Made by a program: the position numbers and the translations under genes. Below the pieces are notes generated by a model, which was given only the letters and a program-made list of their open reading frames with translations, ran no database searches and had not been told where the DNA came from. A stretch of 64,000 bases of DNA. Source: Alphaproteobacteria bacterium (GTDB lineage Bacteria; Pseudomonadota; Alphaproteobacteria; Micropepsales; Micropepsaceae). The stretch covers positions 1 to 64,000 of the forward strand of contig JAGWNK010000017.1 of assembly GCA_028871345.1 (NCBI GenBank), written 5' to 3'. How positions within the stretch are numbered: position 1 is the first letter of the stretch; every line of letters starts with the position of its first letter. Below are positions 1 to 64,000 of this stretch, piece by piece.

Positions 1-34
1 GTAATGCGACGAACTTTGGAACCACGACACTAGG
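1..34. repeat. Truncated copy of a CTAG-ended palindromic repeat
   Basis: The first bases, ending in CACGACACTAG, match the right-hand arm of the composite palindromic repeat at 13001-13168 in about 28 of 32 positions. The rest of this copy lies to the left of the window. Its last bases (CTAG) run directly into the AGGAG ribosome binding site of the gene that starts at 43. Confidence 0.7.
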
Positions 35-42
35 AGACCACC

Positions 43-1341
43 ATGTTACCCGTCCATAAGTGGTATCTCGCAGTCTTGCTCCCGGTGTTAATGCTGGTCG
101 CGGCTTCCGCACAGGCGCCGGCCCCGATCGACCCGGTCAAGGCGCAGCAGGCCTTTGCCGAGGCGAAGCAGGTCTCCGACAAGGAAGGCGGACGGCTTTG
201 GGGGATGAAGCTCTACGGCCCGATGCTCCTCGTCGATCCGCAGACGCGCGCCGTGATTGCCGACGAGCCCGACGGGCAGGGGCTGTTGCATCAGGAGGGC
301 AGTACGTATGTCGGCACCCTGCCTGACAGCGTCATGATCGCCGACACGCCGACCGAGTGGGCCGGAAAGCGCTGGACGATGTTGCGCTGGCCGCTGCCGG
401 ACGACACGTTCACCCGCCGCGTGAAGTTCGCACACGAACTGTTCCATCGCATCCAGCCCGATCTTCATCTCAACGCTCCCGATACGCCGAGCCTGCATCT
501 CGACACGCCGGAGGGCCGTCTGTGGCTGCAGCTGGAATGGCGCGCCCTGGCGGCCGCCCTCGTCGAGAAGGGACCGGCACAGGTGATGGCGATCCGCGAC
601 GCGCTCGCCTTCCGCGCCCACCGCCGGGCGCTTTTCCCCGGCTCCGCCAAGATAGAAGCGGGGCTGGAGATCGCCGAAGGCGTTCCCGAATACACCGGCC
701 TCGTCGCCGCCGCGCCCGACAGCGACGCCGCGCGTTGGCGTGCCGTCGCCAAGCTCGCGGATCCGGACCAGAGCATGACGTACGTGCGCTCGTTCGCCTA
801 CATCTCGGGTCCGCCCTATGGCCTTCTCCTCGACCAGTGGCTGCCGGGGTGGCGCAGCAAGTTGACGGCGCAATCGGACCTCGGTGATCTTCTGGCTTCG
901 GCGCTGCACCCCAACGTGGCCGTGTCGGCCGAACAGCGCGCCGCGGTCTATGGAGCGTCTGGCATTCGCATGGCCGAGGCCGACCGCGCCGCCAGGGCAG
1001 ACGCCGAGAGGGCCCGCTACCGCGCCTTGCTGGTCGACGGCCCCACCTTGACGCTGCCCAAGGTCGCCAAGTTCGCCTTCAGCTTCAACCCCAGCGCCCT
1101 CATTTCGCTCGGCGACGCCGGTACGGTCTATCCGACCTTCCACGCCACCGATGCGTGGGGCACGCTCGACGTCACCGGTGGGGCGCTCGTCCCCACCGAT
1201 TTCAGTCGCGTCACGGTCGCGGCTCCGTCGAACGTCGCGGGCCCCCATCTTATGGGCCCGGGCTGGACTCTCGACCTGGCGCCGGGCTGGCGTGCGGTTC
1301 CGGGGACGAAGCCGGGCAGCTACACCGTGCAGAAGGGGTGA
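43..1341 (+). CDS. Secreted protein with HExxH zinc-protease-like motif
   Basis: The 432-residue product starts with a clear signal peptide (hydrophobic stretch about residues 8-23, Ala-rich cleavage region near 25), so it should act in the periplasm or outside. Residues 131-135 read HELFH, the HExxH zinc-binding motif of gluzincin-type metallopeptidases, and Glu165 in a helical-looking stretch about 30 residues later could be the third metal ligand. The C-terminal third is predicted beta-rich and has no motif I know. The start is the ATG at 43, with AGGAG 7 bases upstream; that site abuts a repeat end. I do not recognise a named family, so peptidase activity is inferred from the motif only. 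It is monocistronic: the next gene begins 187 bases on. Confidence 0.75.
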   Translation: MLPVHKWYLAVLLPVLMLVAASAQAPAPIDPVKAQQAFAEAKQVSDKEGGRLWGMKLYGPMLLVDPQTRAVIADEPDGQGLLHQEGSTYVGTLPDSVMIADTPTEWAGKRWTMLRWPLPDDTFTRRVKFAHELFHRIQPDLHLNAPDTPSLHLDTPEGRLWLQLEWRALAAALVEKGPAQVMAIRDALAFRAHRRALFPGSAKIEAGLEIAEGVPEYTGLVAAAPDSDAARWRAVAKLADPDQSMTYVRSFAYISGPPYGLLLDQWLPGWRSKLTAQSDLGDLLASALHPNVAVSAEQRAAVYGASGIRMAEADRAARADAERARYRALLVDGPTLTLPKVAKFAFSFNPSALISLGDAGTVYPTFHATDAWGTLDVTGGALVPTDFSRVTVAAPSNVAGPHLMGPGWTLDLAPGWRAVPGTKPGSYTVQKG

Positions 1342-1528
1342 GGGCCGCGGGTGCGAACGGCGCGCTGATCGCTGGCGTGCCCTTGCCGGTCGGGATCGCG
1401 CCGCGGGCTCTGTCCGGCTTGTCGTTCCGCGGCTCCGGAAATGATTCTAGTTGTGGAAAGGTCTGAGTTAACCAATCATTTCCGACGCGCAACCCACAAT
1501 AATTCCAACACACGTTTTCAAGGCCTCG

Positions 1529-3226
1529 ATGTCCGCCATGTCGATGACGACCGGCTTGCCAGGGTCGGCCCCGCCGCCGTCCGATGCGCCGCCATCTTCG
1601 CGGGCGCTCGGCATCGGCCGTGTCGCCGTGCTCGCCGGCGCGTTCCTCGCCGCCGGCTTGCTCTCACTGGAACTGGCGCGGCAGACTCAGGGGATCGGCA
1701 GCATATGGCTGATGAACGGCCTGGTCCTGGCCGCCTTGTTCAAGGCTCCCGCGCGCCAATGGGGCGTGATCGCGGCGGCAGCCTTCGCCGCCGGTCTGCT
1801 CGCTGATCTGGTCTACGGTTACGGCATCGCGAGCGGCTGCGTGTTCGCGCTCGTCGATCTGGTTGAGGTTTTCGTCGTCGCGGTTCCGATGCGCCGTCTT
1901 CAGCTCGACCAGGACATTTGCGACCTGCGCTCGCTGCTCGCCTTCATGACTCTCGCCTTCGGTCCGGCGATCATGGCGTCCGCGATCATCGCCGCGGCCT
2001 ATATGGGGCTGGCCCGGCACGCACCGTTCGCCCAATCGGCCGGCAATTGGTACATGTCCGACGCGCTCGGGCTGATCCAGGTGGCGCCGGCCGCCATGCT
2101 GGTCAAGCGTTCCGACATCGTCGATCTGTTCCGGCGCAATCAGCTCCTGCCGGCCTTCGCCAGCATCGGCGTGCTGACGCTCGTCTACTGGACCATGATC
2201 ACTTGGCCGCAGCTGCCGCTCGGCTTCCTCCTGTTTCCCTGTGTCCTCGTGCTCGCCTTCCAGCAGAGCTACGCCGGCGTCGCCGCCGGGCTGGTCCTGA
2301 TCACCGGCTTCATTCTCGCCAATATCGCGTACGGGCACGGTTTCCTGGCCACCACCCATGCGCCGCTGCGCGACAAGGTTCTCTTCTTCCAGTTCTTCGT
2401 CGTGGTGTTGACGGCCACGATGCTGGTGGTCACCGCTGTTCTCTATGGAAAGAAGAAGGTCGAGAAACAGCTGCGCGAAGCCACGCAGGCGGCCATCGAG
2501 GCGCGCCGCGAGGCCGACAAGGCCAACCTCGCGAAGTCGCAGTTTCTCGCCAACATGAGCCACGAACTGCGCACGCCGCTCAACGCGATCCTCGGCTTCT
2601 CCGAGATCATCCGCGACGGCGGACTGGCGCAGAAGTGCACGGCGCAGTGCCCCGAGCACGCCGCCCACATCCACAGCGCGGGCAGCCATCTTCTCGATCT
2701 GGTCAACGACATCCTTGATGCCTCCAAGATCGAGGCAGGCAAGTACGAGATTCATCTCGAGCGTCTCGATCTGGCGGTCGCCGTCCGCGACGCCGCGGCG
2801 ATGCTGGCGCAGCGGGCGTCGGAAGGCGGTGTGGCGCTGCGCATCGAGGAACCGGCAGGCGGGCTTCCCGCGCTGGCCGATCAGAGGGCCGTCAAGCAGA
2901 TCCTTCTCAACCTGATGTCGAATGCGGTGAAGTTCACGCCTTCCGGCGGCTCGGTCACCGTCAGCCTCCTGACGGAAGGCGAGGGCGCGGTCATCGTCGT
3001 CAGGGACACCGGCGTCGGCATTCCCGCCAGCGAGCTGCCGCGGCTCGGCCGGCCGTTCGAACGCGTGCGCAACAACGCCACGCGGACGCAACCGGGCACG
3101 GGGCTTGGTCTGGCGCTGGTGCGCTCGCTCGCCGAGTTGCACGGCGGAACCATGACGATCGAGAGTGCCGAGAATGTCGGCACCACGGTGCGCGTCACGT
3201 TGCGGGCCGCAAGCCTCGCTGCTTAG
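1529..3226 (+). CDS. MASE1-domain sensor histidine kinase
   Basis: 565 residues. The N-terminal half (about 28-305) has eight or so membrane segments with the WLMNG-type start of a MASE1 sensory domain. A short coiled coil (about 310-335) leads into a HisKA dimerisation domain with the phospho-acceptor His345 in the motif SHELRTPLNA. The ATPase domain follows: N box LLNLMSNAVKFTP (about 460-472), G1 box with DTGVG at 493-497, and G2 box GTGLGLAL near 524. All catalytic elements are present, so it should autophosphorylate in response to an unknown membrane or periplasmic signal. There is no receiver domain and no response regulator gene nearby, so it is an orphan kinase. A paralog lies at 4279-6015. 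Confidence 0.9.
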   Translation: MSAMSMTTGLPGSAPPPSDAPPSSRALGIGRVAVLAGAFLAAGLLSLELARQTQGIGSIWLMNGLVLAALFKAPARQWGVIAAAAFAAGLLADLVYGYGIASGCVFALVDLVEVFVVAVPMRRLQLDQDICDLRSLLAFMTLAFGPAIMASAIIAAAYMGLARHAPFAQSAGNWYMSDALGLIQVAPAAMLVKRSDIVDLFRRNQLLPAFASIGVLTLVYWTMITWPQLPLGFLLFPCVLVLAFQQSYAGVAAGLVLITGFILANIAYGHGFLATTHAPLRDKVLFFQFFVVVLTATMLVVTAVLYGKKKVEKQLREATQAAIEARREADKANLAKSQFLANMSHELRTPLNAILGFSEIIRDGGLAQKCTAQCPEHAAHIHSAGSHLLDLVNDILDASKIEAGKYEIHLERLDLAVAVRDAAAMLAQRASEGGVALRIEEPAGGLPALADQRAVKQILLNLMSNAVKFTPSGGSVTVSLLTEGEGAVIVVRDTGVGIPASELPRLGRPFERVRNNATRTQPGTGLGLALVRSLAELHGGTMTIESAENVGTTVRVTLRAASLAA

Positions 3227-3239
3227 TCGTTGCGGCGGC

Positions 3240-3491
3240 TCACTGCACGAACTGATGCTGGAACACCGCCTTGATGTGCTGCAGGCGCTTGTCGAGCGCC
3301 GCCGCCTCGTCCGTCAGGCCCAGCTCGTTGGCCAGCGTGATCGCTTGTGCGAGATAATCCTTGGCGTCGGAATAGCAGACCCTGGCGCTGCCGAAAGAAT
3401 GCGCCTCGTACATGTCGTCGTAGGCCTTCTCGCCCTGGGCCTTGAAATAGGCGAGGTTCTTCAATCCTGCCTCGCGCGCTGCGTCGTCCAT
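3240..3491 (-). CDS. Small hypothetical helical protein
   Basis: 83 residues, predicted almost entirely helical and soluble, with no signal peptide or membrane segment. The sequence is rich in Ala, Glu and Lys and resembles a single TPR-like helical hairpin (KAYDDMYEAHSFGSARVCYS...), but I cannot assign a family. A GGAGACTCC stretch lies just upstream of the ATG at 3491 on this strand. The gene ends 13 bases from the stop of the upstream kinase gene and is transcribed towards it. Codon usage is typical of the region, so I treat it as real. Confidence 0.6.
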   Translation of the reverse strand: MDDAAREAGLKNLAYFKAQGEKAYDDMYEAHSFGSARVCYSDAKDYLAQAITLANELGLTDEAAALDKRLQHIKAVFQHQFVQ

Positions 3492-3623
3492 GGAGTCTCC
3501 CCGTGGGCATCCAGCCTAGCACCGGATCGAAGTTCCACGAATATTGCTCTTTGAGCTTCCCGCGGCTTCAGCCGGCGCACCGGGGGGTATAAAATGTGGC
3601 CTGACTTTGACGTGGAGGTTGTC

Positions 3624-4010
3624 ATGCGCAATGTGATGGCCGCTTTCCTGGCGGCGATCGTCCTGGCCCCGCTGGCATCGGCGCAGCCTGCGGAAAACAG
3701 TTCGCCCTGCTTCTCCCCGCGCCAGTTCGTCAGCTGGAAGGCTTCGGATCCCCGGACGGTCTACATCAGCGTGCGCCCGCACCACGTCTATCGGCTCGAA
3801 TTGGCCGGCTCGTGCTCCCTCTTGACGAGGTTCGATTCGCACCTGCTTTCGATGTTCCGTTCCGCCTCGGTCTGCACGCCCCAGGACTGGGACCTGAAGG
3901 TGTCTGAAGGGCCGGGCGGCCCCGTGGAAGCGTGCGTGGTGAAAACCATGACCGAGCTGACGCCGCAGGAAGCCGACTCGCTGCCGGCGAAATTCAAGCC
4001 GGCCTTCTGA
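3624..4010 (+). CDS. Small secreted DUF6491-like protein
   Basis: 128 residues from the ATG at 3624, chosen because GGAGG lies 8 bases upstream and because it leaves a clean signal peptide (hydrophobic core AAFLAAIVLAPLASA). An ATG at 3594 is in frame but has no ribosome binding site. The mature part has four cysteines (near the start, middle and end), with the pattern CF..RQF.SW, VYI.V..H..Y.LEL...C, and a final LT..EADSLPAKFKP. This pattern fits the DUF6491 family of proteobacterial periplasmic proteins of unknown function. Two disulfides are likely. It lies between the two MASE1 kinase genes; any functional link is speculative. Confidence 0.75.
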   Translation: MRNVMAAFLAAIVLAPLASAQPAENSSPCFSPRQFVSWKASDPRTVYISVRPHHVYRLELAGSCSLLTRFDSHLLSMFRSASVCTPQDWDLKVSEGPGGPVEACVVKTMTELTPQEADSLPAKFKPAF

Positions 4011-4278
4011 CGGCGCGTTGACACTGCCTATCGCACGTCCCCGATCGCAAGGCGCGCTCGTTTCTGCTGCCTGCATGGCCGGCAGGATTGTTCCGCTGAT
4101 CCTCCGTCCGCGAGGCTGAACGGCCGGAAACCGGCCGTCCGGACCCGGCGCAAACCGTCGCTGCTTGCGGCCCTACGCGGACAAGGGATTTACGATTCGT
4201 AAACGGACGGCTGCCGCCTGGTCCCGATTAATGGTCCCTTATTCCAGGTTCTCTAATTTTGCGATTGGCGTGGATGCT

Positions 4279-6015
4279 ATGGCGTCGCATTCTCGCAGGC
4301 CAGAGCGTCACATGTTTCGAGGCACACCTTCCCAAGCGGATCGCAGCGACCATGTCTCGCCGGCGCTGCTGCTTTGGATCGCGGCTCTCGTCTTCTTCGC
4401 CGCGTGGGGTGGGCTGGCGCTTTCCGAGGCCATGGGACGGATCAGCGCGATCTGGGTGGCCAACGCGATTCTTGTCTATTTTCTCCTGGTCAACGCGCCG
4501 CACCGTTGGGGACCCATTCTGCTGGCCGGACTCGGCGCGAATTTCAGCGCCGACCTCTTCACGGGCGACAGCATTCTGTCGAGCGCGATCCTGACATTCT
4601 GCAACGCGATGGGCGTGCTCATCGTCGCCGCGCCGATGCGGATGCTCGGCATGTGCGAGAACTTCACCAAGCCGAGATCGTTGCTGGTCTTCTATTTCCT
4701 GGCTATCGGGCCGGCCCCCGCTGCCGCAGGGCTGGCGTCGGCGGTCTATTTCCATTTCTCGGACGGCAGGGATTTCGTGGAATCGGCGTTGAACTGGTAT
4801 GCGACGGACGCCCTTGGCTACGGCATCTTCGTCCCGATCCTCATGACCGTCCGCGTCGATTCGCTGCGGAAGCTCTTCGCGAGGGGCCAGCGCCTGGGGA
4901 CGCTTCTGGTCCTGGGTACGGTGGCGGGGACGATCGCGCTCAATTACTGGGTCCACGGTCCTCTCGCGTTCCTCTTCTTTCCGGCGGTCCTTCTGGCGAC
5001 GTTCCAGCGCGGCTTTGCCGGCGGCGCGATCGGCGTGGTCATGACCGGAACCTACCTGATGGTGCTCGTCCTGATGGGCAGCTCCAACAGTCCGGTTCCG
5101 CTGCATTCGCAGCATTATCAGATCCTGATCGTGCAGTTGTTCATCGCCGTGAACGGGTTTTCCGTGGTCCTGACCGGCGCCGCGCTTGCCGAGCGGCGGC
5201 GCCTCGAAGAGGGCCTGGCCGCCGCCATCATCCGGGCCGAGGCGTCGCGCGAGGAGGCGCTCGTCGCGCGTGACGCCTCCCATTCGGCGAACCGCTCGAA
5301 ATCGATGTTCCTGGCAAACATGAGCCACGAGTTGCGTACGCCGTTGAACGCCATCATCGGCTTCGCCGAGCTCATGCACGACCAGACCTTCGGCCCGCTC
5401 GGGGATGAGCGCTACAAGGAATATGCCGAGCTCATCCAGCGTGCCGGCCAGCATCTTCTCGCCCTGATCAGCGACATCCTCGACATGTCGAAGATCGAGG
5501 CCGGCAAGTTCGAACTCCAGTGGGAATGCCTGGACGTCCGGGTGATCGCTCGCGACTGCATGGCGCTCATGTCGGGCAGGGCCGGCGAGCGCGGCGTCAC
5601 GCTCGCTGACGATCTCCCGCCGTCCGCGCTATGGGCCAACGCCGATCAGCGCGCGATGAAGCAGATCCTGCTGAACCTCCTGTCGAACGCGATCAAGTTC
5701 ACGCCGCGCGGCGGTCGCGTCACCGTGCGGGCGCACCAGGTCGAAGACAGGGTTGTCATATCGGTCTGCGATACCGGCATGGGCATTGCCGCCGACCAGC
5801 TCGGCCGCCTTGGCAATCCTTTCGTGCAGGTGCGCAACAATGCGGGCGCCTCGCACGAGGGGACCGGGCTCGGCCTCGCACTGGTCCGGGCTCTCGCCGA
5901 GCTGCATCGGGGAAGCTTCAAGATCGAAAGCACCGTGGGACGCGGTACCGTGGTGTGCGTCGACATTCCTGCAGCCCGGCCCTTGCGCGGCACGGGCCTG
6001 GCCCGCACGGGCTGA
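4279..6015 (+). CDS. MASE1-domain sensor histidine kinase (paralog)
   Basis: 578 residues from the ATG at 4279. The open frame extends back to a TTG at 4165 and includes an ATG at 4231. I prefer 4279 because it leaves about 27 residues before the first membrane helix, as in the paralog at 1529. Domain order is the same: multi-helix MASE1 region (about 28-315), coiled coil, HisKA with His350 in SHELRTPLNAI, N box LLNLLSNAIKFTP, DTGMG near 498 and GTGLGLAL. The two kinases are similar across both the sensor and the catalytic half, which suggests a local duplication. No response regulator is adjacent. AT-rich sequence at 4225-4262 may hold the promoter. Confidence 0.88.
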   Translation: MASHSRRPERHMFRGTPSQADRSDHVSPALLLWIAALVFFAAWGGLALSEAMGRISAIWVANAILVYFLLVNAPHRWGPILLAGLGANFSADLFTGDSILSSAILTFCNAMGVLIVAAPMRMLGMCENFTKPRSLLVFYFLAIGPAPAAAGLASAVYFHFSDGRDFVESALNWYATDALGYGIFVPILMTVRVDSLRKLFARGQRLGTLLVLGTVAGTIALNYWVHGPLAFLFFPAVLLATFQRGFAGGAIGVVMTGTYLMVLVLMGSSNSPVPLHSQHYQILIVQLFIAVNGFSVVLTGAALAERRRLEEGLAAAIIRAEASREEALVARDASHSANRSKSMFLANMSHELRTPLNAIIGFAELMHDQTFGPLGDERYKEYAELIQRAGQHLLALISDILDMSKIEAGKFELQWECLDVRVIARDCMALMSGRAGERGVTLADDLPPSALWANADQRAMKQILLNLLSNAIKFTPRGGRVTVRAHQVEDRVVISVCDTGMGIAADQLGRLGNPFVQVRNNAGASHEGTGLGLALVRALAELHRGSFKIESTVGRGTVVCVDIPAARPLRGTGLARTG

Positions 6016-6072
6016 TCGGCGCGCAGCGGCGGCAACGGCGTGGACTCGCATCGCCCGCCCGGCGGCGATGCT

Positions 6073-6552
6073 CTACACCTTCGCGTCGATCGGCACGCCC
6101 GGTTCGATCTTCGAGGCGTGGATGACGAGCGCCGTCTTGACGCTGGCCACGTTCTTCTCCGCCGTCAGCACGTCGGTGATGAAATTCTGGAAGCTCGACA
6201 GATCGCGCGCCACGACCTTGAGAATGAAGTCCACTTCGCCCGACAACATGTAGCACTCGCGCACCGCCGGCCACGATCGCACATGTTCCTCGAATTGTTT
6301 GAGATCGTGGTCGTGCTGGCTCGACAATCCCACGAAAGCGAAACCCGTCACTTCGAATCCCAGCGACTTGGCGTCGAGCTCGGCGTGGTAGCCCTGGATG
6401 TACCCCGATTTCTCCAGCGCCCGCATGCGCCGCAAGCACGGCGGCGCCGTGATCTTGGCGCGCCGCGACAACTCGACGTTGGTAATACGGCCGTCAGCCT
6501 GGAGTTCTGCGAGGATTTTCAGATCGATGGAATCAAGTTTGTGGTGCTCCAA
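6073..6552 (-). CDS. Lrp/AsnC family transcriptional regulator
   Basis: 159 residues from a TTG at 6552, with AGGA 8 bases upstream. Starting here gives the usual short Lrp N-terminus (LEHHKLDSIDLKIL). The open frame continues 69 codons further without homology. Residues 5-60 form the winged-helix domain (DGRITNVELSRRAKITAPPCLRR...). The rest is the beta-alpha-beta-beta-alpha-beta ligand-binding (RAM) domain with the typical GYHAELD and YMLSGEVDFILKVVARD motifs. It is divergent from trxB across about 250 bp, an arrangement common in alphaproteobacteria. It probably regulates itself and perhaps trxB in response to an amino acid or to redox state; the effector is unknown. Confidence 0.9.
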   Translation of the reverse strand: MEHHKLDSIDLKILAELQADGRITNVELSRRAKITAPPCLRRMRALEKSGYIQGYHAELDAKSLGFEVTGFAFVGLSSQHDHDLKQFEEHVRSWPAVRECYMLSGEVDFILKVVARDLSSFQNFITDVLTAEKNVASVKTALVIHASKIEPGVPIDAKV

Positions 6553-6806
6553 GACAGTCCTCGCGATTGGAAGGCGCGGCTTTTGTACCCCTCGCTCCTG
6601 ATTCGAGCAATAATATTTCTGTCCACAGGACAGCGGACTCCGAGTCGCAGGCCAGGCCGCGCAGGGCTGGGGAAATCTGTGGCTAAGTCGCAGAAGTAAT
6701 TGCATAATTTGACATGCGCTTGACCTTTTGATTGCCGGTCCCGATATCAACGCTCCCAAGGGCGGAGGCGGCAGGCGCGGCTGCCCTGCAACGGAAGGCT
6801 CGTCCC

Positions 6807-7742
6807 TTGTCCCACGCGAAAGTCGTCATTCTTGGAAGCGGTCCGGCGGGCTGCACGGCCGCCATCTATGCCGCCCGTGCCATGCTCGAGCCGACCTTGA
6901 TCGCCGGCATCCAGCCGGGCGGCCAGCTCACCATCACCACCGAAGTCGAGAACTACCCGGGCTTTGCCGAGGCGATCCAAGGTCCTTGGCTGATGGATCA
7001 GATGCAGGACCAGGCCCGCCATCTCGGCACCCGCTTCGTCTCCGACACCATCGCGAGCGTCGACCTCGCCCGGCGGCCCTTCACCCTCGTGGGAGACTCC
7101 GGCGAGACCTACGCGGCCGATACGCTGATCATCGCCACCGGCGCCCAGGCCAACTGGCTCGGGCTGCCCTCCGAGGCCAAGTTTCAGGGCTTCGGAGTCT
7201 CCGCCTGTGCCACCTGCGACGGCTTCTTCTTCCGCGGCAAGAAGGTGGCCGTGGTCGGCGGCGGCAATACCGCAGCGGAGGAGGCCCTGTTCCTCACCAA
7301 TTTCGCGGAGCGGGTGACGCTGATCCACCGCCGCGACCGGCTGCGCTGCGACAAGACCAACCAGACGCGCCTCGAAGCCAATCCCAAGATCGACATCCTC
7401 TACGACACGGCGGTTGCAGAGATCGTCGGCACCGAAGAACCGAAGAGCGTCACCGGCGCCCTGCTGCGCAACACCGTTACGGACACGACACACCGGATCG
7501 AAATCGACGGTCTGTTCGTCGCCATAGGCCATTCGCCGGCGACGTCACTGTTCAAAGGCCAGGTCGACATGGACGAATCCGGCTATATCAAGACGGCACC
7601 CGATTCCACGCATACCAGCGTGGCTGGCGTGTTCGCGGCCGGCGATGTGAAGGACAAGGTGTTCCGTCAGGCCGTGACCGCGGCCGGGATGGGCTGCATG
7701 GCGGCGCTCGAAGCCGAGAGGTATCTCGCCGGCGGCCATTAG
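6807..7742 (+). CDS. trxB: Thioredoxin reductase (NADPH)
   Basis: 311 residues from a TTG at 6807 with GGAAGG 8 bases upstream; a TTG at 6732 is possible but adds residues not expected in the family. The FAD-binding GSGPAG motif is at the N-terminus. The redox-active CATC motif is at Cys134/Cys137, followed by the NADPH-binding GGGNTAAEEA motif and the C-terminal FAD motif VFAAGDV. It transfers electrons from NADPH through FAD to thioredoxin in the cytoplasm. Length matches the low-molecular-weight bacterial type. It is followed after 17 bases by a lysR-type gene and is very probably cotranscribed with it. Confidence 0.96.
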   Translation: MSHAKVVILGSGPAGCTAAIYAARAMLEPTLIAGIQPGGQLTITTEVENYPGFAEAIQGPWLMDQMQDQARHLGTRFVSDTIASVDLARRPFTLVGDSGETYAADTLIIATGAQANWLGLPSEAKFQGFGVSACATCDGFFFRGKKVAVVGGGNTAAEEALFLTNFAERVTLIHRRDRLRCDKTNQTRLEANPKIDILYDTAVAEIVGTEEPKSVTGALLRNTVTDTTHRIEIDGLFVAIGHSPATSLFKGQVDMDESGYIKTAPDSTHTSVAGVFAAGDVKDKVFRQAVTAAGMGCMAALEAERYLAGGH

Positions 7743-7759
7743 TGGACGAGGGGTAGGCG

Positions 7760-8656
7760 ATGGATTGGGACAAGCTTCGCATCTTCCACGCCGTGGCGTC
7801 GGCGGGAAGCTTTACCCATGCAGGGCAGATGCTCACCCTCAGCCAGTCCGCGGTCAGCCGGCAGATCAGCGCGCTGGAAGAGGAAATCACCACGCCGCTG
7901 TTCCAGCGCCACGCGCGCGGCCTCACCCTCACCGATGAAGGCGAGATGCTGTACGCCGCCGTCAGCGACGTGCTGGCGCGTCTGGCCCAGGCGGAAGAGG
8001 CGCTCAAGAACGTGCGCGAGGCGCCGCGCGGCCAGCTCAAGGTGACGACCAGTCACGGTATCGGCTCCTACTGGCTGATCCCGCGCTTGGCCGCGTTCCT
8101 CAAGGAATGCCCCGAGGTCGAGCTTCATCTGGTCATGGAGGACCGCGAGCTTGACCTGTCCCAGCGCGAGGCCGACGTGGCCGTGCGCATGCGCGCGCCC
8201 GTGCAGGCCGACCTCATCCAGCGCAAGCTGTTCACCGTGCACTATCACCTCTACAGCATGCAGTCCTATGTCGATGCCCAGGGGATGCCCCAGACCTTCG
8301 ACGATCTCGCCAATCACACCATCATCTCTTATGGCGAGACTGCGCCGCCGGAGGTCCGCGAGGTGAATTGGCTGGTCGAGCAGACCCGTCGCCTGATGCG
8401 CGGCGCCTGCAAGGGGCGCACGGTGCGCATCAACAACGTCACGGGCATTCTGCAGGCCGCCTTGAACGGACTCGGCATCGCGACCGTGCCGGATTATGTC
8501 GCCGTCCAGCACCCGCAACTCATCCGCGTTCTCCCCGACGTGCCGGGCCCCAGTTTCGACGTGCATCTGGTCTATGCCGACGCGCTGCGGCAATCGAAGC
8601 GGGTGGCGGCCTTCCGGGACTTCCTGGTCCGCGAAGCCAAGGAATGGCGCTACTGA
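7760..8656 (+). CDS. LysR family transcriptional regulator
   Basis: 298 residues, the typical length of LysR-type regulators. The N-terminal winged helix is clear (FHAVASAGSFTHAGQMLTLSQSAVSRQISALEEE, residues about 8-42), followed by the linker helix and the periplasmic-binding-like effector domain. GAGGGG lies 8 bases before the ATG. It sits 17 bases after trxB on the same strand. The lrp-trxB-lysR group is conserved in alphaproteobacteria, but the inducer and regulon are not evident here. Confidence 0.93.
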   Translation: MDWDKLRIFHAVASAGSFTHAGQMLTLSQSAVSRQISALEEEITTPLFQRHARGLTLTDEGEMLYAAVSDVLARLAQAEEALKNVREAPRGQLKVTTSHGIGSYWLIPRLAAFLKECPEVELHLVMEDRELDLSQREADVAVRMRAPVQADLIQRKLFTVHYHLYSMQSYVDAQGMPQTFDDLANHTIISYGETAPPEVREVNWLVEQTRRLMRGACKGRTVRINNVTGILQAALNGLGIATVPDYVAVQHPQLIRVLPDVPGPSFDVHLVYADALRQSKRVAAFRDFLVREAKEWRY

Positions 8657-8795
8657 ACGCCGGACACTCTTGGGACATTTCGCCTCTCCCCATCGGAAGG
8701 CCGGCGGATTTTCAGCCAATTTCCGGGTAAAAAGCGCCCGGGTGCTCGAGATTTCGGGCCGCAGACGGATCTCCAATATTTTTGCTGGCCGCCCA

Positions 8796-8823
8796 TTGAA
8801 CCTGGCGAAAGGCCCCCTATCTA
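8796..8823 (+). promoter_or_regulatory. Sigma-70-type promoter of the small RNA
   Basis: TTGAAC (8796-8801) and TATCTA (8818-8823) are separated by 16 bp, a good match to -35 and -10 boxes. Transcription would start near 8830, in front of a series of strong hairpins and a terminator, with no open frame of coding character. Confidence 0.6.
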
Positions 8824-8829
8824 AAAGCT

Positions 8830-8983
8830 GCGGCTTCGCCTTCCCCCCAGGGCACGCCGTCGCCAAGCCCCCTTGGCGAGAGCCTGGGCGGCCCCAGTGC
8901 CGCCTGGCTCGGCTCGCGCCCCAACCACGCGAGCCTCCCAAGCAGTCTCGCCGGAGTGGTCCCCCCCACTCCGGCGATTTTTT
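8830..8983 (+). ncRNA. Candidate small RNA with C-rich hairpin loops
   Basis: The interval between lysR and lemA has a promoter, about 155 nt of highly structured sequence and an intrinsic terminator. Hairpins in order: 8860-8879 (8-bp stem, loop CCCC); 8881-8909 (11 pairs with one bulge, loop CCCAGT closed by C-G); 8911-8935 (perfect 8-bp stem, loop CCCCAACCA); and the terminator 8948-8983 (12-bp stem, loop TCCCCC). Every loop exposes a run of C, and an unpaired C6 run lies at 8843-8848. C-rich loops can pair with G-rich ribosome binding sites, as in other alphaproteobacterial and staphylococcal sRNAs, so a translational regulator is plausible. It does not match the SRP RNA, 6S RNA, tmRNA or RNase P patterns I know. 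Confidence 0.6.
8948..8983 (+). terminator. Strong intrinsic terminator
   Basis: A perfect 12-bp stem (TCGCCGGAGTGG with CCACTCCGGCGA), a C-rich loop and six T residues. It ends the candidate small RNA and insulates lemA from the lysR transcript. Confidence 0.85.
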
Positions 8984-9032
8984 GCTATTTATGGGAGACC
9001 CCTGCTTCGGGCGGGGGCGAAGGGAGCCAAAG

Positions 9033-9632
9033 ATGTCCATTTCGCGCGTTGCGGGTCGCCTGGCGGCACTCGTTCTGTTGGGAATCACGTTGGCCGGCTG
9101 CGGCATCAACAAGATTCCGGCCCAGGACGAGCAGGTGAAGGCGGCCTGGAGCCAGGTGCAGAACGAATACCAGCGCCGGGCCGATCTGGTGCCCAACCTC
9201 GTGGCAACCGTGAAGGGCTACGCCAAGCAGGAGCAGACCGTGCTCACGGCGGTGATCGAGGCGCGCGCCAAGGCGACTCAGACCGTGATCAACGCGGATC
9301 AGCTGGCGAACAACCCCGAGGCGCTCAAGAAATTCGAGGCCAGCCAGGCCACGCTCGGCGGCGCTCTGTCGCGGCTGATGGCGGTGACGGAAGCGTATCC
9401 GGACCTCAAATCGAACTCGAACTTCCTGGCGCTGCAGGCCCAGCTCGAGGGCACCGAGAACCGCATCACGGTGGCGCGGCGCGACTACATCCAGGCCGTG
9501 CAGGGGTACAACACCATGCTGCGGACCATTCCGTATCGCTGGACGGCCGCGATGTTCTATCCCGACGCCAAGCCCTATCCGTCGTTCACGACCAGCGAGA
9601 AGAACCAGTCGGCCCCCACCGTGCAATTCTAG
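9033..9632 (+). CDS. lemA: LemA family lipoprotein
   Basis: 199 residues from the ATG at 9033 with GAAGGGAG upstream. A longer open frame reaches back through the small-RNA region and is not coding. The protein starts with a lipoprotein signal ending in the lipobox LAGC (Cys24), then the LemA fold: four long helices with the hallmark RADLVPNLVATVKGYA and the NYPRW-like end (RTIPYRWTAAMFYPDAKPY). LemA proteins are membrane-anchored with a helical periplasmic or extracellular domain and unknown biochemical role. They are usually encoded with TPM-domain proteins, as here (the next two genes). Confidence 0.93.
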   Translation: MSISRVAGRLAALVLLGITLAGCGINKIPAQDEQVKAAWSQVQNEYQRRADLVPNLVATVKGYAKQEQTVLTAVIEARAKATQTVINADQLANNPEALKKFEASQATLGGALSRLMAVTEAYPDLKSNSNFLALQAQLEGTENRITVARRDYIQAVQGYNTMLRTIPYRWTAAMFYPDAKPYPSFTTSEKNQSAPTVQF

Positions 9633-9666
9633 GACACCAGGTTCTTGGAAACCCGTCGACGTTTCT

Positions 9667-9797
9667 TGTCATGCCCGGCGAGCGCAACCGCGGATTTGTT
9701 CCGGGGGATGCGCGAGGGAAGGGCGTCCGGAAGTCTGTGTAGCCCGTTGATTCCCTTCCCCTCGCGTCACGCGCGCGATGCTCGGCCGGGAATGACA
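9667..9797. repeat. Nested inverted-repeat element between lemA and TPM gene
   Basis: The outer arms, TGTCATGCCCGGCGAGC (9667-9683) and GCTCGGCCGGGAATGACA (9780-9797), are near-perfect inverted repeats. Inner arms (CGCGAGGGAAGGG near 9710 and CCCTTCCCCTCGCG near 9753) extend the palindrome. The whole 131 bp could fold into one long hairpin. The outer ends resemble the TGTCATTCCCGGC-type intergenic repeats seen in many alphaproteobacteria. The start codon of the next gene lies inside the right arm. Confidence 0.65.
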
Positions 9798-10556
9798 CGG
9801 ATACTATTGAGCGCCTTGTTCGCCCTTGTGGCCTTTGTCGCCATCCTGGCGCCCGCTTCGGCACTCACCTTCCCGCCGCTCAGCGGCCGTGTGGTGGACG
9901 ACGCGGGCATTCTCTCCGACCAGACCAAGCAGGAGCTCAACCAGCTCCTTCACCAGCACGAGCAGCAGACCGGCAACCAGGTGGTGGTCGCCACATTGAA
10001 ATCGCTGCAGGGCACCGACATCGAGACCTACGGCTACCAGCTCGGGCGCGCCTGGGGCTTGGGGAAAAAAGGCAAGGATAACGGCGTCCTCATCACGATC
10101 TCGCCTTCCACGCACGACGTGCGCATCGATGTCGGCTACGGCCTGGAAGGCACGCTCACCGACGCGCAATCGGCGCTCATCATCCAGAACGTGATGCTGC
10201 CCTACTTCAAGAAAGGCGATTACGATTCCGGCGTGCTGGCCGGCACGGTCGACACCTTGAAGGCGCTGGGCGGCAAGCCCTCGCTCGAAGGCGCCTCGCT
10301 GCCGGAAGAGCCGCAGACCGACGACCAGTCGCATCACGGCGGCGTCCCCATCATCTTCATCGTCATCTTGCTGTGGGTGGTGTTCGGGCGCTTCTTCTGG
10401 CCGCTGCTCTTCCTGGGCGGCATCGGCCGCGGGCCTTGGGGCGGCGGCGGATTCGGCGGCTTTGGCGGCGGAGGATTGGGCGGCGGCAGCTTCGGCGGCG
10501 GATTCTCGGGCGGCGGCGGCTCGTTCGGCGGGGGAGGCGCATCGGGGCATTGGTGA
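9792..10556 (+). CDS. TPM domain protein with Gly-rich C-terminus (YgcG-like)
   Basis: 254 residues from the ATG at 9792, which lies in the right arm of the repeat; starts further upstream would run through the repeat. A signal peptide (ILLSALFALVAFVAILAPASA) is followed by a TPM domain (about residues 28-150) with the typical start PPLSGRVVDDAGILS and the motif VRIDVGYGLEGTLTDA. After a variable linker there is one membrane helix (about 180-200) and a Gly/Phe/Ser-rich tail of GGG repeats. This is the usual YgcG/TPM architecture. TPM domains have been linked to photosystem repair or acid phosphatase activity elsewhere; the role beside LemA is unknown. The stop overlaps the next start (GTGA). 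Confidence 0.9.
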   Translation: MTRILLSALFALVAFVAILAPASALTFPPLSGRVVDDAGILSDQTKQELNQLLHQHEQQTGNQVVVATLKSLQGTDIETYGYQLGRAWGLGKKGKDNGVLITISPSTHDVRIDVGYGLEGTLTDAQSALIIQNVMLPYFKKGDYDSGVLAGTVDTLKALGGKPSLEGASLPEEPQTDDQSHHGGVPIIFIVILLWVVFGRFFWPLLFLGGIGRGPWGGGGFGGFGGGGLGGGSFGGGFSGGGGSFGGGGASGHW

Positions 10557-11125
10557 CGCAGCTCAAGCATGAGGAACGCGTGCGCGTCCAGGCGGCGGAG
10601 ACCGCCGCGGAAGCCCGCACGCGCGCCCGCCTGGTGATCGTGACGATGCCGGTGAGCGACCGCTACGCGATCTTCCCCTCCTTCTATGGCGGCATCGCCG
10701 CCATCGCGGTGCTGGCGGGGCTGGCGCTGTTCGCCCCGGCGGTGCCGCTGCGCACGGCGTTCTTCATCGGCGCGGTGATCTTCGCTGCCGCCTCGTTCCT
10801 GCTCGACTGGCTGCCGCTGCGCCTGGCCTGCGTGCCCAGGCACATCAAGCACGCCCATGCCCGCCAGATGGCGCATCATGCCTTCGCCGCGCGCGTGCTG
10901 GCGCAGACCGAGCGCAAGCCGGGCATCGCCTTCTTCGTCTCGCTGGGCGAGCGCTATGTCGAGGTGGTGACCGACCGCGATGTCGATCTCAAGGTGCCGC
11001 AATCGGTATGGGACGGCATCGTCGCCGAGTTCACGAAAGCCGCGAAACAGGACCGCGTTTGCGACGGTCTGCTGGCGGCCATCGAATCCTGCACCAAGGT
11101 GCTCGAGCAGCACTACCCGGTTTAG
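10553..11125 (+). CDS. Second TPM domain protein, membrane-anchored
   Basis: 190 residues from the GTG at 10553, which overlaps the TGA of the preceding gene (GTGA), so translation is probably coupled. The open frame reaches further back only as a shadow of the Gly-rich tail. The N-terminal part is charged and helical. Two hydrophobic segments lie at about 40-58 and 62-80. The C-terminal half (from about 95, HARQMAHHAFAARVLAQTERKPGIAFFVSLGERYVEVVTD) matches the TPM domain of the lemA-associated type. It forms a lemA-tpm-tpm operon with the two upstream genes. Confidence 0.85.
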   Translation: MTQLKHEERVRVQAAETAAEARTRARLVIVTMPVSDRYAIFPSFYGGIAAIAVLAGLALFAPAVPLRTAFFIGAVIFAAASFLLDWLPLRLACVPRHIKHAHARQMAHHAFAARVLAQTERKPGIAFFVSLGERYVEVVTDRDVDLKVPQSVWDGIVAEFTKAAKQDRVCDGLLAAIESCTKVLEQHYPV

Positions 11126-11832
11126 CTGTCCTTCGGCGCAGGTTTGCGGCGCCTGCCCGGCACCCCGCCGGCGTCGCGGCTCTTCAGGCCTTCGAGGACC
11201 TCCTTCACGCCGGCCCCCCGCGGCGCCGTGGTGACGATGTCGGCCGCCGCCTTGACGCTCTCCAGCGCGTTGGCCACCGCCACCGAGCGGCCGCACAGCG
11301 ACAGGAACGCATGGTCGTTTTCCGCGTCACCGGCGCCCATCACCTCGGTTGGCGACAGATGGAGCTCGGCCAGGGCCGTTCTGAGACCGCTCGCCTTGTC
11401 GACTCCGGCCGGCAGCACCATCACCGCACCCTTGTTGGTGATGACCTGCAGGTCGAGGCCGAGTTCCTCGATGAGCCTGAGGATCGCGTCCTGATGAGGT
11501 TCCCGGCTGGCGACGATCACCCGCCCGATGGACAGCGGCGTGATCCGGCGGGCGCGAAGCGCCGCCACGAAGGCGCCGGGCGGCGCCTCCGCCAGGGCCC
11601 GTTCGCGCCCGGTGGCCGGTTCGTAGAGGACCGCGCCGTTCTCGGCGATGACGCGGTCGAACAGCGCCAGCGCGGGGAAGACCGCTTTCAACTCGTCCAG
11701 CAGCCGGCCTGTGACAAGAATGAGCCGCCCCGTCGCCTTGAATGTCCGCAAAGCGTCGACGACGTCTTGCGGCACATGCCCCTCGGTCGCAATCGTGCCG
11801 TCATAATCAGTGGCGAAGGCGGCTGGAAACAC
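11122..11832 (-). CDS. HAD superfamily (Cof/IIB-type) phosphatase
   Basis: 236 residues from the GTG at 11832, which has AAGGA 8 bases upstream. The open frame extends to a TTG at 11922 with no ribosome site. Motif I is DYDGT (Asp9 and Asp11 from this start), motif II lies in LVTGR, and motif IV is GDAENDHAF at about 168-176. The cap region between motifs II and III places it in the Cof-type IIB subfamily, which includes sugar phosphatases and trehalose- or mannosyl-phosphate phosphatases. Substrate unknown. Its stop overlaps the stop of the convergent TPM gene by 4 bp. Confidence 0.85.
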   Translation of the reverse strand: MFPAAFATDYDGTIATEGHVPQDVVDALRTFKATGRLILVTGRLLDELKAVFPALALFDRVIAENGAVLYEPATGRERALAEAPPGAFVAALRARRITPLSIGRVIVASREPHQDAILRLIEELGLDLQVITNKGAVMVLPAGVDKASGLRTALAELHLSPTEVMGAGDAENDHAFLSLCGRSVAVANALESVKAAADIVTTAPRGAGVKEVLEGLKSRDAGGVPGRRRKPAPKDS

Positions 11833-12034
11833 GGCTTTTTCCTTGGCTGCTCCGGGAAAACGTCCGGCGCCAGTCTGCGTCACGCCCGTTCGGCCCGCAA
11901 ACCGCAGCCGGCTTCCGAACAACGCGTCAACATTTCCTCCGGCGGATTAACGCGCCATTCATGCGCTGTTCAGCGTCCAGCGGCGACATTCATGCTCCGA
12001 GAGGGGAATCCAATGCTTTCAGACGGAGGGTAGC

Positions 12035-12445
12035 GTGAACCTTTGGTCCAAGTCTCTTGTCGTCGGCGCGGTGCTTGGCGCGGCGTTGGCCGCGGCACCC
12101 GCCCAGGCAGGCGTGAACTTCTCGATCGGCATCGGCGTGCCGGCGTATTACGGCTACGACTACTACCGGCCCTGCGACTGGTATCGCTGGCACGATTATC
12201 CGGCGCCGCGCCGCTGCTACGCCTACTATCGCGGCTACTGGGGCCCGTCGATGTACGTCGACGGCGACTTCATCTTCCGCGATCGCGACGACTGGTATCG
12301 CTGGCGCGATCGCGACGACTACCGCCACTGGCGCGGCCACGATTGGCGCGACCGTGACCGCGGCGACCGTGACCGCGGCGACCGCGGTTGGCACGATCGC
12401 GGGCGCGGCCATGACCACGGCTGGCGCGGCCACGATCAAGACTAG
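12035..12445 (+). CDS. Secreted Tyr/Trp/Arg/Asp-rich low-complexity protein
   Basis: 136 residues from the GTG at 12035, with GGAGGG 5 bases upstream. A signal peptide (LVVGAVLGAALAAAPAQA) is followed by a Tyr-rich region with two cysteines and then a tail of RD, RDRGD and HD repeats; the DNA repeats a 15-bp unit near 12345-12390. Such short, aromatic- and His/Arg-rich exported proteins are common in alphaproteobacteria next to envelope genes. Metal binding or matrix association is possible, but nothing is proven. Confidence 0.75.
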   Translation: MNLWSKSLVVGAVLGAALAAAPAQAGVNFSIGIGVPAYYGYDYYRPCDWYRWHDYPAPRRCYAYYRGYWGPSMYVDGDFIFRDRDDWYRWRDRDDYRHWRGHDWRDRDRGDRDRGDRGWHDRGRGHDHGWRGHDQD

Positions 12446-12463
12446 CAGCGCCTGATCCGCTTG

Positions 12464-12495
12464 CCGGCGCCGTGCCCCGACGGGTGCGGCGCCGG
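12464..12495. terminator. Hairpin between convergent genes
   Basis: CCGGCGCCG (12464-12472) pairs with CGGCGCCGG (12487-12495), followed by a short TTT. It lies between two convergent stops and probably terminates both, though the T-run is weak. Confidence 0.45.
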
Positions 12496-12502
12496 TTTGC
12501 CT

Positions 12503-12913
12503 TCAGCGGATTCCGTAGCCGTTCAGATGGGCGCTGTAGCGCTTGTCTTCGTTCTGGATGTGATCGGTCAGCCAACGCTTGAGGAACTTCATCAGCTCGA
12601 TCGACAGGGTCGCGATCTTGCCGTCCTTGTATTTCGCCTGGACGTCGAGGACCTGCTGGACGAGAGCGCGGTGGGCGACCTTGTGGGCCGCGGTCTCGGG
12701 ATAGGCCGTCTTGGCGAACATCCTTTCCTCGCGTGCGAAGTGCTCCGCCGTATAGGAGACGAGGCCGTCGAGGATTTCGCCGACGATCTCGCGTCCCTTC
12801 TGGGCGCGCATGGCGTCGAACAGGGCGTTGATGAGCGCGATGAGTTTCTTGTGATCGTTGTCGAGCTCGACGACGCCGACGCTGTACGTGTCGTTCCAGG
12901 CAAGCAGGGACAT
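12503..12913 (-). CDS. Bacteriohemerythrin
   Basis: 136 residues from the ATG at 12913, with AAGGA 7 bases upstream; an ATG five codons earlier lacks that site. All seven di-iron ligands of hemerythrin are in place: His21, His58, Glu62, His77, His81, His118 and Asp123, with the family start MSLLAWNDTYSVGV. It is a single-domain, cytoplasmic O2-binding four-helix protein that could deliver or sense oxygen. The gene lies just downstream of a PAS chemoreceptor gene on the same strand, with a palindromic repeat between them. Aerotaxis-linked hemerythrins are known elsewhere, so a link is plausible. Confidence 0.93.
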   Translation of the reverse strand: MSLLAWNDTYSVGVVELDNDHKKLIALINALFDAMRAQKGREIVGEILDGLVSYTAEHFAREERMFAKTAYPETAAHKVAHRALVQQVLDVQAKYKDGKIATLSIELMKFLKRWLTDHIQNEDKRYSAHLNGYGIR

Positions 12914-13000
12914 CTCGCATCCTTTCATGGGCCGGTTGAGGCGGCGATTGAAGCCACACGAAAAGTACGGGATAAAAGTTAGGGCCGGGTTGCGCTGAAT

Positions 13001-13168
13001 CTAGTGTCCCGATTCCGAAATTCGCCGCATCTCGATATCGGTCTCCCGCGAATTTCGGAATCGAAAGGACATCACCAAGTTTATTGAATCCCAGTGTCGT
13101 TTTGGTTCCAAGGTTCGCCAAGCGGCTGATATCGGCGATGCGGCGAACTTTGGAGCCACGACACTAGA
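13001..13168. repeat. Composite palindromic repeat with CTAG ends
   Basis: The 168-bp element starts CTAGTGTC and ends GACACTAG. It contains four related units of about 27 bp in alternating orientation, with a shared core like TTCCRAARTTCGC. Units 1 and 2 form a hairpin with a perfect 16-bp stem (13010-13025 with 13048-13063). Units 3 and 4 (about 13092-13119 and 13141-13168) form a second hairpin. A second, truncated copy is at 1-34. It carries no gene and looks like a REP-type or miniature non-autonomous element. Its right end overlaps the stop codon of the chemoreceptor gene. Confidence 0.75.
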
Positions 13169-14753
13169 ACTCTGTCCAATCGTCGGCGGGCTCCGCTTCC
13201 TTCAGCTGCGCCGCCGGCGCTCCTGCGTGCCGCGCGGCGCGCGCCGGCCGCGCGGGGCGCGCCGGTGCGGGAGCGGGTCTTGCGCCCTGCACCTCGCCGA
13301 CGGCGAAGAAGTCGACCACCTTCGCCAGCGACCTCGTCTCGGAAACCAGGTTCTCGGTCGCCGCCGTGCTTTCCTCCACCATGGCGGCGTTCTGCTGCGT
13401 GACGCGATCCATCTCCGACACCGCGGCGTTGATCTGGTCGATGCCGGTCGATTGCTGCTCGGCCGCCAGCGCCATCTCGCCCATCAGGTCGGCGACCCGC
13501 GACACATGTTCGGCGATGCGCCCCAAGGCCACGCCGGATTCGCCCACATGCTTGACGCCTTCGCCGACATATTCGCCGGAGGTCTTGATCAGCGTCTTGA
13601 TCTGCTTGGCCGCCTCGCTGGAGCGCTGCGCCAGGGCGCGCACTTCGCTGGCGACCACCGCGAAGCCCTTGCCGGCGTCGCCGGCGCGCGCCGCCTCCAC
13701 GCCCGCATTGAGGGCCAGAAGATTGGTCTGGAAGGCGATCTCGTCGATGACGCCGATGATGTCGGTGATCTGGCGCGAGGACTGGGCGATCATGTCCATG
13801 GCCTTGATCGTGGTTTCCACCACGCGGCCGCCTTCTTCCGCCGCCTGTTTGGCCGCGGCGATGCCGGCGCTGGCGTCCTTGGCATTGACGGCGGTGTTCT
13901 TGACGGTGGCCGACATCTCTTCCAGGGCCGCGGCGGTCTCTTCGAGGTTCGCCGCCTGCTGCTCGGTGCGCCGCGACAGGTCGGTGGCCGCCCGCGAGAT
14001 CTCCGCCGCGCCGGTGCCCAGGATGTCGGTGGTGCCGCGCACCGAGCCGATGGTTTCCTGCAGGCGCCCGACCGCGGCGTTGAACGTTGTCCTCAGGCCT
14101 TCGTATTCGCGCACCAGCGTGTGGTCGATGCGCACCGCGAGGTCGCCCGACGCCAGCTTGTTGAGGGCGTCGATCAGCGTGGCGACCACGTTCTCCTGCG
14201 CCTGATAGGCCGTGACGTCGGTCATCCAGTTGACGATCTTGTAGGGCTTGCCCGAGGGATCGTGGACCGGAGTGTAGTTGTTGAGCACCCAGACGTCGCG
14301 GCCGTCCTTGGTCTTGCGCCGGCAGCGCTCCTCGACATAGGCGCCGCGGCCGAGCTTGGTCAGGAACTCGCGGTACTCCGCGCCCGCCGCGTAATCGGGA
14401 TCGACGAAGATGCGGTGATGCTTGCCGACGATGTCGTCTAGCTTGTAGCCCGTCAACTTGAGGAACCTGTCGTTGGCCCAGATGATGGTGCCGTCGAGCG
14501 TGTATTCGATGACGTGGCGGGTCTCGTGGATGCCGTGCAGCTTCGACTTGAGCTCGCGCACCAGGTAGAGCATGGCGCGCGCCCTGACGAAGCCCGCCGC
14601 GGCGCAGGCGGCGGTCAGAAGGCCGACCGCGGCCATCTGCACCCAGCTGTTGGCAGCCGTGAAATACAGCCACGCCATGACCAGCAGCGGCGGCGCGAAG
14701 ACGGCAGCCAGGATGGTCACCCGGCCGCGGTCGGAGAGCTTGATGGGTCCCAT
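13164..14753 (-). CDS. Methyl-accepting chemotaxis protein with PAS domain
   Basis: 529 residues. Two membrane helices at about 11-33 and 38-56 are followed by a PAS domain (about 75-195; [15 protein letters not shown], then [15 protein letters not shown]), a HAMP-like segment (about 200-250) and the MCP signalling domain. The hairpin tip is conserved ([21 protein letters not shown], about 345-365). There is no periplasmic sensor, so sensing is cytosolic, probably through the PAS domain (redox or ligand). The C-terminus DDWTEF resembles the pentapeptide that tethers CheR and CheB. The TAG stop is the CTAG end of the palindromic repeat at 13001-13168. No che genes are nearby. Confidence 0.93.
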
Positions 14754-14911
14754 GGTTCCCCCGGATCAACGACGTTATCGCGACGTTGGCGCGCTTGCGG
14801 AGGCCGCGTGGGCGCCCGCAACTCGTGCGAAGTCGCGTTGAAATCTCGCGCTAATGTAGAAAGAGGTCGTTAGGACTGGGTTAAGTCCCGCGGTTAAGCC
14901 ATGCGACAATA

Positions 14912-14926
14912 TGCACCTTTGGTGCA
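14912..14926. promoter_or_regulatory. Palindrome TGCACC-TTT-GGTGCA
   Basis: A perfect 6-bp inverted repeat with a 3-bp spacer lies between the divergent chemoreceptor gene and the gene at 15019. It could be a regulator binding site. It resembles the NtrC consensus half-sites, but the spacing is two bases too short, so no regulator is assigned. Confidence 0.35.
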
Positions 14927-15018
14927 CTATTTTGCCCGCCGCCCGCGGTGCGCCGCCGGCGGCGGAGATACGCAGGCAAAGCCGGACAGTCTAGATTGGC
15001 GCGACCGCAGGTGAGTCC

Positions 15019-15351
15019 ATGAAGCTCGGCGATCTCAAATTCTTCAACCTGTTTGCGCTGCTTGCCTTGCGGACCAATCCCGACCGCACCGCGGATCGCT
15101 GGAAGGTCGGCGCCGTTTCCTGGACGCGCCGGCGCCTGACCGAGAGGGGGCCGGATTTTTCCGTGCAGATCGAGGTCCACACGGTCGAGCAGGACGGCCG
15201 CCGCGGCTGGGTCCTGCTGGTGGGCCACGAGACTTGGTGGGACGGCAAACGCAAGGACGCCTTCCGCAATGGGCGCTGGGCGCATGTCACCAAGGGCGCA
15301 CGCGCCGACGTGCTGAAATGGTTCGCCGCCCAGGAGAATCTATTGCAGTGA
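15019..15351 (+). CDS. Small hypothetical protein
   Basis: 110 residues; the ATG at 15019 has AGGTGA about 6 bases upstream. The protein is basic, Trp-rich and probably soluble, with a beta-rich middle (FSVQIEVHTVEQDGRRGWVLLVGHETWW) and a helical C-terminus. I do not recognise a family. The opposite strand also has an open frame over much of this interval (14881-15285), but this strand has the ribosome site and the more ordinary composition. It stands alone, divergent from the chemoreceptor gene. Confidence 0.6.
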   Translation: MKLGDLKFFNLFALLALRTNPDRTADRWKVGAVSWTRRRLTERGPDFSVQIEVHTVEQDGRRGWVLLVGHETWWDGKRKDAFRNGRWAHVTKGARADVLKWFAAQENLLQ

Positions 15352-15887
15352 CAGAGGAGGGCGGGTCGGGCGTACGGGGTTCTCCAATCGCGGCAGACCT
15401 ATCAAAATATAGACTGTCCCTCCCGCTGGAAGATCACAGGATGCTCAACCCCTGCCGAAGGGCGCGCACCGTGCCTGTGCCGCCGCCCCCAGCCGCCGCC
15501 CCCAGCCGCCGCCGGCTGCTCCGTCCGCGCCCTGATTGCTTGGGATGGATTGTCGCAGGGGCCTTGAATGCGGGAATTTCGTCCTAATATTTCGAGCATG
15601 GCACGGCAAAGACACCACTCGCCGATAATACCCGAATATTCCGCCAAACGGCGGCTTGGGGCGCCTTGTGCGCTGCCGCGAAGAAAGGAGATTATCAAGC
15701 TACATTAGCTGCTTGACCGCAGCATGGCCGAATTGAATTCGATTTCTTGGGGGTCCCGGCGGCACATGGGGTGCGCGGGACGGGGGACGGGTACCCCGCA
15801 ACCTTCGCACACAATTATGTTGCTCAAAGCCGCCCGCCAAGGCCATTATCGGATCAAATTCCTAAAGTCTCGCCCGCGCCCCGTCGC
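15352..15887. other. Intergenic region without a supported gene
   Basis: About 540 bp between the small gene and the terminator of the EF-G-like gene. Short frames on both strands have no ribosome sites or recognisable products. A 13-bp unit CCGCCCCCAGCCG is repeated in tandem at 15481-15506. The stretch is less GC-biased near 15590-15720. I see no RNA gene signature. Confidence 0.5.
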
Positions 15888-15932
15888 AAAAAAAGGCGGG
15901 CCCGCGGCCGCTTCAGCCCGCGATGCCCGCCT
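15888..15932 (-). terminator. Intrinsic terminator of the EF-G-like gene
   Basis: Read on the minus strand, AGGCGGGC and GCCCGCCT form an 8-bp stem around a structured loop and are followed by seven T residues. It lies 18 bases after the stop of the EF-G-like gene. Confidence 0.75.
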
Positions 15933-15949
15933 GTCTTGTCGTCGCTCGG

Positions 15950-17995
15950 TCAGGCCGCTTCCTTGGCCGCCTTGCGCGCCGTCACGACCTGGTCGGCGCC
16001 CTTGCCGGTGAGCTCCGAGAGATGATCGAACGACATCTCATAGGTGCCCACGCCCTGGGTCAGCGAGCGCAGCTCGATGATCAGATTGCCGATCTCCGAT
16101 TGCGGCATCTCGGCTTCCACCGTGTCCCAGCCGGTCCAGCCGGGGCGGGCGTCGAAGCCGAGGAGCTGGCCGCGGCGCTGCGTCACCACCGTGTTGACCT
16201 TCGAGGTCGCCTCGTTGGGCACGTGGATGCGCACCTTCATGATCGGCTCGAGCAGCACCGGCGAGCATTGCGGCATGCCTTCGCTCATGCCGATGCGCGC
16301 CGCGGTCTGGAACGCCGCGTCCGAGGAGTCCACCGTGTGGTAGGAGCCGTCGTTCAGCGTCACGCTGACGTCCACCACCGGGAAGCCCAGAGGTCCTTCC
16401 TTGAGGTATTCGATGACGCCCTTCTCGACCGAGGGGATCCACTGCTTGGGCACCACGCCGCCGACGATCTCGTCGACGAACACGAAGCCCGAGCCGCGCG
16501 GCATGGGCTTGATCTCCAGCACCACGTCGCCGAACTGGCCGTGGCCGCCCGATTGCCGCTTGTGGCGGCCGCGCTGGTTGACCGATTTGCGGATGGTTTC
16601 CTTGTAGGGGACGTTGGCGGGGTGGGTGTTGAGCTTGAGGCCGTATTTGCTCATCAGCCGGTCGGCCGCCACGCGCAGGTGGATTTCGCCCTGGCCTTCC
16701 AGCGTCATCTCGTGCAGCTCGGCGTTCTGCTCGAAGTGCAGCGAGGGGTCCTCCTCCATCAGCTTGCCGAGCGCCGCCGTCAGCTTCACTTCGTCCTTGC
16801 GGTCCGCCGCCTCGATGGCCAGGCGGTAGACGGGGGTGAGAAGCTCGATCTGTCGCTTCGGCGGGGTGGTCTTGCCGGTGGCCAGCGTATCGCCGGTCGC
16901 CACGCCTTCGAGGCGCGCCAGAGCCACGGTGTCGCCGGTCTTGGCTTCGGCGATCTTGTTCTGGGCGGCGCCCACCAGCGAGAAGATGCCGCCGACGCGG
17001 GTGTCGCGGCCGTCCGCGGTATGGAGCACCGCGCCGTCCTTGAGCGATCCCGCCATGACCCGCGACAGGCTGAGCTTGCCGCCATGGGCGGAATAGAAGG
17101 TCTTGAGCACCTGCACGACCGCGTCGCCGGCCGATTCGAAACCCATCCGCTTGGCTGTGACGGTCACGTCCGGGCACTCGTGGCGCAGCGCCTTCAGGAG
17201 GCGCGTGATGCCGTGGTTGCCTTCCGCCGAACCGATCAGCACCGGCACGACGATGGCCTCGGCGAATTCGCGCTTGAGGTCGCCGAACACTTCCTCGCGC
17301 GGCGGCTCGACGTCGGAGAGCAGCTCCTCCATCAAGTGTTCATCGTAGTCGGCGAGCTTCTCGAGCATCGCGAAGCGGGCTTCCTTCTCGCGCTCCTTGT
17401 CGGCGATGTCGATCTGGTCGGAATGGGCGTCCTTGCGGTAGGCGAAGGCGCGTTCGAGGGCGAGATCGACGAATCCGGTGACGAGGCCGTTCTCCCAGAT
17501 CGGGATCTGGCGCAGCAGCAGCGGGGTGTCGCTGGCTTCCTGCAGCGTGGCAAGGATTTCGCGCAGCGATCCGTTCGCCTTGTCGATCTTGTTCACGAAC
17601 ATCAGATGCGGAATCTTCAGATCCGCCAGCCGCTTCAGATAGGGCTTCAGCATCTGCACCTTGGCGGGCTCGGGCTCGATCACCACGATGGCCGCGTCCA
17701 CGCCTTGGATCGTGAACAACGTGTCCTGGAGGAATTCGATGGAGCCGGGGCAGTCGAGGAAGGTGAAACTGTCTTCGAGAAAGGTGGTGGTGGCGCAGTT
17801 GAGCTCGACGCTCATCTGGCGGGCGCGCGCTTCGGGGCTGGAATCGCCCACCGTGTTGTTCTGGGCGACCGAGCCTTTGCGCGCCGCGGCGCCGGTCGCG
17901 AACAGGATGGCTTCGAGCAGCGTCGTCTTGCCGCTGCCATAGGGTCCTACCAGGGCCACGGTGCGTGGCCCTCTTCCTCCATTGCCATTCGACAT
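15950..17995 (-). CDS. Elongation factor G-like translational GTPase
   Basis: 681 residues. The GTPase domain has the P-loop GPYGSGKTT (residues 17-25), a G3 motif DCPGS (about 79-83) and G4 NKID (about 135-138). EF-G domains II to V follow, with the domain IV region RGRHKRQSGGHGQFGDV and domain V near the C-terminus. It is shorter than canonical EF-G, and the G3 motif lacks the catalytic His of DTPGH (Ser instead), so GTP hydrolysis may be altered. This is the EF-G-like paralog found beside a true fusA in many alphaproteobacteria; the true fusA is not in this window. Function is not established. It is divergent from an MFS gene. Confidence 0.88.
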   Translation of the reverse strand: MSNGNGGRGPRTVALVGPYGSGKTTLLEAILFATGAAARKGSVAQNNTVGDSSPEARARQMSVELNCATTTFLEDSFTFLDCPGSIEFLQDTLFTIQGVDAAIVVIEPEPAKVQMLKPYLKRLADLKIPHLMFVNKIDKANGSLREILATLQEASDTPLLLRQIPIWENGLVTGFVDLALERAFAYRKDAHSDQIDIADKEREKEARFAMLEKLADYDEHLMEELLSDVEPPREEVFGDLKREFAEAIVVPVLIGSAEGNHGITRLLKALRHECPDVTVTAKRMGFESAGDAVVQVLKTFYSAHGGKLSLSRVMAGSLKDGAVLHTADGRDTRVGGIFSLVGAAQNKIAEAKTGDTVALARLEGVATGDTLATGKTTPPKRQIELLTPVYRLAIEAADRKDEVKLTAALGKLMEEDPSLHFEQNAELHEMTLEGQGEIHLRVAADRLMSKYGLKLNTHPANVPYKETIRKSVNQRGRHKRQSGGHGQFGDVVLEIKPMPRGSGFVFVDEIVGGVVPKQWIPSVEKGVIEYLKEGPLGFPVVDVSVTLNDGSYHTVDSSDAAFQTAARIGMSEGMPQCSPVLLEPIMKVRIHVPNEATSKVNTVVTQRRGQLLGFDARPGWTGWDTVEAEMPQSEIGNLIIELRSLTQGVGTYEMSFDHLSELTGKGADQVVTARKAAKEAA

Positions 17996-18204
17996 TGCTT
18001 GCCTCCTTCGAACCCGGGGCGGGTTCGCGGGGGGCGCGGCGGGCGCACTGTCCCGGGGGATCGGGCCGCGTCACGCGCCCCACTTTTGTGGACAAAGCCT
18101 CGCGCCGTTACCGGGGCTTGGCAAGGGGGCGGCGCCGCCGCGCCGCACTACCGCATGCACCGGCCGTTCTATAGTGTCGCGCCGCCTTGAATCGGGGGGG
18201 CTCC

Positions 18205-19452
18205 TTGGCCGAACGCGCGACGTCGCAACGCTCGACGCATCCTGTGCTGTTCCTGATCCTGTTCCTGCCGATGGGCATCTCGAACGGCTACGTCGTGGTG
18301 ACGCTTGCCTATCTCCTGTCACAGGCCCACATCGCCGTCGGTGAGCTGGCGACACTGGCGGCCCTCAGCCTGCTGCCGCAGACCTTCAAGTTCCTTGGCG
18401 GGCCGATCGTCGACACCACCCTGAACAACAAGATCTGGTACGCCCTCTCGGCGACCGCGACGGGGCTGTTGATGACGGCGACGGCCGTCATCCCGGCCAC
18501 TCGGTCGAACATGATGTTGATCGATGTCCTGGTCTTCGCCTTCAGCACGGCCTCGGCCTTCAACGCCCTGGCAGCCGACAGTCTGATGGCGCATGCCACC
18601 GCGCCCGAGGAAAAGGGCAGGGCGGGCGGCTGGAGCCAGGCCGGCAATCTCGGCGGTTCGGGGCTGGGCGGCGGCGGCGCCCTGTGGCTGGCGCAGAACG
18701 TGGCCGCGGGCTGGGTGGCGGGGGCCGCCATCGGGGCCGTCTGCATCCTCAGCTGTCTGGCGCTCCTCTTTGCGCGCGAACCCGAGGCCGAACACCGCGT
18801 CGAGCACTTCCTGGGCAGTCTGTGGAATGTCGCCAAGGACGTGTGGGAGCTGATCTGCTCCCGCCGGGGCCTTCTTGCCGTCGTCGCCATGAGCCTGCCG
18901 ATCGCGGCCGGCGCCATGTCGAATTTGTGGTCGGCCGTGGCCGGCGACTGGCACGCCTCCGCCAATGCCGTCGCCCTTGTCAACGGGGCGCTGAACGGCG
19001 TGGTGTCGATGGTCGGTTGCATCATCGGCGGTTGGATTTGCGACAAGATGAGTCGGATGGTCGCCTTCAACCTGTTCAGCCTCGTCTTGTCCGCCAGCGC
19101 GCTGGTCATGGCCTTCGCCCCCCGCACGCAGGACATGTATGTGGCTTTCGTGCTGATCTATTCGTTCATCAACGGGTTCGGCTTTGCCGCCTGGGGCGCC
19201 GTCGTGCTGGAAGCCATCGGCAAGGGCGCCGCGGCCACGAAATACAATATCCTGGCCAGCCTCGCGAACTGGCCGATTATCTACCTCACCAAGATCGACG
19301 GTTGGGCACGCACCTGGCAGCCGCCGGCCTGGATTCCCTGGCACGGCTCGACTCTGATGCTGGTGGCCGAAGCCGTGGTGCCGGTCGCCGGCACGCTGGT
19401 GCTGGTTCTCTTCGCCCTCGTGACGAAGCCGCTCTACAGGTCCTCGCGGTGA
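18205..19452 (+). CDS. MFS permease, AmpG-like
   Basis: 415 residues from a TTG at 18205 with a G-rich ribosome site (GGGGGG) 4 bases upstream; a TTG at 18187 is in frame but less well placed. About twelve membrane helices are predicted. The first helix region (LFLPMGISNGYVVVTLAYLL) and the PIVD motif after helix 2 resemble the AmpG/acetyl-CoA transporter branch of the major facilitator family, whose members import muropeptides. The substrate cannot be fixed from sequence. The gene converges with an aminotransferase gene, with 5 bp between stops. Confidence 0.8.
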   Translation: MAERATSQRSTHPVLFLILFLPMGISNGYVVVTLAYLLSQAHIAVGELATLAALSLLPQTFKFLGGPIVDTTLNNKIWYALSATATGLLMTATAVIPATRSNMMLIDVLVFAFSTASAFNALAADSLMAHATAPEEKGRAGGWSQAGNLGGSGLGGGGALWLAQNVAAGWVAGAAIGAVCILSCLALLFAREPEAEHRVEHFLGSLWNVAKDVWELICSRRGLLAVVAMSLPIAAGAMSNLWSAVAGDWHASANAVALVNGALNGVVSMVGCIIGGWICDKMSRMVAFNLFSLVLSASALVMAFAPRTQDMYVAFVLIYSFINGFGFAAWGAVVLEAIGKGAAATKYNILASLANWPIIYLTKIDGWARTWQPPAWIPWHGSTLMLVAEAVVPVAGTLVLVLFALVTKPLYRSSR

Positions 19453-19457
19453 GGGGA

Positions 19458-20723
<1,266 letters not shown>

Positions 20724-20830
20724 CTAGCAACCCGGAGACCCCGGAGGCAATACCGCATGATGCAGCGATTGGCCGGCTGTTACCGATTCTCAACCGAGTT
20801 GCCCCTATGCTGCAGGCGGGAGGACCGGCC

Positions 20831-21274
20831 ATGCGGCGGTTTGCGATCCTTCTCTTGATTGCCTGGGCTGCGCTGGACGGCTGTTCACGCACCGCGGCCC
20901 CGCCTGTGGGCCGCTGGATCGGACAGTATGAAGCCGATGGCGTCATGGTCGACGCCCGCCTCGAAATCCTCAAGAACGGAATGGTGCGCGTGAGCGCGCC
21001 TGACATCCTGGATAGGCCCGGGTCGGACCAGGAGCGTGCGGAAATGCACGCACAGTTGGCGGCGGATCTTGCCAGCGGCTGGTCGGACGTCGAACTGCGT
21101 CAGATGGATTTTGACGGCGGGGTCTTCCGCAAGCCGGGTGGCGTGGCGCCGCAGATGGAATGGGACGCGAAGCGCCAGCTGATGAAGGTTGTTTTCTACT
21201 TCGGCATGCAGCATTCGATTCGCATCGAGATGCATCAGGTCGCCGACTTCGACCACGACCCCTGGGCGGATTGA
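20831..21274 (+). CDS. Small putative lipoprotein
   Basis: 147 residues from the ATG at 20831 with GGGAGG 8 bases upstream. The N-terminus is a lipoprotein-type signal (RRFAILLLIAWAALDGC) with Cys18 as the likely lipidated residue; the position -2 Asp-Gly is slightly unusual. The mature part is a small beta-rich domain (GRWIGQYEADGVMVDARLEIL) of the kind seen in extracytoplasmic proteins of unknown function. The last residues are Asp-rich. The function is unknown. It converges with the DUF486 gene. Confidence 0.65.
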   Translation: MRRFAILLLIAWAALDGCSRTAAPPVGRWIGQYEADGVMVDARLEILKNGMVRVSAPDILDRPGSDQERAEMHAQLAADLASGWSDVELRQMDFDGGVFRKPGGVAPQMEWDAKRQLMKVVFYFGMQHSIRIEMHQVADFDHDPWAD

Positions 21275-21281
21275 TTCTGTT

Positions 21282-21623
21282 TCACTCGTAGAAGGCGAAG
21301 AAGGCGGCTCCCGCAAGGAGGCCGAACGCCACCACGTGGTTCCATCGGATAGCTTCGCCGAGATAGGTGGTCGAAAAGACGGCAAATACCGACAAGGTAA
21401 TGACTTCCTGCATCGTCTTGAGCTGCGCCGCGCTGTAGACGGTGTAGCCGATCCTGTTGGCTGGCACGGCCAGGCAGTACTCGAAGAAGGCAATCCCCCA
21501 GCTGATCGGGATGACCAGCACCAGCGGCGCATTGGGGAACTTGAGTTGGCCGTACCACGCGAACGTCATGAACACGTTCGACATGCACAGCAGGACGATC
21601 GGGGCTACGGCGGCCAAGTTCAT
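21282..21623 (-). CDS. DUF486 family (DMT-type) membrane protein
   Basis: 113 residues from the ATG at 21623, which has GGAGGA 5 bases upstream. The open frame reaches 21710 without a ribosome site. Four predicted membrane helices and motifs such as FMTFAWYGQLKF, ISWGIAFFEYCLAVPANRIGY and LKTMQEVITLSVFA are characteristic of the DUF486 family, small DMT-superfamily proteins. It is an inner-membrane protein with unknown substrate, and the length is exactly that of the family. Confidence 0.88.
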   Translation of the reverse strand: MNLAAVAPIVLLCMSNVFMTFAWYGQLKFPNAPLVLVIPISWGIAFFEYCLAVPANRIGYTVYSAAQLKTMQEVITLSVFAVFSTTYLGEAIRWNHVVAFGLLAGAAFFAFYE

Positions 21624-22143
21624 CGATTCCTCCGGATGGTTCCGGATGACGATGGCGGGCGCGCCGGTCTTGCGAAACAGGAAATCGGCGTAATCCACAC
21701 ATGCGGTCACTGCGGCAAGATTTTATTCGCGATGTCTCGGTCCGCTGCGAGAGCGCGACAGACCGATACAATTTCCTGTTGCACCCTACCTTCCGTCATG
21801 TTGATCAACGGACCACACTCGTCCCGGCAAGTAAGGCAGCAGGCCCTGAACAAGGTTTCTAACGCCATCGTGGAGGCTCGCAGCACCCGCCGCGGAACCT
21901 CCTACGATGTCGAGACTGTGCTCCTATCGGCGCTCCACCAAATGGGCACAGTCGCCGGACGGTCGGACCCCTTCGGCGCCCCCAAGACCGAGGCTGGCCC
22001 GACCGTCCGACCTCTTTGGAAAGGACGAACTTCCTCATTGGAGCGGTCAGAAATATATCTTGTGAAAAGGGGGAGGGACCCCATATTGCCCTTGGGTTGC
22101 TGCGCGCAGTCGGCGGCCCTTCTTTGCTGCAGCGAGTAACTCC
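21624..22143. other. Intergenic region upstream of efflux gene, with inverted repeat
   Basis: About 520 bp with no supported gene. A 113-codon plus-strand frame (21799-22139) has an unlikely composition and no ribosome site. An inverted repeat, GGACGGTCGG (21958-21967) and CCGACCGTCC (22000-22009), could be a leader hairpin or operator for the efflux lipoprotein gene that starts at 22144. An AT-rich patch at 22040-22065 is a possible promoter region. Confidence 0.45.
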
Positions 22144-23607
22144 ATGAATATGTTGAAGATGTCGGCCTCAGTCGTGATTCTGGCGCTTGTCGCGGCGGGA
22201 TGTTCGACCTCCCCCCCGACCCCGGTTAAGCCCGCGGACATGCCCCAGGCTTATGCCGCGCCAATTGCCGCAGGTTCGGAGAAAGAGATCACCACCGAGT
22301 GGTGGAAGGGCTTTTCCAGTCCCGAGCTCGCCGCGCTGGTAGACGAATCGCGGTCTACGAACCTCGACATCGCAGCTGCTGCCGCACGCGTCATGCAGGC
22401 CCAGGCCCAGACGGGCGTTGCAGCCTCCGCTCTTTTCCCGTCCGTGAACCTCAGCGGCAATGCGCAGCGCTCGGGCTCCAAGCACGGGTTTAATGCCGGA
22501 ACCTTCAACTCGTTCAGCCTCTCGGCGGGCGCCAGCTACGAGCTGGATTTCTGGGGTGCCGTTCGCGACAACCTCAGAGCCGCCCACAACAACGCACTTG
22601 CGGCGATCTACGCCCGGGACCTTGTCGAGTTGACCACCGAGGCCGATGTCGCGAACACCTATATGGCCGTCCTGGCGCTGCGCGAGCGGATCGCGATCGC
22701 TCAACAGAACATCGCGGCCGCCAAGCGCATCCTGGCCATTACCGAAGCAAAGGTCACCAACGGGGTGCTGTCGAACCTCGAGCTGTCGCAGCAACGGGCG
22801 CAGGTTGCCGCCCAAGAGGCCCAGATTCCTGCTCTGCAGCAGCTGCAGCGTCAGCAGCTCTATGCGCTGGCCATCTTGCTCGGCCACACGCCCGAAGCTT
22901 TCGACGTGAAGGGGACTTCGCTAGAGGGCATCGCGATCCAGCCGGTGCAGGCAGGTATTCCATCGACTCTTCTTACCCGGCGGCCCGATATCGCCCAGGC
23001 CGAAGCGACATTGGTAGCGGCCCACGCGAATTTGGACGCGGCGCGCGCGGCGTTCCTGCCGTCGATCGGGCTTACCGGCAACGGCGGCTATTCGAGCGCC
23101 ACGCTCGCAAATCTCATCAATCCCTCCAATTTGGCCTGGAGCATCGGGGCCTCTGTGCTGCAGTCCATCTTCGACGGCGGGCGCCTGACATCGGAGCGCG
23201 ATATTGCAAAGGGTCGGGAAGCGGAGCTCGTCGCGACCTACCGCAGCACCGTGCTCAACGCCCTGTCCGACGTCGAAACCCAGCTTGGCGCCGTGACGGC
23301 CCTCGCCGAACAGGAGCGCCTGACCACCGAAGAAGTGAAGAACGCGGCAGAGGCATTCCGCATTTCAGAATTGCAGTATCGTGAAGGGATTGTGGATCTC
23401 TTGACCGTTCTGCAGTCGCAGCAGACGCTGTTCAACTCGCAGGATACGCTCATCCAGATAAAACTGGCGCGGCTGCAGGCCGGCGTCGGTCTCTATCGCG
23501 CCCTCGGTGGCGGCTGGTCGGTTGCTGCGGACAAGGACATTCCGACCCGCAACGATTTTGTTCCCGTGCCGGATTTGACCGACCTTCCCATAGGGAATCC
23601 CTTCTGA
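22144..23607 (+). CDS. NodT/OprM-type efflux outer-membrane lipoprotein
   Basis: 487 residues. A lipoprotein signal ends in the lipobox VAAGC (Cys20). Two TolC-like repeats follow, with the usual WWKGFSSPELAALVDE and ELDFWGAVRDNLRAA motifs and, in the second half, RRPDIAQAEATLVAAHANLDAARAAFLPSIGLTG. It should form the trimeric outer-membrane channel of an RND or ABC export system. No membrane-fusion protein or pump gene is adjacent, so it either serves a distant pump or the downstream envelope genes. A hairpin (23615-23642) separates it from the MBOAT gene. Confidence 0.92.
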   Translation: MNMLKMSASVVILALVAAGCSTSPPTPVKPADMPQAYAAPIAAGSEKEITTEWWKGFSSPELAALVDESRSTNLDIAAAAARVMQAQAQTGVAASALFPSVNLSGNAQRSGSKHGFNAGTFNSFSLSAGASYELDFWGAVRDNLRAAHNNALAAIYARDLVELTTEADVANTYMAVLALRERIAIAQQNIAAAKRILAITEAKVTNGVLSNLELSQQRAQVAAQEAQIPALQQLQRQQLYALAILLGHTPEAFDVKGTSLEGIAIQPVQAGIPSTLLTRRPDIAQAEATLVAAHANLDAARAAFLPSIGLTGNGGYSSATLANLINPSNLAWSIGASVLQSIFDGGRLTSERDIAKGREAELVATYRSTVLNALSDVETQLGAVTALAEQERLTTEEVKNAAEAFRISELQYREGIVDLLTVLQSQQTLFNSQDTLIQIKLARLQAGVGLYRALGGGWSVAADKDIPTRNDFVPVPDLTDLPIGNPF

Positions 23608-23614
23608 CAGAAAG

Positions 23615-23642
23615 CCCTGCCGCCCCTGAAGGCGCGGCAGGG
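23615..23642. terminator. Hairpin after the efflux gene
   Basis: CCCTGCCGC (23615-23623) pairs with GCGGCAGGG (23634-23642), 8 bases after the stop codon. The T-run is poor, so termination may be partial. Confidence 0.45.
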
Positions 23643-23704
23643 AACTTCTTCTATCCCAAGCGTGCCGGTCTGCTATCGTCGGCTGTCACCTTCAGCCGAA
23701 TCTC

Positions 23705-25192
23705 ATGCCGTTCAATTCCTATCCCTACCTGGCCTTCCTCATCGTCGTAGTGTTGGCCGTGTTGCTCCTGGAAGCTCGCTTGCCATGGGGAAAGCGGGCC
23801 TTCCTTCTCCTGGTTTCCTACGGCTTCTACGCTTGGTGGCGTGCTGACTTCATCTTGCTGCTGGTCGGCTCGACGATCGTGAACTTTGCCATCGGCAGCG
23901 AGATTACGCGTCGTCATCCAGTCGAGAAGCCGACGCGGTCCCTCCTCGTTGCAGGCCTCATCTTCAACCTCGGCCTCATCGCCTTGTTCAAATACGCCGG
24001 CCTCTTCGTGCGGACGGCCGACGGCTTGTTCGGTCTCAACTATCCCGTCCCCGGCCTGTTTCTGCCGTTGGCCATCTCCTTCTTCACGTTCGAGCAGATC
24101 AGCTATCTCGTTGACGCCGACAGCGGCAAGGCGAAGCGGTACTCATTTTTCGACTATGCCCTGTTCGTCGCCTACTTTCCGCACCTGATCGCGGGACCCA
24201 TCGTGCGCTACAATGATCTGATTCCGCAGTTCTCGCTGAAGCGAAGCCGACAGCAGCGCGACGAAGACCTGTCGCTCGGCGTCACCCTGTTCACCATTGG
24301 CCTGGCCAAGAAGACACTGATCGCGGACAATTTGGCGCCCTACGCGGACGTGGTGTTTTCAGCCGCGCATCAGGGCGTGGCCGTGAGCAGCAGCGACGCT
24401 TGGCTGGGCACGCTCTTCTTTGCCTTTCAGATCTACTTCGATTTTTCGGCCTATACGGACATGGCACTGGGCACGTCCTGCATGCTCGGGATACGGCTGC
24501 CGTTCAATTTCAACTCGCCTTACAAGGCCGCCAGCATCATCGATTTCTGGCGGCGCTGGCACGTGTCCCTGTCGACCTTTCTTCGCGACTATCTCTATTT
24601 CGCTCTGGGCGGCAACCGGAAAGGACCCGTGCTCCGCTATGTCAATCTGCTGATCACCATGCTCCTGGGCGGCCTCTGGCATGGCGCGAATTGGACCTTC
24701 GTCATCTGGGGAGGACTGCACGGCTTCTATCTTTGCGTCAATCATGCCTGGCGCAATGTCTTGGATGCTCTGAGGTTGAAGCCTGGCGGCACCCTTGCAT
24801 GGCTGGCGCATCCGGCATCGGTGCTGCTGACGTTCATGGCGACCACAATCGCATGGGTCATCTTCCGTGCAGAAGATTTTTCGACGGCGGCGCGCATGCT
24901 GTATGGTCTGGTGGGCAAAGGCGGGCACAGCTCACTCGTGAGCTTTTCACCGCTGGCGATCGCGGCGCTCGTGGCACTGTTCGCAATCGTCTGGTTTGCC
25001 CCCAACAGCATGGAAATGACGTGGCGGTTCCAGCCCGCACTTGGTCCGCCGAAGGGGATGGCCCCCGTCCGCGAAATTAGGTTTCTGCGCTGGCACATGA
25101 CACGCTCCGGCGCCGTGGCGACGGGTTTCGTGTGTGTCGCGGCGGTGCTTGCGTTGTCCAATCTCAGCCCGTTCATCTATTTCCAGTTCTGA
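23705..25192 (+). CDS. MBOAT family membrane O-acyltransferase (AlgI-like)
   Basis: 495 residues with about eleven membrane helices. The hallmarks of the bacterial AlgI branch are present: the N-terminal YGFYAWWR segment, YFPHLIAGPIVRY, FWRRWHVSLSTFLRDYLYF and LLGGLWHGANWTFVIWGGLHG, the last carrying the catalytic His. Such proteins pass acyl (usually acetyl) groups across the inner membrane to an exported polymer or lipid. The next gene encodes an SGNH-like protein that starts 2 bases after this stop, the usual partner that completes transfer. The acceptor is unknown; no polysaccharide synthase is nearby. Confidence 0.93.
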   Translation: MPFNSYPYLAFLIVVVLAVLLLEARLPWGKRAFLLLVSYGFYAWWRADFILLLVGSTIVNFAIGSEITRRHPVEKPTRSLLVAGLIFNLGLIALFKYAGLFVRTADGLFGLNYPVPGLFLPLAISFFTFEQISYLVDADSGKAKRYSFFDYALFVAYFPHLIAGPIVRYNDLIPQFSLKRSRQQRDEDLSLGVTLFTIGLAKKTLIADNLAPYADVVFSAAHQGVAVSSSDAWLGTLFFAFQIYFDFSAYTDMALGTSCMLGIRLPFNFNSPYKAASIIDFWRRWHVSLSTFLRDYLYFALGGNRKGPVLRYVNLLITMLLGGLWHGANWTFVIWGGLHGFYLCVNHAWRNVLDALRLKPGGTLAWLAHPASVLLTFMATTIAWVIFRAEDFSTAARMLYGLVGKGGHSSLVSFSPLAIAALVALFAIVWFAPNSMEMTWRFQPALGPPKGMAPVREIRFLRWHMTRSGAVATGFVCVAAVLALSNLSPFIYFQF

Positions 25193-25194
25193 TC

Positions 25195-26238
25195 ATGAGC
25201 GCCAAGGCATATCTCGGCTGGGTCTTGACGATCATCGCGCTGGCGGTTCTGGCGCTCGCGGCGTTTAACGCCGCGGCCGAGCACCTGATCCTCGATGACT
25301 CCAACGGTCCCAGCCTTCAGACCGTGTCGGGGTTTGAGCGCGTGCTGAAGCCGGCCTGGCTTGATTCCATCGAGCCAGAGATCGTGTTCGTGGGATCGAG
25401 CCGCATGCGCGAAGGTTTTGATCCTGTCCTCGTCGACAAGGCGTTCCGGGTCCGCAGCTTCGACTACGGGGTATCGAGCATCACGGCCTACGAGGCACGT
25501 CGCTTTGCCGAGGATGCAATCGCCCACCCGTCTGTGAAGACCGTTGTGATGGCGCTGGACGCCTTCAGCGGCACAAATTCGGCGCAGAAAACGGGGCCGG
25601 GCTTTGATGACTTGCGGCTCAAGGTGACGCCCGAGGGCAAGCCGACGCCGCGGCGCGCACTGTGGCTCTTCACGACGCGCTATCTGAGTGGCGGGGCGGC
25701 GGGAATGCATGCTCTTGGCCTCTATGACCTCATGCAACTTCGTCCGGGCCAGACGGCGGCTGACCGGCCAGACCTGTTTGAAGCATATGGCAGGATGACG
25801 ATGCAGACGATGCATCATGACCTGGTCAACCGCAACCGGCGTGTGTTCGTCATGGGTCGCTGGCAGCGCGGCGAGTTCAGGACCTTCCTCAACGACCTTT
25901 GCGGCCGCCGCGACCTCAGGACCATCCTGTTCTTTCCGCCCGACAATGCGGCGATTATCGCTCTCTACCGCAAGAATGACGCCGCCGGCTTCGACGCCTT
26001 CAAGTCCGCTGTGCTGGCGGACGTCCGGCGCCATAACGCAACCTGCGACGGCAAGGTGACGCTTTTCGATTTCATGAATGACAACGCGATCACGGGCAGT
26101 CCCCTGCGGCAAGGAGCCAGCGACGATTACATTGATCTCGTTCACTTTCGCCCTGCCGTTGGCGTCAGGCTGCTTCGTCGCATGCTTGGGCATGGCAACG
26201 CGGATGGGGGCTTGGGCGTTAAGCTGACTGGTCCATAG
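25195..26238 (+). CDS. SGNH hydrolase-like partner of the MBOAT protein
   Basis: 347 residues from the ATG at 25195, 2 bases after the MBOAT stop. One N-terminal membrane helix (about 6-26) anchors a periplasmic domain. FVGSSRMREGFDP (about 65-77) is the GxS block I of DltD/AlgJ/SGNH-like proteins, and a DYIDLVHFRP segment near the C-terminus supplies the D..H pair. This architecture fits an O-acyl transfer enzyme working with the MBOAT protein. The family is diverse and the acceptor is not known. The gene order suggests an operon of two. Confidence 0.8.
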   Translation: MSAKAYLGWVLTIIALAVLALAAFNAAAEHLILDDSNGPSLQTVSGFERVLKPAWLDSIEPEIVFVGSSRMREGFDPVLVDKAFRVRSFDYGVSSITAYEARRFAEDAIAHPSVKTVVMALDAFSGTNSAQKTGPGFDDLRLKVTPEGKPTPRRALWLFTTRYLSGGAAGMHALGLYDLMQLRPGQTAADRPDLFEAYGRMTMQTMHHDLVNRNRRVFVMGRWQRGEFRTFLNDLCGRRDLRTILFFPPDNAAIIALYRKNDAAGFDAFKSAVLADVRRHNATCDGKVTLFDFMNDNAITGSPLRQGASDDYIDLVHFRPAVGVRLLRRMLGHGNADGGLGVKLTGP

Positions 26239-26291
26239 GGTCCAGCAGCCACTTTGCGCAGAGGCGGCCGGGCCCACTAGAATGTCACGGG

Positions 26292-27437
26292 ATGGACAAT
26301 TCAGCGGATACCGGCCCCCTGCTCCAACTAGAGCTCGAGGGGCGATTTTTGCGCCTTACCGCCGGCGGCAGCTGGACGGTGAGCCACGCTGGCGCGATCG
26401 ACGCGCAGCTTCGCGCGATCGATATGGGCCACGCCTCGCGTGCCGAAATCGACGGCCGCAGTCTGACTCTTCTTGACTCGACTGGCGCCTGGCTTCTCGT
26501 CCGCACCAAGCTTGCGCTGCAAGGCGCCGGGCTCGAGATCGACTCCTTCCGTGTGCCCGACGTCTACGCATCGTTGGTGTCGGTCATCGAAACCGAACAC
26601 AATGTCCGCCCGACGGAAGTCGAACGGCGGGACACCCTGCGCGCCTTCCTGGAGCGTGTCGGCCTCGCGACGCACAGCGTCCTGATCCAGGGTGTCGGGA
26701 TTCTCGGTTATGTCGGGCGTGTCACAATCGAGGGACTCAAGACGCTTTACGCGCCGCGCGGCCGTCTACGGCTGACGGCGATTGTCCACCAAGTGGAAGA
26801 GGTGGGCATCAATGCCCTGCCCATCGTGGGCCTGTTGATGTTCCTGATCGGCGTCGTGCTGGCCTACCAGGGCGCCGATCAGCTCAAGAAATTCGATCTC
26901 GAGATCCTGACGGTCAACGCGCTGGGGATAGGCGTGCTGCGCGAGATCGGCGTGCTGTTCACCGCCATCATTATCGCAGGGCGCTCAGGCTCGGCCTTCA
27001 CCGCCCAAATCGGCACGATGAAGGTGAATGAGGAGATCGACGCCATGCGCACGATCGGCCTCAACATCGATGACGTTCTGATCCTGCCCCGCGTCATCGG
27101 ACTGGTCATCGCTCTGCCGCTTCTCACCTTCTACGCGGATATCATGGCGATGGTTGGTGGCGCAGTGATGTGCTATTTCGAGCTCGGCATTACCGCGCCG
27201 GTGTTCATTCGCCAGCTGCACCAGGCCGTGACAATGGATACGTTCCTGGTCGGTCTCATCAAGGCGCCCGTTTTCGCCTACGTCATCAGCATGGTGGGCT
27301 GCTATGAAGGCCTCAACGTCGAGCGCAATGCGGCCAGCGTGGGTCGCCTGACCACCCGATCCGTGGTGGAGTCCGTATTTCTCGTGATTGTCCTCGACGC
27401 CGGATTTTCCGTCGTCTTCTCTCTGTTGGGCGTGTGA
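26292..27437 (+). CDS. MlaE-type permease with N-terminal STAS domain
   Basis: 381 residues. Residues about 10-110 form a STAS (MlaB-like) domain, including the SLTLLDSTGAWLLVRTKLALQ core. The remaining 270 residues are the MlaE permease with its signature GVLREIGVLFTAIIIAGRSGSAFTAQIGTMKVNEEIDAM and five to six membrane helices. In the E. coli Mla system MlaB is a separate protein; here it is fused. It should form the inner-membrane core of an MCE-type phospholipid transporter with the next three genes. The stop overlaps the start of the ATPase gene. Confidence 0.93.
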   Translation: MDNSADTGPLLQLELEGRFLRLTAGGSWTVSHAGAIDAQLRAIDMGHASRAEIDGRSLTLLDSTGAWLLVRTKLALQGAGLEIDSFRVPDVYASLVSVIETEHNVRPTEVERRDTLRAFLERVGLATHSVLIQGVGILGYVGRVTIEGLKTLYAPRGRLRLTAIVHQVEEVGINALPIVGLLMFLIGVVLAYQGADQLKKFDLEILTVNALGIGVLREIGVLFTAIIIAGRSGSAFTAQIGTMKVNEEIDAMRTIGLNIDDVLILPRVIGLVIALPLLTFYADIMAMVGGAVMCYFELGITAPVFIRQLHQAVTMDTFLVGLIKAPVFAYVISMVGCYEGLNVERNAASVGRLTTRSVVESVFLVIVLDAGFSVVFSLLGV

Positions 27438-28207
27438 TGGACGAAACGCGAAAGGACGTCATCATCCGTGTGCGGGGACTGGTCACCCGCATAGGCGGCG
27501 CCCTGATTCACGATAAGGTTGACCTCGACGTCAACCGCGGCGAAGTCCTGGCGGTGGTCGGTGGCTCGGGATCCGGCAAGTCTTTGTTGCTGCGTTCGAT
27601 CGTCGGTCTCATGCAACCGGCGTCTGGCTCGGTCGAGGTTTTCGGGCGGGATATCTCGGCGCTCGACGAGGCAAAGTTCCGCGATCTCCAGCGCCACTGG
27701 GGCGTCCTCTTTCAGGAAGGGGCGTTGTTCAGTTCACAGACGGTCGCCGAGAACGTGCAGGTGCCGTTGCGCGAATTCACTTCGATGCCGCAGGAGTTGA
27801 TGAACGAGGTGGCGGCGATGAAACTGTCCATGGTCGGGCTGCCGGAGGATGCAGCCGCAAAGTATCCCTCGGAATTGTCCGGGGGGATGAAGCGCCGCGC
27901 CGGCCTCGCCCGGGCACTGGCCCTGGATCCCGAGGTTGTCTTTCTGGATGAGCCGACGGCTGGCCTCGACCCCATCGCCGCCAACCGCTTCGACGAGTTG
28001 ATCCGCGGCCTCCAGAAGAGTCTGGACCTCACAGTCTTCATGGTGACCCACGATCTGGATACGCTGATGGCGACCGCCGACCGAATTGCGGTCTTGAGTG
28101 ACCGCAAGCTCAAGGTCGGCACCATCGACAGCTTGCGCGAAGATCCCGATCCGTGGATCAAGGAGTACTTCTCGGGGCCGCGGGGGCGCGCGGCACGCGC
28201 GTCATGA
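27437..28207 (+). CDS. MlaF-type ABC transporter ATPase
   Basis: 256 residues from the ATG at 27437, overlapping the upstream TGA (TGATG). Walker A is GGSGSGKS (about 38-45), followed by the Q-loop region LFQEGALFSS, signature LSGGMKRRAGLARAL, Walker B VVFLDEPTAGLD and the H-loop MVTHDLD. It is highly similar in layout to MlaF ATPases that energise the MlaE permease in lipid transport. The gene lies second in a four-gene operon; the next gene starts 9 bases after its stop. Confidence 0.93.
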   Translation: MDETRKDVIIRVRGLVTRIGGALIHDKVDLDVNRGEVLAVVGGSGSGKSLLLRSIVGLMQPASGSVEVFGRDISALDEAKFRDLQRHWGVLFQEGALFSSQTVAENVQVPLREFTSMPQELMNEVAAMKLSMVGLPEDAAAKYPSELSGGMKRRAGLARALALDPEVVFLDEPTAGLDPIAANRFDELIRGLQKSLDLTVFMVTHDLDTLMATADRIAVLSDRKLKVGTIDSLREDPDPWIKEYFSGPRGRAARAS

Positions 28208-28216
28208 GGTGACGAT

Positions 28217-29065
28217 ATGGAAACGAGAGCAAATTACGTAGCCGTTGGGGCGTTCGTCATCGCGTGCATGTTGGGGCTCGTCATTACGGTCGTGTGGCTG
28301 GCGGGCATCCAGTACAGCCAGGAGTACGAGTATTTCCAGACCAACTTCACCGGCGCGGTGACCGGGCTGGGGAAAGGCACGGTCGTGCGCTACAACGGCA
28401 TCGAAGTGGGCCGAGTGACCGATCTGCAGTTCGATCCCAATGATCCACGGGTCGTCATCGCCACGCTGCAGGTCCAGCCCAACCTCAAGATTCGAACGGA
28501 TTCGACTTCGTCGATCGAACCGGAAGGGTTGACCGGTGGTTCCTATGTGGAGATCTCAGGCGGCAGCAAGAACGCGCCGCTGCTCACCGCCAAGGACGGG
28601 GAGCGCTATCCGGTTATCCGATCTTCGCCCTCAGCGCTGCAGAAGATCACGACCGGGGTGCCTGAGCTCCTCGGCAAGCTCAACACCGCGGCCGACCGGC
28701 TGAACGATATCCTGACGCCGGAGAACCAAGCGGCGCTCACGCACATTCTGGCGAATCTCGACAAGACCACGAGCGTGTTGGCGGCGCGTTCGAACGACAT
28801 CGATGCCACGCTCGGTCACATTTCGGAGGCCTCCAAAGGGCTGCCGCAAACCGTGGCCGACACCGACGCCGGCGTGAAGAAATTCGGCAAGCTGTCAGAC
28901 GACGCCGACGCTGTCGTGCATGGCGATTCCGTGGCCCAGCTCGACGGACTGCTGGCCGATGCGCGCAAGCTTGTGGCCAGTCTCACCAAGCTTTCGGATC
29001 AATTGAACCGGCAGCCGACGTCCGTGTTGTTCGGCGACCGTCGCAAGGGGTACACGCCCAAATGA
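28217..29065 (+). CDS. MlaD family (MCE domain) substrate-binding protein
   Basis: 282 residues. One N-terminal membrane helix (about 10-32) is followed by an MCE domain (about 40-120; TGAVTGLGKGTVVRYNGIEVGRVTDL). A long helical C-terminal part then carries heptad-like repeats (about 145-260). The protein should form the periplasmic hexameric ring or needle of the lipid transporter, anchored in the inner membrane. It overlaps the lipoprotein gene by 4 bp (ATGA). Confidence 0.92.
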   Translation: METRANYVAVGAFVIACMLGLVITVVWLAGIQYSQEYEYFQTNFTGAVTGLGKGTVVRYNGIEVGRVTDLQFDPNDPRVVIATLQVQPNLKIRTDSTSSIEPEGLTGGSYVEISGGSKNAPLLTAKDGERYPVIRSSPSALQKITTGVPELLGKLNTAADRLNDILTPENQAALTHILANLDKTTSVLAARSNDIDATLGHISEASKGLPQTVADTDAGVKKFGKLSDDADAVVHGDSVAQLDGLLADARKLVASLTKLSDQLNRQPTSVLFGDRRKGYTPK

Positions 29066-29691
29066 GAACGATCCATCTGAGCCGGCGCACCGTAGCGGCG
29101 GGCATTCCCGGTCTGGTTCTTGCCGCGTGCTCCGATATCATCGGGCCGCCCCCGGCGCCCAAGCTTTATATTCTGCGGCCCGCCCTGCCGCCGCCTGGAG
29201 GACCGAAGGTTCCCTGGGCCCTGGCTGTCGCCATGCCATCCGCGACAGCCGGCCTCGACAGTTCCCGGATTGCCATCACCAGGCCGCCGAACGGCATGGA
29301 CTACTATGCCGATGCGGCTTGGCCTGATCGCGCCACCGCGTTGGTGCAGACGGCGCTCGTCGATGCCTTCGAGGCCACCGGCAGGATTGCCGCCGTGTCG
29401 CGTGAAACCGACGCTGTGCACGCCGACTATGTGTTGATTGCCGATTTGCAGGATTTCGAAGCGCGCTACGACCAACCTGAGGGCAGTCCGACGGCAGTCG
29501 TCCGCTTGGACGTGCGCCTGGTCAACACGGCGGGGCGCAACATCATGGGTCATGTGCTGGTCACGCGCGAGGTACAGGCGACGGCGAACTCTGTCCCGGC
29601 TGCGGTGGAAGCGCTGGATTCCGCTCTGTCGGGCGTTCTCGCCGAGACCGTGCAGTGGACATTGGCGGCGGCTCCAGCCCTCAAGAGTTGA
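29062..29691 (+). CDS. ABC-type transport auxiliary lipoprotein (PqiC-like)
   Basis: 209 residues. The signal peptide contains a twin Arg (SRRTVAAGIPGLVLAAC) and ends in the lipobox LAAC (Cys22). The remaining domain, with PKLYILRP near the start, RPPNGMDYYADAAWPDRATALVQTALVDAFE and DADYVLIADLQDFEARYD-like strands, matches the ABC_trans_aux / PqiC outer-membrane lipoprotein family. Together with MlaE, MlaF and MlaD homologs it completes a transport operon that uses a PqiC-type lipoprotein instead of MlaA and MlaC. Start overlap (ATGA) suggests translational coupling with mlaD. Confidence 0.87.
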   Translation: MRTIHLSRRTVAAGIPGLVLAACSDIIGPPPAPKLYILRPALPPPGGPKVPWALAVAMPSATAGLDSSRIAITRPPNGMDYYADAAWPDRATALVQTALVDAFEATGRIAAVSRETDAVHADYVLIADLQDFEARYDQPEGSPTAVVRLDVRLVNTAGRNIMGHVLVTREVQATANSVPAAVEALDSALSGVLAETVQWTLAAAPALKS

Positions 29692-29788
29692 AAAGGAGCC
29701 CATAGCGGAGCAGCGGCGGCGAAGTGCCGCGGGACAGCGCCCCGTTATCGCTGGCGGGTTGGCGAGACCGTCAACAGGATGCGGCGCG

Positions 29789-31153
29789 ATGGGCAATGAG
29801 AAGCAAGCCGTAGCGCTCAGTTCGATGCTGGCCAGCGGTCTGATGACCGTCGGCAAATTCACGGTCGGGCTCCTGACCGGCAGCCTGGGCATCCTTTCTG
29901 AAGCGTTACATAGCTTCCTTGATCTCGGAGCGACCATCCTCACCTTCATGGCGGTGCGAGTCAGCGACAAGCCGGCCGACGCCGAACACCCTTACGGCCA
30001 CGGCAAGATCGAGAGCATCGCCGCTCTGGCGGAAACGATTCTGCTGTTCATTACGAGTTTCTGGATCATCTATGAGGCGGCCCGGCGCCTGCTGACCGAC
30101 GATGTCGACGTCAAGGCGACGTGGTGGTCGTTTGCGGTCATCCTGGTTTCCATCGTCATCGACATCTCCCGGTCGCGGGCGCTCAAACGGACCGCCACAA
30201 GGACGAAGAGCCCGGCCCTTGAGGCCGATGCGCTGCATTTCAGTTCGGACGTCCTCAGTTCATCGGTCGTCCTGATCGGGCTTGGCTTTGTCGCGCTGGG
30301 CTGGCAGATCGCCGATGCCTGTGCCGCCATCGGTGTCTCCCTGTTCGTCTGCAGGGCGGGCTGGATCCTGGGGCGGCGTACGGTCGACACACTCATCGAC
30401 ACGGCACCTCGCGGCGCCGTAGATCGTATTGCCACTATCATTGCCGGGACAGGCGGGGTTGCGGCTGTCGAGCGCGTTCGTATCCGCCCCGCAGGCAGCG
30501 TTTTTTTCGTAGATGCCGAGGTGGCCGTGAGCCGCGGATTGTCCCAGGAGCGCGCCGCCAACATCCGCGCAATGATCAAGGAAGCCGTCAGGGCAGAGAT
30601 GCCGGAGGCGGAAGTGACGATCGCCACGCACCCTCAGGCGCTGAATGACGAGACGATCCAACAGCGCGCCATGATCATTGCCGCCAATCACGGCGCACAC
30701 GTACATCACATCACGGCGCATCGCTTCGACGGTCGCCTCGCGGTCGACTTCGACCTCGAGGTCGAGGGCAGCCGCTCCATTGGCGAGGCGCATGACCTCG
30801 CGTCCCGCCTGGAGGCCGACATGTGCGCGGAATTCGGTGAAACCACCGAAGTCGAATCGCACATTGAGCCCGCTCAGGCTCAAGACCTCCACGCCGATTC
30901 CGTCCACGGTCCCGAACTCGAGACCATCAAGCAATTGCTGGGGAGGCTGGTCAGTGAGACGGGGACGCTGAATCATGTCCACAATGTGCGCGTACGCAAG
31001 ACGGCGATGGGGATGATCGTAATCTTCCATTGCCGGACCGGGTGCGATCGCACCGTTGCCGAAGTTCACGGCATTGTCGACGGACTGGAGCGCAGTATCC
31101 GCCAAGCCTATCCGGGCATTTGGCGGATTGTGGGACATACCGAGCCGAGTTGA
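29789..31153 (+). CDS. Extended cation diffusion facilitator
   Basis: 454 residues from the ATG at 29789 (AGGA upstream); the open frame runs back over the lipoprotein gene as a shadow. Six membrane helices (about 8-200) carry the CDF metal sites: HSFLDLG near 33 and DALHFSSDVLSS near 150. The first cytoplasmic dimerisation domain follows. The C-terminus is about 150 residues longer than standard (near 300) and contains a second domain of the same kind (HVHHITAHRFDGRLAVDFDLEVEG), as in the long MamM-like or two-domain CDFs. Export of Zn, Fe or Mn by proton antiport is likely; the metal cannot be named. There is no link to the lipid operon apart from position. Confidence 0.88.
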   Translation: MGNEKQAVALSSMLASGLMTVGKFTVGLLTGSLGILSEALHSFLDLGATILTFMAVRVSDKPADAEHPYGHGKIESIAALAETILLFITSFWIIYEAARRLLTDDVDVKATWWSFAVILVSIVIDISRSRALKRTATRTKSPALEADALHFSSDVLSSSVVLIGLGFVALGWQIADACAAIGVSLFVCRAGWILGRRTVDTLIDTAPRGAVDRIATIIAGTGGVAAVERVRIRPAGSVFFVDAEVAVSRGLSQERAANIRAMIKEAVRAEMPEAEVTIATHPQALNDETIQQRAMIIAANHGAHVHHITAHRFDGRLAVDFDLEVEGSRSIGEAHDLASRLEADMCAEFGETTEVESHIEPAQAQDLHADSVHGPELETIKQLLGRLVSETGTLNHVHNVRVRKTAMGMIVIFHCRTGCDRTVAEVHGIVDGLERSIRQAYPGIWRIVGHTEPS

Positions 31154-31247
31154 AGCATTTGTGGAGCGGATATTTCCTGATCGGGGCGTTCCGGAATTTG
31201 GTTCCGAGTCCGAAGCGGAAACGGCAGGCTGTTCGGTTCGCTGGGGA

Positions 31248-31340
31248 TGGCGGACAGGGAGGGATTCGAACCCTCGGAACGGCTCATCACCGTTCACACA
31301 CTTTCCAGGCGTGCGCCTTCAGCCACTCGGCCACCTGTCC
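31248..31340 (-). tRNA. tRNA-Ser (GGA)
   Basis: The 93-nt minus-strand sequence folds into a serine tRNA: 7-bp acceptor stem GGACAGG/CCTGTCC, D arm GGCCGAGTGGC, anticodon loop CTGGAAA with anticodon GGA, a long variable arm (GAACGGTGATGAGCCGTTC) and a T arm GAGGG-TTCGAAT-CCCTC. The 3' CCA is encoded. It stands alone between the CDF gene and a small membrane-protein gene. Confidence 0.97.
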
Positions 31341-31654
31341 AGGCCCGCGCGATCCGCGGCCGGCCGGGTCTGCAACCCGCGCCGGGCGCACGGATGTATA
31401 GGATTTATGGCACAAAGCAAACGGGGCAGGCCAAAATCGGGGATTCGGACCCTCTGGCGCGGAACGGACGGCCGCCGCGCAAAGGAAAGCCAGTCGCAAG
31501 ACTGTCAAAGACCGCCGGCTGATAAATGACCAGGAGCCCGCAGTTCGTCTCTCTTGCAAGTGAACGCAGGTGCCCAATTGCAACTTTGTTTGCAATTGAC
31601 ATTGTCAGGCACCCCGCCAACACTGTCGCCCACGGGTATGCGGGGAGATTTTGT
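31341..31654. other. Intergenic region with a T-arm-like tRNA fragment
   Basis: About 310 bp upstream of the tRNA on its strand, so it should contain the tRNA promoter. No gene is supported. GGGATTCGGACCCTC (31440-31454) differs at one position from the T-arm of the tRNA-Ser gene (31261-31275) and is in the same orientation, which may be a tRNA relic or an accident. Confidence 0.4.
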
Positions 31655-32116
31655 ATGTCCGAACATGCACATGGGGAAAGCGCGCACCTCGACGTTCATG
31701 CGGGAGCGCCGGGCGGGGCGTTTCGGTACGTTCCGTGGTTTCTGTTCGTCCTGATCCTTTACGTCATCGGCCGGACCGTCATTTCAGAGCCGAGGATGCC
31801 CTTCATTTCACTGGGCGCCTACCAGCTGTCCTGGGTCGAAGTCTTGTTGCTCTGCGCCTCGGTGATCGCCTTGATCGAGCAGATGAAGGTTTCACATCCG
31901 GGCATCGACAACACGATGGAAGCGCTCAGCATGGTGGGTATGGGCGTCATTCAGTTGATCTTGTTCGTCCTGGGCGCGGCGAAGGTGCACGCCTTCGGCA
32001 TGTTCAGCTCGACGGAATTCCTGATGCAGACGTTCATCAGCCTGGCTGCGGCAGTCGTGGCAATTCTGATCAATGCCCGTACGCTGCGCCGGACGATCGG
32101 CGTCGGCGACAACTAG
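31655..32116 (+). CDS. Small membrane protein of unknown function
   Basis: 153 residues from the ATG at 31655, with GGGGAGA 7 bases upstream; an earlier in-frame ATG at 31526 has no ribosome site. The N-terminus is His-rich (MSEHAHGESAHLDVHAG). Three to four membrane helices follow (about 25-45, 58-77, 87-107, 118-138). No family is recognised. The composition matches the genome. The His-rich tail might bind metal, as often seen in small inner-membrane proteins, but there is no direct evidence. Confidence 0.7.
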   Translation: MSEHAHGESAHLDVHAGAPGGAFRYVPWFLFVLILYVIGRTVISEPRMPFISLGAYQLSWVEVLLLCASVIALIEQMKVSHPGIDNTMEALSMVGMGVIQLILFVLGAAKVHAFGMFSSTEFLMQTFISLAAAVVAILINARTLRRTIGVGDN

Positions 32117-32216
32117 GTCCCCGGCGACCCGGGTTGGAAACCGTGGCGCCAGCCGCTCGTGAAGCGGCTGGCGTTGCCGTTTTTCCCGTGCCGCAACGGC
32201 GCGCGGCAGATCGCGG

Positions 32217-32516
32217 TCAGTTCGCCTGGGCCTGGCGGTTCTTCTCCCGATAGATCAGGTACAGATTGCGCGCGTACACCACGAGGCCGCCGCCTTGGGC
32301 CAGCAGGAACGGCAGGCCGACCTGCCCGAGATGATAGGCATAGATCAGCGTGATCGTGCCGCCACCCAGGCTGAAATACCAGAAGGCGATCGGGATCACG
32401 CTGCGGCCTTCCATTTCGCTCTTGAACAGCTGCACGAAGAAACGTGACGCGAACAACGCCTGGCCGATGAAGCCCACGGCAAGCCAGATATGGTCGGTCG
32501 TGAGCGATAGCCCCAT
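32217..32516 (-). CDS. LAB_N domain membrane protein (lipid A biosynthesis type)
   Basis: 99 residues from the ATG at 32516, with GAAGGAG 8 bases upstream; a GTG two codons earlier overlaps the preceding stop. Three membrane helices and the motifs IWLAVGFIGQALFASRFFVQLFKSE, IPIAFWYFSLGG and LLAQGGGLVVYARNLYLI match the lipid-A-disaccharide synthase N-terminal domain family, here as a stand-alone protein. Stand-alone LAB_N proteins typically sit next to GT2 and ArnT-like glycosyltransferases, as here, and are thought to help modify lipid-linked sugars. It directly follows the GT2 gene. Confidence 0.88.
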   Translation of the reverse strand: MGLSLTTDHIWLAVGFIGQALFASRFFVQLFKSEMEGRSVIPIAFWYFSLGGGTITLIYAYHLGQVGLPFLLAQGGGLVVYARNLYLIYREKNRQAQAN

Positions 32517-32518
32517 AG

Positions 32519-33235
32519 TCACAACTCCTTCGCTTCCGTGCGGCCTCTATGGCGCCGCTGCAGCCAGCGCACGCCCATCAAGTCGTTGATGCCGACCAGC
32601 ATGCGGTTCAGGTTGTTGTACTTTGATCGCCCGCTCAAGCGCGGCCTGTGGTTCACGCCGACGTAGCGCACCTCATAGCCTTCACGCAGCATCATGGTGA
32701 TGAGGAAGCGGTGGATGTGATCGAAATAGGGCAGGGCCAGAAAGGCCTCTCGACGAAAGGCCTTCAGACCGCAGCCGCTGTCCGTCGCGCCGTCCTTGAG
32801 CAACCATTGCCGGACGCCATTGCCGACGCGCGAGGCGATCCGCTTGCTGGCGGTGTCCTTGCGCTTGCGGCGCACGCCGGCCACCAGTCCGAGCATGGGA
32901 CCGCCGCGGCGCAACTCCGAGATCAAGCTGGGAATGTCGGCCGGATCGTTCTGGCCGTCTCCGTCCAGGGTCACGACCAGTTCGCTGTTGGCCGCGCGCA
33001 CGCCGCTGCGCACGGCGCGGCTTTGTCCACGGTTGTTGGCATGCCGGATGACCCTCAGACCTGCGATATCGGCCTTGAGTGCAAGCAGGGCTGCGTCCGT
33101 GCCGTCCGTCGAGCCGTCGTCCACGAAGATGATCTCGGCATCCTCGCCGGCGACCGCCGCGGCGATCTCGCGGGCCAGCGGGCCGACGTTGCCGGCTTCA
33201 TCCTTCACAGGCACGACCACGGACAGGGCTGGCAT
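32519..33235 (-). CDS. GT2 glycosyltransferase (polyprenyl-phosphate type)
   Basis: 238 residues. GT-A fold with the nucleotide-sugar motif VVPVKDEAGNV near the N-terminus, IIFVDDGSTDGT, the metal-binding TLDGDGQNDP, and GCGLKAFRRE after it. The sequence resembles dolichol/undecaprenyl-phosphate mannosyl or glucosyl transferases (DPM1/ArnC class) but lacks C-terminal membrane helices. It probably loads a sugar on undecaprenyl phosphate for the divergent ArnT-like enzyme at 33342. The adjacent LAB_N gene forms an operon with it. Confidence 0.9.
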   Translation of the reverse strand: MPALSVVVPVKDEAGNVGPLAREIAAAVAGEDAEIIFVDDGSTDGTDAALLALKADIAGLRVIRHANNRGQSRAVRSGVRAANSELVVTLDGDGQNDPADIPSLISELRRGGPMLGLVAGVRRKRKDTASKRIASRVGNGVRQWLLKDGATDSGCGLKAFRREAFLALPYFDHIHRFLITMMLREGYEVRYVGVNHRPRLSGRSKYNNLNRMLVGINDLMGVRWLQRRHRGRTEAKEL

Positions 33236-33341
33236 CGGTTCCGTTCGATTCCGTCGTAGACTAGACTGGTTCGGCCCAACCGGTCGAATGGGCGCGCGGC
33301 CTTATACAAGGCCCCCTGCGGCGACACAAAAGGCAATCCTC

Positions 33342-35048
33342 ATGAACAGTTCCGTTGCACCGGGCGCCGCTGGGTTCTTGCACAGGGCGCTGCGGCACCC
33401 GCGCCTGCTGCTGACCGTCCTGTGCCTTGCGCTGTGGGCGCCAGGCGCACTCACCTTGCCTGCGCTGGACCGTGACGAAAGCCGGTTTGCCCAGGCTTCC
33501 AAGCAGATGCTGGAGACCGGCAATTACATCGACATCCGCTTCGGAGCCGTCCCCCGCTACAAGAAGCCCGCTGGCATCTACTGGCTCCAAGCGGCCGCCA
33601 CAGAGCTCGCAGGCATGGGCGAGCGCACCCATATCTGGACCTACCGGCTCCCCTCACTTCTGGGCGCGCTGGTCGCGGTGCTGCTGACCTTCTGGTGCGC
33701 AACCGCCTTTCTCGGCAGCGAGACAGCACTGCTCGCGGCGGGCCTGCTGGGAACGACCTTGCTGCTGTCGGCCGAGGCCAGCATCGCCACGACGGATGCC
33801 GTGCTGCTCGCCTGTGTGCTCGGCATCCAGGGCATGCTGCTGCGGGTCTATCTCGGTGCCAGGGAATCCGGCCCTCCCGTCGGCATCGGCTTGATCATTG
33901 CGGGGTGGGTGGCATTCGCCTGCGGCATTCTGGTGAAGGGGCCGGTCGTCATCGGTGTCGCGGTCCTGACCCTCGCCGGACTGGCCGTCTGGGATCGCGA
34001 GGCCCGCTGGCTGCGACACACCCGGCCGCTTGTCGGTTTGCTAGTCGTCCTTATCCTTGTCGCGCCCTGGCTGGTCGCCATCGGCGTCCAAAGCCATGGT
34101 CACTTCTTCCAGCAATCGCTGGGCCACGATTTCGCTGCCAAGCTCGAGGGCGGGCAGGAATCCCACGGCGCGCCGCCGGGCTACTTCCTCGTTCTCGCCA
34201 ACTTCTCCTTCTGGCCCGCCACGCTCTTCCTGGCGCCAGCCTTGGCGCGGGCTCTAGCCGGTCGGTCGAAGCCGGCCGTCCGCTTCCTTCTGATCTGGGC
34301 GGGGACCTGCTGGATCATGTTCGAGGCCGTGCCGACCAAGCTGCCCCATTACATCCTGCCCATCTATCCGGCGCTCGCGATCCTGGCGGCTATGTGGGTC
34401 GTCGCCCCGCGGCAGGGCGCCTCGCGCCCCGAACGCATCCTGACGTGGGTCGCCCTCCTGCAGTTCGGTCTGGTCGCCGCTGTTTTCGCTGTGGCACCGA
34501 TCCTGCTGACTCATCTGTACGGCGCCGCGACTCAGTGGTGGCTTGTCGCGCCACTCGCCGTTTTTGCGGCGCTGGCCGTATCGGCCATCGTGGCCTTCAT
34601 CCGGCAGGCGCGCCTTGCGGCCGTAGCCTGTGCGGTTGCCTCCGCCCTGGTTCTCTATCCGGTTCTCACCGTAGCGACCGCACCGCGGCTTGATCGCCTC
34701 TGGGTCAGCGAGCGTGCAGCCGCGGCCGAACGGGCGCTGGCAAGGCCCGGCGATCCGCCGCCATCGCTGGCCGGCTATGTCGAGCCCAGCCTCGTCTTCC
34801 TGCTGGGAACCGCGACGCGCCAGACGGACGCCCGGGGGGCGGCGGATGCCGGGGCGGCCCAAGGAGGCTTGGCGCTGGTCGAGGACCGGGAACGTTCAAC
34901 ATTCGTGGCGCGATTGGCAGAACTCGAAGCCGACGCCGCCGAGGTCGGCTCGGTGGAGGGCTTCAATTACTCACGCGGCCGACCCGTGCGAATCCGAATC
35001 TACCGGGTCACGCCCGTGACGGACGAGCCGACGCCGCCCGCGGAGTGA
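33342..35048 (+). CDS. ArnT-like membrane glycosyltransferase (GT39/PMT fold)
   Basis: 568 residues from the ATG at 33342; upstream in-frame codons run into the opposite-strand GT2 gene. About twelve membrane helices. The first periplasmic loop carries the conserved acidic DRDESRFAQASKQMLETGNY and the PRYKKPAGIYWLQ segment, both hallmarks of ArnT and related lipid-linked sugar transferases. It should move a sugar from an undecaprenyl-phosphate carrier to lipid A or another envelope acceptor in the periplasm. It is divergent from the GT2/LAB_N pair, with which it likely forms one functional set. Confidence 0.9.
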   Translation: MNSSVAPGAAGFLHRALRHPRLLLTVLCLALWAPGALTLPALDRDESRFAQASKQMLETGNYIDIRFGAVPRYKKPAGIYWLQAAATELAGMGERTHIWTYRLPSLLGALVAVLLTFWCATAFLGSETALLAAGLLGTTLLLSAEASIATTDAVLLACVLGIQGMLLRVYLGARESGPPVGIGLIIAGWVAFACGILVKGPVVIGVAVLTLAGLAVWDREARWLRHTRPLVGLLVVLILVAPWLVAIGVQSHGHFFQQSLGHDFAAKLEGGQESHGAPPGYFLVLANFSFWPATLFLAPALARALAGRSKPAVRFLLIWAGTCWIMFEAVPTKLPHYILPIYPALAILAAMWVVAPRQGASRPERILTWVALLQFGLVAAVFAVAPILLTHLYGAATQWWLVAPLAVFAALAVSAIVAFIRQARLAAVACAVASALVLYPVLTVATAPRLDRLWVSERAAAAERALARPGDPPPSLAGYVEPSLVFLLGTATRQTDARGAADAGAAQGGLALVEDRERSTFVARLAELEADAAEVGSVEGFNYSRGRPVRIRIYRVTPVTDEPTPPAE

Positions 35049-35470
35049 ACGATCCCGCGTTCATCCACATGGTTTGAGGCCGGCCGGGCTACTTCGGCGC
35101 AGACCAATCCTCTTCATGCGGTGTCCAAGCTGCCGACCCTCCGGCGGCCATCGCTGAACAGCGTCCGCAAGTAATCGGCAAACGCAGGCAAGGCCCGAAA
35201 ATCGCGATCTTCACGAAGCATTCACTCTATGGCTGCGCGGTTTGGCGGGCTGCGTCGGCGTCCAGCATGGCGACTTCGGGCGACTTCGACGATGCGGATG
35301 TCGCCCGTCCGGTCCCGTTCATCGGCAGCGTCCGCCGACGCGCCTCGGCACCGCTTCTCTTGACGAGCGGATGGAAGCTACTAAATATCGGCGAGTTCGT
35401 TGCACCCGTTGATGGGGAGTCACAGGGGCTTTCGCGCTGGTAGCAACCTTCGGAGCGTCATGAGACGACG
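35049..35470. other. Intergenic region upstream of the aminomutase operon
   Basis: About 420 bp with no open frame of coding character on either strand. It should contain the promoter of the radical SAM/ATP-grasp operon. I see no strong -35/-10 pair, terminator or clear operator. TACTAAATAT at 35377-35386 is the most AT-rich patch. Confidence 0.4.
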
Positions 35471-36766
35471 ATGAGTCTCCAAGCACTACGGGGGCGCGAG
35501 CTTAAGCCTCCGTTACGGTCGGTCCGCCGACAGGCCACGCCCTCCTCGATCAACCAATCCAGCCAAGTCACCAGCATCGCGGGCGCGCAGTCCCGCCCCA
35601 CGCTGCGCTTCCCGGTCAATCCCGAGACCAGGGCCTTCTATCGGCAGTTCTATCCGGGCACCTCGAGCATCGAGTGGAACGACTGGCGCTGGCAGATGCG
35701 CACGCGTATTCGCGGCCTCGACGATCTCGCCCGTATCTTCGCCCTGTGCGCCGACGAGCGGTCGGCGGTCGAGCGGCACGAAGGCGCATTGCCGGTGGGA
35801 ATTACGCCGTATTACGCGAGCCTGATGGGGCTCGACGATCCGCACGAGGCGCTGCGCCGTACCCACATCATGACGGGCGGCGAATATGTCCGCAGCGTCG
35901 GCGAAGCCGACGATCCGCTCGGCGAAGACCACGACACGGTCGTACCAGGCCTCGTTCACCGCTATCCCGATCGCGTGTTGTTCCTGACGACGGGCACCTG
36001 CTCCACCTATTGCCGCTATTGCACGCGCGCCCGCGTTGTCGGCAACCCCGGCGGCGAATACCAGTTCTCGGTCAAGCAATGGGAGAAGGCGCTCGCCTAT
36101 CTCGAAGTCCACACCGAAGTGCGCGACGTGCTGCTCTCGGGCGGCGACCCGCTGACCATCGGGGATGACAAGCTCGACTGGCTTCTCACCCGGCTGCGGG
36201 CCATGAAGCACATCGAGTTCCTCCGTATCGGTACGAAAATACCGGTAGTGTTGCCACAGCGCATCACGAAGGACTTCGCCAAGATGCTGAAGAAGCATCA
36301 CCCCCTCTGGATGAGCATCCACGTCACCCACCCTGCGGAATTGACCGACGAGGTGACGGAGTCGACGGCCCGGCTGGCCGATGCCGGCATCCCTCTGGGC
36401 TCACAGACGGTGCTGCTCAAGGACATCAACGACGACCCCAAGGTGATGGTCCCGCTGATGCAGGGCCTGCTGAAGCGCCGGGTGAAGCCCTATTACCTCT
36501 ACCAGTGCGACCCGATCAGGGGTTCGGCCCATTTCCGCACCAATGTGGAGAAGGGGCTCGAGATCATCTCGGCGCTGCGCGGCCATACGACAGGCTACGC
36601 CACCCCCATGTTCTGCATCGATGCACCCGGCGGGGGCGGCAAGATCCAATTGGCGCCTGATCCGGTGGTCGGCCGGGACGGCGACGACCTCTTGCTGCGC
36701 AATTTCGAAGGCAAGGTCTATCGCTACCCCGACCCCGGCGGTTCGCTGGGGCGCACGACAGGGTAG
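35471..36766 (+). CDS. kamA: Lysine 2,3-aminomutase-type radical SAM enzyme
   Basis: 431 residues. The radical SAM cluster motif is Cys177-x3-Cys181-x2-Cys184 (CSTYCRYC). The N-terminal WNDWRWQMRTRI and the LSGGDPL, RIGTKIPVVLPQRIT and HVTHPAE segments are those of lysine 2,3-aminomutase. The PLP lysine is Lys391 in PGGGGK. Asp347 (in QCDP) and Asp384 (in IDAPGGGGK) correspond, with identical spacing, to Asp293 and Asp330 of the clostridial enzyme, which bind the lysine side-chain amine; this supports lysine as substrate and beta-lysine as product. No beta-lysine acetyltransferase is nearby. It heads a four-gene operon with two ATP-grasp ligases and a Cys-rich protein. Confidence 0.9.
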   Translation: MSLQALRGRELKPPLRSVRRQATPSSINQSSQVTSIAGAQSRPTLRFPVNPETRAFYRQFYPGTSSIEWNDWRWQMRTRIRGLDDLARIFALCADERSAVERHEGALPVGITPYYASLMGLDDPHEALRRTHIMTGGEYVRSVGEADDPLGEDHDTVVPGLVHRYPDRVLFLTTGTCSTYCRYCTRARVVGNPGGEYQFSVKQWEKALAYLEVHTEVRDVLLSGGDPLTIGDDKLDWLLTRLRAMKHIEFLRIGTKIPVVLPQRITKDFAKMLKKHHPLWMSIHVTHPAELTDEVTESTARLADAGIPLGSQTVLLKDINDDPKVMVPLMQGLLKRRVKPYYLYQCDPIRGSAHFRTNVEKGLEIISALRGHTTGYATPMFCIDAPGGGGKIQLAPDPVVGRDGDDLLLRNFEGKVYRYPDPGGSLGRTTG

Positions 36767-36777
36767 GCAGGCATCCC

Positions 36778-37782
36778 ATGCGTATCGGGGTAACCTACGA
36801 CCTCAGGGCCGACTATCTCGCTTTGGGTTACAGCGAGGAAGAGACGGCGGAATTCGACAGCCCCGTCACGATCGAGGCGATCTGTGTGGCGCTGTCGGCT
36901 TTGGGCCACGATCCCGTTCGTATCGGAGGGGTTCGGGCCCTGGCCGAACGGCTGGTGGGCGGAGAGCGCTGGGATGCGGTCTTCAATTTCTGCGAGGGCC
37001 TGAAGGGCGTCTCGCGGGAGGCGCAGGCCCCGGCGCTGCTGGAGGCCTATGACATCCCCTATGTCTTCTCCGATCCGCTGACGCTCGCCTTGTCGCTCGA
37101 CAAGGCGATGGCGAAGCGGGTGGTGCGGGACGCAGGCGTGCCCACCGCCGACTTTGCCGTGATCGAGTGCCTCGGGGACATCGCCAAGGTCGCATTGCCT
37201 TATCCTCTCTTCTTGAAACCGGTGGCCGAAGGCTCGGGCAAAGGCGTCGGCCGGCGCTCCAAGGTCACCGGTGCGGCGGGGCTGCGCGAAGTGGCGGCGG
37301 AGCTGCTGGAACGGTTCGCCCAGCCGGTCCTGGCCGAGACCTTCCTATCGGGGCGAGAATTCACGGTGGGCATCACCGGCACGGGCGGCGAGGCCAAGGT
37401 CCTCGGCGTCACCGAAATCGTGCCCAAGGCCGGTTTCGTCGGGGACGGTTACGGCCTTGAGAACAAGCAAGACGGCTGGGAGGAGAGGCTCGACGTCGTG
37501 CCGGCGCCCCCGGCCGAAGGCAAGGCGGCCGGCAAGGTCGCATTGGCGGCGTGGCGCGCCTTGCGCTGCCGCGACGGCGGGCGCATCGACATCCGCTGCG
37601 ACGGCGACGGCCGGCCGCACTTCATCGAGGTCAACCCGCTGGCGGGACTGCGCCCCGAGCACTCCGACCTCTGCTTCATCGCCAAGTATGCCGGGCTGAG
37701 CTATCAGGACCTTATCGGCCGCATCATGGCCTCCTTTCTGAAACGCCATCCGGAGCTCGCACGGCGCCGGGCTGCGGCCTGA
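36778..37782 (+). CDS. ATP-grasp ligase, D-Ala-D-Ala ligase-like (first)
   Basis: 334 residues, starting 11 bases after the aminomutase stop. The N-terminal FNFCEGLKGVSREAQAPALLEAYDIPYV matches the Ddl-type pre-ATP-grasp domain. Further on are the ATP-binding KPVAEGSGKGVGRRSKV, and near the C-terminus the metal-binding FIEVNPLAGLRPEHSDL. It should activate a carboxylate as acyl phosphate and join it to an amine. True Ddl genes sit with mur/fts genes, so this is a specialised paralog. The context suggests it uses the aminomutase product as one substrate; that is inference. Confidence 0.87.
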   Translation: MRIGVTYDLRADYLALGYSEEETAEFDSPVTIEAICVALSALGHDPVRIGGVRALAERLVGGERWDAVFNFCEGLKGVSREAQAPALLEAYDIPYVFSDPLTLALSLDKAMAKRVVRDAGVPTADFAVIECLGDIAKVALPYPLFLKPVAEGSGKGVGRRSKVTGAAGLREVAAELLERFAQPVLAETFLSGREFTVGITGTGGEAKVLGVTEIVPKAGFVGDGYGLENKQDGWEERLDVVPAPPAEGKAAGKVALAAWRALRCRDGGRIDIRCDGDGRPHFIEVNPLAGLRPEHSDLCFIAKYAGLSYQDLIGRIMASFLKRHPELARRRAAA

Positions 37783-37785
37783 GCG

Positions 37786-38751
37786 ATGCGCATTCTTGTC
37801 CTCCATTCCGACGTGTCGGCAGATGCGCCTGCGGAAGACCAGGACACGATCATTGCCGCCAGGGCCGTTTCCGGCGCGCTACAATCCCGCGGGCACGCGG
37901 CGCCGCTGGCGCCCTTCAAGCCGGACGAGACGGCATTGCGGGCCGTCATACGGGCCGAGAAGCCCGACGTGGTCTTCAATCTGGTCGAGGGCATCGAGGG
38001 CAAGGGGGCGCTGGCCCACGTCGCCCCGACGCTCCTGGAACGGATCGGCGTCCCCTATACAGGGACCGGCGCGGACCCGCTGATCCTCACCTGCGACAAG
38101 CCGCGGACGAAGCGGGCGCTGCGCCAGTCCGGATTGCCGACGCCCGACTGGGCCGAAGGCCCCGACTGGACGGGTCTCTCGGCCGGCCGCTGGATCGTCA
38201 AGTCGGCGGACGAGGACGCCTCCGTCGGGCTCGACGACGCCTCGGTGGTCGATGCTTCCGGCGTCGTGGCGAGGGCCGTGCTCAGCGCCGAGCGGTTCGG
38301 CGGACGCTGGTTCGCCGAGTGCTATGTCGACGGGCGCGAGTTCAACATTGCGGTGCTCGAGGAAAACCACGGTCCGCGCGTCCTGCCCATGGCCGAGATG
38401 ACCTTCGAGGAATGGCCGCGGCACCGGCCGCGTATTGTGGGCTACATCGCCAAATGGGACGACACCTCGTTCGAATCGACTCGCACGGTGCGCCAGTTCG
38501 GCGTCGAGCGGCGCGAGCCCGTCCTGGCCCATGTCCTTCGCGGCCTGGCCGAGCGGGCGTGGCAGTTGTTCGACCTACGGGGAACGGCGAGGGTCGATTT
38601 CCGGGTCGACGGCACGGGTCAAGCGCTCATCCTCGAGATCAACCCCAATCCGGGAATCGCGCCGGATGCGGGGTTCGCTGCCGCCGCGCAGTGCGCGGGC
38701 CTTTCTTATCCAGAACTTATCGAGAAGATCGTCCTTGAGGCGATGCGATGA
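37786..38751 (+). CDS. ATP-grasp ligase, D-Ala-D-Ala ligase-like (second)
   Basis: 321 residues, starting 3 bases after the first ligase. The same overall fold is evident (VVFNLVEGIEGKGALAHVAPTLLERIGVPYTGT, then KSADEDASVGLDDASVV in place of the glycine-rich loop, and LILEINPNPGIAPDAGFAAAA with the metal ligands). It is clearly diverged from the first ligase, so the two are not redundant copies and may act in sequence on different bonds. A Walker-type ATP site is replaced by the ATP-grasp loops. The gene overlaps the next by 4 bp (ATGA). Confidence 0.87.
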   Translation: MRILVLHSDVSADAPAEDQDTIIAARAVSGALQSRGHAAPLAPFKPDETALRAVIRAEKPDVVFNLVEGIEGKGALAHVAPTLLERIGVPYTGTGADPLILTCDKPRTKRALRQSGLPTPDWAEGPDWTGLSAGRWIVKSADEDASVGLDDASVVDASGVVARAVLSAERFGGRWFAECYVDGREFNIAVLEENHGPRVLPMAEMTFEEWPRHRPRIVGYIAKWDDTSFESTRTVRQFGVERREPVLAHVLRGLAERAWQLFDLRGTARVDFRVDGTGQALILEINPNPGIAPDAGFAAAAQCAGLSYPELIEKIVLEAMR

Positions 38752-39374
38752 ACGTCGTCGGGCTCGGCCGCGCGTTCCAGTCGATTCTCGGCGCCCCCGT
38801 GATCCGTGCCGTCGACATGCGCATCTTCGCGCTGCGTTATTTCACCCGCTGCATGGCGTGCGACTTCTGCAGCGACCAGTGCTGCAACTACGGGGTCGAC
38901 GTCGATCGCGGGAACATGGACCGCCTGCGCGCGCTCGGTCCGGGCTTTGAAGCTTTCGTGGGCTCGCCTCCATCGGAATGGTTCACGGGCGATCTGCACG
39001 ACGACGTCGAATTTCCCTCCGGTGCGTACGGCCGCACCCGCACCGTCTACGGCAAGTGCGTCTTTGCCGACCGCCAGGGCCGTGGCTGCCGCATCCACGC
39101 CTGGTGCCTGGACCACGGCCTGGATTATCACGACTACAAGCCGCTGGTGAGCACGCTCTTCCCCGTCACCTTCGAGCAGGGCGTCCTGGTGCCTTCACCG
39201 GAAGTGGTCGACGGCACGCTCCTCTGCTCTGGCGACGGCCCGGCGCTCTACGACGGCGTGCGCGGCGAACTCGGCCATTACTTCGGCGAGGCGTTCGTGG
39301 CGCTGCTCGACGGGCTCAGGTCATCGGTTCGATCGGAAGCTCGACGTTCAGCCGCCGTTCCCGCCAGGCGATGA
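38748..39374 (+). CDS. Cys-rich DUF3109/YkgJ-like protein
   Basis: 208 residues with the start overlapping the ligase stop (ATGA). Nine cysteines: Cys35, 38, 41, 45 and 46 in CMACDFCSDQCC, then KCVF, GRGC, HAWC and LLCSG. The layout (GVDVDRGNM, GRGCRIHAWCLDHGLDYHDYKPLVSTLFPVTF) resembles DUF3109/YkgJ-type cysteine-cluster proteins, which are thought to bind an Fe-S cluster or zinc. It is the last gene of the aminomutase operon. The final 20 or so residues are encoded in a 59-bp overlap with the convergent EamA gene and may not be conserved. Confidence 0.75.
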   Translation: MNVVGLGRAFQSILGAPVIRAVDMRIFALRYFTRCMACDFCSDQCCNYGVDVDRGNMDRLRALGPGFEAFVGSPPSEWFTGDLHDDVEFPSGAYGRTRTVYGKCVFADRQGRGCRIHAWCLDHGLDYHDYKPLVSTLFPVTFEQGVLVPSPEVVDGTLLCSGDGPALYDGVRGELGHYFGEAFVALLDGLRSSVRSEARRSAAVPARR

Positions 39375-40218
39375 AGACGCCCGCCACGATCACGATGCCG
39401 GCGCCCCACAGCACCAAGGCGGCCGGCATCTCTCCGAACACGAAGTAACCGACGATCATCGCCCAAACCATCGCCACATAATCGAAAGGCGCCAGGAGCG
39501 ACGGCTCGGCGAAGCGGTAGCTGTAGGTCATGAAGATCTGTCCCGTGCCGCCGACTAGCCCGCAGATCACCAGCCAGAATGCCGGCCAGAACGACAAGGC
39601 GGCATGATACCAGATCATCACGACCGCACCGGCCAGGGCGCAGGCCGACATGAAATAGAACACGATGGCTTCGCTGCGCTCGGTCGTGCTCATTTGCCGG
39701 ATCCAAACCACGACCACTGCCGAAAGGAACGAGAACAGCAGCGCATAGGTGACGCCCCGCGACAGGTGCAGGGCGACCAGCGCCGCAAGCCCGCCGTGCG
39801 GCTCGATCATCAACAGCACGCCGAGGAATCCGATCAAGACCGCCGACCAGCGGTAGCGCCCCACTTTTTCGTGCAGGAAGAGCGCCGCCAGCATCACGGC
39901 GAAGATCGGCTGCATGAAGCTGAAGGCGGTGACCGTGGCCAGCGGCAGCAGCTTCAAGGCCGTGAAATTCGTGAACATGGCCGCCACGCCGACGGCGGAA
40001 CGAACCACGTGGTAGGACGGCCTTTCCGTGCGGATGGCCTCGAGCGGCCCGACCGTGAATGTGGTCCACACCAGCAGCGGCACCAGCGCGAAGAAGCCGC
40101 GGAAGAACACGACCTCTCCGGTCGGCACAGGGCCCGCCAGCTTGATCGCCGCGTACATCAGCGTGAACGCGATGCTCTGCGCGATCTTGAGGGATATGGC
40201 GAGCGGGATGTTCTTCAC
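39316..40218 (-). CDS. EamA/DMT family permease
   Basis: 300 residues from the GTG at 40218; much longer open frames run back over the porin gene in another frame. Ten membrane helices in two EamA halves, with RGFFALVPLLVWTTF early and LLAPFDYVAMVWAMIVGYFVFGEMP in the second half. This is the RhaT/RarD-like drug/metabolite branch; substrates are usually amino acids or small metabolites. It is third in an operon after a znuA-like gene and a porin. Its 3' end overlaps the Cys-rich gene on the other strand by 59 bp. Confidence 0.87.
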   Translation of the reverse strand: MKNIPLAISLKIAQSIAFTLMYAAIKLAGPVPTGEVVFFRGFFALVPLLVWTTFTVGPLEAIRTERPSYHVVRSAVGVAAMFTNFTALKLLPLATVTAFSFMQPIFAVMLAALFLHEKVGRYRWSAVLIGFLGVLLMIEPHGGLAALVALHLSRGVTYALLFSFLSAVVVVWIRQMSTTERSEAIVFYFMSACALAGAVVMIWYHAALSFWPAFWLVICGLVGGTGQIFMTYSYRFAEPSLLAPFDYVAMVWAMIVGYFVFGEMPAALVLWGAGIVIVAGVFIAWRERRLNVELPIEPMT

Positions 40219-40232
40219 GTCGGCGGTCCCGC

Positions 40233-41555
40233 TCAAAACTCCATGTGCAGGCGGAAGGAGAGGATCGACACCGGGCCGCGGTCGCGGTTGTAGGCCGGGT
40301 TGGCGACGAACTGGTAATCGGTGCCCGCCGTGACGCCGTCTGTCAATCGGACATCGTAGATCGCCTCGATGACGTCTTCCGTGCCGTAACGGGGCAGCCG
40401 GCCGTCGCCGATCAGGACGCCGATGCCGCCGGCAGCGAAGTAGGCGCGGGCAGCCGACGACAGCGCGTTGGCGACGAAGGCGATGCCTGCCGTGTCGTCC
40501 GGCCTCAGCCAGGCCGCGCCTTTGAGCGACAGGCCCGCGGCGATCGAACGGTTGATCTCGGTGAACTCGTAGGCCTCCCGGCTGCCGTCGTTCATGCCGG
40601 CGCGCAGGAAGGCGCCGAGATTGTCGGTCAACGCCTGCTCGATGTTCAGCGACGCGCCGGCCCGCGATGCGGGGCGCCGCACCAGGGCCGTATCCGGCAC
40701 GGCATGGGTGAGGGCCGCGCGGTCGAGCGCGTCGCGATAGGAACCCATGCGCCCGCGATTGAGGAAGGCGAGAAGCCTGATCTTCCCCGGCCTGTTCCAG
40801 GCCTTGTATGTCTTCTCCGCTTCCGTCACGAGCTCGTACTGGCCAAATCCGCGTTGCAGCTGCGTCGAATTCGGCACCCGCGACAGATCGAACAGGCCTG
40901 CGCGCCAGGTCCAGGCGCCCTGGGTCAGTTCCGCCGTTATCCCATAGCTGTAGCCCCAGGCATCGGCGGCGTAGTCGAAGGTCCCGGCGTCGATCACCGC
41001 CCAGTTGAGGAAATCGGACTTGGGGTCGTGGGCGTAGGTGTTGGTGTCGAAGACATCCGTCACCGAGTACTTGCCCAAGGTTACGATCAGGTGATCGGCC
41101 GTGCGCGTCCCCGCCAGCTGATTGGCGTCGGCTTCGACGCCCTCGGTGTCGCCGCCCAGGTCGAAGGTCTGCCGGAAGAACAGGCGCTGCAGCCGGAAAT
41201 AGGGCGCACTGCTTCCGACCTTGTAGGCTTCTCCGCTCGAGAACCCGGCGAGCCCCGTCGTGTCGCTCAAGCCGAACCCCTGGTCGATCTCGGGGTCGGC
41301 ATAGGCCTCGCCGCCGTCCCACAGCCGCACGCCTGCGAACAGCGTGGCATCGAAGGTCTCGTTGCCGCGGCTTCCCGGATCCAGGCTGTTGGGACCGGCA
41401 TAGGGCGAGCGGAAGGCGGGATGGTATTGCTCGACGAAGGTCGCCTGGCCATGCACCGACCAGGTTTCCGTGTCGGCCCGCGCGCCCGCGGCCGCCAGCG
41501 CCAGAAGCGGCAGAATCCACCGAGCGCCGTTCTGCGGGGCGAAATTCTTCATCAT
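40233..41555 (-). CDS. OprB-type porin
   Basis: 440 residues with a signal peptide (WILPLLALAAAGARA) and a predicted 16-18 strand outer-membrane barrel ending in the aromatic residue F (SFRLHMEF). Sequences such as SDFLNWAVIDAGTFDYAADAWGYSYGITAEL match the carbohydrate-selective porin OprB family. The gene lies between a znuA-like binding-protein gene and an EamA permease gene on the same strand (85 and 14 bp gaps), so it might serve metal rather than sugar uptake. The first two codons are both ATG; neither has a good ribosome site. Confidence 0.85.
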   Translation of the reverse strand: MMKNFAPQNGARWILPLLALAAAGARADTETWSVHGQATFVEQYHPAFRSPYAGPNSLDPGSRGNETFDATLFAGVRLWDGGEAYADPEIDQGFGLSDTTGLAGFSSGEAYKVGSSAPYFRLQRLFFRQTFDLGGDTEGVEADANQLAGTRTADHLIVTLGKYSVTDVFDTNTYAHDPKSDFLNWAVIDAGTFDYAADAWGYSYGITAELTQGAWTWRAGLFDLSRVPNSTQLQRGFGQYELVTEAEKTYKAWNRPGKIRLLAFLNRGRMGSYRDALDRAALTHAVPDTALVRRPASRAGASLNIEQALTDNLGAFLRAGMNDGSREAYEFTEINRSIAAGLSLKGAAWLRPDDTAGIAFVANALSSAARAYFAAGGIGVLIGDGRLPRYGTEDVIEAIYDVRLTDGVTAGTDYQFVANPAYNRDRGPVSILSFRLHMEF

Positions 41556-41637
41556 GGTGGCGGTCCGCGTCAGCCATCGTAGGGTTGCGCGTCCCGCCGG
41601 GACGCGGCCCGAACATAACCTCCGCGGTTGACCGGTG

Positions 41638-42537
41638 CTATCGATTTCTGGCCAGGCAAGCGGTCAAACCGCGTGCCAGGTTGCGCATCAATTGAGGATA
41701 GAGGTTCGGGCCGGGAGTCAGGTCGGCCCCCAATGGATCGAGGACACCAACGCGCGCCCGCGTGCCTTCGTCCAGCGTCTCGATAAGCTTCGGCGGGAAC
41801 TGCGGCTCGCGGAACAGACAAATGATGCGCCCTGACGCCACTGCGTCATGCAGCTCGGCGACGCGCCTCGCGCCGACCGGCCGGTCGGGGGCCACGGTGA
41901 CCGAGCCCGCCGGGTGGAGGCCGTAGCGCGCCTCGAAATAGTGGTACGCATCGTGAAAGACGAGGTAGGGCTTGTTGCCCAGCGGGGCCAGCGTCGCGCG
42001 CAGCTCCTTGTCGAGCGCCGTGATCATAGCAACCTCCCGGACCGCATTCGCGCGGTACGCGGCGGCATGAGAGGGATCGCGGCGCGCCAGCGTCTCCGCG
42101 ATCGCCCGCGTCATGGCGATGGAGTTTTCCGGATCGAGCCAGATGTGCGGGTCGGTCGGACCGTGGTCGTCCTCATCGCCTTCCCACAGCCCGCCATGGC
42201 GCGCCGGCAGCAGGTGCATGCCGGGCACGCGCTCCAGCACCAAGATCTTGGCATGCCCGCCCAGGGCCTGCAGCGGCGCCTGGAGATAGGTCTCAAGGTC
42301 GGGGCCCACCTCGATGATCACGTCGGCACCTTCGATCTTGCGGGCGTCGGACGGCTTCAGCGCGTAGGAGTGCTCCGACAGGGCGCCGCCGATCAGGAGT
42401 TCGGGCTCGGCCACGCCCTGCATCACCGCAGCGGCCAGGGAATGGATCGGCTTGATGGTCGCCAGCACCTTGGGCGCCGCCGAGGCCGCGGACATGAGCA
42501 GAGGCAGGCACAGGATCGACAGGAAGGCCTTGCGCAT
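41638..42537 (-). CDS. znuA: Zinc-type ABC substrate-binding protein (ZnuA-like)
   Basis: 299 residues from the ATG at 42537, with AAGGG about 8 bases upstream; the open frame upstream is a shadow of the dehydratase gene. A signal peptide (FLSILCLPLLMSAASA) precedes the cluster A-1 fold: LATIKPIHSLAAAVM, GGALSEHSYALKPSDARKIEGADVIIEVG with the first His ligand, a short acidic-His loop (EGDEDDHGPTDPHIWLDP) and VFHDAYHYFEARYG. This fits zinc-binding ZnuA, though Mn relatives exist. No znuB or znuC is adjacent; porin and EamA genes follow instead. Confidence 0.87.
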   Translation of the reverse strand: MRKAFLSILCLPLLMSAASAAPKVLATIKPIHSLAAAVMQGVAEPELLIGGALSEHSYALKPSDARKIEGADVIIEVGPDLETYLQAPLQALGGHAKILVLERVPGMHLLPARHGGLWEGDEDDHGPTDPHIWLDPENSIAMTRAIAETLARRDPSHAAAYRANAVREVAMITALDKELRATLAPLGNKPYLVFHDAYHYFEARYGLHPAGSVTVAPDRPVGARRVAELHDAVASGRIICLFREPQFPPKLIETLDEGTRARVGVLDPLGADLTPGPNLYPQLMRNLARGLTACLARNR

Positions 42538-42546
42538 GACGAGACC

Positions 42547-42603
42547 CTTCGACAAGGGATGGCCGGGGCGCTTAACTACCCCCTTCGACAGGGCTTGTCG
42601 AAG
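42547..42603. promoter_or_regulatory. CTTCGACA palindrome in a divergent promoter region
   Basis: CTTCGACA occurs at 42547-42554 and 42583-42590. The second copy forms a palindrome with TGTCGAAG (42596-42603; loop GGGCT). The stretch lies between the divergent znuA-like and dehydratase genes. It could be an operator, but it also resembles the CTTCGACAAGCTC-type intergenic repeats common in alphaproteobacteria. Confidence 0.4.
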
Positions 42604-42622
42604 CATCCTGCGTGAGCCAGCC

Positions 42623-43603
42623 ATGATCATTCCCACCTTCTCCGATATTGAAGCCGCGGCCGACGTTCTGGCGCCGCACAACGTCGAGACGCCCCTGGTC
42701 GAAAACGCCGAATTGAACGCCCGTCTGGGCGGTCGCCTGTTTCTCAAGCTCGAGACCCTGCAGCGCACCGGCTCCTTCAAGTTCCGCGGCGCCATGAACC
42801 GCATCAGCCGCATCCCGTCCCAGGATCGGGCACGCGGCGTCGTGGCGTTTTCTTCCGGCAACCATGCGCAGGGCGTGGCTGCGGCCGCGGCGCTATTGGG
42901 CATCCCGGCACTGATCGTGATGCCGAAGGACGCGCCCCGGACGAAAGTGCAAGGCACCAGGGCCCGCGGCGCCGAAGTCGTCTTCTATGACCGGCAGACC
43001 GACGACCGCGAGGCGATCGCGCTTCGCATCTGCGAGGAGCGCGGCGCGACCCTCATACGTCCCTTCGACGATCCGTACATCGTGGCAGGCCAGGGGACGA
43101 TCGGACTGGAGATCGCGCGCGCTGCCGCCGCGAGGGGTGTGCAGCTCGATGCCGTGCTCGCACCGTGCAGCGGCGGCGGACTCGTCAGCGGAATCGCTCT
43201 GGCCTTCGCGACTCAGAGCCCGTCCACCGGCGTTGGAAGCGTCGAGCCGGAGAACTTCGACGGCATGCGGCGCTCGCTGGTGCAGCGGCGGCGTGTCGCC
43301 GCACCGGGCGGAAGACCCTCGGTTGCGGACGCGCTTATGGCACCGACGCCGGGCGAAGTCCCATTCGCAATCGCACAATGTCATTTGCGGTTCGCGCTCG
43401 CCGTTCGTGACGAGGATATGACGTCCGCTGCAGCAGAGGCGCTCAGCAGCTTGAAAATCCTGGTTGAACCCAGCGGCGCCGCAGCACTCGCCGCTGCGTT
43501 AACCACGAAATTTCCGGTTTCCGGGAAGAATGTTGCGGTCGTTCTGAGCGGCGCCAATTGCGACGTCGCACCTGCGACAACCGCCAATACCCAAGCGACG
43601 TAA
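42623..43603 (+). CDS. Threonine/serine dehydratase (PLP-dependent)
   Basis: 326 residues from the ATG at 42623; the longer frame overlaps the znuA gene. Fold-type II PLP enzyme: Lys53 in GSFKFRGA is the PLP lysine, FSSGNHAQGVA is the substrate loop and APCSGGGLVSG the phosphate loop. Residue 300 region ends VVLSGANCD. The length fits the catabolic type without a regulatory ACT domain. It should deaminate L-threonine or L-serine to 2-oxobutanoate or pyruvate. Serine racemase-like enzymes share this pattern, so the exact substrate is open. Confidence 0.88.
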   Translation: MIIPTFSDIEAAADVLAPHNVETPLVENAELNARLGGRLFLKLETLQRTGSFKFRGAMNRISRIPSQDRARGVVAFSSGNHAQGVAAAAALLGIPALIVMPKDAPRTKVQGTRARGAEVVFYDRQTDDREAIALRICEERGATLIRPFDDPYIVAGQGTIGLEIARAAAARGVQLDAVLAPCSGGGLVSGIALAFATQSPSTGVGSVEPENFDGMRRSLVQRRRVAAPGGRPSVADALMAPTPGEVPFAIAQCHLRFALAVRDEDMTSAAAEALSSLKILVEPSGAAALAAALTTKFPVSGKNVAVVLSGANCDVAPATTANTQAT

Positions 43604-43712
43604 CATTTGGGCGTTCCAAATTACCATGTTTCGGCCATGGTCCTTTCCAACCTCTTAAAAATTCGCTAGCGTCGTAAAATAAATCTTAACGCTGCTGGGT
43701 TGGGTTGGGGAC

Positions 43713-44336
43713 ATGGTGGAAGTAGCGGGTGGGAATACGCGTGCATCGGGCCGTACTGCGAAACTCTTCGTAAGCGCGGCATTCATGCTTTCGCTGGTGG
43801 GTTGCGGTGGTCTGGGACTGCTGCCTCACGAATCCAAAGTCGCTTCTACGAATTTCCAGACATACGAACAAGTCGAGGCCGCGTACACGAACGTCGTGCC
43901 GGGCTCGACGCGCATGTCGGATCTTCCCAAGCTTGGTTTCGACACGGCGACCACGCCGAACGTCGAGATCCTTTCCTATCTCGGCGTGATCGAGCGGTTC
44001 ATGCCGCGCAACACCATGTCGTTCGATCATCTGGCGCCGCCGGTGCAGGCCTGCATCGAGGCGCAGGATCGCTGCTCTGCCTTCGTGTTCCATCCGGAAC
44101 ACGTCGAGTCGCGGCGCATGGGCAGCATCTTCCTCGACCTCTTCGGCTTCGAGCGCGAGACGCTGGATACCGGCTGGTCGGCGGAAGTGGTGCTGCTGAT
44201 GCAGGACGGCCACGTCGCCTACAAGCTGATGAGCGGGCGTCCGCGCATCGAAGACCGGCACGATACCGTCCAGCCGCTCGGGCCGCTGCAGGATTTCGGC
44301 AACACGGCGTTCCGCGCCGCGTCGCGCTTCTTCTAA
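43713..44336 (+). CDS. Conserved putative lipoprotein
   Basis: 207 residues. After about 17 charged residues there is a hydrophobic stretch (LFVSAAFMLSLVGC) with a lipobox LVGC at Cys31. The mature part begins with a disordered-looking linker. It then has a SmpA/BamE-like element (FQTYEQVEAAYTNVVPGSTRMSDLPKLGFD) where V.PG.T..D...LG recalls the helix-turn of that fold. Two cysteines follow (VQACIEAQDRCSAF), then a beta-rich end. It is probably outer-membrane-anchored; the function is unknown. GGTTGGGG precedes the ATG, and a bidirectional terminator follows. Confidence 0.7.
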   Translation: MVEVAGGNTRASGRTAKLFVSAAFMLSLVGCGGLGLLPHESKVASTNFQTYEQVEAAYTNVVPGSTRMSDLPKLGFDTATTPNVEILSYLGVIERFMPRNTMSFDHLAPPVQACIEAQDRCSAFVFHPEHVESRRMGSIFLDLFGFERETLDTGWSAEVVLLMQDGHVAYKLMSGRPRIEDRHDTVQPLGPLQDFGNTAFRAASRFF

Positions 44337-44379
44337 GGGTCTGGGGTTCTTCTCAAGGGAAGACAACAACAAGAAGAAG

Positions 44380-44411
44380 CAAAACCCTCGTGCACCGCAC
44401 GAGGGTTTTGC
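44380..44411. terminator. Bidirectional intrinsic terminator
   Basis: CAAAACCCTCGTGC and GCACGAGGGTTTTG form a 14-bp stem with a 3-base loop. A-runs and T-runs on both sides allow it to end both the lipoprotein gene and infC, which converge here. Confidence 0.9.
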
Positions 44412-44434
44412 ATTTGTGGGCGATCCGGTCGCGC

Positions 44435-44980
44435 TCAGCGCGGCGCCAGGACCATCATCATCTGGCGGCCCTCGATCTTGGGCCATTGTTCCATCTTGGC
44501 GAAGGTTTCCGTGTCCTTCTGGATGCGGTTGAGCAGTTCCATGCCCAGGTGCTGGTGGGCCATTTCGCGGCCACGGAAGCGCAGCGTCACCTTGACCTTG
44601 TCGCCTTCGTCGAAGAATCGGCGCATCGAACGCATCTTCACGTCGTAATCGTGATCGTCGATGGTGGGGCGCATCTTGATCTCCTTGATCTCGATGACCT
44701 TCTGCTTCTTGCGAGCCTCGGCGGCCTTCTTCTGCTGTTCGTATTTGAACTTGCCGTAGTCCATCAGCTTGACGACGGGCGGGCGGGCCTCGGGCGAGAC
44801 TTCGACCAAGTCGAAGCCTTTCTCCTCCGCGATGGCGCGGGCCTCCTCGGTGCCGATTTCCCCGTATTTGTGGCCGTCATCGCCGATCAGAAGAATGGTG
44901 CGGGCGAAGATCTCCTCGTTGACGCGCGGGCCGTCTTTAGCCGGCGCTGGCGCCTGGGATGCAAAACGTCTGGGAACTAT
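44435..44980 (-). CDS. infC: Translation initiation factor IF-3, read from an AUA codon
   Basis: 181 residues if translation starts at ATA (44980-44978), which has AAGGAGAGA 3-6 bases upstream and is directly followed by [23 protein letters not shown], the typical IF-3 N-terminus. No ATG, GTG or TTG in frame gives a complete N-terminal domain; the first TTG (44809) would delete it. Both domains are complete: [39 protein letters not shown] (N) and [44 protein letters not shown] (C). IF-3 rejects non-AUG starts, so a rare start codon gives autoregulation, as with the AUU of E. coli infC. It follows thrS on the same strand. Confidence 0.93.
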
Positions 44981-45147
44981 GACTCTCTCCTTCTGTTTGG
45001 CCGCGCGCGGAACACCTGTCTCGCGGGGCTTTGGCCGGCCTCGCGAAACTTGGTTCGGCTTATCGGCTCAGGGCAAAATCCTCCGCGGCGGCCCGCGCGG
45101 GACCGCTCCTTGCGTAAGAATAGGTGGTGCGCCCGGTTAAGCAAGGG

Positions 45148-47139
45148 TTATTCGGGCCGGTCCTTGCGAGATTCCGCCTCGCCCTTGATCCGGGCGATGA
45201 AGGTTTCGAGCGGCATCGGCCCCAAATCCTTGCCCGACCGCAACCGGACGGCGACCTTGCCTTCCGCGGCCTCCCGTTCCCCCACCACCAGCATGTAGGG
45301 GATTTTCTGGAGCTGGGCGTCCCGGATCTTCTTCTGCATCCGCTCGGCGGACAGGTCGATGTCCACCCGCAGCCCCGCCGTGCCGTTGAAGACGGGCACC
45401 TGGAACAGGGTCTCGTGCACCCTATGGGCGTAGTCGGCGACCTTGTCCGAAATGGGAATAATTCGCGCCTGTAGCGGGGCCAGCCATACCGGGAAGGCGC
45501 CCGCATAGTGCTCGATCAGGAACGCCGTGAACCGCTCATGGGTCCCCAAGGGCGCGCGATGGATCACATAGACGGGCTGTTCGGTGCCGTCCTCGGCGAT
45601 GTAGGTCAGGCCGAATCGCTGGGTCGCCAGGAAGTCGAGCTGGTTGGTGGAGATCGTGTATTCGGTTCCGATCACGCTCTTGATCATGAAGTCGATCTTG
45701 GGACCGTAGAACGCGGCCTCGCCTTCGGCCTCCACGAAGGGATAGCCAGACTCCACCATCGCTTCCCTGATGATCTTGAGAGCAGCGAGCCACTTCTCCG
45801 GCTGGTCGACATACTTGTCGAGCTTCTTCAGGTCCGGCAGCGACAGGCGCATGTAGTACTCTTTGATGGCCATCAAGTCGTAGTAGCGCGCGTGCAGGCG
45901 CATGACCTTGATGAACTCCTCCTTCGCCTGGTCGAAGCGGCAGTAAATATGCGCATCGTTCATGCAGAAGCCGCGTACCCGCATCAGCCCCATCAGCCCG
46001 CCCGACGCCTCATAGCGGTAGTCCTGCGCGTATTCGGCGATGCGCATGGGCATCTCGCGATAGGAATGGCGCGTCGCCGAATAGACCATGTGGTGGTGAG
46101 GGCAGTTCATCGGCCGCAGGTAGTAGTTCTCGCCGTCGATATCGAGCGGCGAATACATGGTATCGGCGTAATAGGGCAGGTGGCCGGAGCGCTGGTAGAG
46201 CGTCTCCTTGGCGATATGCGGGGTCGCCACGCGGACATAGCCCTCCTTGCGCTCCTCCTGCAGGGCGAGGAACTCCAGCTCCTGGCGGATCACCATGCCG
46301 TTGGGCATCCACAAGGGAAGGCCGGCGCCCACGTCGGGCGTGAAGGTGAAAAGCTCCAGCTCCTTGCCGATGCGGCGGTGGTCGCGTCTCTCGGCTTCTT
46401 CGAGGCGGTGCAGGTAGTCGCCGAGTTCCTTCTGGTCGCGCCAGGCGGTGCCGTAGATGCGCTGCAGCTGCGCGTTCCTGGCGTCGCCGCGCCAATAAGC
46501 ACCGGCAATTTTCGTCAACTTGAAGGCATCGCCGATCTTGGCGGTGGAGGCGAAATGCGGTCCGCGGCAGAGATCGTGCCAGTCGCCGTGCCAGTAGATC
46601 GAGACATCCTCGCCGGGCGGAATGGCCTCGATCAGCTCGGCCTTGTAGTGCTCGCCGATGCTCTTGAAATGGGCGACGGCCTTGTCGCGCGGCCACACCT
46701 CGCGGCGGGTCGGCAGGTCGGCCTTCACGATCTCATGCATCTTGGCTTCGATCTTGGGCAAGTCTTCGGGCGTGAACGGCTCGGCGCGCGCGAAGTCGTA
46801 GTAGAAGCCGTCCTCGATCGCCGGGCCGATGGTCACCTGGGTGCCCGGATAGAGCGCCTGCACCGCCATGGCGAGCACGTGCGCCGCGTCGTGGCGGATC
46901 AATTCCAACGATTCCGCGTCCCGCTTGGTGATGATGCGCACCTTGGCGTCGTGTGCGATGGGCCGGAACAAATCCCATTCCTGGCCATCGACCATCAGGA
47001 TCAGCGCCGCCTTGGCGAGACCCGGACCGATGGCCGCGGCGATCTCGGCACCGGTGACGCCGCGCGGAAACGTCATCGTCTTGCCGTCCGGCAAGGTGAT
47101 GGTGACGCTGGCAGCGGTGACGGGTGCGGACAAGGGCAT
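45148..47139 (-). CDS. thrS: Threonine-tRNA ligase
   Basis: 663 residues, standard length. Domain order: TGS (about 8-68), the SAD editing domain with HDAAHVLA and later the Cys/His set, catalytic class II core with motif 1, PMNCPHHHMVY (the zinc Cys and substrate pocket), motif 2 RIAEYAQDYRYEASG, motif 3 near HRAPLGTHERF, and the C-terminal anticodon-binding domain. It charges tRNA-Thr in the cytoplasm. thrS is followed by infC, the classic order, but rpmI and rplT are not next. Confidence 0.97.
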   Translation of the reverse strand: MPLSAPVTAASVTITLPDGKTMTFPRGVTGAEIAAAIGPGLAKAALILMVDGQEWDLFRPIAHDAKVRIITKRDAESLELIRHDAAHVLAMAVQALYPGTQVTIGPAIEDGFYYDFARAEPFTPEDLPKIEAKMHEIVKADLPTRREVWPRDKAVAHFKSIGEHYKAELIEAIPPGEDVSIYWHGDWHDLCRGPHFASTAKIGDAFKLTKIAGAYWRGDARNAQLQRIYGTAWRDQKELGDYLHRLEEAERRDHRRIGKELELFTFTPDVGAGLPLWMPNGMVIRQELEFLALQEERKEGYVRVATPHIAKETLYQRSGHLPYYADTMYSPLDIDGENYYLRPMNCPHHHMVYSATRHSYREMPMRIAEYAQDYRYEASGGLMGLMRVRGFCMNDAHIYCRFDQAKEEFIKVMRLHARYYDLMAIKEYYMRLSLPDLKKLDKYVDQPEKWLAALKIIREAMVESGYPFVEAEGEAAFYGPKIDFMIKSVIGTEYTISTNQLDFLATQRFGLTYIAEDGTEQPVYVIHRAPLGTHERFTAFLIEHYAGAFPVWLAPLQARIIPISDKVADYAHRVHETLFQVPVFNGTAGLRVDIDLSAERMQKKIRDAQLQKIPYMLVVGEREAAEGKVAVRLRSGKDLGPMPLETFIARIKGEAESRKDRPE

Positions 47140-47279
47140 CTCCCCGGAACGAAAGGCGCCCGGACCATCTTCGGGGGGCGGTTGGAAGTCAAGTTTGACA
47201 GTTTGGCTGCGGCAAAAACGGATGACTTGGGCCGCGCGGCGATGCTAGCTTTGCCGACCGATTTCAACGGGCTGTGCCG

Positions 47280-48701
47280 ATGTTGGGAGTCCGAGGGCAG
47301 GCGTTTGCCCTTGCGTGCGTGGTGGTGGCGGTTCCGGCCGGAGCACAGAGCGCTCCGGTGGTCGACCTCCATGGCGGCTCGGTGGCACTGCAGGTCGCGG
47401 CGCCCAGCAAGGCGCCCGACGGCTTCAGCAGCGGCGCGGCCATCGATCTCAACCTCCCCGATGTGTCGATGAATGCCCAGGCGACGGCCAGCGTCGGCAT
47501 GGGCGACAGCGACATCTGGCGCAAGCAGGAAGCCAAAATCTCGGCCAGCTTGTCGGGCCCGGCCGGCACCGGCGTCACGGCCAGCGGCTCCGACAGCTCC
47601 GCGCTCAGCTACCGCGACGCGGCCAGCATGGGGGCGCCCGGCCGGGTGGGGCATCTCATCGCCAGCCAGAGCCAATCGACCCAAATCTCGGCATCGGCCC
47701 CCATACCCGGCGGCGCCACCGTGGAGGTGGGTGCGGACGGTTCCAGCACGCAGACCACCGATGCCTCGGCGCCGCAGGCGCGGGACCATTTGACCGTCGG
47801 CACGCAGGCCCAGGAAGCGTTCGCGCGCCTGCGCTGGCATCCGGCGCCGTGGCTGGGCCTCCAGGCGGGGGCGGCGGCCCGCACGACCGACGTGAACCTG
47901 CATCGCCAACTGTCGCGCACCAGCACCTACACTTCTGTCGATCCGCGCATCGAGGCCGATGTCACGCCTTGGCTGGGCGGCACCTGGACCACCAGCGTCG
48001 AGCACGCGGTCTCGCCTTACGACACGGCGGCGTACACGGCCTATGCCAGCGTGGCCCAGCCCACCGACGCCGTGGCGCTGCAACCCGATCACGCGTGGCG
48101 CCTGCAGAGCAGCCTGCACCAGGAGCTTGGGCCGGTGCAGGCCACCGTCAGCTACACCGCCGACCGCGACGGCACGGCCACCGAGTTCACTACGGCGGGC
48201 GGCCAGCAGGTGCCGGCCTCGACCACGCTCATCTCGCGCGACCAGATCGATCTGGCGGTGGCGATGCCGCTCGATGCGGCCGGCCTGCCGGAGACCACGA
48301 TCAGCTCGGAAGCCTCCTGGCGGGATTCGCGAGTCGTCGATCCCATCACCGCGGACGTGCGCCGGGCGTCCGGCCAGACGCCGCACCACTACGCGGTGAG
48401 GGTCGTGAAGAACCTGCCGGCCACCCATCTCAGCCTCGGTCTCGTCGGCGAGATCAACGGCGGCACCGATGTCTATCAGTCCAACGAGGTCAGCGCCGCT
48501 CCCGGCGCCGGCACGCTCGGCGCCTTCGTCTCTTTCAAGCCGCCCAGCTACGAGGTGGACCTCAACGTCAACGGCGTCGGCGGGGCGCCGACCACCGATT
48601 ATTTCTACAACGGCACGCGGTCCGACCTGCCCGCGTCGCGCACGGCGCTTCAGCCGGCGCCCGGACCGATGATCTCTTTGTCGCTGCGCAAGGCATTTTG
48701 A
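47280..48701 (+). CDS. Outer-membrane beta-barrel protein
   Basis: 473 residues from the ATG at 47280 (GTG at 47274 is an alternative). A signal peptide (FALACVVVAVPAGAQS) is followed by a long series of alternating beta strands. It ends in an aromatic residue (ISLSLRKAF), as expected for a barrel recognised by the BAM complex. The C-terminal half resembles the barrel of TonB-dependent receptors, but no plug domain or TonB box is visible, so it may be a diverged receptor or a different porin. The middle region has no recognised motif. It is divergent from thrS and followed by a hydrolase gene after 46 bp. Confidence 0.75.
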   Translation: MLGVRGQAFALACVVVAVPAGAQSAPVVDLHGGSVALQVAAPSKAPDGFSSGAAIDLNLPDVSMNAQATASVGMGDSDIWRKQEAKISASLSGPAGTGVTASGSDSSALSYRDAASMGAPGRVGHLIASQSQSTQISASAPIPGGATVEVGADGSSTQTTDASAPQARDHLTVGTQAQEAFARLRWHPAPWLGLQAGAAARTTDVNLHRQLSRTSTYTSVDPRIEADVTPWLGGTWTTSVEHAVSPYDTAAYTAYASVAQPTDAVALQPDHAWRLQSSLHQELGPVQATVSYTADRDGTATEFTTAGGQQVPASTTLISRDQIDLAVAMPLDAAGLPETTISSEASWRDSRVVDPITADVRRASGQTPHHYAVRVVKNLPATHLSLGLVGEINGGTDVYQSNEVSAAPGAGTLGAFVSFKPPSYEVDLNVNGVGGAPTTDYFYNGTRSDLPASRTALQPAPGPMISLSLRKAF

Positions 48702-48747
48702 GAATCCCGCCGGGCTGGCCTAGGCTTTGAGCAACCGGGAGACCGCC

Positions 48748-49605
48748 ATGAAATCGCTGCTGTTCGGATTGTGCGCCATGGCGCTGACGGCCGCTGCCGC
48801 GCCGGCCGGCGATCACGACCCGATCCTGTTGTGGCCGCAAGGCGCTCCCGGCTCGGAAGGCAAGACCGCGCCCGAAACGATGCGCATCTTCCCGCCCGAC
48901 GAACAGATCATCTCCAACGTCAATTTCCCCGCGATCATCCCCTATCTGCCCGATCCGGCGAAGGCGACCGGTGCGGCGGCGATCGTCATTCCCGGCGGCG
49001 GCGACGTCGAGATCTGGATCACCCATGAAGGCTACCGCGTGGCGCTATACCTCGCCGATCACGGCATCGCCGCCTTCGTCGTGAAGTACCGCCTGTCGAA
49101 GGCGCCGGGCTCGACCTACACCGTGATGGGCGACTCGCTGCCTGACGTGCAGCGCGCCATCCGCCTGGTGAAGAGCCGCGCCGGCGAATGGCACATCGAT
49201 CCGGCCCGCGTCGGCGTCATCGGGTTTTCGGCCGGCGCCGAACTGTCGGCACTGGCCGGCACGCATTTCGACGCCGGCACGCCCGGCGCGCGCGATCCGC
49301 TCCTGCGCCAGAGCACGCGCCCCGCCTTCATGGGCCTGATCTACGGCAAGGCCAACGACATGCCGCTGTCGAAGGATACGCCGCCGGCGTTCCTCCTGGG
49401 CGGCGAGAAGGATGCGTATTCGCAGCCCTTGCCCGAACTCTATCTGACGCTCGAGAAGGCCGGCGTTCCGGCCGAGCTCCACATGCTGGCGGGCGTCGGC
49501 CACGGCTTCGGCATCCGCCCCACCAATCCGGCGCACGTCGCCGTCTGGCCCGAGCTTTTCGTCAACTGGCTCGACGCCGAAGGCCTGCTGAAGCCGGCGC
49601 CGTGA
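48748..49605 (+). CDS. Secreted alpha/beta hydrolase (acetyl-esterase-like)
   Basis: 285 residues from the ATG at 48748 with GGGAG upstream. A signal peptide (LLFGLCAMALTAAAAPAG) is followed by an alpha/beta-hydrolase domain with the start ILLWPQGAPGSEG typical of acetylxylan-esterase or endo-xylanase-B-annotated proteins. The oxyanion loop is VIPGGGDV, the nucleophile Ser lies in GFSAGAE, the Asp in GGEKDAY and the His in GVGHGFG. A periplasmic or secreted esterase on carbohydrate esters is likely. It could be cotranscribed with the upstream barrel gene. Confidence 0.87.
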   Translation: MKSLLFGLCAMALTAAAAPAGDHDPILLWPQGAPGSEGKTAPETMRIFPPDEQIISNVNFPAIIPYLPDPAKATGAAAIVIPGGGDVEIWITHEGYRVALYLADHGIAAFVVKYRLSKAPGSTYTVMGDSLPDVQRAIRLVKSRAGEWHIDPARVGVIGFSAGAELSALAGTHFDAGTPGARDPLLRQSTRPAFMGLIYGKANDMPLSKDTPPAFLLGGEKDAYSQPLPELYLTLEKAGVPAELHMLAGVGHGFGIRPTNPAHVAVWPELFVNWLDAEGLLKPAP

Positions 49606-49849
49606 CCTGGATGGACTTGTGGGGACATAGTGGAAATGGCGATGGCAGCGGGACGCTTCAAGGGGTGCGACAAAAAATACCGCGGGCCGGAAATCGGCGA
49701 ATGAATTCCGGACCGTAGCGCGCTCATCCCGGCATCGCAGGAATTTCATTTCAGACGCAGTCGCGAATAGCGGCGACAATTTTTTCGCCGGCTGCGGCGT
49801 GAAGATTTCCTCGATCCGGCGCGAGGGATGATCGGGACGCTTTGCGCGT

Positions 49850-50626
49850 TCAGGCGACGGCGCGGAACGTGTAGATGAAATTCGTGTTGTGATATTCGTC
49901 CGGCGACCGCCACGGCAGCTGATAGGTGGCGGTGGAGAGCCACTTGGGAAGTTCGACATACTTCCCCAGCATGATGCCGCTGATCAGTTCGAACCGGTGC
50001 TTGCGCATGAAGGCGATGAACCCTTCATACGTCCATTCGTTGACGTGCTGGATGTTCTTGCCCTTGCGGTCGTACTTGTAGCAGTAGTTGTTCGGGATGG
50101 TGCAGACCAGCACGGCGCCGTCGGCGCAGACGCGCCGCATCTCCGCCACCGCGGCGTCGACCGGAGGAATGTGCTCGAGCACCTCGGTCGACGCCATCAG
50201 GGTCACGGTCGCGGATTCGACCGGCAGACTGGTGGCGGAGGCGAAGGCGATGTTGGCGCGGCCGTCGCGCATGGCCCGCAGGATTTGAAAGTCGGACAGC
50301 TACAGATCGACGGCGTTGTACGCCACGTCCTTGGGCAGGAACCGCTTGAGGCTCATGTCGCCGCAGCCCACCTCCAGGAAGACCGTGTCGGGCTTCACAT
50401 AGCGGCGGATCAAGAGACCGATCTCGCTTTCGATGAAGCCGTCGACAAGAAGATCCTGCCTCAGCTTGACGAGCGGGTAGAGGCGGACCTTCAGGCTCCT
50501 CACCAACGGCCTGTTGCGGCGGCATCCGCTGCCCTGATGAAATCCGGCTTCCAGGCCCGGGGCGATGGGGATCGCGTAAGGCCCGACATCGACGTGATCC
50601 GTCGCCAGCCATTTGATCTTCTGCAT
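49850..50626 (-). pseudogene. SAM methyltransferase interrupted by an in-frame amber codon
   Basis: From the ATG at 50626 to the stop at 49850 the frame is open except for one TAG at 50302-50300. Upstream of it are a basic N-terminus and SAM motif I VFLEVGCGDMSLKRFL, ending NAVDL. Downstream, in the same frame, LSDFQILRAMRDGRANIAFASATSLP continues with motif II/III and TEVLEHIPPVDAAVAEMRRV. Together they make a normal class I methyltransferase of about 258 residues. One base change (for instance GAG to TAG) explains the break. It may be a recent pseudogene, a sequencing error, or a suppressed codon; no suppressor tRNA is visible here. Confidence 0.8.
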
Positions 50627-50878
50627 GATGGGACCTCGGTGTTGGCGGGCTGGTAGCAATAAAGCGGAGCGGCTTCAGGCGTCATCGAGCGGTGGACTAT
50701 AGGGCGCGAACCCGACGCCACAAACATCAGGTTGTGGGCCGGGGCGCCCAAAAACGTGTTGAAAAGCCGACGCCTTGCCGCCGCGACCGTCGCCCGAAGC
50801 GCCGCCGCCATCGCCACAAGGCTGTTGGAAGCGCCGCCGCGATGGCCTATGACCCAGCGCGCAACCCGAGACCCTGCC

Positions 50879-51142
50879 ATGAGCGACGAGCTTCCCGACC
50901 GCCTGTGCACCGATCCCAAGAGCCCCTATTTCAACGAGGCGCTGTTGGCGCGCGGCGTGGGCATCCGTTTCAACGGCGCGGAGAAGACCAATGTCGAGGA
51001 ATACTGCATCAGCGAAGGCTGGATCCGGGTGGCGGCCGGGCGCAGCCTCGACCGCCACGGCAATCCGATGACCATCCGCCTCAAAGGCACGGTCGAGCCC
51101 TATCTCAAGCCGGCACCGCAGGCCGACACGCCGCCGGGCTGA
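50879..51142 (+). CDS. DUF3297 family small protein
   Basis: 87 residues from the ATG at 50879; the longer frame upstream lies over the methyltransferase promoter side and has unlike composition. The sequence (LPDRLCTDPKSPYFNEALLARGVGIRFNGAEKTNVEEYCISEGWIRV then RHGNPMTIRLKGTVEPYL) matches DUF3297, a small glutathione-peroxidase-annotated family of unknown function in proteobacteria. It is soluble with two cysteines. Confidence 0.87.
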   Translation: MSDELPDRLCTDPKSPYFNEALLARGVGIRFNGAEKTNVEEYCISEGWIRVAAGRSLDRHGNPMTIRLKGTVEPYLKPAPQADTPPG

Positions 51143-51302
51143 CGGCGCTCTCGGCCGGCGCGCCGGCGCGAAAAAGGGGAGAAACTGTGGCGGGTATGCG
51201 GCGCCAAAGAGACGCAAAGGGTTTGATTTCGCACGTATTTTCAAGACGCTAGCGGCACGCTAACATGTGTTCAGACCGATCGTCGGCGTGCAGGACCCGG
51301 GC

Positions 51303-51863
51303 ATGATTATCCTCGAATTCCTGATTTTCGTGATTTCCTCGGGCCTGTTCTGCAGCGAGCGATTCCGCCACAACCTCTATGCCGTGCTGATCGCCGGCGG
51401 CGTCGCCACCGCCTCGTCACTGCTGTTCGTCTACCACATCGGCACCACCTTCATGCTGCACGCCGACGCCTCGCCGCCCAAGATCATCAAGCAGATCGTG
51501 CGCGTGCCCGTGGTGCAGAAGATCTCGCAGCCGCCGGCGCTGTCGAAGGCGGAGGACTGCCACGTCGATTATCCCTTCTGGGCGCGGCTGTTCGGCGATG
51601 AAGGCACCACGGATCTGGCGTTTCGCGTGCTGGCCGACGGCACGGTCGACGGCGTGAGCGTGGCGCATTCGAGCGGCTCGGAGCGCCTCGACAAGGCGGC
51701 CGTGCATTGCGTGGCGCGCTGGCATTTCCGCCCAGGGATCAAGGACGGCGTTCTGGTCGACATGCCCTGGACCGCCAGCGTGGCCTGGAATCTCCACGAC
51801 ACGAACAAGAGCGCGGACGCCCCCGCCGAGAAGGCCGACAAGGCGGTCGCTCCCGCGCATTGA
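51303..51863 (+). CDS. TonB-like C-terminal domain protein
   Basis: 186 residues from the ATG at 51303. Two N-terminal membrane helices (about 3-18 and 28-48) precede a short Pro-containing linker and a TonB_C-like domain (about 80-160; GTTDLAFRVLADGTVDGVSVAHSSGSERLDKAAVHCVARWHFRPG). Classic TonB has one helix and a long Pro-rich spacer, which this lacks, so it is a TonB-family protein rather than an obvious energy transducer. Two cysteines flank the domain core. No exbB or exbD is nearby. Confidence 0.8.
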   Translation: MIILEFLIFVISSGLFCSERFRHNLYAVLIAGGVATASSLLFVYHIGTTFMLHADASPPKIIKQIVRVPVVQKISQPPALSKAEDCHVDYPFWARLFGDEGTTDLAFRVLADGTVDGVSVAHSSGSERLDKAAVHCVARWHFRPGIKDGVLVDMPWTASVAWNLHDTNKSADAPAEKADKAVAPAH

Positions 51864-51928
51864 GTTTCGGCGCCGGTTGCACCGGATCACGGTTTCCACG
51901 ACACTGGCGGCTTCCGAGGGGGGATGCC

Positions 51929-52723
51929 ATGGGCCGGATGCGCGCGCTGGCGGCTCTGCCGTTTCTGATCACGCTCGCACATGGCGCGGACGCCGATCAC
52001 GACTCGCGGCACCTGACGGCAGGCGAGCAGCGGACGTTCTTTCCGCTCGTCTGCCAGACGCCCATCCGCCACCAGAAGGACAGCACCTGTGCGGCGGTTT
52101 CGGGTTATCCCGGCGCCGTGCCCGACGCCAGCTTCAACCTGTCGCTCACGGCGGTCCTCTACGGCGCTGTGACACGCCAGGGCACCGACGAGGCCTATGT
52201 GACCTACGCCGCGGATTTCGAGCCGCACGCCAACAATTTCGGCGGCGGCATCCTGTTCGCGCGCAAGGCGGGCACATGGAGGCTGGTGCGCTGGTATCCC
52301 GGCGGCGAGATGGACCGCTGCCTGGCGCTGCCGGGGCAGGGGCCGCTCAGATTCCTGTGCCTCGACGACTATATGGGGCAGGGCGAGGCGGACAGCTCGG
52401 TGTGGCTGCGCAGCGTCCCTGTGGAAACGCCGACGGGGATCCTGAAGGCGCAGGACGACCGCGAAGCCTCCGATCCCGACTACCAGTGCGCAGCCGCGGG
52501 CAAGAGCGTGCTGCTCGCCATCGACGGCCTGAAGCGCTCGAAGGCGCCCGGCGTCTTCGCCGAATCTGCCGTGCGCTACGCGAAGGCGCAGGACGCCGCC
52601 GCGGCCTGCCGCAAGCACAATTTTGCGCATGTGCGCGAGACGGCCGGCGTCGTCCGCTACGAACTGCGCCGCGGCCGGGTCGTCGCCGTGACGCCGGAAA
52701 AATTCGCCGCCGCCGATTATTGA
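51929..52723 (+). CDS. Secreted protein of unknown function
   Basis: 264 residues from the ATG at 51929, with GAGGGGGG upstream. A short signal peptide (LAALPFLITLAHGADA) and six cysteines in the mature part (VCQTPIRHQKDSTCAAV, DRCLALPGQGPLRFLCLDDY, DYQCAAAGK, AAACRKHNF) indicate a disulfide-rich periplasmic or secreted protein. The middle is beta-rich (GGGILFARKAGTWRLVRWYPGGEMDRC). I do not recognise a family. It follows the TonB-like gene by 65 bp on the same strand. Confidence 0.7.
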   Translation: MGRMRALAALPFLITLAHGADADHDSRHLTAGEQRTFFPLVCQTPIRHQKDSTCAAVSGYPGAVPDASFNLSLTAVLYGAVTRQGTDEAYVTYAADFEPHANNFGGGILFARKAGTWRLVRWYPGGEMDRCLALPGQGPLRFLCLDDYMGQGEADSSVWLRSVPVETPTGILKAQDDREASDPDYQCAAAGKSVLLAIDGLKRSKAPGVFAESAVRYAKAQDAAAACRKHNFAHVRETAGVVRYELRRGRVVAVTPEKFAAADY

Positions 52724-52913
52724 AGCCAACGCGACCGATTGCGAGTTGCACGCAGCGACAACCTCTGCGGCGACATCGTGACGGAAAAGAGGAAGGGCGG
52801 GATTGCGCGCCATTTTTTTGCGTCAATAGCGCTCGTTGGAATTTACAGTATCGCAGCCGCGCGCCGCCGCTCCCATCTCGCCATCGTGGCTGAAACCCAG
52901 ATGGAGAGAACCC

Positions 52914-53228
52914 ATGAACCGTTCGATCGTTGCTTTGTGCGCCGCCGGCACGGTTGCGCTGATGGCGCTGCCCGCCACCGCCGAGAACGTGATCCAGAGA
53001 CACGTGACGGTCGCCACCGCGGACCTCGCGCTCGGCACGCCCCAGGGCGATGCGCAGTTCGACGCCCGCATCGCGCAAGCGGCGAAGCAGGCGTGCGGCG
53101 GCAATCCGCATTTCGACACGCACTACAAAATGGCGCCGCGTTTCGTCGAACGCGAGCACGACAAGTGCTATGCCGGCGCCGTGAACAATGCGCATTCCGT
53201 GGTGCGGATGCGCCGCGCCGCGCCCTGA
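52914..53228 (+). CDS. UrcA family periplasmic protein
   Basis: 104 residues from the ATG at 52914 with GGAGAG 7 bases upstream. A signal peptide (VALCAAGTVALMALPATA) is followed by the UrcA pattern: VTVATADLALGTPQGDAQFDARIAQAAKQACGG and a second Cys in EHDKCYAGAVNNA. UrcA proteins are small exported proteins of unknown role common in Sphingomonadales, Caulobacterales and relatives. Monocistronic. Confidence 0.88.
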   Translation: MNRSIVALCAAGTVALMALPATAENVIQRHVTVATADLALGTPQGDAQFDARIAQAAKQACGGNPHFDTHYKMAPRFVEREHDKCYAGAVNNAHSVVRMRRAAP

Positions 53229-53361
53229 AGCGCCCCGCCTGCGGTCAGGGCCGGAGCCCCCTCCGGCCCTGGCTTGCTGCACTATTTTCACCACTGCGCC
53301 ATGATCACCGGCCGCGTCACCGATCGGACTTCGACTGCTGCCGGCGGGGCCGGCACGAGAA

Positions 53362-53685
53362 TCATTTCTCGGCCAGGCCACCGCGCTCGATGATCGCCGC
53401 GATATCGCGGGCGCCATGCAAGACACGCACGATGACAACGAACTCCGGGAGCGGTTTGTAGTAGATGGCATAGTGTTGGTGAAACACGACGCGCAGTCCG
53501 GGTAATAAGTGATCACGCGGCGCACCGGAATTTGGGAAAGAACGGAGGGGCTCGAAGTGCCGTTCGACAGCGGCAACAAATCTTGTTGCCACGTCTTCCG
53601 AGGCGTCCGCGGCGATCGTGAGCCAGATTTTTGCCAGATCGTCTTTGGCTTCACTGGTCAGGTGGACTTCGAGCGCTTTCTTGAT
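53362..53685 (-). CDS. RelE/ParE family toxin, start codon unclear
   Basis: About 107 residues if read from an ATC at 53685. The RelE/ParE fold is evident: KKALEVHLTSEAKDDLAKIWLTIAADASEDVATRFVAAVERHFEPL, then PGLRVVFHQHYAIYYKPLPEFVVIVRVLHGARD. The frame contains no ATG, GTG or TTG between the end of the antitoxin and the first strand of the toxin. The options are ATC at 53685 (a GGGGGAAA upstream), CTG at 53661 (CTGA overlap with the antitoxin stop, but it would drop the first strand), or a lost start. It overlaps the parD-like gene and would be cotranscribed with it. Confidence 0.78.
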   Translation of the reverse strand: MKKALEVHLTSEAKDDLAKIWLTIAADASEDVATRFVAAVERHFEPLRSFPNSGAPRDHLLPGLRVVFHQHYAIYYKPLPEFVVIVRVLHGARDIAAIIERGGLAEK

Positions 53686-53951
53686 AGTTGTTTCCCCCGC
53701 TCGATGATCCGCTCGGCGCTGAACGGTTCCGTCCGACCCGCAGCGATGTCGTCCAGCCCCTTCTGGAGGTCCGCCCGCAGTGCTGCCAGTTCCTGCATCT
53801 GCACCGCGCGTCGTATCTTCCACGCTCGCAGCGCTTCCCGGATCACTTCGCTCGACGAGGCATAGTCGCCGCCCTCGACCGCTTCCTTCACGGAGGCAGC
53901 CATCTCGGCGGGCAAGGTGATGGTCAGACGTTCGATTCCGGACATGATCAT
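53658..53951 (-). CDS. ParD-like antitoxin
   Basis: 97 residues (start at 53951 or two codons later at 53945). The N-terminal half is a ribbon-helix-helix DNA-binding domain (ERLTITLPAEMAASVKEAVEGGDYASSSEVIREALRAW). The C-terminal half is charged and probably wraps the toxin. It binds the ParE-type toxin encoded by the overlapping downstream frame and is expected to repress its own promoter, where direct repeats lie just upstream of the start. Confidence 0.9.
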   Translation of the reverse strand: MIMSGIERLTITLPAEMAASVKEAVEGGDYASSSEVIREALRAWKIRRAVQMQELAALRADLQKGLDDIAAGRTEPFSAERIIERGKQLSRKRSKST

Positions 53952-53968
53952 ACTTTATCATACTATAG
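53944..53968 (-). promoter_or_regulatory. Putative operator-promoter of the parDE-like module
   Basis: AT-rich direct repeats (TATGATA and TATGATC on the minus strand, spaced about 10 bp) overlap the antitoxin start and include a -10-like TATAGT box. Antitoxin binding sites of this kind usually lie here. Confidence 0.5.
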
Positions 53969-54043
53969 ACGAGCGTCAATCGACGACAAGAAGGGGTCAG
54001 CTTGCGCGACCGAAGGCCGGCTCCGCACGCCCTGTGAGAAGAT

Positions 54044-54067
54044 GGTAAGATGTCTTATATTCTTACC
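54044..54067 (+). promoter_or_regulatory. Inverted repeat upstream of the AbrB-type antitoxin
   Basis: GGTAAGA (54044-54050) and TCTTACC (54061-54067) form an inverted repeat around a TATATT box. It is a likely autoregulatory operator, which argues for the antitoxin start at 54089 rather than the ATG at 54050. Confidence 0.5.
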
Positions 54068-54088
54068 GTTCAAGCACGGCACGCACCC

Positions 54089-54310
54089 ATGAACGCCCAT
54101 GTTTCCAAGATCACCTCGAAGTCGCAGACCGTCATCCCCAGGGCCGTGCGCGACAAACTGGGGCTGAAGCCCGGCGACCTGTTGCGCTACGTCTTCGACG
54201 GCGAGCGCGTGGTGATCGAGAAGGTGCGGACCCAGGCCGAAGACGATCCTTTCGCCACCTTCACGGAGTGGGCCGGCGCGGCCGACGAAGAGGCCTATCG
54301 CTCGCTATGA
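54089..54310 (+). CDS. AbrB/MazE-type antitoxin
   Basis: 73 residues from the ATG at 54089. The SpoVT/AbrB swapped-hairpin DNA-binding motif is complete (HVSKITSKSQTVIPRAVRDKLGLKPGDLLRYVFDGERVVIEKV), followed by an acidic C-terminal tail that should neutralise the toxin. The stop overlaps the toxin start (ATGA). An inverted repeat upstream is the likely binding site. Confidence 0.9.
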   Translation: MNAHVSKITSKSQTVIPRAVRDKLGLKPGDLLRYVFDGERVVIEKVRTQAEDDPFATFTEWAGAADEEAYRSL

Positions 54311-54645
54311 GCTTCGCATCGTTCGATGTCGTCGTCGTGCCGTTTCCCTATGCGGACCGGCTGGCGGAAAAGCGCCGTCCCGCCGTCGTGGTGAGTTCGC
54401 CGGCGCTCGAGAAGCGCCACGGCCTCGTCTGGCTGGCCATGGTCACCAGCGCGAGCAATCCGTCGTGGTCGTGCGACGTCGCCATTTCCGATCTGCACCT
54501 GTCGGGATTGCCCGCGGCGTCGGTTGTCCGTTCCGCCAAGATCGCCACCGTCGACACCGCGCGCGTCTTGCGCCGCATCGGCAAGCTGGCGGCCAAGGAC
54601 GCCAAGGCGATGAAGGCGAAGCTGCGGGAGCTGATCGCCGGATGA
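54307..54645 (+). CDS. PemK/MazF family toxin
   Basis: 112 residues, with the ATG overlapping the antitoxin TGA. The fold is that of MazF-type endoribonucleases: FDVVVVPFPYADRLAEKRRPAVVVSSP near the start, WLAMVTSAS, and VRSAKIATVDTARVLRRIGKL at the end. It should cleave mRNA when released from the antitoxin. A strong terminator follows. Confidence 0.9.
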   Translation: MSFASFDVVVVPFPYADRLAEKRRPAVVVSSPALEKRHGLVWLAMVTSASNPSWSCDVAISDLHLSGLPAASVVRSAKIATVDTARVLRRIGKLAAKDAKAMKAKLRELIAG

Positions 54646-54649
54646 ATCA

Positions 54650-54677
54650 AAAGGCCCGGAGTTTCCTCCGGGCCTTT
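54650..54677. terminator. Bidirectional intrinsic terminator
   Basis: GGCCCGGAG (54653-54661) pairs with CTCCGGGCC (54666-54674), flanked by AAAA and TTT. It ends the toxin gene on the plus strand and, after a second short hairpin near 54745, the groEL transcript on the minus strand. Confidence 0.85.
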
Positions 54678-54765
54678 CGCATTTGTTCGAGCTTTTGGAC
54701 CGACCCGGCTTCGCCAAGAGGCTACGCCGGGTTGATCGCTGGCGCGGCCGAAGCCGCGCCTTCGA

Positions 54766-56433
<1,668 letters not shown>

Positions 56434-56455
56434 TCAGATTGGGGGACGGGCGACG

Positions 56456-56773
56456 TCAGGCGGCCTTCTTCGAGGGGGTCTTCTTGCCCTCGATGACGCC
56501 CATGATGTCGGACTCCTTCATGATCAGGAGCTCTTCGCCGTCGATCTTCACTTCGGTGCCCGACCATTTGCCGAACAGCACGAAGTCGCCCGCCTTGACT
56601 TCGGGGGCCACGCGCTTGCCGTTGTCGTCGAGCGCGCCGGGGCCGACCGAGACGATTTCGCCTTCCTGCGGCTTCTCCTGGGCGGTGTCGGGGATGATGA
56701 TGCCGCCGGGGGTCTTCTGATCCTCCTTGACGCGGCGTACGACCACGCGGTCGCCTAGCGGACGAAATTTCAT
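56456..56773 (-). CDS. groS: Co-chaperonin GroES
   Basis: 105 residues from the ATG at 56773, with GGAGGCAG upstream. The sequence [40 protein letters not shown] includes the mobile loop ([13 protein letters not shown]). It caps GroEL. The gene is first of the groESL operon; a CIRCE element and a sigma-70 promoter lie upstream. Confidence 0.98.
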
Positions 56774-56825
56774 AGGGGACTGCCTCCTGAATAGGTTAGT
56801 AATTTCAAAGGCTTGACTGAAGTGG

Positions 56826-56850
56826 CAGCACTCCCGCCTCGAGAGTGCCA
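56826..56850 (-). promoter_or_regulatory. CIRCE element (HrcA operator)
   Basis: On the minus strand, TGGCACTC is followed by a 9-base spacer and GAGTGCTGCC. This matches the CIRCE consensus (GCACTC-N9-GAGTGC). It lies about 55-75 bp upstream of groES and just downstream of the predicted transcription start, the usual place for HrcA repression relieved by heat shock. Confidence 0.9.
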
Positions 56851-56863
56851 GTCCGTAACGGGC

Positions 56864-56892
56864 GATATAGGAGGGGTGCGGCGCAACGTCAA
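56864..56892 (-). promoter_or_regulatory. groESL promoter, sigma-70 type
   Basis: On the minus strand, TTGACG (56892-56887) and TATATC (56869-56864) are separated by exactly 17 bp. Transcription would begin at the edge of the CIRCE element, so HrcA would block it directly. Confidence 0.75.
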
Positions 56893-57110
56893 GGGGGACG
56901 GGACGGCCAGCGTCAGCGGCCGGCACGGCAGGGGCGGGAGTTCCACGTGGTTCCGCGGCGCCGCCGGACGGGCAGCGATGGCCTCGGCGCGGCGCCGGCC
57001 ATTCGTTCTTGCGGGCCGCAGTATCGTGGTCATGCCGCCGCAAAGTTGCCGTAGTCCGCTTCAGGCGGGTGAAGACCGAAACCGGGCCCACGCCCAAGCG
57101 TTGATAGGGT

Positions 57111-57296
57111 CTACACGGCAAGATCGCGTGGTCCTCGCGCGATGTCGGGCGCGACCCATGCGTTGGCGGTCGCCCGGATCAAGGTGGCGAAGAGCGTTCG
57201 GATCGCCGCATCGTCGTGATGCGGCAGGACGGCGCGTGCTCTTGCCGGTCCGTCGAGGTAGCAGTCGTGACTGGTCCGACCGTCGCCGGTGTACAT
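57111..57296 (-). CDS. Possible small protein with strong ribosome site
   Basis: 61 residues from the ATG at 57296. AGGAGG lies 7 bases upstream, the best ribosome site in this interval, and third-position GC is high. The peptide is rich in Ala, Arg and Asp with no family match. Against it, the ATG lies within the divergent Crp-type gene (which starts at 57267), and the AGGAGG is also the reverse of conserved codons for Leu-Leu-Asp in that gene. It is a candidate only. Confidence 0.3.
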
Positions 57297-57977
57297 CGCA
57301 ATCGCCTCCTGGATCACCTGTCGCAGGAGGACGCGGCGCTCATCGACACACATCTGAAGCCCGTCGCGATCGCGCGGCGCACGCTGATCGAGGCGCCGCA
57401 GCGGCGCATCGAGCACGTCACCTTCATCGAGCGCGGCATCGCCTCGGTGGTCGCCGGAGGCGGTTCGGCGGCGCCCGTCGAGGTCGGCCTCATCGGCTGC
57501 GAAGGCCTGGCGGGACTGGCGACGCTATTGGGGGAAAGCTGCTCGCCGCACGCGATCTACATGCAGATTCCCGGCGGCGGCCAGCGCATTGCCGCGGCCG
57601 TGCTGGCGGAGGCCGCCGACCGCAGCCGCACCCTGCAGAAGACGCTGCTCAAGTTCGTCCACGCCTTCATGACCCAGCTGGCCTATACCGCCGTGGCGAA
57701 CGCCCGCGCCACGCTGGAACAGCGCCTGGCGCGCTGGATCCTGATGGCGCATGACCGCATCGAAGGCAACGACATCGCGCTGACGCACGAACTGTTGGCG
57801 CTGATGATGGGGGCGCGCCGGCCGGGCGTCACCGAAGCCATGCACGCCTTGACCGGTCACGGCCTGGTGCGCGCCCGCCGCGGCCTGATCACCGTCGTCG
57901 ACCGGCGCGGGCTCCAGTCGCTGGCGGGGCGCTTCTACGGCGCGCCAGAGGCCGAATACGACCGGTTGCTGGGGTAG
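57267..57977 (+). CDS. Crp/Fnr family transcriptional regulator
   Basis: 236 residues from the GTG at 57267, which has GAGGT upstream. The cyclic-nucleotide-binding-like domain covers about 10-125 (NRLLDHLSQEDAALIDTHLKPVAIARRTLIEAP, then VEVGLIGCEGLAGLATLLG). The C-terminal winged helix (about 155-225, ALTHELLALMMGARRPGVTEAMHAL) binds DNA. The residues that bind cAMP in CRP are not conserved and there are no Fnr cysteines, so the signal is unknown. The gene lies between groES and a large membrane-associated gene and is probably monocistronic. Confidence 0.9.
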   Translation: MTGPTVAGVHRNRLLDHLSQEDAALIDTHLKPVAIARRTLIEAPQRRIEHVTFIERGIASVVAGGGSAAPVEVGLIGCEGLAGLATLLGESCSPHAIYMQIPGGGQRIAAAVLAEAADRSRTLQKTLLKFVHAFMTQLAYTAVANARATLEQRLARWILMAHDRIEGNDIALTHELLALMMGARRPGVTEAMHALTGHGLVRARRGLITVVDRRGLQSLAGRFYGAPEAEYDRLLG

Positions 57978-58094
57978 GCCTTACGCCGGCACCGTCACCG
58001 CGACGCGGCCCTTGAAGTTTCCGTACCCGACACTTGGGCGGGCTTGTGACGAAAGCCAACGCAAAGATTTGTCCGGTCACGGACGTATGGTCGA

Positions 58095-60896
58095 TCAAAG
58101 GTTGATCTTCTGTGCGGTCATGCGCCTGGCTATTCCGGGAGACCTCTGTTTGGCGGCGTCGACGTCCTTTTGTCCGGACTTGTCCCCCTTCTTCAGTTTC
58201 GCCACGCCAAGTTCATAAAGATAGTCGGCGCTTTGAGGATAGGTGTGCGAAGCCTTTCCGAAATCGGCCAGCGCCTCGTCGAGCTTGCCGAGCCGGAAAT
58301 AGGCGATGCCGCGCGCTTCCAGAAGCTTCAGTCCGTAGGCGTTGACCTGCAGGGCGCGCGAGCACTGATAGGTGGCCTCTCCGAGCTTGTCGGTGCGCGC
58401 CAGGTTCTCGCACAACCCTTCGAGCACGGTCTGCTGCGGAGCGCCGAGCTTTTCCGCCCTCTCGTAGTCGTCGGCGGCTTCGGCGTACATATGGCCCATC
58501 TGCCGCACGGTGGCGCGTTGCAGCAGGAGTTCCCAGCTGCCGGTATTGGCGCGGACGAGATAGTTGTAGTCCTCGGCGGCCGCCTCGTAGTCGCCCGCCT
58601 GCGAGGCGAGGTTCGCATGCACCTGCCTGAGGTTCAGGTTGTCCGGAGATTTCGCCAGGACGGCGGCGAAATCCTGCGCCGCAAGTTTGGGTTTCCGGAG
58701 CATCATGTAGGCGCCGGCGCGCATGCTGTACATATCGGTGTTGGCGTCCGGCTTCAGCTTGATCGCCTCGCTCAACTCGTCGACGGCCTTGGCCGGCTGG
58801 TTGTCGCGCAGATAAACGTAGCCCTGCAGATAATGGATGGCGAACGCCTGGTCGTCGGTCATCTGGCCGCCCAACGACGCCGACAGTTTGGCGAGAATCT
58901 GCGTCGCCTTGCTGAAGTCGCCGGTGCCGGCCGCGTCGCGCGCCTGATCGTAGGCGGCCCCGTTTGATTCATCGAACGTCGAAGCCTGCGCCGGCGCAGT
59001 CGTGGAAGCCGCCTCGCTGCCGGACGAGGACTGGATCGAAATCTGGGTTTCGTAGCTGTCGGCGATCTTCTTCAGCGCCGCGGCGGTCTCCTTGCGCACA
59101 GCGCCGGTGCATAGCGGCTTGTCGATCCTGCTGGTGAACTCGCGGTGGACCGCCAGCGTGTTGTTCGCCAGCGTCCAGTGGGCGGTGAACAGGATGTTCG
59201 CCGTCTCGATCCGCGTGTCGGAGGGCGTGGACGCGAAATGCGCGCCGGGCGGCACTTCCAGGGAGATGTCCTCGACCTCGTGGCTGCTGTAGCAGGGCGT
59301 GGGCGCGTCATCCTTGAGATCGCCGGGATAGAACGGCCCCATGGCGCCGTCGCCGGTGAGGTCGAAGACGCGCATGCCGCCCGGCAGAACGTCGTTCTCC
59401 TTGCCCGCCAGCCAGTCCGCCCAGCCGCCGGCCGAGAATTCGCCGGCGATCGTGTAGCTCGGCGTCAGATCGGCGGGCGGATCGGCGGTGAGCTTGCCGC
59501 TGGCGTCCTTGTAGCCATGCGCCTTCAGGTCCGTCTCCGCCGCCTTCTGCGGGCCGATCGCCTGCACGCCGAGACCGACAAGCCTCAACGGGATCGAGAA
59601 GGGCCCCGTCGCGGTCGTCGTCGTCGTGCCGGAAAGGATGCCCTTGTCGTCGAGACGGCTCACGGTCTTGACCATGATGGTGGCGAGCCCCTGGGGCACC
59701 ACCGGCATGGTCGCGGCGACGGCGCCCTCGGCGGAGACGCGCACGACCGGCTTGCCGTATTCGCCGATGGGCAGCACGCCGAACGGCGCCGGCGCGTTAC
59801 TGTCCAGGTAGACGTCGAACTCCGGGATGTGGGTGATGACGTGGTCGAGCGACGCGAAGCTCGGTGCCTCGGTCAGGGCATAGGCGTTGCCGGAATTGAT
59901 GAGGACGCTTTCCGCCGCAATCCCCTTGGCCTTCAAGAGCGCCTGCAGCAGAACGTCGTGGTCCTTGCAGTCGCCATAGCCGTTGGCCAGGACGGTGTCG
60001 ACGTCATGGGGCACGAAGGAGCCGCGGCCGAGTTCCACCCCCACATAGCGGATGTGCTTGGCCACCCACTCGTACATCCTCCTGGCCTGCTCGCGGCGGT
60101 CGGAGACTCCGGCGGTGATCTGGGCGGCCAGCGCCTTGATCTGGTCGGTGACGACGATCTTCGGCTGCGACAGGGCCGCGTAGGCGCGGCCGAGCGCGGC
60201 ATAGTCCTTGAAGCTGGAAAGGAAGAAGCGCGGCTGCTGCTTGAGCGGCGAAACGGCGACGGTCTCCACCGCCTTGGGCACGGGAGCGGCGTAATGCGCG
60301 GTGTAGATCGTGTTGGCGCCGTCGGTCTTCTTGCTCACCTCGACATCGTGGGCTTCGACGCGAAGGTTCATCGCGGTGGGGGCCGTGACGGTTTCGCGCA
60401 CCTCCTTGTAGGAGATCAGGCGCGGAAACGCCTCGCCGTAATAGAATTCGCCGGGAAAGAAGGGATGCAAGGTCTTCAGCCGCACCGTGTAGACGGCGGT
60501 GTCGCCGGCGGCGAATTGCGGGAAGAGCAGTACCTTGACACGCCGGTCCGTGATCATGCCGGTCTGCTGATCCTGCGGCGCGGGCTGTTCGTAGATGGTG
60601 CCGGGGTCGACCGGGACCGTCCTGCCGTCGGCCTTCAGCGTGTGGGCTTCCACGATCTCGACCTGTTGCATGCCCTGATTGAACGGCACGCTGACATGCG
60701 ACACGGCCAAGGCGCCGGCATCGTTGTCGGCGCGCAGCTCGGCATGGGTGGTCTGCACCGCGCTGCCATCGGCGGACACCTGCACGTCGGCAGTGAGAAG
60801 CTCGACGGAAGACGCCGGCACTTCGCTGTCGGCGGCGATCGCCGCGCCGCCCCAGGAAAGGCACAGCACGGCCGGCAACGTCTTGACCCAACGCAT
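58095..60896 (-). CDS. DUF3857-transglutaminase-TPR protein (exported)
   Basis: 933 residues from the ATG at 60896, with GGGGGAGAA upstream. Order: signal peptide (LPAVLCLSWGGAAIA), a DUF3857 beta domain (about 30-230), a transglutaminase-like core (about 270-360) with GYGDCKDHDVLLQALLKAKGI where Cys and His-Asp-like residues fit a catalytic set, a second beta domain, and about six TPR units (about 690-920). Such proteins are exported, sometimes linked to envelope stress or polysaccharide export. Its paralog at 61833-64000 has the same layout. The substrate is unknown. Confidence 0.85.
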   Translation of the reverse strand: MRWVKTLPAVLCLSWGGAAIAADSEVPASSVELLTADVQVSADGSAVQTTHAELRADNDAGALAVSHVSVPFNQGMQQVEIVEAHTLKADGRTVPVDPGTIYEQPAPQDQQTGMITDRRVKVLLFPQFAAGDTAVYTVRLKTLHPFFPGEFYYGEAFPRLISYKEVRETVTAPTAMNLRVEAHDVEVSKKTDGANTIYTAHYAAPVPKAVETVAVSPLKQQPRFFLSSFKDYAALGRAYAALSQPKIVVTDQIKALAAQITAGVSDRREQARRMYEWVAKHIRYVGVELGRGSFVPHDVDTVLANGYGDCKDHDVLLQALLKAKGIAAESVLINSGNAYALTEAPSFASLDHVITHIPEFDVYLDSNAPAPFGVLPIGEYGKPVVRVSAEGAVAATMPVVPQGLATIMVKTVSRLDDKGILSGTTTTTATGPFSIPLRLVGLGVQAIGPQKAAETDLKAHGYKDASGKLTADPPADLTPSYTIAGEFSAGGWADWLAGKENDVLPGGMRVFDLTGDGAMGPFYPGDLKDDAPTPCYSSHEVEDISLEVPPGAHFASTPSDTRIETANILFTAHWTLANNTLAVHREFTSRIDKPLCTGAVRKETAAALKKIADSYETQISIQSSSGSEAASTTAPAQASTFDESNGAAYDQARDAAGTGDFSKATQILAKLSASLGGQMTDDQAFAIHYLQGYVYLRDNQPAKAVDELSEAIKLKPDANTDMYSMRAGAYMMLRKPKLAAQDFAAVLAKSPDNLNLRQVHANLASQAGDYEAAAEDYNYLVRANTGSWELLLQRATVRQMGHMYAEAADDYERAEKLGAPQQTVLEGLCENLARTDKLGEATYQCSRALQVNAYGLKLLEARGIAYFRLGKLDEALADFGKASHTYPQSADYLYELGVAKLKKGDKSGQKDVDAAKQRSPGIARRMTAQKINL

Positions 60897-60967
60897 TTCT
60901 CCCCCCGCCCCAGCGGCCGGCACCAGCTTAAGGCTTTTCCCGCGTCAAGGGAATTGCCGCCGGGGGA

Positions 60968-61738
60968 TCAGCGCCGGCTGCGCGCCACGATGCTCGCCGC
61001 GTCGAGCATGAAGCTGCCGTCGGATTCGATGGCGAAATAGGCGGTCACCTCGGCCGGCGCCCGCGCCATCAGGGCGCGGATGGCCTCGGCCTGCAGCGGC
61101 GGCGTCTGCATGCGCGCGATCCAGTTCGCGAATTCGAGGCGTATGCGCCGGCGCTTCGGCTCGGCGGCGTCGAAACCCGCTTCTGCCAGCATCGCCAGCC
61201 ATTCGCGCACGGAATAATCGCGCACATGCGAGGGGTCGCGCAGCATTTCGATGGTCTGCACGAAGGTGTCGCACAGCACGCCGTCGGGGGCGACGGCATC
61301 CATCATCACCAGCGCGCCGCCCGGCTTCAGCACGCGGCGTGCCTGGGCGAGCGCCTGGGGCACGTCGCGCCAGTGATGCGCCGAATAGCGCGAGGCGACG
61401 AGGTCGAAGCGGGCTTCTTCGAAGGGCAGGGCCTCGACGGCGCCCTGGCAGGTCGTGAGATTGGCGATGCCGCGCGCCGATGCTTCGGCGGCGACGGCCG
61501 CCAGCATGGCATCCGACAGGTCATAGGCGACGACCGCGCCGACGCGCGGCGCCAACGCAAAGCTCACATGGCCGCCGCCGCAGCCGAGATCGAGGGCGCG
61601 ATCGAAGCGCTGCGCCGCGGTGAAATCGGCAAGCTCATCGAGGTCCTCGCCCTTGGCGTGCACCGCGCTCGCCACATAGGCCGCGGCGCGCGGCCCGAAC
61701 TGCTTCGCCACCAGGGAATGCACCGTTTCGCGCAGCAT
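60968..61738 (-). CDS. Class I SAM-dependent methyltransferase
   Basis: 256 residues from the ATG at 61738; a longer frame to 61795 has no ribosome site. SAM motif I is ALDLGCGGGHVSFALAP, motif II VVAYDLSDAML, and the post-motif region LVASRYSAHHWRDVPQALAQARRVLKPGG is typical of small-molecule or quinone methyltransferases (UbiE/COQ5-like). It lies between the two DUF3857 paralogs on the same strand. Substrate unknown. Confidence 0.9.
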   Translation of the reverse strand: MLRETVHSLVAKQFGPRAAAYVASAVHAKGEDLDELADFTAAQRFDRALDLGCGGGHVSFALAPRVGAVVAYDLSDAMLAAVAAEASARGIANLTTCQGAVEALPFEEARFDLVASRYSAHHWRDVPQALAQARRVLKPGGALVMMDAVAPDGVLCDTFVQTIEMLRDPSHVRDYSVREWLAMLAEAGFDAAEPKRRRIRLEFANWIARMQTPPLQAEAIRALMARAPAEVTAYFAIESDGSFMLDAASIVARSRR

Positions 61739-61832
61739 GGATCCGTCCCAATTTGTTTCGGGCGGAATACATGGCGAACGCTCGCACGCCGTCAACCGCG
61801 GAGCGGCCGCGATGCGGACAGGACGCTCCCGG

Positions 61833-64000
61833 CTACAGCGCCAGCTTCTCGGGCACCTTGTGCGCGATCCGCGGCACCGCCTTGGTCGCGGCTTCGATGT
61901 CCGCCTGCCCCGACTTGTCGCCGGTCTTCAGCTTGGCGACGCCGCGCTCGTAGAGGTAGCGCGGGTCGCCGGCATCGATCCTGGCGGCCGCCGAGAAATC
62001 GGCCAGCGCCTGGGCGTACTTCCCGAGGCGGAAATATGCATAGCCGCGCGACTCCAGGCCGGCGACCGACTGCGCGTCCTGCCCGATGACCCACGAGCAA
62101 TGACCGATCGCCTGGGCGAACGCATCGGTCCGTGCCAGCGAATTGCACAGTCCCGGCCGCACGTCCTTGGCGTCGGCGCCGAGCCTTTCGGCATGGGTGA
62201 AGTCCGCTGCCGCTTCGTCGTACTTGTCGGCGTGGTAGCGGATACCGGCGCGCTCGAGCACCAGGGCCCGGTCGTCGGGATGGGCACGCACCACGAGGTT
62301 CATGTCCGCTGCCGCACCGTCATAGTCGTGCAACTGCGCCAGGAGCTCGGCGTGCGTCTGGCGCAGCTTCAGGTCGTCGGGCGACGACTTGAGCGCCGTC
62401 TCGAGATCGGCTGCGGCGAGCCGGCTCTTGCCCATGCGCGAATAGGCCGAGGCGCGCGCGCTGTAGGGCTGCGGGCCGGCATCGGGATTGAGGCGGATGG
62501 CTTCCGTCAACTCGCTCACCGCCGCGTCGAACTGGCTGCTCTGCAGATAGGCAAGGCCCTGCGCCAGATGCGACGTGTAGGTGCCGTCCGCCGTGTCGGT
62601 GTGATTGGCGGCCATCAGCGTGCTGATGAGGCGCACGGCCCGGTCGGAATCGCCGATCTTCGCCGCCGCGATGGCGTCGTTGAACGCGATCTGCTCGCGG
62701 CTGTTGAGAGGCTTCGGCCCCAGCAGCGGCTTGACGTTGTTCTGCGACACCAGGCCGGACGAGCCGCCGCTGGGAAGGATGCGGATCTGCCCCAGATAGC
62801 TGATGGCGATCTCGAGCAGCGCCCTGGCGGTCTGGCTGCGGACGGCGCCGGTGCACAACGGCTGGTCGATCCGGCTCAGGAAGTCGCGGTGGACCGACAG
62901 GGTGTTGTTGGCCAGAGTCCAGTGCGCAGTGAACTCGATGTTGGCGGTCGAGACGTGGGAGTCGGTCGGCACGCTGGCGAAGCGGGCGTTCGCCGGGATC
63001 TGCAGCGTGTCATCCTCGGACTGGTGGACGCTGAAGCACGGCGTCGGGCTCGTGTCGTTGGCATCCTCGGAAACGTTGCCCATCGGGCCGTCGCCCGTCA
63101 GGCCGAGCACGCGAAGGCCGATCGGCATGTAGGCGACCTTGTCGCCGGTCAGCCAGTCGCCCCAGCCGGCGGACGTGAAATTGCCCGACACCGTGTAGCT
63201 CTTGCCGGGCACCAGCGGCGGGCCGCCCTTCAAGGTGCCGGTGGCGCCCTTGTAGCCGTGGGATTCCAGCATGGTCGAGGCGGCCTTCTCGGGGCCGATC
63301 GCCTGGACGGCGAGGCCGATGAGCCGCAGCAGGATCGAAGATGGACCTTCCGCCGTCGTCGTCGTGGTGCCGGTCAGGACACCCGTGGCGCTCAGCGTCA
63401 TCACGTTCTTGGTGTATTCGGAGGCCAGCCCCGGTTGCAGCGAAGGCATGGTGCCCAGCCGCGCGCCCTCGGCGGAAACATAGATCACGGGCTTGCCGTA
63501 TTCGGCATAAGGCAGCGAGCCGAACGGCGTCAGCGGATTGCTGCTGTCGATATAGAGGTTCAGCGACGGCACATAGCTGATGACATGGTCGAGCTGGGCG
63601 AAGGTGGGCACCTCGGTCAGCGTATAGGCGTTCGAGGAATTGAGCAGCACGCTCTGGCTCTCGATGCCTTTGGCCTTCAGCAGCGAGCGCACGATCACGT
63701 CGTGATCCTTGCAGTCGCCGTAGCCGTAGCCCAGGATGTCGTCGACGTTGTGCGGCACGAATGTGCTCTCGCCCAGTTCGAGGGCGATGTAGCGGACGTG
63801 GCTCGTCACCCATTCATAGATCTTGCGCGCCTGTTCGCGCTGATCGGTGACGCCGGCCGTGACCTTGTCGGCGAGTTCCTGCACCTTCGGAGTGACGGTG
63901 ACCTTGGAGCCGGCGAGCGCGTTGTAGGCGCGGCCGAGGTCGGCATAATCCTTGAAATTCGAGACGAAATAGCGCGGCAGCTGGTCCATGGGCGAGACCG
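61833..64000 (-). CDS. DUF3857-transglutaminase-TPR protein, 5' end beyond the window
   Basis: The open frame continues through the right edge: upstream of the Met at 63989 the codons read V-S-P, matching the V-S-P before the corresponding residue of the paralog at 58095-60896. So the annotated Met is internal and the N-terminus (signal peptide and DUF3857 domain) is missing here. The visible 720 residues contain the transglutaminase core (GYGYGDCKDHDVIVRSLLKAKGI, with Cys), the second beta domain and TPR units with DLETALKSSPDDLKLRQTHAELLAQLHDYDGAAADMNLVVRAHP. It is about 45% identical by eye to the paralog. Confidence 0.85.
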   Translation of the reverse strand, partial: VSPMDQLPRYFVSNFKDYADLGRAYNALAGSKVTVTPKVQELADKVTAGVTDQREQARKIYEWVTSHVRYIALELGESTFVPHNVDDILGYGYGDCKDHDVIVRSLLKAKGIESQSVLLNSSNAYTLTEVPTFAQLDHVISYVPSLNLYIDSSNPLTPFGSLPYAEYGKPVIYVSAEGARLGTMPSLQPGLASEYTKNVMTLSATGVLTGTTTTTAEGPSSILLRLIGLAVQAIGPEKAASTMLESHGYKGATGTLKGGPPLVPGKSYTVSGNFTSAGWGDWLTGDKVAYMPIGLRVLGLTGDGPMGNVSEDANDTSPTPCFSVHQSEDDTLQIPANARFASVPTDSHVSTANIEFTAHWTLANNTLSVHRDFLSRIDQPLCTGAVRSQTARALLEIAISYLGQIRILPSGGSSGLVSQNNVKPLLGPKPLNSREQIAFNDAIAAAKIGDSDRAVRLISTLMAANHTDTADGTYTSHLAQGLAYLQSSQFDAAVSELTEAIRLNPDAGPQPYSARASAYSRMGKSRLAAADLETALKSSPDDLKLRQTHAELLAQLHDYDGAAADMNLVVRAHPDDRALVLERAGIRYHADKYDEAAADFTHAERLGADAKDVRPGLCNSLARTDAFAQAIGHCSWVIGQDAQSVAGLESRGYAYFRLGKYAQALADFSAAARIDAGDPRYLYERGVAKLKTGDKSGQADIEAATKAVPRIAHKVPEKLAL

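Follow-up and report, generated by a model that had tools for sequence, protein, structure and literature searches.

The window, a 64,000-nucleotide stretch of an alphaproteobacterial genome (family Micropepsaceae; contig JAGWNK010000017.1), contains a compact four-gene operon on the forward strand. The first gene encodes KamA (35471..36766, +, 431 aa), a lysine 2,3-aminomutase-like radical SAM/PLP enzyme. It is followed by LigA (36778..37782, +, 334 aa), an ATP-grasp amide ligase of the D-alanine--D-alanine ligase (Ddl) superfamily that forms its own clade, and LigB (37786..38751, +, 321 aa), a second ATP-grasp amide ligase, also with its own clade. The last gene (38748..39374, +, 208 aa) encodes a lineage-specific operon member with a CxxCxxCC/FliB-type cysteine cluster, hereafter the Cys protein. 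The coordinates of the four open reading frames agree with the initial annotation of this DNA: KamA and LigA are separated by 11 bp, LigA and LigB by 3 bp, and LigB overlaps the Cys gene by 4 bp. That annotation read the locus as an operon in which beta-lysine made by KamA is condensed by the two ligases, with a Cys-cluster protein, labelled DUF3109, as an electron or metal partner. We find that the four-gene operon is real and that the core reading holds: KamA is lysine-type, the ligases are distinct from Ddl and the core genes co-occur. The DUF3109 label and the constancy of the Cys protein did not stand. Because KamA, LigA and LigB recur together across phyla, the operon is more than a chance arrangement. 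A search near the operon for a sigma-70 promoter found none, against 0.5 expected in shuffles.

KamA contains the radical SAM CxxxCxxC motif (C177, C181 and C184), the PLP lysine (K391) and the aspartates D347 and D384 at a distance of 37 residues, confirming the earlier view that it is lysine-type by its residues. The two aspartates are equivalent to clostridial D293 and D330, which we take to be the pair that binds the lysine side chain. The radical SAM motif, the PLP lysine and the lysine-type residues are present in 75 of 75 KamA family sequences, and we rule out glutamate 2,3-aminomutase specificity since none of them lacks the lysine-type Asp pair. The L-lysine 2,3-aminomutase of Clostridium subterminale (AblA/KamA; PDB 2a5h) aligns over KamA residues 60-422 (E 2.3e-117), with the alignment ending at residue 368 of the 416-residue chain, and shares with KamA the radical SAM motif, the PLP lysine, both lysine-holding aspartates and an Arg after the third Cys. 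KamA thus has the full complement of residues that a lysine 2,3-aminomutase should carry, and we assign it this predicted activity. Unlike the clostridial enzyme, KamA is accompanied by ligases and falls under the cut-off of the AblA equivalog model (NCBIfam TIGR03820; 437.7 bits versus 525.4), which counts against the beta-lysine reading. It passes the model of the broader KamA family (TIGR00238; 337.1 bits versus a cut-off of 199.2).

The Ddl C-terminal ATP-grasp domain (PF07478) is recognised in LigA (E 2.4e-24) and LigB (E 4.4e-23), and an AlphaFold2 model of LigA (pLDDT 94.3) has the Ddl fold. The ATP- and Mg-binding catalytic positions of E. coli DdlB (K97, K144, E180, E187, K215, R255, D257, E270 and N272) are kept in 86 of 86 LigA sequences and in 70 of 70 LigB sequences, except for E270 (68/70). 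Three further DdlB positions, H63, Y216 and L282, which are presumably substrate-site residues, are replaced. H63 is Glu in all LigA (86/86) and LigB (70/70) sequences, the Y216 position is E in 71/86 LigA and W in 70/70 LigB, and the L282 position is D in 81/86 LigA and G in 70/70 LigB. Two observations here count against the beta-lysine reading: the other LigA subclade, and likewise two KamA-adjacent members, has Trp at Ddl position 216 and Cys at 282, and the equivalent of Ddl E15 in the ligases shifts with the alignment used. The initial annotation had named grouping of the ligases with bona fide Ddl as counter-evidence; in our trees Ddl, LigA-like and LigB-like sequences are instead three separate clades with 98-100% bootstrap (second tree: Ddl 100/100, LigA-like 98/90, LigB-like 100/95). 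Neither ligase passes the NCBIfam Ddl models (best scores 136 bits for LigA and 112.5 bits for LigB versus a cut-off of 243), and a Ddl above cut-off is encoded in 15 of 16 genomes searched, including that of the window. Because of these separate, well-supported clades, the host's own Ddl and the replaced substrate-site residues, LigA and LigB are, as judged from sequence, not D-Ala-D-Ala ligases.

For these comparisons, members of the alignments and trees were hand-picked (32 LigA, 28 LigB and 19 Cys rows). Open reading frames outside set length ranges or clipped by contig ends were dropped, leaving 85 LigA, 69 LigB and 74 KamA sequences from 90 loci. Ddl rows longer than 330 residues were trimmed to their last 330 in the first tree. 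The second tree took 32 of 36 new ligase rows, omitting four outside 300-400 residues, and rows of 361-419 residues were trimmed to their last 345.

Genome surveys demonstrate that KamA and LigA are a near-inseparable pair. Of the 398 genomes surveyed in the window's phylum, 20 encode LigA, and precisely these 20 also encode a close KamA. Leaving aside the window's own genome, 17 of the remaining 19 have the two genes no more than 1.5 kb apart. In a second phylum (198 genomes), 70 genomes have a LigA relative and all 70 have KamA, compared to 108 of 198 overall; KamA is within 3 kb of LigA in 48 of the 70 and at 3-8 kb in another 6. LigB is the usual third member, with one family having KamA and LigA alone, and the gene set is retained while gene order varies among loci. 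Three of the four genes (KamA, LigA and LigB) co-travel in very different bacteria, the set-bearing records being titled Alphaproteobacteria, Deltaproteobacteria, Bacteroidales, Planctomycetota/Phycisphaerae, Ignavibacteria and Bacillota. A search for plasmid copies of LigA gave no match at 1e-30. Three exceptions count against the beta-lysine reading: 5 of 80 loci have LigA with no KamA although the contig continues (L065, L066, L067, L099 and L105), L098 has a KamA fragment only, and in 10 of 77 genomes a close KamA is found with no LigA match. Of the four genes expected to co-occur, KamA, LigA and LigB are strongly linked, whereas the Cys protein is present in 19 of 80 loci, only alphaproteobacterial ones. 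The Cys protein is therefore lineage-specific and no core part of the gene set.

Outside the alphaproteobacterial loci, the usual companion of the ligases is an acetyltransferase of the GNAT type, to which some loci add a deacetylase resembling acetylpolyamine amidohydrolase. GNAT is found in 47 of 80 loci and a GNAT-deacetylase protein in 16 of 80. The deacetylase half of the latter is closest to acetylpolyamine amidohydrolase (the copy in L095 matches PDB 6phr at E 5.4e-73); it differs in carrying a fused GNAT domain and in its gene lying with those for KamA and the ligases, and it is absent from the window's operon.

The DUF3109 label of the Cys protein finds no Pfam match at E up to 5. The best Pfam match is PF03692 (CxxCxxCC; E 0.0028), at 18.7 bits versus a cut-off of 23, which a relative from L064 passes (24.4 bits). 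Residues C35, C38, C41, C45, C46, C104, C114 and C160 are invariant in 19 of 19 sequences. Clustered cysteines are also a feature of the flagellin lysine-N-methylase FliB, grouped here with PF03692, in which a CX4CX3CC motif binds a [4Fe-4S] cluster according to PMC8598068; the window protein has C35, C38, C41, C45 and C46. The resemblance is known here from sequence, and matches to the FliB model are far under its cut-off (21 bits versus 85 for the L064 protein; weak matches in 13 of 19 sequences). A sequence search of PDB with the Cys profile returned relatives at E 0.2 or worse, and a fold search with the predicted model gave no PDB match at E <=0.001. A second look at the fold results listed KH domains alone (Z 2.3 and 2.1).

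Based on these data, we propose as fairly probable that the gene set encodes a dedicated beta-lysine amide-ligase pathway, whose product would be a short, N-tailored, polyamine-like beta-lysine peptide or conjugate. KamA, judging by its residues, would convert L-lysine to beta-lysine. LigA would activate a carboxylate with ATP to an acyl phosphate and join it to an amine; we infer that beta-lysine is one of the two partners because of the near-obligate co-occurrence of KamA and LigA and the altered substrate-site residues. LigB may form a second amide bond in the lineages that have it. The amines of the product would then be tailored by GNAT acetylation and, in some lineages, by deacetylation by the acetylpolyamine-amidohydrolase-like enzyme. 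In the window's lineage the Cys protein, probably an Fe-S protein, may occupy the tailoring place in the operon, as the gene replacement suggests.

A different role for the product, that of a compatible solute, appears unlikely. The osmoprotectant would be a beta-lysine dipeptide, either uncharged or zwitterionic, related to but longer than N-epsilon-acetyl-beta-lysine or N-acetylglutaminylglutamine amide. Synthesis of the latter uses an ATP-grasp ligase and a GNAT, as in many of our loci, to make an acetylated dipeptide; it is not known to involve an aminomutase, and the GNAT of L095 scores its model at 16.1 bits only. The N-epsilon-acetyl-beta-lysine pathway (AblA/AblB) likewise begins with an aminomutase, and the frequent pairing of aminomutase and GNAT in our loci resembles it. 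An osmolyte role of AblA/AblB is described in PMC3543383. However, our gene set includes ATP-grasp ligases as well (one or two), a GNAT is missing from the window's operon, and family searches of the three genes downstream of KamA found no AblB acetyltransferase. In addition, neither an osmotic regulator nor a riboswitch or other RNA element was seen (an Rfam scan of 8 loci returned three tRNAs only), and a deacetylase is unexpected for a stable solute. The compatible-solute explanation concerns role, and its enzyme steps could match those of the beta-lysine pathway.

Rather unlikely is a polyamine conjugation system, in which putrescine, agmatine or another polyamine would be the usual partner to which LigA and LigB couple beta-lysine or amino acids. 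Among 20 loci fetched from the second phylum, 7 place a polyamine gene (arginine decarboxylase), not KamA, ahead of the ligase pair; this makes a polyamine a conceivable ligase substrate and counts against the beta-lysine reading. Agmatinase is nearby in 5 of the fetched loci and a deoxyhypusine-synthase-like gene in 4, and in other loci the accompanying deacetylase belongs to the acetylpolyamine type. However, this arrangement was seen in one phylum only, in hand-picked regions, most of which ranked in the lower half of the LigA match list. A ligase pair without adjacent KamA is also a weakened argument against KamA, because all 17 such genomes tested carry a KamA match (E up to 1e-30), including all 8 with the polyamine arrangement.

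Attachment of beta-lysine to a protein or peptide, as in the modification of EF-P, is very improbable. EpmB, a KamA-family enzyme, serves EF-P in other bacteria, but both ligases here are Ddl-type (similarity searches list mostly Ddl) and the known members of this type, to our knowledge, act on free amino acids. EF-P itself is an unlikely target because EpmA and another KamA-family gene adjoin each other elsewhere in the genome (contig C55), whereas the operon's KamA has no adjoining EpmA; the earlier statement that AblB and EpmA partners are missing is thus correct for the operon, but the genome does encode EpmA. Finally, that D-Ala-D-Ala or cell-wall ligases lie beside KamA by chance is extremely improbable despite the Ddl fold and catalytic residues, given the separate clades, the additional Ddl in the genome, the replaced substrate site and the conserved linkage to KamA.

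Returning to the beta-lysine pathway, we also offer a broader and quite speculative view, that it represents a new pathway class. Beta-lysine oligomers would be polyamine-like small polycations made without ribosome or NRPS and reversibly acetylated by GNAT and the acetylpolyamine-type deacetylase. One branch would be coupled to arginine decarboxylase, agmatinase and the deoxyhypusine-synthase-like enzyme, which supply a polyamine partner, and the window's lineage would use a FliB-like Fe-S protein, not GNAT, to modify an amine of the product. ATP-grasp operons were reportedly surveyed by Iyer and colleagues in 2009. Our literature search by gene set and chemistry, which covered open-licence papers, found none recognisably on this operon, and we do not claim that it is unpublished. 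If the beta-lysine reading is true, a small metabolite built on beta-lysine has escaped notice despite being fairly common, and the family is a source of amide ligases for a beta-amino acid. The top-scoring family models for LigA and LigB are without exception Ddl models, so automatic annotation is likely to misname them. Given the near-obligate pairing of KamA and LigA, two purified proteins would suffice for a direct test of the first step.

We find that the lysine 2,3-aminomutase-like enzyme KamA and the Ddl-superfamily ATP-grasp ligase LigA travel together in two phyla. Across 398 evenly sampled genomes from the window's phylum, those with LigA (E 1e-40 or better) and those with a close KamA are one identical set of 20, the window's own included. 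The close KamA matches all lie at or below 2.2e-127, and the next are at 2.0e-74 or weaker. KamA is within 1.5 kb of LigA in 17 of the 19 other genomes; in the remaining two it is about 2 kb off with one gene between, or on a separate contig. The second ligase of this superfamily, LigB, is not within 1.5 kb in 10 of the 19, all members of one family and one truncated where its contig stops, and in the only one of the ten checked genome-wide (G130) a further Ddl-type match above 50 bits was not seen. Because these ten genomes have KamA-LigA without a nearby LigB, KamA-LigA seems to be the smallest unit of the gene set. Within the window's genus, LigA is present in 51 of 69 genomes. Loci L140, L141, and L143-L145, from one family of the same phylum, carry KamA and LigA with LigB not adjacent.

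The second phylum, that of locus L095, was represented by 198 genomes. KamA (E up to 1e-80) occurs in 108 of these and LigA relatives in 70, and all 70 LigA genomes have KamA; the log10 chance probability of this overlap is -25.3 under the assumption of independent genomes, which these are not. The two genes are at most 3 kb apart in 48 of the 70 and 3-8 kb apart in 6; in the other 16 KamA lies elsewhere. With the KamA threshold tightened to 1e-110, 77 genomes remain, 67 with LigA and 10 without. The order of the genes is not fixed: in L243 and L249 KamA is the last, and two-component-type genes separate LigA from KamA-LigB in L238-L241. The latter genes, which we labelled by eye as sensor-kinase-like, NtrC-like, and short response-regulator-like, suggest dedicated regulation.

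KamA aligns with the clostridial L-lysine 2,3-aminomutase structure 2a5h at E 2.3e-117. Its top NCBIfam model is AblA, at 437.7 bits against a cut-off of 525.4, which is not reached; the glutamate, arginine, and EpmB models rank behind. The three cluster cysteines, the arginine two positions after them, both lysine-binding aspartates, and the PLP lysine are identical in 75/75 operon KamA sequences, and this conservation points to lysine rather than glutamate as the substrate. A second KamA-family gene in the host genome, 36% identical to KamA, passes the AblA_like_2 model and adjoins an EpmA gene that passes its own model. Given this pairing, EF-P modification is probably covered by genes outside the operon.

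The ligases are distinct from D-alanine--D-alanine ligase (Ddl). LigA and LigB both contain PF07478 and score far under the Ddl cut-offs. In a 58-row tree (21 LigA, 22 LigB, and 15 Ddl) the three groups form separate clades, each with 100% bootstrap, and a Ddl above cut-off is present in 15 of 16 genomes searched, the window's genome among them. The predicted LigA model (pLDDT 94.3) has the Ddl fold, and all of its PDB matches among the 50 listed are Ddl or D-Ala:D-Lac ligases. With E. coli DdlB as reference, nine ATP, Mg, and catalytic residues are conserved in 86/86 LigA and 70/70 LigB sequences, except E270 (68/70 LigB). H63 is replaced by Glu in every LigA and LigB (86/86 and 70/70), Y216 by Glu in 71/86 LigA and Trp in 70/70 LigB, and L282 by Asp in 81/86 LigA and Gly in 70/70 LigB. 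Since catalytic residues are kept and substrate-site residues replaced, both proteins look like functional amide ligases with changed substrate sites. The LigA site appears partly more acidic, as would fit a cationic substrate; further acidic residues lie close to its N terminus, where the counterpart of Ddl E15 differs between two alignments.

We propose that KamA very probably turns lysine into beta-lysine, that LigA probably forms an amide bond with beta-lysine as one partner, and, a little less confidently, that LigB forms a second amide bond. There is perhaps an even chance that a GNAT acetyltransferase or the Cys protein, the product of the operon's fourth gene, then tailors the amine. 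The product may serve as an osmolyte, a polyamine-like cation, or a signalling or defence molecule.

Candidate tailoring genes vary among 80 loci of named genomes, picked out in one scan by LigA similarity. KamA is present in 73 (the L098 copy is a fragment) and LigB in 76; 47 loci encode a GNAT, 16 a GNAT-deacetylase protein, and 19 the Cys protein. Among loci without KamA, L062 and L106 are truncated by contig ends; KamA is also absent from L065, L066, L067, L099, and L105. GNAT, deacetylase, and Cys genes are all missing from 17 loci, several of which stop near a contig end, and none of the three was found after LigB in the 8 of these that we inspected. In Bacteroidales loci an AsnC/Lrp-family regulator follows GNAT (L088:10646-11152, by family scan of the L088 copy; likewise L099 and L105).

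The L095 fusion joins GNAT to a histone-deacetylase domain (PF00850, E 2.4e-75), whose five best PDB rows are acetylpolyamine amidohydrolases (best E 5.4e-73). This fusion occurs in 18 of the 198 second-phylum genomes, 17 of them with LigA and, by eye against the KamA list, all 18 with KamA. The Cys protein has eight cysteines invariant across 19 sequences. The FliB model picks up 13 of these within E 0.1, the strongest at 1.3e-4 and still under the cut-off. It does not pick up the copy in the window within that limit, and the L064 protein passes PF03692; FliB is described as a SAM-dependent [4Fe-4S] lysine methyltransferase (PMC8598068). Among 100 relatives, 60 sharing the window's genus and 40 drawn from elsewhere in the class (other orders or families), 30 carry the Cys gene, the window's own included and all in its genus, and LigB shares its locus in 29/29 genomes other than the window's. 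As L062-L064 have both GNAT and Cys genes, we infer that the window's lineage probably lost GNAT.

Findings in twenty further second-phylum loci suggest that beta-lysine may be connected with polyamine chemistry. A pyruvoyl arginine decarboxylase lies upstream of the LigA-LigB pair in seven (L244-L247, L250, L253, L255; one ORF intervenes in L253), an agmatinase-type gene occurs in five, and a deoxyhypusine-synthase-type gene in four; representatives pass family models. A second tree assigns the ligases of these loci to the two clades already seen (LigA-like 98/90, LigB-like 100/95). KamA is elsewhere in the genome in 8/8 genomes of polyamine type, counting L252 by its ligases and downstream genes as its contig ends there. 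By eye, in partial translations, no acetyltransferase was seen beside KamA in these eight loci and one more.

The window's host genome (3.9 Mb, 113 contigs, 99.94% completeness) has alphaproteobacterial MAGs as closest named relatives by LigA. Its four ORFs (35471-39374, + strand) are spaced by 11 bp and 3 bp, then overlap by 4 bp. With the preceding gene ending at 35048 and an opposite-strand gene following, they likely form a single operon; we found no sigma-70-like promoter there. Just upstream, a LAB_N-domain gene and a family-2 glycosyltransferase gene (- strand) sit beside a PMT_2-domain gene (+) at 32217-35048, a possible lipid-glycosylation set. An EamA-family transporter gene faces the operon, followed by an OprB porin gene (39316-41555, - strand); the transporter cluster is present in 17 of the 80 loci. 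A tRNA-Ser (anticodon GGA) lies at 31248-31340 (-), and the ORF at 44435-44809 (-) looks like a C-terminal portion of translation initiation factor IF-3, whose full gene probably begins at a start codon outside those listed.
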